A stretch of DNA of 33,960 nt from Tissierellia bacterium (GTDB lineage: Bacteria; Bacillota; Clostridia; Tissierellales; Tepidimicrobiaceae): the NCBI GenBank assembly GCA_012735405.1, contig JAAYHM010000189.1, positions 1 to 33,960 of the forward strand, given 5' to 3'. Below, one piece after another: positions 1-33,960 of the stretch. The position numbers and the translations under genes were made by a program. Below the pieces are notes generated by a model. The model had not been told where the DNA came from. It worked only from the letters and a program-made list of their open reading frames with translations, and searched no databases. Numbering within the stretch: the first letter of the stretch is position 1; each line of letters opens with the position of its first letter.

Positions 1-252
1 ATTGAACTACCCCGTTCCTCATCTGATCAAGCTAGTGTAGGAACAAAGGTAAGTAAAGATGAATTACAAGTTGGGGATATAGTGGTATTTAGCAATACAT
101 ATAGGTCTGGGCCCAGTCACACAGGCATTTATCTAGGGAATAACAAATTTATCCATGCCAGTACTAGTAGGAAAGGCGTTGTAATATCAGATTTAAACTC
201 TAATTACTATAGAAAGCATTTTTCATATGGAAGAAGGGTAACTAGCAATTGA
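1..252 (+). CDS. NlpC/P60-type peptidoglycan hydrolase, C-terminal fragment (5' truncated by window)
   Basis: Frame 1 open from base 1 to TGA at 250-252; translation ...LQVGDIVVFSNTYRSGPSHTGIYLGNNKFIHASTSRKGVVISDL... matches the GDhvhF...HvGIYlG...fiHAs pattern of NlpC/P60 domains. Confidence 0.85.
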   Translation: MELPRSSSDQASVGTKVSKDELQVGDIVVFSNTYRSGPSHTGIYLGNNKFIHASTSRKGVVISDLNSNYYRKHFSYGRRVTSN

Positions 253-261
253 TGATTAATA

Positions 262-299
262 AGAGGGAATATTGCCTAGCAATATTCCCTCTATTTTTT
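262..299 (+). terminator. Intrinsic terminator after NlpC/P60 gene
   Basis: AGAGGGAATATTGC-CTAG-CAATATTCCCTCT followed by ATTTTTTG. Confidence 0.8.
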
Positions 300-346
300 G
301 ACCCTAAAGACAGTAAAAATAATTATCAATTATGCATAGTAAATTG

Positions 347-1339
347 TTAATTGATTATAAACCCTATTTTCCTATATACCTTCCTCAAAGTCTTACTGGA
401 TATATATCTTGCTTTTTCTGCCCCTTGTTTATAAACACTTTCCAGATAATCTTTATTTTTCATATAAGAATCAAATTTTTCCTGTATTGGCTTAAGGCCT
501 TCTATAATTACTTCTGCTAAGTCCTCTTTAAATTTACCATAGCCTAGCCCTTCATATCTTTTCTCTATATCCTCTATAGAATCCTTACTAAAGGCAGAAT
601 AAATCTCAATTAGATTTTTTATTCCTGGCTGTTCATCACTATATCTAACTACCCCTATGGAATCAGTAACAGCTCTTTTCACCTTTCTTCTTATATCATC
701 TGGTTTATCTAGTATCAATATATATCCATTTTCATTATCATCAGATTTGGACATTTTCTTTTGAGGATTTTGAAGGCTCATTATTCTTGCCCCTTCTTTT
801 TTAATTAATGGCTCAGGTACCTTAAAAGTTGGACTATATCTATTGTTAAATCTTTCTGCCAAATCTCTGGCTAATTCTAAGTGCTGTTTTTGATCTTCTC
901 CTACTGGTACTAAATCTGCCTGGTACAATAATATATCGGCAGCCATTAATACTGGATAAGTAAATAATCCTGCATTTACTTTTTCACCTGCCCGTTGAGA
1001 TTTTTCTTTATACTGGGTCATTCTACTAAGCTGCCCCATATAGCTCATAGTATTTAGCACCCAACAAAGCTCTGCATGGGCAGATACATGGGATTGGATA
1101 AACAAAGTACACTTTTCCGGATCTAGGCCGCAAGCTAAATATACTGCCAACAACTCTAGAGTATTTTTTCTTAAATCCTTTGGCTCCTGGGGAACTGTAA
1201 TCGAGTGTAAATCTACAATACAATAATAACAATCATATTCGTCCTGAAGGGCTACCCAATTCCTTATTGCCCCTATATAATTTCCAATGGTCAAACTCCC
1301 AGATGGTTGAACACCGCTAAATACTACTTTTTTCTCCAT
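347..1339 (-). CDS. trpS: Tryptophanyl-tRNA synthetase
   Basis: 330 aa; VFSGVQPSGSLTIGNYIGAIRNW (class I HIGH-type motif) and KKMSKS motif; RBS AGGAGGT upstream; preceded by a Trp-specifier T-box. Confidence 0.97.
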   Translation of the reverse strand: MEKKVVFSGVQPSGSLTIGNYIGAIRNWVALQDEYDCYYCIVDLHSITVPQEPKDLRKNTLELLAVYLACGLDPEKCTLFIQSHVSAHAELCWVLNTMSYMGQLSRMTQYKEKSQRAGEKVNAGLFTYPVLMAADILLYQADLVPVGEDQKQHLELARDLAERFNNRYSPTFKVPEPLIKKEGARIMSLQNPQKKMSKSDDNENGYILILDKPDDIRRKVKRAVTDSIGVVRYSDEQPGIKNLIEIYSAFSKDSIEDIEKRYEGLGYGKFKEDLAEVIIEGLKPIQEKFDSYMKNKDYLESVYKQGAEKARYISSKTLRKVYRKIGFIIN

Positions 1340-1387
1340 ATTTATACCTCCTTTGTATATTCATATTCTATCCTATGGATATGAAAT

Positions 1388-1413
1388 AAGACAAGAGAAC
1401 CGTCCCTTGTCTT
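1388..1413 (-). repeat. REP/MITE-like perfect 8-bp palindrome AAGACAAG-GGACGGTTCT-CTTGTCTT
   Basis: Arms AAGACAAG/CTTGTCTT around GGACGGTTCT (minus strand), between the T-box terminator and the trpS RBS. Confidence 0.5.
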
Positions 1414-1428
1414 ATCTGGTATCTAAAA

Positions 1429-1665
1429 AACCCTTCCATCTCTTAAAAGAGACGAAAGGGTTCCTTCCGTGGTGCCACTCTTATTGGCATACTGCCCGCT
1501 CTAATCCTTTAAGGGTGATTAGCCCAAGTACCCTACTGCTAGTTCAGGTATTAGCTCCCAAGCCCATTCATCACAATAGTGTCATCAGGCTCCCACCATC
1601 CCTGACTCGCTTTAGACCTTTATTGTGATTACTAGCCTTGTTCATAGCCTTTATATAGCTTTTGT
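1429..1665 (-). promoter_or_regulatory. T-box leader of trpS, specifier TGG (Trp)
   Basis: Minus strand AGAGTGGCACCACGG (T-box sequence, ~1467-1481); terminator AACCCTTTCGTCTCTTTTAAGAGATGGAAGGGTTTTTT; Stem I CACAATA/TATTGTG with GAA-TGG-G specifier loop (TGG at 1564-1566). Confidence 0.9.
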
Positions 1666-1705
1666 TTATTTATTATATGCACATATTTTAAAAAAGTCAA
1701 CAATT

Positions 1706-2260
1706 TTAGATAACATACATCAAGGATTTGGGCTTATTTATCTTTACTACTTTAGCTGGCATTCCAACTGCAGTGGCATAGGGAGGTATATCATGAAGCA
1801 CTACTGCATTTGCACCTATTTTAGCTCCCTTTCCTATAGTTACTGGACCAAGTATTTTTGCTCCAGCACCTATCATGACATCATCTTCCACTGTAGGATG
1901 CCTTTTAGAATTAGGGTCTCCACCAATGCCTCCAAGGGTTACTCCATGGTAGATTGTAACATTATCTCCTACCTCTGCAGTTTCTCCAATCACCACTCCC
2001 ATACCATGGTCTATGAAAAAATTCTTGCCAATTTTTGCCCCCGGATGAATTTCAATGCCTGTTATTCTCCTTGCTCTTTGAGATATAATCCTTGCTAAAG
2101 TAATTTTCCCCTTTTTATATAATTTGTGACTTATTCTATGATAAATAATAGCCTTTAAACTTGGATAGCAAAGTAAAACTTCTATTAAACTTTTAGCAGC
2201 AGGATCCTTTTCTAATATATTTTTTGCTTCTTTTAAAATCATTCTAAGCATTACTATCAC
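1706..2260 (-). CDS. cysE: Serine O-acetyltransferase
   Basis: 184 aa; left-handed beta-helix hexapeptide repeats ([41 protein letters not shown]). Confidence 0.95.
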
Positions 2261-3171
2261 TCTTCCTTAAATAATGCTGTGGAAAGATATCTTTCCCCTG
2301 TATCAGGGAGAACTGTTACTACCTTTCTACCTGGACCTAATTTCCTAGCTACCATTAGGGCTGCATATACATTGGCACCTGAGGATATTCCACAGAAAAC
2401 ACCTTCCTTTGTACCTAATAATCTGGCAGTTTCTAGTGCCTCTTCATCAGCTACTGTAATTATTTCATCTATTATTTCCCTGTTTAAAATTTTAGGTACA
2501 AAGTTAGCCCCAATTCCCTGGATTCCATGGCTTCCTGCTACTCCTTCAGTAAGCAAGGGAGATTTTTTGGGCTCTACGGCATATACTAAAGCATCCTTAT
2601 ATACTTCTTTTAATCTTTTACCAACTCCTGATATGGTTCCTCCAGTACCTATACCTGCCACAAAGGCATCTACATGGTCCATATCATTTAATATTTCTAC
2701 CGCTGTAGTTTCATAATGGGCTTTAACATTTGCAGGATTCTCAAATTGATTTGGCATAAAATATCCATTTTTATCTGCTAATTCCTTTGCCTTGTCTACT
2801 GCACCCTGCATTCCAAGTTTCCCTTCTGTAAGTATTAGTTCGGCACCATATGCTTTCATGAGCTTTCTTCTTTCTAATGACATTGTTTCAGGCATAACTA
2901 TTATTACCTTTAAATTCAGGGAGGTTCCTATCATAGCTAAAGCTATACCTGTATTTCCACTTGTTGGTTCTATAATTGTTCCTCCAGACTCTAAGACCCC
3001 TCTTTCAAGAGCATCCTTTATCATATATAAGGCTGGCCTATCCTTAACACTTCCTGCAGGATTAAAGGCTTCCATTTTTACATATACATCTGCCATACTT
3101 TCATCTACTATACTATTTAATTTTACTATGGGTGTTTTACCTATAGTTTCATGAATTCTACTATATTTCAT
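2257..3171 (-). CDS. cysK: Cysteine synthase A (O-acetylserine sulfhydrylase)
   Basis: 304 aa; [14 protein letters not shown]-lysine motif, [20 protein letters not shown]; overlaps cysE start by 4 nt. Confidence 0.95.
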
Positions 3172-3217
3172 AACATATTCCCTCCATTTTTATTATTTAT
3201 ATTATTTATTATTTGCA

Positions 3218-3482
3218 TTAAAAAAACCTTTTACCCCTGTATGATATACAGAGGCAAAAGGTTAACCTTTCGCGGTTCCACTCTGCTTGGGACAAAAATC
3301 CCATCTTTTCGAGTACTGACATACTCTAGCTCTGTAACGGGAGCAACCGTATTGGTCTACTAAAATTTCGACCATAAGCTCAATGGCGCACTTCAAATAT
3401 AGTCCGTATAGATTCCTCTCACCAATGGAATCCTCTCTGTAATACTTCCTATATTCTACTTTACCATGTCATAGCTTTTAGT
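3218..3482 (-). promoter_or_regulatory. T-box leader of cysK-cysE, specifier TGC (Cys)
   Basis: Minus strand CAGAGTGGAACCGCGAAAGG; terminator AACCTTTTGCCTCTGTATATCATACAGGGGTAAAAGGTTTTTTT; specifier loop TGAAG-TGC-GCCATTGAG (TGC at 3388-3390). Confidence 0.9.
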
Positions 3483-3545
3483 ATGGATAAACTTACATTA
3501 TAATATACCACATTTTTTTAAACATAAACAACTTTTTTTAAAAAA

Positions 3546-5315
3546 TTATAAACTAAAATTCATCAAGGCTAGTAATGAGTACAAATGGGCTGTTGGATTT
3601 TCATTTAAATCCTTTCCATAGGCCATTAAAAGCTCCCTGTGTTTTTCGTATAAAGACTCATCCCTTAAAATTCTATACAATTTGTTTAAAACCATTGCTG
3701 CAATAGAATTTCCAGAGGGAGTAGCGCCATCATATATATCTTTTGGTCTAAGTATTAAACTTTCGGATATTTGACTATAATAAAACATAGCCTTATCTTC
3801 ATCATCCCAAAACAGGTCTAGCATATCATATACTAGTTTCTTAGCTAAACTTAAGTATTTTTCATCCCCTGTAACATCGTATAGTGTTAAGAGGCCTAGT
3901 GAAAAATAAGCATAGTCTTCTAGAAAACCATAATTGTAACTTACCCCATCAATGTGGATAGCTAGTAATTTTCCTTCTTGGTCTATAGAGTTTTCTATTA
4001 TAAAATCTGCTGCTTCCTTGGCCTTTCTTATAAATAGCTCTTTGTTTAATATTTTCCCCCCATAGGCTAAAGAAGCAATCATAAGTCCATTCCAGGATGT
4101 AAGTATTTTTTCATCCCTATGGGGCTTTACTCTTTCCTCCCTATAGGTTAATATCATGTCCCTTAGGCTATCTAATACTGCCCAATCTTGCTTACTAATA
4201 TCTTCAAGATTCTTACTTATTAAATTGGGTATATTTTTACCTTCAAAATTGCCTTCCCTAGTTATATCATAATGCTTGCAGTAAAATTCCCCCAATTCCT
4301 CTCCTAATAGGCCTATTATTTCATCATAGGTAAATACATAGTACTTTCCTTCTTCTCCTTCAGTTTCCGCATCTAGTGCTGAATAAAAACCTCCCTCATC
4401 TGATAAAAGCTCCCCTAAAACAAACTTATATATTTTCTCCGCCACCTCTTTATATAAAGGTTTTCCAGTTACTTCATATACTTTAGTATATGCAATCCCC
4501 AGCAAAGCGTTATCATATAACATCTTTTCAAAATGAGGAACAAGCCATTTTTTGTCTGTTGAATATCTATAAAAGCCAAAACCTACATGATCGAATAAGC
4601 CTCCCTTGTACATACTCTCTAAGGTAAACTCAGCCATCTTTAATGCTTTTTCATTATTCAGATTCCATCCATATATCAACAAATATAAAATATATTGAGG
4701 TAATGGGAATTTAGGTTCTTTTGTGAAGCCTCCATAAGTTTCATCAAAAGAATTTTCTAATTCTTTATAGGTTCTATAAAATATATCTTCATCTATATTT
4801 CCCTTTCTTATTCTGTTAAAGCTTTTATCTACTTCTTCTAATATGTTATTTGAATCCTTAATTATTTCTTCTTTTCTTTCCTTCCATAAATCCTTAATTT
4901 TATTAAGAAGTTCTATAAGCCCTATGCGATTATTCTGGCTCCTTTTAGGAAAATAGGTACCAGCATAAAAAGGAATCTTATCTGGAGTCAAAAAAACAGT
5001 TAAGGGCCATCCGGCATATCCTGTTAAAGCTTCTGCAAAATATATGTATACCTTATCTAAATCCGGTCTCTCTTCCCTATCAACTTTTATAGGAATAAAA
5101 TATTTGTTCAGTATTTCTGCAACCTCTTCATCCTGAAAGGATTCCCTGTTCATATTGTGGCACCATCTACAAGTGGAATATCCTATGGATAGGAATATGG
5201 GTTTATCTTCTTCTTTTGATTTCTGTAAAGCTTCTTCTCCCCATGGATACCAATTAATAGGATTATCCTTATGTTGTAATAAGTAGGGAGATTTTTCATA
5301 AGCCAATCTATTCAT
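3546..5315 (-). CDS. YyaL/DUF255 family thioredoxin-domain protein (SSP411-like)
   Basis: Starts [34 protein letters not shown] motif in [14 protein letters not shown]; glycosidase-like (alpha/alpha) C-terminal part. Internal Met at 5315 preferred (RBS AGGTAGTG). Confidence 0.85.
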
Positions 5316-5387
5316 AGCACCACTACCTTTTCTTATTTTTTTGGGTATTATACCCAAAGTATATGCACTTATTGAGCAAAAAATAAT

Positions 5388-5420
5388 AAAAAAACCACCA
5401 GAAAAACTGGTAGTTTTTTA
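5388..5420 (-). terminator. Intrinsic terminator, possibly bidirectional, after tetR
   Basis: AAAAAACCACCAG-AAAAA-CTGGTAGTTTTTTATT. Confidence 0.7.
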
Positions 5421-6041
5421 TTATTTAAGTGCCTTAATAACCATTTTGTAGCATAAATCCATAGCTTTTTGTGTATCAATATCCAAATAACGTTCCCTAT
5501 TATTTATATAGTTTATAAAACCAGCTATTGAGCTAATGATTACCATCCTTTTATAATACTGGCTTTCCTCTATGGTGATTATCCCCTCTTCATAACCCAT
5601 TAATAACAGCCTATCTATAATACTTTCTATTCTTGAAGTGTAAGCAGCTATAAGATGCTTTTCATCAATCATATATTCATATAGTTCATTAAAATTGCCT
5701 GTAGACAAAAGAAGATTGATTGTAGAAAACTTATTATCAAAGTTTTCTACAATAATTTCTAATGCCTCATAATATCTATCTTTAAAATTATTTTTCTGTT
5801 CCACTCTTTCTATGGCATGCTCTACTTCCCTTTTCATATTATATAGAATTGCCTTTGATATTACCTCTTCCTTGGTTCTAAAGTATTCATATATTGTTCC
5901 TTTACCAACCCCTGATGCCTTTGCAATTTCAGACACTGTCACTAAATATATGTTTGCTCCCCTTTTAATCAAATCTATAACCCCATTAAATATAGCTAAT
6001 TCCTTATCAGTATAAGTATTATTCTCCATTTTGCTCATCAC
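5421..6041 (-). CDS. TetR/AcrR family transcriptional regulator
   Basis: 206 aa; N-terminal HTH VSEIAKASGVGKGTIYEYFRTKEEVISKAI. Confidence 0.9.
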   Translation of the reverse strand: MMSKMENNTYTDKELAIFNGVIDLIKRGANIYLVTVSEIAKASGVGKGTIYEYFRTKEEVISKAILYNMKREVEHAIERVEQKNNFKDRYYEALEIIVENFDNKFSTINLLLSTGNFNELYEYMIDEKHLIAAYTSRIESIIDRLLLMGYEEGIITIEESQYYKRMVIISSIAGFINYINNRERYLDIDTQKAMDLCYKMVIKALK

Positions 6042-9000
6042 CCTGATCCATAGATTTAATCAATTTATCTTTATGAAATAAATCATACATTGCAGGTATG
6101 AAAAACAATGTCAATATTGTAGAATAGGTTAATCCTCCAATAGCTGCAATTGCTAAAGGCTGTAAAACTTCTGCTCCCATTCCAACTCCAACAGAAAGCG
6201 TTGACAAGCCTAATATGGTTGTAATGGCTGTCATTAATATTGGTCTTATTCTTACCTTTCCTGCTTGTACCAAAGCTTCTTTTTTGCTTATTCCTAGCTC
6301 TCTCAATTGATTCACATAATCAATAAATACAATACCATTATTTACAACTACTCCACTCAATACCAAGAAACCCAGCATTGATACTACACTTATATCATAA
6401 CCCGTAATAACTAATGCTAACAATCCTCCTGTAAATGCAAGGGGTATTGTAAACATTACAATAAATGGTGATAACAGGGATTGAAATTGTGCTACCATTA
6501 CTAAATAGATGAATGATATGGCTAATATTAGCATGTAGGCTAAATCTGTCAGTGACTCCTTAATAAGCTCTCTTTCACCTGAAATTTCGACTCTATATCC
6601 ATCAGGTATATTATAATCCTTTAGCTTATTCTCAAATTCTCTACTTACCAGTCCAATATTATAGTCCTTATGAATATTAGCAGATACAGATATATATCTT
6701 TGCTGTGAATCCCTTCTTATGGAAGATAGCCCATGCCCTTCTGTTATCTCAGCAATATCTGCTAGCTTTATACTATCTTCCTGACCATTGTTATTTATTT
6801 TTATAGGCAAATCTTTCAAATCTGATCTGCTTATGCTTTGCTTTGCACCATCTACTACAATAACTGGATAATCTTTATTGCTTACGGTTAATGTGGTAGA
6901 TGTCTTTCCTTTAGATAGTTTATTGTTTATTTCTCCATATACTTGGGCAACAGTTAGCCCTTTTTCCATAGCCTTTTCCTTATCAACAATAATTCTCATT
7001 TCCACTGCTTCCTCATCAATTCCATCAGAAACCTCTATTGTACCTTCCGTTTCTTCAAGGATTTTTGCTATATCTTTGGCCATTTGCCTTAATGTATCAA
7101 GATCTCTTCCTTTAATCATAACCTCAATTCCTGGACCTATCATAGTAGCCATATCCATAGCTGTTGTATTAACACTAATTTTACAATTAAGATCTTCTGT
7201 TGCTTTTAAAATCTTCTTTTCAATTTCCCTATTTTCCCCTACCATTTCATCTTCTATAATTATATATAAAGTCATGGAATTATCCTTTGAATCTTGTGTC
7301 ATAAAGCCTCCTATTGCTCCACCTTCAAATGCTCCCACAGTTTTTATTCCCTCTATATCTAAAATTCTTGCCATAACAGTATCAGCCATTGAATAAAGAA
7401 CCTCAGGTCTGCTATCCTCTGGTAATTCTATAGTAACAGACATTTGAGGGCTTTCCATTTCCGGGATAAATGATGTTCCCATTGAAACTCCAAGATATGC
7501 ACTTGTAGCAAACAAGACTACTACAAATACTACTACCACAGCCTTATGTTCTAAAGACCACCTTAAGGCTTTTTCGTATATATTTAAAATCCTGTTAAAT
7601 AATCTATGCTCTTTCGTCCTTGATCTTTTGAGCATATTTGAACTTATTACAGGTACCAAAGTAAGGGCAACTATCAAGCTGGCAAATAGTGAGTAAGCAA
7701 TAGTAAGCCCCATATCAGTAAACAATTGCCTTGATATGCCGTCAGTGAATACTATAGGCAAAAATACAACCACTGTTGTAAGTGTAGAACCTAATAAGGC
7801 TCCTGAAACTTCCTTTGCCCCCAATATTGATGCTTTTATAGCTGACATGCCTTCATTTCTTAAACGATAAATGTTTTCAAGTACAACTATAGAATTGTCC
7901 ACAAGCATTCCTACTCCCATTGCAAGGCCACCAAGGGAGAAAATATTAATGGTAACACCTGTAAAGTACATCATTGCTATAGCAAATACTATACTTATTG
8001 GTATAGAAAGAGCTATAACAAAGGTTGGTTTTACATCCCTTAAGAAGACTATAAGAACCAATACTGCCAACAATCCTCCATAGACTAAATTGTCCAAAAT
8101 TGAATCCACAACTATATCTATATACAATCCTTGATCCATTAAAGGTGTTATATTTAAGCCATCATGTTTTGCTATTAACTCTTCTATTCTTTCACCAATT
8201 CTATCAGATACTTCAGCTGTTGAAAAATTACTTTGTTTTTGCATTGTCAGTATAATGGCATCATTGCCATTTACTTTAGCATAGGTATCCTTTGAATTAT
8301 CCTTATATTCTATATCAGCAACATCCTTTAAATATATCTTGCCTACAGCTTCTGTACCTGTATCAAATAGTAGCAGTTTTTTAAGTTCATCAATATCCTG
8401 TATCCTATCTCCTACCTTCACAATATAATCAATACCATCATCAGAAATATATCCTGCAGGCATTGAAAAATTTTGAGCTGCTAAAATTCCTGAAATCATC
8501 TCCTCAGTAATAACTCCATCCAAGGAGGCTTTCTTATAGGCCTCTTCCCTGGCCTTTTCAAATTCTTCCATCTGCTCATTTAATACTCTTTGGCTCTTTA
8601 ATAATTCCTCTCTTGCTTTTTCAATTTCAGCCTCTAAAATAGCCTTTCCTTCTTTTATTTGCTCCTCTTGTACGTTAATTTCTGCTCTTTTCATCTCAAG
8701 AGCAGTTTTTTGATCTTCCAGTTCAGCAATTTTATTGTTTATGGTATCTAAGGCAATTTCAGTTTGGGCCTTATTTGATGCAATAGTCTGCAACCCTTCA
8801 TTAATTTGTGTTAAATACATACTTTGCTCTTCAGTTAAATTATCACCCATACTCTCAAGTTGGGCTTTTGATTTAAGAAGTTCTTCTTCTTTTTCTTTTA
8901 GTGTTTTTAAGGCATCCTCAAGCTCTTCTCTATTCTTATGTAGCTCTTCTTCCCCTTGTTTTAGAGAAGATTCTAAAGACTGTATTTGCTCCTTCCCTGC

Positions 9001-9747
9001 CTTTATAGCCTTTTCTCCTTCTGTTAGCCTTGCACTCTCTTCCTTGTATTTATGCTCCAATGTAGTCAATCCATCTTCTATCTGTTTCTTTGCATCTAAT
9101 AGCTTATCTTCCGTTTCAGAAAGCTCTGAATCAATGGAGGATAATATCTTTTTATTTAGTGATTCAATTTTTTCTGAGCTAATTATTACTTCTATACTCT
9201 CCTCTACTAATCCAACACCTTCTACAGATGCAACTCCTTCTATGCTTTCAAGCTCTGGAATTATATCTTCATTAACAAGCTTTGTAATCTCAGAAAGATC
9301 CATATTTTCCATATCAACAGATGCCACCATAATAGGCAACATATCCGGATTTACCTTCATTATCATAGGGGTACCTATATTGTCATCCCAATTAGGTTTA
9401 ATCAAATCAATACTGCTATTAATTTCAATTATGGCCGAATCCATATTTACTTTATTGTTAAATTCAAGTATTACCATAGACATATTTTCACTAGATATAG
9501 AACTTACATTCTCAATATTGCTAGTAGTGGTTAAAACCTGTTCAATAGGTCTTGTAACAATCATTTCAACTTCTTCAGGACTGGCACCAGGATAGGATGT
9601 TATAACTACTACATAGGGCAAGTCAATACTAGGTAGCAAATCTGTTTGCAAATTCATAAATGATACAACACCTAGTATAAGAATTAATACAACTCCAACT
9701 AAAACAGTATAGGGTCTTTTGACACTAAATTTAGAAAGCATAACCAT
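6019..9747 (-). CDS. RND (AcrB/SwrC-type) efflux permease with long coiled-coil insertion
   Basis: 1242 aa; KRPYTVLVGVVLILILGVVSF, GASPEEVEMIVTRPIEQ, GMLVDNSIVVLENI, duplicated RND halves; coiled coil at about residues 195-410. Confidence 0.93.
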   Translation of the reverse strand: MVMLSKFSVKRPYTVLVGVVLILILGVVSFMNLQTDLLPSIDLPYVVVITSYPGASPEEVEMIVTRPIEQVLTTTSNIENVSSISSENMSMVILEFNNKVNMDSAIIEINSSIDLIKPNWDDNIGTPMIMKVNPDMLPIMVASVDMENMDLSEITKLVNEDIIPELESIEGVASVEGVGLVEESIEVIISSEKIESLNKKILSSIDSELSETEDKLLDAKKQIEDGLTTLEHKYKEESARLTEGEKAIKAGKEQIQSLESSLKQGEEELHKNREELEDALKTLKEKEEELLKSKAQLESMGDNLTEEQSMYLTQINEGLQTIASNKAQTEIALDTINNKIAELEDQKTALEMKRAEINVQEEQIKEGKAILEAEIEKAREELLKSQRVLNEQMEEFEKAREEAYKKASLDGVITEEMISGILAAQNFSMPAGYISDDGIDYIVKVGDRIQDIDELKKLLLFDTGTEAVGKIYLKDVADIEYKDNSKDTYAKVNGNDAIILTMQKQSNFSTAEVSDRIGERIEELIAKHDGLNITPLMDQGLYIDIVVDSILDNLVYGGLLAVLVLIVFLRDVKPTFVIALSIPISIVFAIAMMYFTGVTINIFSLGGLAMGVGMLVDNSIVVLENIYRLRNEGMSAIKASILGAKEVSGALLGSTLTTVVVFLPIVFTDGISRQLFTDMGLTIAYSLFASLIVALTLVPVISSNMLKRSRTKEHRLFNRILNIYEKALRWSLEHKAVVVVFVVVLFATSAYLGVSMGTSFIPEMESPQMSVTIELPEDSRPEVLYSMADTVMARILDIEGIKTVGAFEGGAIGGFMTQDSKDNSMTLYIIIEDEMVGENREIEKKILKATEDLNCKISVNTTAMDMATMIGPGIEVMIKGRDLDTLRQMAKDIAKILEETEGTIEVSDGIDEEAVEMRIIVDKEKAMEKGLTVAQVYGEINNKLSKGKTSTTLTVSNKDYPVIVVDGAKQSISRSDLKDLPIKINNNGQEDSIKLADIAEITEGHGLSSIRRDSQQRYISVSANIHKDYNIGLVSREFENKLKDYNIPDGYRVEISGERELIKESLTDLAYMLILAISFIYLVMVAQFQSLLSPFIVMFTIPLAFTGGLLALVITGYDISVVSMLGFLVLSGVVVNNGIVFIDYVNQLRELGISKKEALVQAGKVRIRPILMTAITTILGLSTLSVGVGMGAEVLQPLAIAAIGGLTYSTILTLFFIPAMYDLFHKDKLIKSMDQGDEQNGE

Positions 9748-9768
9748 CCTCCTACTTTTTTATGTTCC

Positions 9769-9784
9769 GACTGACCAGTCAGTC
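9769..9784. promoter_or_regulatory. TetR-type operator GACTGAC-CA-GTCAGTC
   Basis: Perfect 7-bp inverted repeat with 2-nt centre, between a minus-strand promoter (TTGACT 9819-9824, 16 nt, TATAGT 9797-9802) and the RND start codon. Confidence 0.8.
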
Positions 9785-9973
9785 ACTACCATATATACTA
9801 TATTATTTTTTTGTATTTAGTCAACTATATTTTATATCTTTTTACTCTTATTTTATGACTTAGTTTTCATTATTAAAATTTCATGTAAATTAATTTTCAT
9901 ACTCCCTAATCCCTATCATTTGTGCTCTTTTTCCATTTTTATAATGCTTATAAGCCTATCTTCTGTTGACAAT

Positions 9974-10020
9974 AAAAAATATCAATGGGAATAATAGAGT
10001 ATATCCCATTGATATTTTTA
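9974..10020 (-). terminator. Intrinsic terminator of oxidoreductase operon
   Basis: AAATATCAATGGGA ... TCCCATTGATATTTTTA hairpin; U-tract on minus strand. Confidence 0.75.
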
Positions 10021-10025
10021 TAATG

Positions 10026-11699
10026 TCATTTTTCATTAAATATAGATTTTATTCTATTATAAACTTCATCCCCATTAAAAGGCCTTCCATTGAATTTTAA
10101 TATCTTATAATCTGCTTCAAAGGGTGTTTCTTCCCTTATAATACTATCCAGTTGTGCTGTAGCATTTTGTTCTACGTCAATAATTGCTTTTGCCTTTTCC
10201 CCAATATTCATCAATTGTTTAGTTGGGAAAGGCCATATATCGCCAAACACTAATGCTCCAACAGATATACCTTCTTCATTTAGCCTATCTACTGCTTCCT
10301 TTACTGCCCCATAGGTTGAACCCCAGCAAACTATTAAATATTCTGGTTCCTTATCTCCTATAAGCCAGGGTTCTTCCAGCTCCTCCTTTAAACCTTCCAA
10401 TTTTCTCATTCTTTTTAAAACCATTTCAGTCCTTAAATCTGGATCCTCTGTTATATGTCCATACTCATCATGTTCATGACTATCCCCTATAACAATTTGC
10501 CCTTCAATTTTTCCTGGAATTATTCTTTTAGATATACCGCTATCTGTTATTTCATATTTTTTATATTTACCTTTAACCTCCCTGTCTATATATCGTTTAA
10601 TGCTAATACGATTATAATCAAAAGGTTTTATTGTTTTAGAATAATCTGCCAGGTACAGGTCTGTCAAAATTATTACAGGAATCTGGTATTTATCTGCAAT
10701 GTTAAAAGCTCTAGCAGTTTGATAAAAGGCGTCTTCAGGGTCCCTCAAAGCTATTACCATCCGTGGAAACTCTCCATGACCTGCATGGATTACAAATCTT
10801 AAATCACTTTGTTCTGTCCTGGTAGCCATACCGGTAGCAGGCCCTACTCTTTGGGCATTTACTATAACAATAGGCACCTCTAATATACCGGCAAAGCTTA
10901 AGGCCTCTACCATTAAAGCAAAGCCACCGCCAGAAGAAGCTGTCATGGCTCTAACACCTGCATAGGAAGCTCCTAAAGCCATGTTTAAAGCTGCAATCTC
11001 ATCTTCTACCTGGTCTACAACTATTCCCATTTCATTAGATTTGGAAGAAATATAGGTAAGCAGGCTAGTAGAGGGAGTCATAGGGTATCCACAATAAAGC
11101 TTACATCCTGCTGCTATAGCCCCTAGTGCCAGTGCATTGTTTCCATTTATTATAATCTTTTCATCCTTCTCGACAGGAAGTTCATACTTACTTTCAATTA
11201 AGTTGTATCCTTCTGTAAGGGCTATTATATTATCTTCAATATATTTTTTTCTAATGACGCTTTCTAAAACTTCCCTTCCTGTATTTAAGGGCAAGCCAAA
11301 ATATTTTAAAATAACTCCCATACCAACAGTATTTAATACCTTATGGTTTTTTATCTTCTTTTTTATTTCGTCTATAGGTAGTTTTATATGCCTTTCTTCA
11401 TCCAATTCTTCATGGCTTATAATTACTCCATCTGCTTTTAGCCTTTCTTTATGAAGTATATAGGATTCTTTATTTAGTGCAAGTATAAGGTCCAGCTTAT
11501 CTTTAAAAGAATAAATCTCCTTATCCGAAAATCTTATTTGGACAAAATTGTGGCCTCCCCTGACCCTTGACATATAATCCCTGTAGGTAAATACATGATA
11601 TCCGCATCTTTTTATTATTTTTTCCATTATATTAGCAAATGTGTCAAGGCCTTGACCTGCTGCTCCGCCAACCAATATGGTATAGTCCACTTTCTCCAT
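10026..11699 (-). CDS. 2-oxoacid:ferredoxin oxidoreductase, fused gamma/alpha subunit (copy 1)
   Basis: 557 aa; N-terminal GGAAGQGLDTFANIMEKIIKRCGY gamma domain; GYPMTPSTSLLTYIS, EDEIAALNMALGASYAGVRAMTASSGGGFALM. Confidence 0.93.
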   Translation of the reverse strand: MEKVDYTILVGGAAGQGLDTFANIMEKIIKRCGYHVFTYRDYMSRVRGGHNFVQIRFSDKEIYSFKDKLDLILALNKESYILHKERLKADGVIISHEELDEERHIKLPIDEIKKKIKNHKVLNTVGMGVILKYFGLPLNTGREVLESVIRKKYIEDNIIALTEGYNLIESKYELPVEKDEKIIINGNNALALGAIAAGCKLYCGYPMTPSTSLLTYISSKSNEMGIVVDQVEDEIAALNMALGASYAGVRAMTASSGGGFALMVEALSFAGILEVPIVIVNAQRVGPATGMATRTEQSDLRFVIHAGHGEFPRMVIALRDPEDAFYQTARAFNIADKYQIPVIILTDLYLADYSKTIKPFDYNRISIKRYIDREVKGKYKKYEITDSGISKRIIPGKIEGQIVIGDSHEHDEYGHITEDPDLRTEMVLKRMRKLEGLKEELEEPWLIGDKEPEYLIVCWGSTYGAVKEAVDRLNEEGISVGALVFGDIWPFPTKQLMNIGEKAKAIIDVEQNATAQLDSIIREETPFEADYKILKFNGRPFNGDEVYNRIKSIFNEK

Positions 11700-11714
11700 C
11701 TCCTTTAAGCTTAA

Positions 11715-12563
11715 TTATCTAAACTCCTCCAATAGCTTTTCTGCATCTAATGGATTTAACTCCACATCTACAAGAGGTGGGCCATTCTTTATAAAGTCAA
11801 ATCTATCCAAATAAGTTTCCTTTTCTTCCTTATAGATAACACCTATTGGAATCCTATCACCAAATTCTAAGGCCTTTTTCATTGCTTCTTCCTTATTAGT
11901 ATAATCATAGGATTCAGGTAAATGATATACTCTGTTTTTATACCAGGAAAAAGTATTTACCCTATTCCACACAACACAGGGTTGAAGTATATCTACTAGA
12001 GCATATCCCTTATATTTTATTGCTTCCTTCATCAAAGCAACCAGGTGAGGTATATCCCCTGAAAATCCTCTAGCAACAAAGCCAGCTCCCATCGTTAAGG
12101 CTAAAGCCAAGGGATTAAGCGGTTCTACTTTTACACCGTCAAATTGCAAAGTGGTTATTTGTCCCATGGCTGTCGTTGGTGAAGCTTGCCCCTTGGTCAA
12201 GCCATATATTTGATTATTGTGGACAAAATGAGCTATATCAATATTACGCCTTATACCATGTATAAAATGATTTCCTCCTTCACCATAGGTATCTCCATCT
12301 CCAGATTCTACTATAACATGCAGTTCCTTATTGGCCATTTTTACGCCAATGGCAGGAGGTATAGCCCTTCCATGAAGTCCATTGAAGCCATTTACACTAA
12401 TATAGTGGGGCATTTTAGCTGCCTGACCAATTCCAGATACTATAACCACTTCATGTGGTTTAATCTCCAGCTCCTCCAGTGCCATCTTTAAAGCAGTTCT
12501 TATCATATAGTTTCCACATCCTGGACACCAGGCTGGTTCATATAGTTCATACTTGCAAGTCAT
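11715..12563 (-). CDS. 2-oxoacid:ferredoxin oxidoreductase, beta subunit (TPP-binding)
   Basis: 282 aa; WCPGCGNYMI, GDGDTYGEGGNHFIHGIRRN TPP motif, DILQPCVVWN. Confidence 0.93.
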   Translation of the reverse strand: MTCKYELYEPAWCPGCGNYMIRTALKMALEELEIKPHEVVIVSGIGQAAKMPHYISVNGFNGLHGRAIPPAIGVKMANKELHVIVESGDGDTYGEGGNHFIHGIRRNIDIAHFVHNNQIYGLTKGQASPTTAMGQITTLQFDGVKVEPLNPLALALTMGAGFVARGFSGDIPHLVALMKEAIKYKGYALVDILQPCVVWNRVNTFSWYKNRVYHLPESYDYTNKEEAMKKALEFGDRIPIGVIYKEEKETYLDRFDFIKNGPPLVDVELNPLDAEKLLEEFR

Positions 12564-14224
12564 TATATTACCTCCTTTATCCTTCTATATACTTCATCAG
12601 CAGTAAAAGGTCTGCCATCGTATTTTAGTATTTTATAGTCTGATTGAATGAGAGCTTCTTGTCTCATTAGGCTATCAAGCTGGCCTGTAGCATTTTGTTC
12701 AATATCTATTATCTTCTTTGCTTTTTTGCTTAAACTTAATAATTTCCTTGTTGGAAATGGCCATATATCTCCAAAAACTAAGGCAGCAATAGACACTCCT
12801 TCATCTGATAAATTTTCTACTGCTTCCTTTACTGCTCCATAGGTTGATCCCCAACATACCACAAGATTTTCCGGCTCCTCATCCCCTACATGCCAGGGCT
12901 CTTTTACTTCATCTTTTAATAATTCAAACTTTTTAAGCCTTTTATCCACCATCTTTATTCTTATTTCTGCACTTTCTGTTATATGGCCATATTCATCATG
13001 TTCATCACTATCCACCAAAACAGTAGCCCCTTCAATTTTTCCAGGTATTATTCTTGGTGAAACGCCAGTTTCAGTAAATTCATAAGTTTTGTACTCTCCC
13101 TCTATATGCCTTTTTATATGTCTTTCTATTTTTATATTCTTTAAATCAAAGGGCTTTTTGCTTGTGACTCCATCCGCCAAATGCTGATCGCTCAATAAAA
13201 GTACAGGTATATTGTATTTTTCTGCTATATTAAAGGCCCTTACAGTTTGATAAAAGGCATCTTCTGTATCCCTTAAGGCCATAACCATTCTGGGAAACTC
13301 TCCATGACCTGCATGGATCATAAATCTTAGATCTGCTTGCTCCGTTCTTGTTGGAAAACCTGTTGCCGGCCCGGGTCTCTGTACATTTATAACTACTACA
13401 GGTACTTCTATAATCCCTGCAAGGCTTAAAGCTTCAACCATTAAAGCAAATCCTCCGCCAGATGAACCTGTCATGGCTCTAACCCCTGCATAGGAAGCTC
13501 CCAAAGCCATGTTAAGGGCTGCTACCTCATCTTCCACCTGATCTACCACTATGTTATATTCATTGGCATGCTTTGCAATATAAGTTAGTACACCTGTTGA
13601 TGGAGTCATAGGATATCCGCAATAAAACTTACAACCTGCTGCTATGGCTCCTAACCCAACTGCCTCATTGCCATTTATAAGTATTTTGTCATCCTCTCTA
13701 ATCTGTAGATTATATTTCGTATCCAATAGCTTGTATCCTTCTTCTAAAGCCTTTAAGTTTACATCAGCAATTTCTTCTTTAAACTCTTCTTTAATTATTT
13801 TAGCTGCAATATCCATTGGTACCCCAAAATAATTTAGTATGGCACCTAAGCCTACAGTATTTGCAACTCTCTTGTTATTTAATTTCTTAGCTATCTCTGA
13901 TAGTTTTAAATGGATTATGGAATTGTCTTCCTTAGCAACTGCTTCATCTGCAATTATAATACCTGTATCCTTTACTTTATCTTTATGTATTTGAACCGTT
14001 TCTTCATTTAGTGCAAATAATATATCAATATTGTCTTTAATAGCCAATATATTCTCCGTTGAAAATCTTATGTTAAAAAAGTTATGGCCTCCCCTTATTC
14101 TTGACATGTAATCACTATAAGCATATACATTGTAACCACAGCGTTTTATAGCTTTTTCAAAAAGGCTGGCAAAGGTATCCATACCTTGACCTGCTTCTCC
14201 TCCAACAATAAGACTATAATCCAT
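12563..14224 (-). CDS. 2-oxoacid:ferredoxin oxidoreductase, fused gamma/alpha subunit (copy 2)
   Basis: 553 aa; strongly similar to the 10026..11699 product over its full length; stop overlaps beta start (TAATG). Confidence 0.93.
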   Translation of the reverse strand: MDYSLIVGGEAGQGMDTFASLFEKAIKRCGYNVYAYSDYMSRIRGGHNFFNIRFSTENILAIKDNIDILFALNEETVQIHKDKVKDTGIIIADEAVAKEDNSIIHLKLSEIAKKLNNKRVANTVGLGAILNYFGVPMDIAAKIIKEEFKEEIADVNLKALEEGYKLLDTKYNLQIREDDKILINGNEAVGLGAIAAGCKFYCGYPMTPSTGVLTYIAKHANEYNIVVDQVEDEVAALNMALGASYAGVRAMTGSSGGGFALMVEALSLAGIIEVPVVVINVQRPGPATGFPTRTEQADLRFMIHAGHGEFPRMVMALRDTEDAFYQTVRAFNIAEKYNIPVLLLSDQHLADGVTSKKPFDLKNIKIERHIKRHIEGEYKTYEFTETGVSPRIIPGKIEGATVLVDSDEHDEYGHITESAEIRIKMVDKRLKKFELLKDEVKEPWHVGDEEPENLVVCWGSTYGAVKEAVENLSDEGVSIAALVFGDIWPFPTRKLLSLSKKAKKIIDIEQNATGQLDSLMRQEALIQSDYKILKYDGRPFTADEVYRRIKEVI

Positions 14225-14338
14225 ATCCTTTCCCCCTTTTGTATTTTGCTTATTTTTAACTATACCCCTTTTTGAGAAATTAACACAATATTATAAATAT
14301 GATTGCTTAAGTCCCTTTTATACTTAAATTCATATAAA

Positions 14339-14367
14339 AAAGAAATCCCCTCTAGGATTTCTTATTA
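14339..14367 (-). terminator. Intrinsic terminator after cysteine desulfurase
   Basis: Minus strand AAGAAATCCTAGAGGGGATTTCTTTTTTAT. Confidence 0.75.
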
Positions 14368-14372
14368 CTAAT

Positions 14373-15527
14373 CTATATATCTTTTAATACCTTATGTATA
14401 GCATCAATTGTATATTTCACTTCAGCAATAGTATTAAAATGACTAAAACTAAATCTAACAGTACCTCTAGGAAAGGTTCCCAAGGTTTTATGGGCTGATG
14501 GAGCACAATGTAGGCCGCATCTTGTCATAATCCCAAAGCCACTGCTTAGTTCATAGGATACTTCAGCATTATCTTTTCCTGGCACGTCTATGGAAACTAC
14601 TGCAGTTCTATGGGATAAATCCTTCTTTCCTACTATATGGATACCAGGCATATTTAATAGTCCTTCCAAAAAATGTTCTACTAAATAGAGTTCCTTTTCC
14701 CTAATAGTACTAACTTTTTCTTTCAATATATATTTTAAAGAGGCATTTAATCCATATATACCTGGTATATTTAGAGTTCCAGGTTCAAACTTATCTGGCA
14801 TATATTCAGGCTGTATTTCTTCATCTGATAAACTACCTGTACCTCCTTCTATAAGAGGCTCAACCTTAGAAGCTAACTCATCAGATATGATAAATCCTCC
14901 TATTCCCTGGGGACCTAATAGGCTTTTATGACCTGTAAAAGCTATGGCATCTGCATTTAAATCCTCATAATCTACATCTAAAAAACCTGCTGTTTGAGCA
15001 GAATCAATTATAAAATATAAGCCTTTTTCTTTACAAATTCTTCCTACATTTTTTAAATCCAGTATTGTTCCACAGACATTAGATGCATGGGTCATGATTA
15101 TAGCTTTTGTATTTGGCTTTATACTTTTTACCACATCATCTGGGTTTAACTCTCCCAATGAATTACACTGTACCCTTGAATACTCAACACCATACTTTTC
15201 TAAACTATTTAATGGTCTCATAACAGCATTATGTTCCATGGAGGAAACTATAACATGATCACCTGATTTTAATAGTCCTTTAATTAATATATTTAAACTT
15301 TCAGTAACATTTTTTGTAAATATTACATTTTCAGCTTTTTTAAAGTTAAACAATTCACATATAAGCTCCCTGGTTTCATAAACAATATTTTCAGCTTCAA
15401 AGGAAGTATCATAACTTCCCCTGTTTACATTAGATCCTACACTGATAAGATAATTTGATATGCTCTCTACCACTCCTGGTGCCTTTGGAAAAGAAGTTGC
15501 CCCGTTGTCTAAATATATCCTTTTCAT
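14373..15527 (-). CDS. Cysteine desulfurase family protein (class V aminotransferase)
   Basis: 384 aa; IYLDNGATSFPKAPGV, AFTGHKSLLGPQGIGGF PLP-Lys region, TRCGLHCAPSAH catalytic Cys loop. Confidence 0.9.
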   Translation of the reverse strand: MKRIYLDNGATSFPKAPGVVESISNYLISVGSNVNRGSYDTSFEAENIVYETRELICELFNFKKAENVIFTKNVTESLNILIKGLLKSGDHVIVSSMEHNAVMRPLNSLEKYGVEYSRVQCNSLGELNPDDVVKSIKPNTKAIIMTHASNVCGTILDLKNVGRICKEKGLYFIIDSAQTAGFLDVDYEDLNADAIAFTGHKSLLGPQGIGGFIISDELASKVEPLIEGGTGSLSDEEIQPEYMPDKFEPGTLNIPGIYGLNASLKYILKEKVSTIREKELYLVEHFLEGLLNMPGIHIVGKKDLSHRTAVVSIDVPGKDNAEVSYELSSGFGIMTRCGLHCAPSAHKTLGTFPRGTVRFSFSHFNTIAEVKYTIDAIHKVLKDI

Positions 15528-15752
15528 AAACTACCCCTCCTATTTTATGTAATTATCTTGTCATATCTATCTAAAGCATATTTGTTTAACAATAAATAAT
15601 CAACCTTTTATAAAAAATAAGCCCAGTTATAGACAAAATTTATGGTAACTTATCCTTGTATTTATTATTTCTATTATACTTTTTTTTAAAGGATTGTTAA
15701 AATTTAAATGATGCAGTTATATTTTAACATTAATAAAAGAGGAGGTATAAAA

Positions 15753-16832
15753 GTGAAAGAGAAAAAAAGCATTTTACTAACTGGAGCAATTACCGGACTT
15801 ATTGCAGTATTACTTGTACACTTTGGCAATCCCAAAAATATGGGCTTCTGCATAGCCTGTTTTATAAGGGATATTGCAGGAGGTATTGGTTTACACAGTG
15901 CACCAATAGTCCAATACGTACGTCCTGAAATAGTTGGACTTGTAATAGGTGCCTTCCTGGTTTCTGTAGCAAACAAGGAATTTAAAACTAAAGGTGGATC
16001 TTCACCATTTACAAGATTCATTTTAGGTATGGTAGTTATGATAGGAGCTTTAGTATTCCTAGGATGTCCATTAAGAATGGTATTAAGAATTGCTGGTGGA
16101 GACCTGAATGCAATCGTTGGCTTAGTAGGATTTGTAGTTGGAATATTTATAGGAGTATTTTTCCTAAATAAAGGATTTAGTTTAAAAAGAAATTACACCT
16201 TAAGCAGCTTTGAAGGTTACCTTTTCCCAATAACAAATTTTTTGCTATTCATATTGCTAGTAGCAGGCTTTAGTATGTTACATTTTAGTGAAGAAGGACC
16301 TGGATCAATGCATGCACCAATATGGATATCATTAATTGCCGGATTAATAGTAGGAGCCCTTGCCCAAAGATCAAGACTTTGTATGGTTGGTGGCATGAGA
16401 GATATGATAATGTTTAAAGATAGCCATTTATTATCAGGCTTTATAGCAATTATTGTGGTTGCATTAATAGGTAATATTGCATTTGGATATTTCAAGCTTG
16501 GATTTGCAGAACAACCTGTAGCCCATACAGATGGACTATGGAATTTCCTTGGTATGGTTATAGTAGGATGGGGCTCTGTACTTCTAGGTGGCTGTCCACT
16601 AAGACAATTGATACTAGCTGGTGAAGGTAACACAGATTCTGCAGTAACAGTTATGGGAAGTCTAGTAGGTGCTGCCATAGCCCATAATTTTGGTTTAGCA
16701 TCAAGTACATCTGGAGCCTCTCCAAATGGTAAAGTTGCAGTATTTATATGTTTAGCTGTAGTTCTTGCCATATCAATTGCAAATAGTGAAGCATTTTCAA
16801 AAGAAAAAAGTCCTATTAAGGCTAGCAATTAA
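15753..16832 (+). CDS. YedE/YeeE-type sulfur or selenium transporter (putative selenium-associated YedE subfamily)
   Basis: GTG start with RBS GGAGGT; paired motifs GCPLRMVLRIAGGD and GGCPLRQLILAGEGNTDS, SRLCMVGGMRDM typical of YeeE/YedE; about 10 TM segments. Confidence 0.85.
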   Translation: MKEKKSILLTGAITGLIAVLLVHFGNPKNMGFCIACFIRDIAGGIGLHSAPIVQYVRPEIVGLVIGAFLVSVANKEFKTKGGSSPFTRFILGMVVMIGALVFLGCPLRMVLRIAGGDLNAIVGLVGFVVGIFIGVFFLNKGFSLKRNYTLSSFEGYLFPITNFLLFILLVAGFSMLHFSEEGPGSMHAPIWISLIAGLIVGALAQRSRLCMVGGMRDMIMFKDSHLLSGFIAIIVVALIGNIAFGYFKLGFAEQPVAHTDGLWNFLGMVIVGWGSVLLGGCPLRQLILAGEGNTDSAVTVMGSLVGAAIAHNFGLASSTSGASPNGKVAVFICLAVVLAISIANSEAFSKEKSPIKASN

Positions 16833-16853
16833 TTTTGAAAGGGGAGATAAATA

Positions 16854-17060
16854 GTGGAAAAAGTAGATGCAAGGGGCATATCCTGTCCACAGCCAGTATT
16901 AATGGCTAAAAACGCAATTGAAAAAAGTCCCGAGGGAATAGATATTTTAGTTGACAACAACACTGCTAAAAACAATGTTTCTAGATTTCTAAAAAACCAA
17001 GGATATAAATTAGAATATGAAAATGAAGGAGAAGATATTTTAATAAAAGCGAGGAAATAA
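16854..17060 (+). CDS. TusA-family sulfurtransferase (YedF N-domain-like)
   Basis: 68 aa; EKVDARGISCPQPVLMAKNAIE (CPxP motif); GTG start, RBS GGGGAG. Confidence 0.9.
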   Translation: MEKVDARGISCPQPVLMAKNAIEKSPEGIDILVDNNTAKNNVSRFLKNQGYKLEYENEGEDILIKARK

Positions 17061-17062
17061 TT

Positions 17063-17302
17063 ATGAAGGAATACATAGCAACATTTTTTACCCATTCTGG
17101 GGCAATAAAATTTGATAGAAAGGCAAAGTCTAAAAATATTGAATGCCATCTGATGCCTGTACCAAGAAAGCTTAGCTCAGATTGTGGAATAGGTGCAAAA
17201 TTTAAGTTTGATAAGGATGTATTAGATCTGGTAGACGATGAGATTGAGAAAATATTCATTGTAAAAGATGGTAAATATGAGCTAGTTTATAGTAATGAAT
17301 AA
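17063..17302 (+). CDS. DUF3343-family small protein
   Basis: 79 aa; HLMPVPRKLSSDCGIGAKF resembles the conserved DUF3343 core; starts 3 nt after the TusA-like stop. Confidence 0.8.
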   Translation: MKEYIATFFTHSGAIKFDRKAKSKNIECHLMPVPRKLSSDCGIGAKFKFDKDVLDLVDDEIEKIFIVKDGKYELVYSNE

Positions 17303-17317
17303 AATAATAGATAAATA

Positions 17318-17353
17318 TAAAAGAGAAATCCTCAATAAGGATTTCTCTTTTAT
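17318..17353. terminator. Bidirectional intrinsic terminator between DUF3343 and PII-like genes
   Basis: AAAAGAGAAATCCT-CAATA-AGGATTTCTCTTTTATAT. Confidence 0.8.
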
Positions 17354-18024
17354 ATTGCCAGCCCTGATGTTTTGCTAACATCTAATACAAATAATATTCC
17401 TGCTCCCGGTTTATCTATATTAAGCCTTTTTCTAATTAAATTTACAATATTATCAGTTTTATCCTTAGTTGACAATATTAAAACAATATCCTTTTCAGGC
17501 TCTATTTCCATACTAAATAGTTTTTCTTTTTCATGGATTCCAGAACCTCTGCCATGGAGTACTGTACCTCCAGTTGATCCCGCTTCCCTAGCAGCTTCCA
17601 TAACATCATCAGCTAGACCCCTATCTACTATTGTAAATATAGCATCATATTTCATACTATCTTCCCCTTCCTTTTCAGGTTTTGGTATATACTCACTATG
17701 ATGTAAGCCAACGACATTAGCTACAGGCATAGAAAAAGCTATACCATGATTAGGTTTATCTAAATGGAATATTTTGGTTAATTCTTCATGTAAAATCTCT
17801 TCAAGATTTTCTTCTATAACCATTAAAAGAATCTCTTTTCTTATCTCATCTAATCCTAATAGTTTGAGTATGTTGCTCCTTACAGTGCCGGTACCTAAAA
17901 GAAAAGTTCCTCCAGTTACTCCCATCTTTTTAGATTCCCTTAGAACTTTGGTGCCCTTGCCAAAATCCACTATTATACAGAATAATTTATATTTTTTATT
18001 CTCTAGTATTGTTGTCAATGTCAA
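17350..18024 (-). CDS. Tandem two-domain PII-like signalling protein
   Basis: 224 aa with two copies of the PII pattern: MGVTGGTFLLGTGTVRSN...IRKEILLMVIEE and AGSTGGTVLHGRGSGIHEKEK...EPEKDIVLILSTK. Confidence 0.85.
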   Translation of the reverse strand: MTLTTILENKKYKLFCIIVDFGKGTKVLRESKKMGVTGGTFLLGTGTVRSNILKLLGLDEIRKEILLMVIEENLEEILHEELTKIFHLDKPNHGIAFSMPVANVVGLHHSEYIPKPEKEGEDSMKYDAIFTIVDRGLADDVMEAAREAGSTGGTVLHGRGSGIHEKEKLFSMEIEPEKDIVLILSTKDKTDNIVNLIRKRLNIDKPGAGILFVLDVSKTSGLAI

Positions 18025-19492
18025 CCCCCTCCTTTTTAGCCTTAATCTTAAACAAATATCCTAGTATCTGTATAGCTATCAATGGGGTCATGGCTACCAT
18101 TGCAATAACTCCAAATCCATCAACTAATACATTGGCAGTTGGTATTGCTTCTGCAGCACCTTGTGCAAAGGCTAATACAAAAGTAGCCGTCATGGGTCCA
18201 GATGCAACTCCACCAGAATCATAAGCTATACCTACAAAAATAGGTGGAACCTTGTAGCTTAAAAAAGCTGCAAATGCAAATCCAGGCAATAAAAAATGCC
18301 ATAGTTTCAAACCTGGTATCATTATTCTCAACATGGAAGAAGTTACAGCAAAAGCAATTCCAATGGACAATGTGGCTAAGATTGCTCTTCTCTTTATATA
18401 TCCTGCAGTTACATCCTCTACCTGTTCCGTCAATACATGTACTGCCGGCTCTGCTAAAACTACAACAAGCCCTAATAAAAATCCTATGGCAGGTAGTAGC
18501 CCTTTAAATTCAAAGGATGCAATACTGTAGCCTATTAATCTGCCCACTTTCATAAAACCTGCATTTACTCCCGTCATAAATAAAACAAAACCAATATAGG
18601 TATATAAAAGACCCTTTAATATTTTATTCCTATTTTTTCTATTTAGATTAAATTTGTTTTTATTAAATATCAAAAATAATATAAGTATAGGTACCAAGGT
18701 TATCAAAATATCCTTCATTATAATTGGAAATTCTTCTAAATAGGGTTGAAATATTCCACTATGATATACAAACTCTTCTGCTTCTCCCTGTATATTGCTT
18801 AGTCTGGCTATAACACTCATAAGCATTACAGCCAATATGGGGCCTGCAGAAGCCATACCCACAAGTCCAAAGCTGTCCTCCTCTGAAGTTTTTCCACCCT
18901 TTAATTGAGATACACCAAGTCCTAAAGCAAGTATAAAAGGTGTAGTCATGGCCCCTGTTGTGGCTCCTGAGGCATCTATGGAAACTGCTAATATTTCTTC
19001 AGATACTTTTAGCCCTAATAGAAAAATTATAAAATATAAAATAGTGTATAACTTGTTTAAGGGTTTTTCATATAAAATCCTTAAAAGACCAATGGAAACT
19101 GTTACTCCTACACCTATGGATACAACAATTAAAAATAATGTACCAGGTAACTTTCCTCCTGATGCCTCATCGACCTGAATTGCAAGTACCTGTAAATCTG
19201 GTTCTGCAACTGTAATTAAGAAACCTAATAAAAAACCTAAAATGCATACTACCAAAATCTTATTACTTCTGGCAATATACTCTCCCATCAAATTACCTAT
19301 AGGTGTAATTCCTAGTTCAGCTCCAAATAAAAATATCCCTAAACCTAATATAACCATAAAAGAACCTATTATAAATCTAATTAGCATGTCAGATTCTACA
19401 TCTACTAAAGTAAAACTTAGAATCAATACTAGTATAGTTATTGGCAATACAGACATGGATACTTCTATAAATTTTCTTTTTAATAAGCTCAA
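17996..19492 (-). CDS. DUF1538 family multi-pass membrane protein (internally duplicated)
   Basis: 498 aa; repeated SIDASGATTGAMTTPFILALGLG and AYDSGGVASGPMTATFVLAFAQG; AEPDLQVLAIQV and AEPAVHVLTEQV; overlaps PII-like ORF by 29 nt. Confidence 0.85.
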   Translation of the reverse strand: MSLLKRKFIEVSMSVLPITILVLILSFTLVDVESDMLIRFIIGSFMVILGLGIFLFGAELGITPIGNLMGEYIARSNKILVVCILGFLLGFLITVAEPDLQVLAIQVDEASGGKLPGTLFLIVVSIGVGVTVSIGLLRILYEKPLNKLYTILYFIIFLLGLKVSEEILAVSIDASGATTGAMTTPFILALGLGVSQLKGGKTSEEDSFGLVGMASAGPILAVMLMSVIARLSNIQGEAEEFVYHSGIFQPYLEEFPIIMKDILITLVPILILFLIFNKNKFNLNRKNRNKILKGLLYTYIGFVLFMTGVNAGFMKVGRLIGYSIASFEFKGLLPAIGFLLGLVVVLAEPAVHVLTEQVEDVTAGYIKRRAILATLSIGIAFAVTSSMLRIMIPGLKLWHFLLPGFAFAAFLSYKVPPIFVGIAYDSGGVASGPMTATFVLAFAQGAAEAIPTANVLVDGFGVIAMVAMTPLIAIQILGYLFKIKAKKEGVDIDNNTRE

Positions 19493-19706
19493 TGGGCAAC
19501 CTCCTTTCTTATCTATTGTAACTTATATACCTTATAAATAGGTAAATAATATTCTTCATAAAAATTGTAATATTTAATTCAAAATTATTAAGAAAATATT
19601 ATAAAATTGCATCTTGTAAATAATTAAATTATATCAAATTATTTGCATTAAATAAATTGAAACAATGAATATTATAAGATTTATAATTAATTTTTAATTA
19701 TTAAAG

Positions 19707-19745
19707 AAAAAAGGAACATAGTTTTAAGTCTATGCTCCTTTTTTA
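19707..19745 (-). terminator. Intrinsic terminator of suf operon
   Basis: AAAAAAGGAACATAG-TTTTAAGT-CTATGCTCCTTTTTT overlapping the sufU 3' end. Confidence 0.75.
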
Positions 19746-20164
19746 ATGGCCTCCTTTAAAGTATGCCAGGATAAAACTGCGCATTTTACCCTTGCTGGCA
19801 TATTTGAAATATTTTTAAATACAATAGCATCCTCTAATACTTCCAGTTCTTCATCATCGGTTATTTCCTTTTTTATCATAGAAAGAAAAATATCTGCTAA
19901 CGTTTCTGCTTCTTCCTTTGATTTACCTTTTATAAGATCTATCATCATGGAAGTGGAAGCCTGGGAAATGGCACATCCAATTCCTGTAAAAGATGCATCT
20001 TTAATTGTTCCATCTTCCGAACAAACTAATTCCAGGGTTATATCATCACCACAACTGGGATTGTGTCCTCTTTCAGTACAATTGGCATCTTTAAGATGCC
20101 TTTTATTATGCCCACTTTGACTATGTTCAAGTATCAATTCAGTATAAAGTTCATTAAGATCCAT
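19730..20164 (-). CDS. sufU: Fe-S cluster assembly scaffold/sulfurtransferase SufU
   Basis: 144 aa; NPSCGDDITLEL, GIGCAISQASTSMM, RVKCAVLSWHTL. Confidence 0.95.
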   Translation of the reverse strand: MDLNELYTELILEHSQSGHNKRHLKDANCTERGHNPSCGDDITLELVCSEDGTIKDASFTGIGCAISQASTSMMIDLIKGKSKEEAETLADIFLSMIKKEITDDEELEVLEDAIVFKNISNMPARVKCAVLSWHTLKEAIKKGA

Positions 20165-21392
20165 AACCTAACCACTTCCTTACTTTACTTAGACTATCTA
20201 TAAATATATCTATTTCTTCCTTCGTATTATAGAAATAAAAGCTTATTCTAGAGGTTGCAGGAGCCTTTAAGTATTTCATCAGAGGCTGAGCACAGTGATG
20301 GCCTGCCCTTAAGGCTACCCCATAGCTATCAACTATAGTTGATACATCATGGGGATGGCAACCTTCAAGCCCAAATGAAATTACAGCACCTCTATCCTTC
20401 ATATCAAGGGGTCCATATATTTTAACATATGGGATTTCCTTTAATCTTTCCAATGCATAAGCTGTTAAGTTCTCTTCTTGTTTTTGTATATTTTCAAATC
20501 CTATTTTCTCAATATATTCTATGGCTGCCCTAAGTCCTACAGCTCCTTCCACATTTGGAGTGCCTGCCTCAAACTTTCTAGGAAGCTCTGCAAAGGTAGT
20601 TGTCTGCTCTTCAACATACTCAATCATATCTCCTCCCATTAGAAAAGGAGGCATTTTCTCTAATAATTCTTCCTTACCATATAATACGCCTATACCCATT
20701 GGTGCTAACATCTTATGACCTGAAAACACTAAAAAATCAGCATCTAAATCTAAAACATCTACTTTCATATGGGGTACACTCTGAGCCCCATCCACTATTA
20801 CTATGGCCCCTTTAGAATGGGCATATTCTGCAATTTCTTTAACTGGATATACGGTACCTAGAACATTGGACATTTGTGCCAAGGATACTATCTTTGTTCT
20901 ATCTGTAATTTTTCTTCTTACTTCTTCCATATCTAATCTATAATCTTCATTTAAGTATATATATTTTAACTTAGCATTTTTTATTTGAACAATTTTCTGC
21001 CAAGGCACAATATTACTATGGTGTTCTGATATTAACACCACAATTTCGTCCCCTTCTTCTATATATTTTAAACCATAGGAATAGGCTATTAAATTTAAGG
21101 CTTCCGTTGCATTTCTAGTAAATATTATTTCCCTTGCAGATTTAGCATTTATAAACTGTCTTACCTTTTCCCTGGAGCTTTCATAAAATTCTGTGGCTGA
21201 AACTCCAAGGTAATGGGCCCCTCTATTGGGATTTGCATTATACTTTTCATAATAATCTTTTATAGCATTTAGTACATATTTTGGCTTATGGGTTGTAGCT
21301 GCATTATCCAAATATACTAGAGTTTTTCCATTTACTTGTTGATTTAAAGTTGGAAAATCCTCTCTAATTTTTTCAACATTAAAGCTTACCAT
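20154..21392 (-). CDS. sufS: Cysteine desulfurase SufS
   Basis: 412 aa; YLDNAATTHKP, FSGHKMLAPMGIGVLYG, RAGHHCAQPLMK. Confidence 0.96.
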   Translation of the reverse strand: MVSFNVEKIREDFPTLNQQVNGKTLVYLDNAATTHKPKYVLNAIKDYYEKYNANPNRGAHYLGVSATEFYESSREKVRQFINAKSAREIIFTRNATEALNLIAYSYGLKYIEEGDEIVVLISEHHSNIVPWQKIVQIKNAKLKYIYLNEDYRLDMEEVRRKITDRTKIVSLAQMSNVLGTVYPVKEIAEYAHSKGAIVIVDGAQSVPHMKVDVLDLDADFLVFSGHKMLAPMGIGVLYGKEELLEKMPPFLMGGDMIEYVEEQTTTFAELPRKFEAGTPNVEGAVGLRAAIEYIEKIGFENIQKQEENLTAYALERLKEIPYVKIYGPLDMKDRGAVISFGLEGCHPHDVSTIVDSYGVALRAGHHCAQPLMKYLKAPATSRISFYFYNTKEEIDIFIDSLSKVRKWLGYGS

Positions 21393-22513
21393 TTTCTATC
21401 CTCCATAACAAGCTTTCTTGCTAGTTCATCTTTAATAATGTTTTTTACATCCTCCATAGGAATCTTGTCAATTATAGGATTAAAGGAAGCCTCAACTAAT
21501 GCTTTCAAAGCTTCTCTCTTTGAAAAACCACGGCTCATCATATAAAACAGCTTATCCTCATCTACCTTTCCTGAACTGGCAGCATGTTCACCAACTACAT
21601 CATCTTCTGTACATAACAATAATGGAACTTGCTTTGATACTACAGTATTATCAAGTAATATTACGGATTCTTCTTCTTTTCCTACAGATTGACTTGAGCC
21701 TAATTTAAAATCAATGGTTCCCTTAAATAATTTCCTTGCTCTGTCCTTAAGAGCTCCCTTTGTTTCAATATTGCTTATGCTCCTTCTTCCAATATGGTTC
21801 ATATAATAGCTTAAGTCTAATTCCCTATCCTTATCCCCTAAATATATTGAATCTATGGATGCTTTGCCTTCTTCCTTTATGTTGGATATATAGTTTGTAA
21901 CAGATCTTTTGCTCCCAAATTCTACCTGTATGAAATTTACCTCTGCACCAGGCTCCACTATTGCAAGATTTGAATCAAAGTGGTTTGAATAGTCGTTCAT
22001 TCTTTGTATCTTTATAACTGTGACACTGGCTCCAGGCATTGCGTAAATTTTCAAGGCCCCATTGTGGAAGGCATCTACATCATCAAGTGTATAATAATCT
22101 ATAACAATGGTAGCTTTACTGTTTTCTGAAGCTACGATTACATTGTTATCTATAACAAGATCATTTTCTTTGTCCATTCCATACTTAATTCTTATTGGTT
22201 TTTCAATATTTGCTCCTCTTTTAATATAGGCATATATTCCTGCATTATGGGAGTTTTCAGCTAATTCTACCATTTTCTTAGACACGCCATATTCACATTT
22301 TTCATTATTAATTCTATTTAAATGCTGATTTATAGAAACTATATTATTTATAGTGCCAATAGAAATATTTTCATCATCTATATCCCCAAGATATTTTTTA
22401 TTATAAGGCTTTTTAGCCTTATTTATGACTTCATCTATTTTTAAATGGTTTACATTTAACCACCTATATGTTTTTACCGGAATGGAGTTCAATTCATCCT
22501 TAATTTCCATCAC
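21386..22513 (-). CDS. sufD: Fe-S cluster assembly protein SufD
   Basis: 375 aa; C-terminal EHAASSGKVDEDKLFYMMSRGFSKREALKALVEASF. Confidence 0.92.
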   Translation of the reverse strand: MMEIKDELNSIPVKTYRWLNVNHLKIDEVINKAKKPYNKKYLGDIDDENISIGTINNIVSINQHLNRINNEKCEYGVSKKMVELAENSHNAGIYAYIKRGANIEKPIRIKYGMDKENDLVIDNNVIVASENSKATIVIDYYTLDDVDAFHNGALKIYAMPGASVTVIKIQRMNDYSNHFDSNLAIVEPGAEVNFIQVEFGSKRSVTNYISNIKEEGKASIDSIYLGDKDRELDLSYYMNHIGRRSISNIETKGALKDRARKLFKGTIDFKLGSSQSVGKEEESVILLDNTVVSKQVPLLLCTEDDVVGEHAASSGKVDEDKLFYMMSRGFSKREALKALVEASFNPIIDKIPMEDVKNIIKDELARKLVMEDRKW

Positions 22514-22525
22514 TTATATCACTCC

Positions 22526-23944
22526 TTAACCAATAGTGCCTTCTAGCTCTAGATTTATTAAATTGTTCATCTCTACAGCATACTCTAGTGGTAATTCTTT
22601 TGAAATTGGTTCAACAAAACCTCTTACTATCATAGCCTTAGCTTCCTCTTCACTAATTCCTCTACTCATAAGATAAAATATAGCCTCATCACTTATCCTA
22701 CCTATTTTAGCCTCATGGCCTATATCGACTTCATCATTTCTTATATCCATAACTGGTATTGTATCGGATCTTGATTTATTATCCAGCATCAATGATTCAC
22801 ATGATATTGTAGATTTACAGTGATGAGCATTTTCTGTTATAGTTAAAGATCCCCTATATACTGCTACACCACCATCTTTTGAAATAGATTTAGTATTGAT
22901 GCTTGAAGTAGTATATGGTGCAGCATGTACAACTTTAGCACCAGTATCAAGGTATTGACCATTACCTGCAAAGGTTATACTTGTAAATTCTGCCCTTGCG
23001 CCTTCGCCCTTTAAAATGCTCATAGGATAAAGCATTGAAACCTTTGAACCAAAGGAACCAGATATCCACTCTATTATTCCATTCTTTTCTACTATAGCCC
23101 TTTTTGTATTTAAGTTAAACATATTCTTTGACCAGTTTTCTATAGTAGAATATCTTAATCTAGCTCCTTCCTTAACGATCAACTCCACACAACCTGCATG
23201 GAGATTATTTACAGAATACTTTGGTGCTGAGCATCCTTCTATAAAATGAAGAAAAGCTCCCTTTTCAACTATAATCAAAGTATGTTCAAACTGACCTGCT
23301 CCAGGAGCATTTAACCTGAAATAGGATTGTAAAGGTATATCTACATGGACACCTTCAGGAATATATACAAAGGAGCCTCCTGACCAAACTGCTCCATGAA
23401 GGGCTGCAAACTTATGGTCACTTGGTGGTACGACTGTCATAAAATGCTCTTTTATAACATCCTCATATTCTTTAACAGCAGTTTCCATATCTGTATATAT
23501 AACACCTTTCTGAGCAAGATACCCTTTAAGATTGTGATAAACCACTTCTGAATCGTATTGAGCACCTACTCCTGCAAGAGATTTATGTTCAGCTTCTGGA
23601 ATACCCAGTCTCACAAAAGTCTCCTTTATATCTTCAGGTACATCATCCCAGGTATATTTCATATCTGTTTTAGGTTTAACATAAGTAACTATATTATCTA
23701 TATCCAATTCATCAAGATTTGGTCCCCAAACTGGTAGATCTAATTTATTGTAAATTTCCAAAGATTTTAGGCGGAAGTCTGTCATCCACTTTGGTTCATT
23801 TTTTTTCCTTGAAATATCCTTTACTATTTCCTCTGTTAATCCTTTTTCGGCTATATAATCATATTTAAATTCATTTCTTATATCATATATACCACGGTCT
23901 ATATCTTCCACGTAAGTTTTTCTTCTTGTATCCATATGCCTCAC
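22526..23944 (-). CDS. sufB: Fe-S cluster assembly protein SufB
   Basis: 472 aa; FRLNAPGAGQFEHTLIIVEKGAFLHFIEGCSAP, IGHEAKIGRISDEAIFYLMSRGISEEEAKAMIVRGF. Confidence 0.97.
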   Translation of the reverse strand: MRHMDTRRKTYVEDIDRGIYDIRNEFKYDYIAEKGLTEEIVKDISRKKNEPKWMTDFRLKSLEIYNKLDLPVWGPNLDELDIDNIVTYVKPKTDMKYTWDDVPEDIKETFVRLGIPEAEHKSLAGVGAQYDSEVVYHNLKGYLAQKGVIYTDMETAVKEYEDVIKEHFMTVVPPSDHKFAALHGAVWSGGSFVYIPEGVHVDIPLQSYFRLNAPGAGQFEHTLIIVEKGAFLHFIEGCSAPKYSVNNLHAGCVELIVKEGARLRYSTIENWSKNMFNLNTKRAIVEKNGIIEWISGSFGSKVSMLYPMSILKGEGARAEFTSITFAGNGQYLDTGAKVVHAAPYTTSSINTKSISKDGGVAVYRGSLTITENAHHCKSTISCESLMLDNKSRSDTIPVMDIRNDEVDIGHEAKIGRISDEAIFYLMSRGISEEEAKAMIVRGFVEPISKELPLEYAVEMNNLINLELEGTIG

Positions 23945-23953
23945 CCTGTTCCT

Positions 23954-24700
23954 TTAGTTTTTGAAAGCTTCAAAGCCTTCCTTTTCTATAATGTCAATCA
24001 GGCTCATATCACCACTTTTTACTATTTTTCCATCAATTAAGAAATGAACATAATCTGGATTTAAGTATTCTAATAGATTGTTATGATGGGTTATAATAAT
24101 AATTGAGTTTTCATCTGATCTGTACTCTTTTACTCCAGTAGCTACAACTCTGACTGCATCCACATCAAGTCCAGAATCTGTTTCATCTAATATGGCAAGC
24201 TTTGGTTCTAAAATTAAAAGCTGTAATATTTCGCTTTTTTTCTTTTCTCCTCCTGAAAAACCTTCATTTAAATATCTTTTAGCGTATTCTTCCTTCATAT
24301 CCAATAGTTTCATTTTTTCCTTTAAGGTCTTTTTAAATTCCATAATCTTTATTGGCTTGTCTTCCACTGCCATTTTAGCTGAACGCAAAAAGTTCTCTAC
24401 TGTAATTCCTGGAATTTCCTCTGGATATTGGAATGACATGAATATTCCTAGCTTTGCCCTTTCATCTACCTTTGTATCATTTATTATTTGACCTTCAAAT
24501 TCAATTTCTCCTTCAGTGATTTCATACTTTGGATTGCCCATTAGTACATTGGCAAGAGTTGATTTTCCTGCACCATTAGGACCCATAATTACATGTACTT
24601 CTCCCTTATTGATATCAAGATTTAAACCTTTTAGAATCTCATTGTCTCCTACTTTTACATGTAAATTCTTTATAGATAAAAATTTGTTTCCCATAATCAT
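23954..24700 (-). CDS. sufC: Fe-S cluster assembly ATPase SufC
   Basis: 248 aa ABC ATPase; Walker A GPNGAGKST, GFSGGEKKKSEILQLLILEPKLAILDETDSGLDVDA. Confidence 0.97.
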   Translation of the reverse strand: MIMGNKFLSIKNLHVKVGDNEILKGLNLDINKGEVHVIMGPNGAGKSTLANVLMGNPKYEITEGEIEFEGQIINDTKVDERAKLGIFMSFQYPEEIPGITVENFLRSAKMAVEDKPIKIMEFKKTLKEKMKLLDMKEEYAKRYLNEGFSGGEKKKSEILQLLILEPKLAILDETDSGLDVDAVRVVATGVKEYRSDENSIIIITHHNNLLEYLNPDYVHFLIDGKIVKSGDMSLIDIIEKEGFEAFKN

Positions 24701-24739
24701 ACTCCTTTATCCTTTAATTCCTACTATTTTACTATACAT

Positions 24740-24776
24740 TAAAGGATACCACATATTACTTGCGTTCGCAACTATT
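24740..24776 (-). promoter_or_regulatory. suf promoter with overlapping palindrome TTGCG-TT-CGCAA (24760-24771)
   Basis: Minus strand TTGCGA-17 nt-TATCCT; palindrome covers the -35 box. Confidence 0.7.
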
Positions 24777-24799
24777 TTTGAAAAATATTTTAATATAAA

Positions 24800-24837
24800 A
24801 AAAGACATGTTGGTGGGACTTCCACCAATATGTCCAA
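24800..24837 (-). terminator. Intrinsic terminator after marR-like gene
   Basis: Minus strand GGACATATTGGTGG-AAGT-CCCACCAACATGTCTTTTTTT. Confidence 0.8.
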
Positions 24838-24842
24838 CTTAT

Positions 24843-25307
24843 CTACATGCAATCTCTTTTACACATTTCACATCTATTATTTTCAACCTTAGCATGTCCT
24901 ATTTTCTTTAGCAATTCACTTAGCACCTGTTTTTCAACTTTTGTTAGATTTTCCAAAAGTAAATTTTCCCATTGGTTTATTAAACCTAGCACCTTTGGTT
25001 TTATATCCATAGCCTTTTTAGTTAGATAAATTCTCTTTACTCTCCTATCCTTCTCATCCTGCTTCCTTACAACGTATCCTTCCTTTTCCAGCTTATTTAT
25101 AGCTCTAGTAGTATTTGCACCATCAATACTTAAATAGGATGAAAGTTCTTCCTGGCTTATACCATCACAATAGTATAATTCCAGCAAAAACATTATCTGT
25201 CCACTGCCTATATTGTATTCCTCAAGTCCTTCATATACAAAACTTAAATAAAGCCTGTGAAAAACTGAAAACCATCTACTTATGTAATCATCTGGACAAT
25301 TCCTCAA
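24843..25307 (-). CDS. MarR-family regulator with C-terminal CX2CX3C
   Basis: 154 aa; wHTH ISQEELSSYLSIDGANTTRAINKLEKEGYVVRKQDEKDRRVKRIYLT; C-terminus ENNRCEMCKRDCM; TTG start with RBS GGAGGAG. Confidence 0.9.
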   Translation of the reverse strand: MRNCPDDYISRWFSVFHRLYLSFVYEGLEEYNIGSGQIMFLLELYYCDGISQEELSSYLSIDGANTTRAINKLEKEGYVVRKQDEKDRRVKRIYLTKKAMDIKPKVLGLINQWENLLLENLTKVEKQVLSELLKKIGHAKVENNRCEMCKRDCM

Positions 25308-25327
25308 AATTAACTCCTCCCATTTTT

Positions 25328-25365
25328 TTATCTAATATAACATAATTAAATTGCTTTCGCAATTA
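25328..25365 (-). promoter_or_regulatory. marR-like gene promoter with palindrome TTGCTTTCGCAA (25351-25362)
   Basis: Minus strand TTGCGA-17 nt-TATATT; AATTGC-TTTC-GCAATT overlaps -35. Confidence 0.7.
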
Positions 25366-25367
25366 AT

Positions 25368-26084
25368 TTATTTAAATTTATAACCACTCAAAGATAATAT
25401 AAGCTGGGAAGGTAAATAAAATAACCACATGGCTACAAGGGATATTTGGTAAACCAAGCTATTATATTTAAAATATACACCTTTAATAATATTAAAAATA
25501 GCCACATTTATATCACATAATAAAAAAAGAAACATGCCAGCAACTACCATTATACTATTCAGTTTAGGAAAAGTCTTTTCTTTATAAACTAATATGGACA
25601 TGTAAACATTTGTTACAAGACAAACTCCATAAGATAGGCCAAGAGCTATTATAAGAGGAATATTAATAAAAAAGTTTATTATAATATATAAGAAAAATAT
25701 ACCCCCTAGTATTTTAATATACCTTTTTATAATGCAGCTCCTTTTTCTTGTAGCATATCTTATTGAATATGTAATCTGTGCAAGTATAAATATGGCTATG
25801 CCAATTTCATAATAATCATCCAATATTAAGAGAAAATAATCTGCAATTACTGTTAATAAAAGACCAATTTGTAACAATTTAATATTATACAGGTCAAAAG
25901 CATTATGTCTTGACAATAAGGAAATAAAAAAACATAGTATTATACATATAAACTTTAAATTTTTTGATAGCTTTATATATTTGTTATTTATATCCAGGAA
26001 TAAAAAGATTAAGTAAAATATTATAACTGAAATTAATAGGTATCTTATTATTGTCCTATAATTTATTTTTTTCATTTGAAACAC
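25368..26084 (-). CDS. YhhN-like (lysoplasmalogenase family) membrane protein
   Basis: 238 aa, multi-TM; ADYFLLILDDYYEIGIAIFILAQITYSIRY and MFLFLLCDINVAIFNI spacing resembles YhhN/TMEM86. Confidence 0.6.
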   Translation of the reverse strand: MFQMKKINYRTIIRYLLISVIIFYLIFLFLDINNKYIKLSKNLKFICIILCFFISLLSRHNAFDLYNIKLLQIGLLLTVIADYFLLILDDYYEIGIAIFILAQITYSIRYATRKRSCIIKRYIKILGGIFFLYIIINFFINIPLIIALGLSYGVCLVTNVYMSILVYKEKTFPKLNSIMVVAGMFLFLLCDINVAIFNIIKGVYFKYNSLVYQISLVAMWLFYLPSQLILSLSGYKFK

Positions 26085-26193
26085 CCCAATAGGGTTACCA
26101 AAAGATTTTAGTTCAATATCTTCTTGACTTATCCTGTAAAAATTATATCATACATAGCAGTTTGTTTTTTTAAAGTTTTGAAAATTAATTATA

Positions 26194-26384
26194 TTGACTA
26201 GTGCAGCCTTATATGTTATTATCTTAGTTAGAAAAGGAGTGGACTTTAAGTGGATGATTCACCTTATCCTGACTTGTGTGTTCTAGCAATTCTAAAAAAA
26301 TATTTAAAAATTCGATTAATTGAATAGTTAGGATACGTGACAAAGGGCAATTTTTAATTGCCTTTGTTAGCGTGTCCTTTTTTT
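26194..26384 (+). promoter_or_regulatory. Promoter and attenuator-like 5' leader of CNNM/CBS gene
   Basis: TTGACT (26194-26199)-17 nt-TATTAT (26217-26222); intrinsic terminator GGATACGTGACAAAGGGCAATT/AATTGCCTTTGTTAGCGTGTCC-TTTTTTT (26331-26384) before the start codon. Confidence 0.65.
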
Positions 26385-26424
26385 GACCCAAATTATCACT
26401 TAATTATTAGGAGGTTGGTTTAAT

Positions 26425-27795
26425 TTGTCAGATGTTTCTATTGGGGGGCAGATTTTGCTGCTGTTAGTTTTAATATTTGCAAATGCTGTTTTTGCATGTG
26501 CTGAGATAGCAATAATATCTGCTAATGAAAACAGACTAGAATCTATGAAAAAAGATGGTAATAAAAAAGCTAGTAGGATTTTGTATTTAATTGAAGAACC
26601 TTCCCGCTTTTTATCTACTATCCAAGTAGGTATTACTCTAGCTGGTTTCTTAGCCAGTGCCTTTGCAGCAGATAATTTCTCCGATCCATTAGTAGACTTT
26701 TTAATAAGGGTAGGAGTTAATATAAATCCTGCTACGCTAAATACAATAGCCGTTATATTTATTACCATTATTTTATCCTATTTCACCTTAGTATTTGGGG
26801 AATTAGTACCAAAAAGAATTGCTATGAAAAATCCAGAAAAAATTTCATTAATGGTATCAGGGCTTGTGCTTATACTTTCTAAATTATTCAGTCCACTTGT
26901 ATGGTTGTTAACAAAATCAACAAATGGAATTTTGTGTCTAATTGGCATAGATCCTCATGAATTAGACGATATTGTTACAGAAGATGATATCCGTATGCTG
27001 GTGGATCAGGGCCGACTAAAAGGTTCCATCGATCCTAGTGAACAAGAAATGATACACAATATATTTGAATTTGACAATAAATATGCTCAAGATGTAATGA
27101 CCCATAGAACTGAAGTTAGCCTGCTTTGGTTGGAAGAAAGCGAAGAAGATTGGGAAAAAACTATCTATGAAAGCAGACATACCTATTATCCTGTATGTCA
27201 TGAAAGTACAGATAATGTGATTGGAGTATTAAATACTAAGGATTATTTTAGACTAAAGGATAGGTCGAAAGATAATGTTTTAGACAAAGCAGTACGTCCT
27301 GCATACTTTGTACCTGAAACTGTAAGGACAGATGTGCTTTTTAACAACATGAAACAAAGCCGTAACCATTTTGCAGTTGTATTAGATGATTATGGCGGAA
27401 TGGCTGGAATAATAACCATTAACGACCTGTTGGAACAATTAGTCGGAAATCTTGATGATGATACAACTGTACCTGTTGAGCCACCAATGATTGAAAGAAT
27501 AGACTCAAAAACTTGGAAAATCCAAGGACATACTCCTGTAGAATTAGTAGCTGAACAATTGGGTATAAATCTTCCGGACATAGATGAGTATGACACTTTT
27601 GGAGGATTTGTCTTTGGTATGTTAGGTACAGTCCCAGCTGATGGAAGTACTCCTGAATTGGATGTTTTAAACCTTCACATTAAAGTAACATCCATTAAGG
27701 ACCATAGGATGGAAAGGGCTGTTGTATATATAAATGAAAAAAAAGAAGATAATAATGAAGAACCCCAATTAAAAGTTGTTAATGGAAAAGGGTAG
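26425..27795 (+). CDS. Hemolysin-family CNNM/CBS-domain membrane protein (TlyC/CorC-like)
   Basis: 456 aa; N-terminal CNNM TM domain, VTEDDIRMLVDQGRLKGSIDPSEQEMIHNIFEFDNKYAQDVMTHRTEV, CBS pair, CorC_HlyC C-terminal domain; TTG start, RBS AGGAGGT. Confidence 0.92.
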   Translation: MSDVSIGGQILLLLVLIFANAVFACAEIAIISANENRLESMKKDGNKKASRILYLIEEPSRFLSTIQVGITLAGFLASAFAADNFSDPLVDFLIRVGVNINPATLNTIAVIFITIILSYFTLVFGELVPKRIAMKNPEKISLMVSGLVLILSKLFSPLVWLLTKSTNGILCLIGIDPHELDDIVTEDDIRMLVDQGRLKGSIDPSEQEMIHNIFEFDNKYAQDVMTHRTEVSLLWLEESEEDWEKTIYESRHTYYPVCHESTDNVIGVLNTKDYFRLKDRSKDNVLDKAVRPAYFVPETVRTDVLFNNMKQSRNHFAVVLDDYGGMAGIITINDLLEQLVGNLDDDTTVPVEPPMIERIDSKTWKIQGHTPVELVAEQLGINLPDIDEYDTFGGFVFGMLGTVPADGSTPELDVLNLHIKVTSIKDHRMERAVVYINEKKEDNNEEPQLKVVNGKG

Positions 27796-27812
27796 GTATT
27801 CCCTACCCTTAT
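27787..27812. terminator. Short intrinsic terminator between convergent genes
   Basis: AAGGGTAGG-TATT-CCCTACCCTTATTTATT; includes the CNNM stop codon. Confidence 0.6.
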
Positions 27813-27815
27813 TTA

Positions 27816-29156
27816 TTATTCACCTGCTATGGATAGCTTTCTAATCATTATAGATGGTGAACCTACACCATTTGATGCAAATCTAAAATCATTTCCTATT
27901 TCCTCAATATCCATTAGGGTTTGAAAGAAGTTACCAGCAATAGTTATTAAATTTACTGGTTTTGATATTTCACCATTTTCTATTAAATATCCTTGTGCTG
28001 ATAGGGAAAAATCTCCAGATACTGGATTTAACCCAGAATGTAGGCCTTGCACTTCTGTAATCATAAGACCTTTTCCTAATATTTGCATCAATTCATCTAA
28101 GGATTTTTCTCCCTTATCTACATACAGGTTAGTAGTAGAAGTGCTTACATTAGATTTATAGGATCTTCTAAAGCCATTACCTGTAGACTCAACCCCATCT
28201 TTTAAAGCAGATTTCCAGTTATATAGATAGGTTTTAAGCACTCCCTTATCTATTACTTTTTTTGCCTTAGTAGCAGTACCTTCTCCATCAAAGCTGCAGG
28301 AATTAAAACCTTCTTCTATAAATGGATCATCCACCAATGTAAATTTGTTATTTGCAACTTCTTTGTCAATTTTACCTTCAAATAAGGATAGGCCCTTTTG
28401 TACACTATCTGCATATAATACTGAACTAAAAGCCCCTAATATTTCTGCAAAAACATCATTTCTAATTATGACAGGATAGTCTCCTGATTTAATTGGTTTC
28501 CCACCTAAGCGGGATGTGGCTTCATCTACTGCTTCCTTTGCCATAGCTTTATAATCCAGCTCTGAAAAATCTTTAACAATTCTATAGCTTATTCCAGTTT
28601 TAGTATCTTCTTTTTCCTTGGCTACAACCTGTATAAAAGATATGGCTAAATTTCTTTTATCTTCTAAATCCAGTCCTTTTGTATTATATAGATACCTGCT
28701 ATTTTCCTTTTCATTGTATATGCAGTAACTTACAGATACAATTCTTGAATCAAGGCTATAGGCTTCCCTTTCCAAAGACCTTACAAATTCTATTTTGTTT
28801 TCCAGGGGTATTTCTTTAAGTTTAGGATTATAATTATTAAGTTTTTTATACTCTTTTGAACCTCCATAAATAATTTCTTTATCTATTGTATCAATATATT
28901 TCCCATTTTCCTCAGCTTCTTCAATTAACATATTAATAGAAGATTCATCTAATCTTTCAGTATAAGAATATCCCATTTTGCCTTTTGTAATCCCTCTTAA
29001 TGACAAACCTTCTGTTTCTGATATATTGTATCTGTCAATTTCTCCATTAAACACTGCTATTTCTATTTCCTTATTTTGTTCTATATAAGTTTCCATATCA
29101 TCAAATTTATTTTTTCCAGCTTTAAAAATTTTTTCTGACAGCTCCTTGTATGTCAT
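27816..29156 (-). CDS. tldE: TldE/PmbA metalloprotease subunit
   Basis: TldD/PmbA family; GFNSCSFDGEGTATKAKKVIDKGVLKTYLYNWKSA, LHSGLNPVSGDFSLSAQGYLIENGE; internal ATG at 29156 preferred (AGGGGG RBS). Confidence 0.9.
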   Translation of the reverse strand: MTYKELSEKIFKAGKNKFDDMETYIEQNKEIEIAVFNGEIDRYNISETEGLSLRGITKGKMGYSYTERLDESSINMLIEEAEENGKYIDTIDKEIIYGGSKEYKKLNNYNPKLKEIPLENKIEFVRSLEREAYSLDSRIVSVSYCIYNEKENSRYLYNTKGLDLEDKRNLAISFIQVVAKEKEDTKTGISYRIVKDFSELDYKAMAKEAVDEATSRLGGKPIKSGDYPVIIRNDVFAEILGAFSSVLYADSVQKGLSLFEGKIDKEVANNKFTLVDDPFIEEGFNSCSFDGEGTATKAKKVIDKGVLKTYLYNWKSALKDGVESTGNGFRRSYKSNVSTSTTNLYVDKGEKSLDELMQILGKGLMITEVQGLHSGLNPVSGDFSLSAQGYLIENGEISKPVNLITIAGNFFQTLMDIEEIGNDFRFASNGVGSPSIMIRKLSIAGE

Positions 29157-29157
29157 A

Positions 29158-30549
29158 CTATTTATCCCCCTTTCTTCCACCAACAGTTAGTGCTTTAACC
29201 CTTATGGTTGGTTGTCCCACATTGGCTGGTATTGAACCACTTAATGAACCACACATTCCTTGGCCAAAGCTTTGGTTATTTCCAACCATATCTATATTCT
29301 CCAATACTTTAGCACCAGTTCCAATCAAGGTTGCACCCCTTACAGGTTTTGTAATCTTACCATTTTCTATTAAATATCCTTCCATTACTGCAAAGTTAAA
29401 ATCTCCAGTAGCAGGATTTACACTTCCGCCACCTAGTTTTCTAGCAAATAATCCTTTTTCTGTATTAGCTATTATTTCTTCAAAGGTTGAATTACCATTG
29501 GCAATAAAGGTATTGTTCATCCTGGATGTTGGGGGATACTTATAGGATTGTCTTCTGCCAGAGCCTGTTGATTTCATACCCATTCGTTTTCCATTTAGCT
29601 TATCTACTAAATAGGATTTTAGTATTCCATTTTCTATAAGTATATTTCTTTGGGTTGGTGTTCCCTCATCGTCTACATTTGATGAACCCCAACCATTTGG
29701 TATAGAGCCATCATCTATAGCAGTAACCAAGGGAGATGCAATCCTCTCACCCAATTTCCCACTAAATACTGAATTTCCTTTAGCCACAAAAGTTCCCTCC
29801 AGTGAATGGCCACAGGCCTCATGGAAGAGTACTCCTCCAAATTCATTATGAATTACTACAGGCATAACTCCACTTGGACTATAATCTGCTAATATCATTG
29901 TTTTAGCAATTCTTGATGCTTCTTTCCCTATCTCCCTTACATCTATATTATCAAAAAACTCAAAGCCCATGGAAGCACCAGGACCATAAAAGCCTTCCTG
30001 CATTTCCCCATCCCTTGAGGCAATAGATTGGACAGTAAACCTAGTCCTTACCCTTTTATCCTCAACAATTAAACCTTCTGTATTGGCTATAAGTACATTT
30101 TGTTCCTCATCAAAATAATTTGTAGTAACCTGTGAAATAAGTGGGTCATAAGTTTTGGCACTTTCATATCCTTTTTTTAGAAGCTCCACTTTCCTTTTCT
30201 TATCCACTGTATTTGGCAGTGTTTTTATATAATGTTTATTAGGAACAATTGATTTCATCATATTTAAAACAAAATTGTCTTTTTTGGATCTGGCTGCCAG
30301 GGCTACTTCTTTTGCCACTTTTATTAAATTTTCTTCACTAGAATCATTAGTATAGCCATAAGCACTATTTAATTCATCAAATACCCTTATGCCAACTCCA
30401 TAATCCCTGCCAGATATACTATTTTCAATATAGCCTCCAACCATTTTTATATTTGTATTGTATCTATCCTCAACAAATATTTCTGCAAAATCTCCTCCTG
30501 TGGAAAGAGCAGCATAGAGCACATTTTCTATTACTTTTTTACTAAGCAA
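29158..30549 (-). CDS. tldD: TldD metalloprotease subunit
   Basis: 463 aa; HEACGHSLEGTFVAKGNSVF (HExxxH), NVDDEGTPTQRNILIENGILKSYL. Confidence 0.95.
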   Translation of the reverse strand: MLSKKVIENVLYAALSTGGDFAEIFVEDRYNTNIKMVGGYIENSISGRDYGVGIRVFDELNSAYGYTNDSSEENLIKVAKEVALAARSKKDNFVLNMMKSIVPNKHYIKTLPNTVDKKRKVELLKKGYESAKTYDPLISQVTTNYFDEEQNVLIANTEGLIVEDKRVRTRFTVQSIASRDGEMQEGFYGPGASMGFEFFDNIDVREIGKEASRIAKTMILADYSPSGVMPVVIHNEFGGVLFHEACGHSLEGTFVAKGNSVFSGKLGERIASPLVTAIDDGSIPNGWGSSNVDDEGTPTQRNILIENGILKSYLVDKLNGKRMGMKSTGSGRRQSYKYPPTSRMNNTFIANGNSTFEEIIANTEKGLFARKLGGGSVNPATGDFNFAVMEGYLIENGKITKPVRGATLIGTGAKVLENIDMVGNNQSFGQGMCGSLSGSIPANVGQPTIRVKALTVGGRKGDK

Positions 30550-30668
30550 AAAATTACCCCCTTATATCTAGTTTATTTAATTATATAATATTTGGAGAGT
30601 GAAAACATAATTATTTACACATTTTTAACTTTTTAAAAAATTAGTGTTTAAAAATCAAAATTTATAAC

Positions 30669-30697
30669 TTGACTACCCTTTATTTTAGTGATAAAAT
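30669..30697 (+). promoter_or_regulatory. Promoter for trpP T-box transcript
   Basis: TTGACT (30669-30674), 17 nt, TAAAAT (30692-30697). Confidence 0.65.
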
Positions 30698-30732
30698 ATG
30701 AGCAATTTAATTACATAAGATATTTTAATATC

Positions 30733-30980
30733 TAGTTTTGTTGATAGGGAGGAGTAGTTGTACATTTAGTTATAGAGAGCCGGTGAGGGTGGAAAGCTGG
30801 TACGACAATGTACAATGAATGGGCCCTTGAGAAGTAGTGTGAAATGTGAAAGAGTAGCACTACCGTGTGCCGCACGTTACAGCGGATAGGGTATGTTAGT
30901 ACCCGAAAGAGTGGTGCATTGCACAATTTAGGTGGTACCGCGGATTTCATCCGTCCTAATTATTTAGGACGGTTTTTTTA
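30733..30980 (+). promoter_or_regulatory. T-box leader of trpP, specifier TGG (Trp)
   Basis: AGGTGGTACCGCGGA T-box; CCGTCCTAATTATTTAGGACGGTTTTTTT terminator; specifier loop ATGAA-TGG-GCCCTTGAG (TGG at 30820-30822). Confidence 0.92.
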
Positions 30981-31104
30981 TACCTAAAATACAAAAAAAT
31001 GACTGAGCATTAAATAGAAAGGGGTGATTATGATGTGAAGAGAATTCCATGTCAATTCCTTGATTAGAAAATTTACAGCCAATAAAATAAAAGGAGTGTT
31101 TTCT

Positions 31105-31620
31105 ATGAATGTAAAAAGGTTTGTTCTAAATTCTTTCTTACTTGCAATAGGAGTTCTTTTACATCAAATTACTCCACCATTTTTCCTAGGAATGAAACCT
31201 GATTTTTCACTAATAGTACTTTTTATAATACTTTTATTTAATAAGGATTTGAAACTGTGTATAGCCTCTGGATTGGTAGCTGGCATATTTACTGCTTTAA
31301 CAACCAGTTTTCCAGGTGGTCAAGTGGCTAATATAATTGATAAGCTAGTTACAACCATTGTTATATTTCTATCCATAAAGGCATTTAGAAAATATATTAA
31401 AGAACAGCTCTTGGTCATATTTATCATGTCCCTAGGCACCTTAATCAGCGGAACTGTATTTTTGTCTTCTGCAGCATTTATATCAGGACTACCAGGAGAT
31501 TTTTATGAACTGATTTTATTTATAGTTTTACCTGCTGCTTTAATTAATACTATAGTAGGAGTTGTTTTATATAATGTTATAAATGTAAGTATGGAAAGGA
31601 TTAATTTTACCCTTCATTAA
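31105..31620 (+). CDS. trpP: Tryptophan transporter TrpP (membrane)
   Basis: 171 aa; MNVKRFVLNSFLLAIGVLLHQITPPFFLGMKPDFSL...SFPGGQVANIIDK; RBS AAGGAG before ATG 31105; behind Trp T-box. Confidence 0.88.
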   Translation: MNVKRFVLNSFLLAIGVLLHQITPPFFLGMKPDFSLIVLFIILLFNKDLKLCIASGLVAGIFTALTTSFPGGQVANIIDKLVTTIVIFLSIKAFRKYIKEQLLVIFIMSLGTLISGTVFLSSAAFISGLPGDFYELILFIVLPAALINTIVGVVLYNVINVSMERINFTLH

Positions 31621-31622
31621 AA

Positions 31623-31658
31623 ACTGCTTCTTCCTGGTTCGAGCACCGGGAAGAAGCA
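31623..31658 (-). terminator. Intrinsic terminator between convergent genes
   Basis: GCTTCTTCCTGG-TTCGAGCA-CCGGGAAGAAGC; U-rich tract (GTTTTTA) on minus strand. Confidence 0.65.
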
Positions 31659-31672
31659 TCAATTATCTTCCT

Positions 31673-32227
31673 TTAGCCATATAATACCATAGATATATTC
31701 TTAAACAAATTACCATCTAGATCTTTAATTGTGAAAATATCTCCTTCCAATACTCCATAGGTGTGGGGATTGTTTTCCTTCGGCAGGGTAATACTTCCTG
31801 GATTTATTACAAAAAGATTGTCAATTTTTTCAGCCTTAGGTATATGGGTATGGCCATATATAAACACATCTCCCTTGGCTAATTTAGGCATCTTGACTTC
31901 ATTGTATATATGGCCATGGGATAAAAATAGTCTTTTGCCCTCATATAAAATTGTAGAATATGTTGCCATAATGGGAAAATCAAGTACCATTTCATCTACT
32001 TCACTATCGCAATTTCCCCTTACTGCTATTATTTTATCACTGTAACCATTAAGTACTTCAGCTACCCTTTTAGGATTATATTCTTTAGGTAAAGGATTTC
32101 TAGCTCCATGATATAGTACATCTCCCAATAATACTATATAATCAGCCTTTTCATCTTTAAATCTTTCCAGTGCCTTCATTAAATAATATACTGAGCCATG
32201 TATGTCTGACATAAAAAATAATTTCAT
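31673..32227 (-). CDS. YfcE/MJ0936-type metallophosphoesterase
   Basis: 184 aa; MSDIHGS, LLGDVLYHG, VRGNCDSE, LSHGH, YGHTHIP motifs. Confidence 0.92.
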   Translation of the reverse strand: MKLFFMSDIHGSVYYLMKALERFKDEKADYIVLLGDVLYHGARNPLPKEYNPKRVAEVLNGYSDKIIAVRGNCDSEVDEMVLDFPIMATYSTILYEGKRLFLSHGHIYNEVKMPKLAKGDVFIYGHTHIPKAEKIDNLFVINPGSITLPKENNPHTYGVLEGDIFTIKDLDGNLFKNISMVLYG

Positions 32228-32248
32228 CCTTGTACCTCCTATTTTTAT

Positions 32249-32614
32249 CTATTTACTTTCTTCAACAAATTGAATCTTTAATCCATTGGGATCCAGTATG
32301 AAGAAAAATCTTGTATTTGGATTGGGCTGAAAGGGGCCACTGTGAATTTCAATCCCTTTTTCCTTTACAAATTCCATCTTTTTATCTAATGAATCCACCT
32401 TAAATCCTAAGGAAATATCTTCCCCAATATTAACTTCCTTTTTACTTTTATCATAAATTAACTCTATTTTAGTCTCCCCTTCTCCCAGAAACACAATCTC
32501 CATTTCTGGGCCAGCTTTAAATCTGGTTTTCTCTTTAAGTCCAACTATCTCCCTATAGAATTTTAAGGACTCCTCCATATCTTTAACATGTATAGTACAC
32601 CAGGAAAGTTTCAT
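32249..32614 (-). CDS. VOC (glyoxalase/bleomycin-resistance) family protein
   Basis: MKLSWCTIHVKDMEESLKFYREIVGLKE...FFILDPNGLKIQFVEE; internal ATG at 32614 preferred. Confidence 0.88.
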   Translation of the reverse strand: MKLSWCTIHVKDMEESLKFYREIVGLKEKTRFKAGPEMEIVFLGEGETKIELIYDKSKKEVNIGEDISLGFKVDSLDKKMEFVKEKGIEIHSGPFQPNPNTRFFFILDPNGLKIQFVEESK

Positions 32615-32757
32615 GAATATCCCCCCCATAAATATTTTGCCTGATTATATAAAAATTATATCACTCTTTGCTGCCATCATGAATATACTTTATATTAAAT
32701 AAAATCCTGTCATCAGCATGGGTAAAAAGATTAATTAATAAAAATTATAAAAAATTG

Positions 32758-33086
32758 TTGACTTTTTAAAAAATTGTGCTAAGATAGTTATTAAAATTAT
32801 TTAAATGCTGTGATGGAGAGAAAGATATCTTATCTTATTTACAGAGAGTTGGGTAAGGTGAGAGCCAACAATAAGAGGATATGTAATATTCACTCCTGAG
32901 CAGATTCGTTAAAAGAGAATTCTCGAGTAGACGAATCCGAAAGCCCATCGTTACAGGGGATAGGACTGTTAGGTCTGATTTAGAGGGGTGACTTTTGTCA
33001 CAAATAGGGTGGTACCGCGGAGTATAATCTTTCGTCCCTATAAAACAAGTTATAACTTGTTTTATAGGAGCGAAAGATTTTTTTAT
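32758..33086 (+). promoter_or_regulatory. Promoter plus T-box leader of ABC transporter, specifier TTC (Phe)
   Basis: TTGACT (32758-32763)/TAAGAT promoter; Stem I base CTG-TGAT-GGAG with CTCC-TGAG-CAG; specifier loop GTAATA-TTC-A (TTC at 32889-32891); AGGGTGGTACCGCGG; terminator AATCTTTCGTCCCTATAAAACAAG.../...CTTGTTTTATAGGAGCGAAAGATTTTTTT. Confidence 0.9.
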
Positions 33087-33174
33087 TACCTTTTTTAGCC
33101 TAGGCTAATGTACAAATACTCTAATTCAATAATTTAAACTAATTAACAAATAATCCATAGGGGAGGATTTAAAC

Positions 33175-33960
33175 ATGAAAAAATATATAAGCAAATTAAT
33201 GATATTAGCATTAGTAGGGATGCTTATTTTAAATGGCTGTAGTGTTGGAAACAGCAAAGCAGAAGAAGAAAAAAATGAATCCACTTACACAATAGGAATT
33301 GTACAACTAGCAGAACATCCTGCTTTAGATGATGCAAGAATTGGATTTGAAGATGGTCTAAAAGAATTAGGAGTAAATGCAGAAATTATATATCAAAATG
33401 CTCAAGGTGACATTCCAACTACTGTAAGTATATCTGAAAAATTTGTTAAAGATCAGGTAGATTTAATATATGCCATTGCAACTCCTGCAGCACAAAGTGC
33501 TAAGCAAGCAGCCCAGGATATACCTGTATTGTTCAGTGCAGTTACTGATCCAGTGGAATCTGGAATAGTTGAGGATTGGGAAAATGTAGGTGGCAATGTA
33601 ACTGGTACTTCAGATAAGGCACCAGTAGAAGCCCAATTAAAGATGTTTAAGGAAATTGATCCAAGTATTGAAACAATAGGTATCATATACAATACAAGTG
33701 AGACCAATTCAGAAATTCAAATAAAGGAAGTTGAAAAATTAGCTCCCAAGGAGGGTTTAAAGGTCGAAAAAATTGGTATAAGTTCAGTAAATGAAATGCC
33801 CCAAGCATTAGATTCATTATTAAGTAAGGTTGGTGCCTTATATGCCTTAAGCGACAATTTAGTTGCTTCATCTGTAGAACTAGTTGCTAATAAATTAATT
33901 GAAAAGAATATGATATCAGTTTGTGCTGAAGAATCCCAAGTAGGTGGAGGCCTTTTAATA
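33175..33960 (+). CDS. ABC transporter substrate-binding lipoprotein, TrpX-like (3' truncated by window)
   Basis: ATG with RBS GGGAGG; lipobox LILNGC; YTIGIVQLAEHPALDDARIGFEDGLKELG...DLIYAIATPAAQSAKQAAQDIPVLFSAVTDPVESGIV typical of the ABC_sub_bind/TrpX family. Confidence 0.9.
   Translation, partial: MKKYISKLMILALVGMLILNGCSVGNSKAEEEKNESTYTIGIVQLAEHPALDDARIGFEDGLKELGVNAEIIYQNAQGDIPTTVSISEKFVKDQVDLIYAIATPAAQSAKQAAQDIPVLFSAVTDPVESGIVEDWENVGGNVTGTSDKAPVEAQLKMFKEIDPSIETIGIIYNTSETNSEIQIKEVEKLAPKEGLKVEKIGISSVNEMPQALDSLLSKVGALYALSDNLVASSVELVANKLIEKNMISVCAEESQVGGGLLI

Follow-up and report, generated by a model that had tools for sequence, protein, structure and literature searches.

The window analysed here, a stretch of 33,960 nt from a Tissierellia bacterium, carries on its minus strand a suf gene cluster and, directly upstream of it, a marR-like gene. 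The suf genes all score above the cut-offs of their family models: sufC (23954-24700; TIGR01978, 356 bits versus a cut-off of 213), sufB (22526-23944; TIGR01980, 729 bits versus 346), sufD (21386-22513; TIGR01981, 230 bits versus 222), sufS (20154-21392; TIGR01979, 625 bits versus 475) and sufU (19730-20164; TIGR01994, 175 bits versus 93). The marR-like gene (24843-25307, minus strand) encodes a protein of 154 aa that contains the MarR winged-helix domain (PF01047, 52 bits with a cut-off of 24.6, E = 4.7e-14). It begins with a TTG codon with GGGAGGAG ahead of the start, and this TTG start is kept in four orthologues that are 92-71% identical and located upstream of sufC. Upstream of marR lies a gene for a YhhN-family membrane protein (25368-26084), and the marR promoter starts right where this gene ends; in three of the orthologous genomes (L008-L010) a nitrilase-like gene, recognised by eye, replaces the YhhN gene directly upstream of marR. 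No MatE gene adjoins the suf-linked marR, its neighbours being suf and YhhN genes, and no Rfam families were found in the region.

The gap between marR and sufC is occupied by an intrinsic terminator (24797-24834, minus strand), a hairpin followed by a T7 tract. Relatives have hairpins at the equivalent position that differ in sequence. As this hairpin lies between marR and sufC, the two form separate transcription units, and separate operators are therefore needed.

Each unit is preceded by a minus-strand promoter with the -35 hexamer TTGCGA, a 17-nt spacer and an extended -10 box with TG one base ahead, which fits the weakness of the -35 hexamer. In the suf promoter (24743-24771) the -35 lies at 24766-24771 and the -10 reads TG-G-TATCCT (TATCCT at 24743-24748). 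In the marR promoter (25334-25362), which was also picked up by a consensus promoter scan, the -35 lies at 25357-25362 and the -10 reads TG-T-TATATT (TATATT at 25334-25339). A palindrome covers each of the two -35 boxes. At suf this is TTGCGTTCGCAA at 24760-24771, which reads TTGCGAACGCAA on the minus strand within the context AGTTGCGAACGCAAGT, and which we designate the suf operator from its sequence and its conservation in five genomes. At marR it is TTGCTTTCGCAA at 25351-25362, TTGCGAAAGCAA on the minus strand, a predicted autoregulatory operator identified from its sequence and its equal position in the orthologues, one of which has a degenerate copy. The initial annotation of this DNA had reported both palindromes and both promoters, with the same register over the -35 boxes of sufC and marR and an identical spacer, and we found its description to be exact to the base.

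That annotation had named conservation of the palindrome in relatives as the test of its reading. Of the 20 family genomes, five encode the suf-linked MarR (the window's own and four others at 92, 81, 75 and 71% identity), with the gene directly upstream of sufC in all five, and both operator sites recur in equal -35 register in every one of them. The suf operator is placed exactly 17 nt from the -10 box in all five, with the extended -10 also retained. It reads TTGCGAACGCAA in four genomes and TTGCGTACGCAA in the fifth (L007), where one base is changed and the palindrome is still perfect. Its right half, which lies in the spacer and outside the -35, is invariant at 6 of 6 positions across the five genomes versus 20% invariant columns in the upstream and downstream flanks, an invariance that promoter function does not explain. 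The marR-side site is in register but looser, with TTGCGAAAGCAA in three genomes, TTGCTCACGCAA in one and the weaker TTGCGAAAACAA in one; it is degenerate in L008 and altered in L009.

The site and the gene also occur together. Among the 20 family genomes scanned, TTGCGNACGCAA is present in exactly the five that have marR, where it is located at the sufC promoter only, and it was not found in any of the 15 family genomes without this marR. A sufC gene is present in 12 of the 20 genomes, seven of which have suf with neither the MarR nor the site. Simple probabilities for this co-occurrence are 1 in 15,504 and 1 in 792 if the genomes are independent, figures that are overstated because the five genomes are related and not independent trials. 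When the operator together with the extended -10 was scanned across the order, 6 of 248 genomes matched: the five marR-bearing ones and one with a match in coding sequence, which is a chance hit. A class-wide protein profile search over 391 sampled genomes returned no further orthologue, with no match at the orthologue level beyond the family, and no second close MarR paralogue was found in the window's genome.

Furthermore, we collected distant homologues of this MarR from the order and the class, at about 30-47% identity, with 27 upstream regions (loci L025-L039 and L096-L107). The sequence AGTTG-N6-CAACT, with at most one mismatch, lies upstream of the homologue's own gene in 20 of the 27, compared with a mean of 0.135 and a maximum of 2 in shuffles. 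TTG-N6-CAA is therefore the operator type of this MarR subfamily, and this links the site to the suf-linked MarR and not to some other factor. The suf site AGTTGCGAACGCAAGT fits AGTTG-N6-CAACT with one mismatch and the marR own-gene site AATTGCGAAAGCAATT with two. The distant homologues are often found beside a MATE exporter (ten neighbouring proteins were tested and all match PF01554), and no match to SufB or SufC was found in the 27 loci within about 1.5 kb on each side. Apart from this frequent MatE neighbour, the MATE-linked genes differ from the suf-linked ones in often having a tandem pair of AGTTG-N6-CAACT operators with a distance of about 31-44 bp between them, and some of them use AGTTGA-N4-TCAACT in its place.

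Collectively, the conservation of the sites and the subfamily operator constitute comparative evidence of two independent kinds, by which the earlier proposal of one repressor for both units, with the adjacent MarR as the candidate, is well supported. We infer that the product of 24843-25307 would act as a homodimeric MarR-family repressor on TTGC-N4-GCAA palindromes over the -35 boxes of the marR and sufCBDSU promoters, and that the bound protein would block RNA polymerase at both promoters. One signal would then relieve both units, combining negative autoregulation with co-regulation of suf. We put the probability of this core claim, binding of MarR to the two sites and repression of the suf and marR units alike, at roughly 85%. 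Activation by a MarR protein from a site that overlaps the -35 is less usual.

Next to the operator, the cysteines set the suf-linked proteins apart. A C-terminal C-x2-C-x3-C motif (Cys146, Cys149 and Cys153; codons at 24849-24872, minus strand) and Cys4 (codon at 25296-25298, minus strand) are common to all five suf-linked orthologues, in a tail that is otherwise variable. None of the 27 distant homologues has the C-terminal triad; most of them also lack Cys4, and a few have a cysteine near position 4. This confinement of the four cysteines to the suf-linked clade is the pattern expected if they arrived with a new role. The clade looks like the recruitment of an exporter-linked MarR to suf: an ancestor from the subfamily that usually lies beside MATE exporters would have been taken over within a single clade of the family, a small group of anaerobic Tissierellia, its DNA specificity apparently kept constant while the target changed and Cys4 and C146-x2-C149-x3-C153 were gained as candidate sensor residues.

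These cysteines probably respond to the status of Fe-S clusters, metals or thiols, and a role of the four as an Fe-S, metal (zinc, iron) or thiol sensor is plausible. For Fe-S or metal sensing by the suf-linked MarR, we would give somewhat less than even odds. Slightly more tentative is the idea of an Fe-S (or iron) sensor built on the MarR fold, with an origin separate from IscR and SufR: a MATE-type MarR would have retained its operator, acquired a cluster site of four cysteines and become a dedicated, autoregulating suf repressor. The AlphaFold model of the protein is confident in the core only and of low quality towards both termini, with residues 135-154 at pLDDT <50 and the cysteines not placeable. 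The best solved match of the predicted fold is 3s2w, a plain MarR from Methanosarcina (E = 1.4e-10).

Alternatively, MarR may bind both sites but take its signal from a small molecule or a drug-like compound, as its MATE-linked relatives do. The cysteines would then hold a structural zinc or act as redox thiols, and the induction of suf would belong to a general stress response. We regard this as a real possibility that stays short of probable. The complete four-cysteine set, found in the suf-linked clade only, and the lack of an exporter adjoining the suf-linked marR both weigh against it, whereas the closest relatives do adjoin MATE exporters and share the operator. The best NCBIfam match of the MarR, BilQ (NF045593), points the same way as these relatives; as an assignment it was rejected, with 85.8 bits falling below the cut-off of 125 and with suf genes as the neighbours.

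The initial annotation had also seen no IscR- or SufR-type gene nearby, a statement that holds for the locus but not for the genome. Two Rrf2 proteins are encoded in this genome (PF02082 matches on contigs C39 and C151), neither of them at the suf/marR locus, and the suf-linked marR product itself has no Rrf2 domain. One of the two is a true IscR with C-x7-C-x5-C that heads, on another contig than suf, an operon also encoding a cysteine desulfurase and a scaffold protein similar to IscU (iscR-iscS-iscU). Its gene lies at about 2567-3097 on the minus strand of L056 (contig C39), and the organism thus has both ISC and SUF systems. An IscR-type protein with C-x7-C-x5-C is present in all 20 family genomes, and the iscR promoters are closely similar. 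A profile built from the 20 iscR promoters scores 16.3 bits on ATGTATAGTAAAATAGTAGGAATTAAA (24713-24739, minus strand), an IscR-like element in the suf leader that spans the predicted suf transcription start; none of 300 shuffles scored as high. Related elements, some strong and some weak, occur at the other sufC promoters, in MarR-bearing and in most MarR-less genomes.

With this element in the suf leader and an IscR elsewhere in the genome, suf likely receives two inputs, of which MarR is one. Thus suf is probably under the control of MarR and IscR, MarR not being its sole regulator, and IscR, encoded with the isc operon, probably acts on the element over the suf start site. Fur-like boxes (AATAATGATAGTCGTTATC, GATAATGATAATAGTTATC) are clear in the MarR-less sufC promoters of L049 and L054, and the window's sufC promoter is without one. 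An exchange of regulators, Fur-like boxes versus the MarR operator, is possible at sufC promoters; that MarR stands in for Fur in its clade is speculative.

These elements raise the question of whether IscR, or Fur in some relatives, exerts the main control over suf, with MarR as a minor or condition-specific modulator. The sharing of the IscR-like element between iscR promoters and the suf leaders of MarR-bearing and most MarR-less genomes speaks for this view, as do the Fur-like boxes of L049 and L054. We nevertheless consider it unlikely, because no block of the suf promoter is as strongly constrained across the five genomes as the MarR operator, the IscR-like element included.

Since the binding of MarR to the sites is predicted, one can also imagine that another protein binds the palindromes and that marR is a mere neighbour; co-occurrence of site and gene in 5 of 5 genomes versus 0 of 15, together with the presence of this operator type ahead of genes of the same MarR subfamily at unrelated loci, makes this very improbable. 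As for a chance origin, palindromes are no more frequent than expected, with 3 found in the window at up to two mismatches versus 2.6 expected, and three genome-wide at up to one mismatch, the same as in a reversed-pattern control. Two of the three in the 2.2 Mb genome are the suf and marR promoter sites, 580 bp apart, and the third lies on contig C47, within or beside coding sequence. The count alone is uninformative; the case lies in position and conservation, both above chance, and recurrence in five species, in equal register and with an invariant spacer half, contradicts a chance origin to the point that we give it almost no weight. The extended operator AGTTGCNNNNGCAACT, with two mismatches allowed, has 144 sites in the genome, and we claim no wider regulon.

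The regulation of suf in most Gram-positives that are without SufR is unknown (PMC8593673), and the locus supplies a concrete and directly testable regulator, operator pair and register for this control. In the literature on MarR with suf or Fe-S, with subscription papers outside the search, we found no described MarR regulator of suf. The system predicted here resembles SufR, a DeoR/ArsR-type [4Fe-4S] repressor of Cyanobacteria and Actinobacteria, in having the repressor gene beside suf, autoregulation, a palindromic operator and C-terminal cysteines (PMC8593673). However, SufR recognises CAAC-N6-GTTG and holds its cluster by widely spaced cysteines, C-x12-C-x13-C-x14-C (PMC8593673), while the protein described here belongs to the MarR family, with TTG-N6-CAA and with C-x2-C-x3-C plus Cys4. 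No SufR model is among the NCBIfam matches of the five orthologues, and the suf-linked MarR would be at most a functional analogue of SufR, not a member.

Two other systems share part of this design. ArnR of Corynebacterium demonstrates that a MarR/ArsR-like winged helix is able to carry a [4Fe-4S] cluster (PMC12343034), but it has a separate C-terminal sensory domain, another cysteine spacing and nitrate respiration genes as targets. In Streptococcus mutans, PerR represses sufCDSUB (PMC11631912) and is likewise a suf repressor in a Gram-positive without SufR, yet it is a Fur-family protein acting on PerR/Fur-type boxes, not a MarR with TTG-N6-CAA.

IscR, finally, is comparable in regulating Fe-S assembly genes, but it belongs to another protein family (Rrf2), has other binding sequences and is not adjacent to suf here. 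A near-perfect IscR-like palindrome, AATTCCTAGTAAAACACTAGGAATT, lies at about 1495-1520 of L066 (contig C137), upstream of a gene for an uncharacterised membrane-like protein. The second Rrf2 protein of the genome (L005/L057, contig C151), which is without the IscR cysteines, is encoded beside a large carbon-monoxide dehydrogenase-like gene and a ferredoxin-like gene, both recognised by eye.
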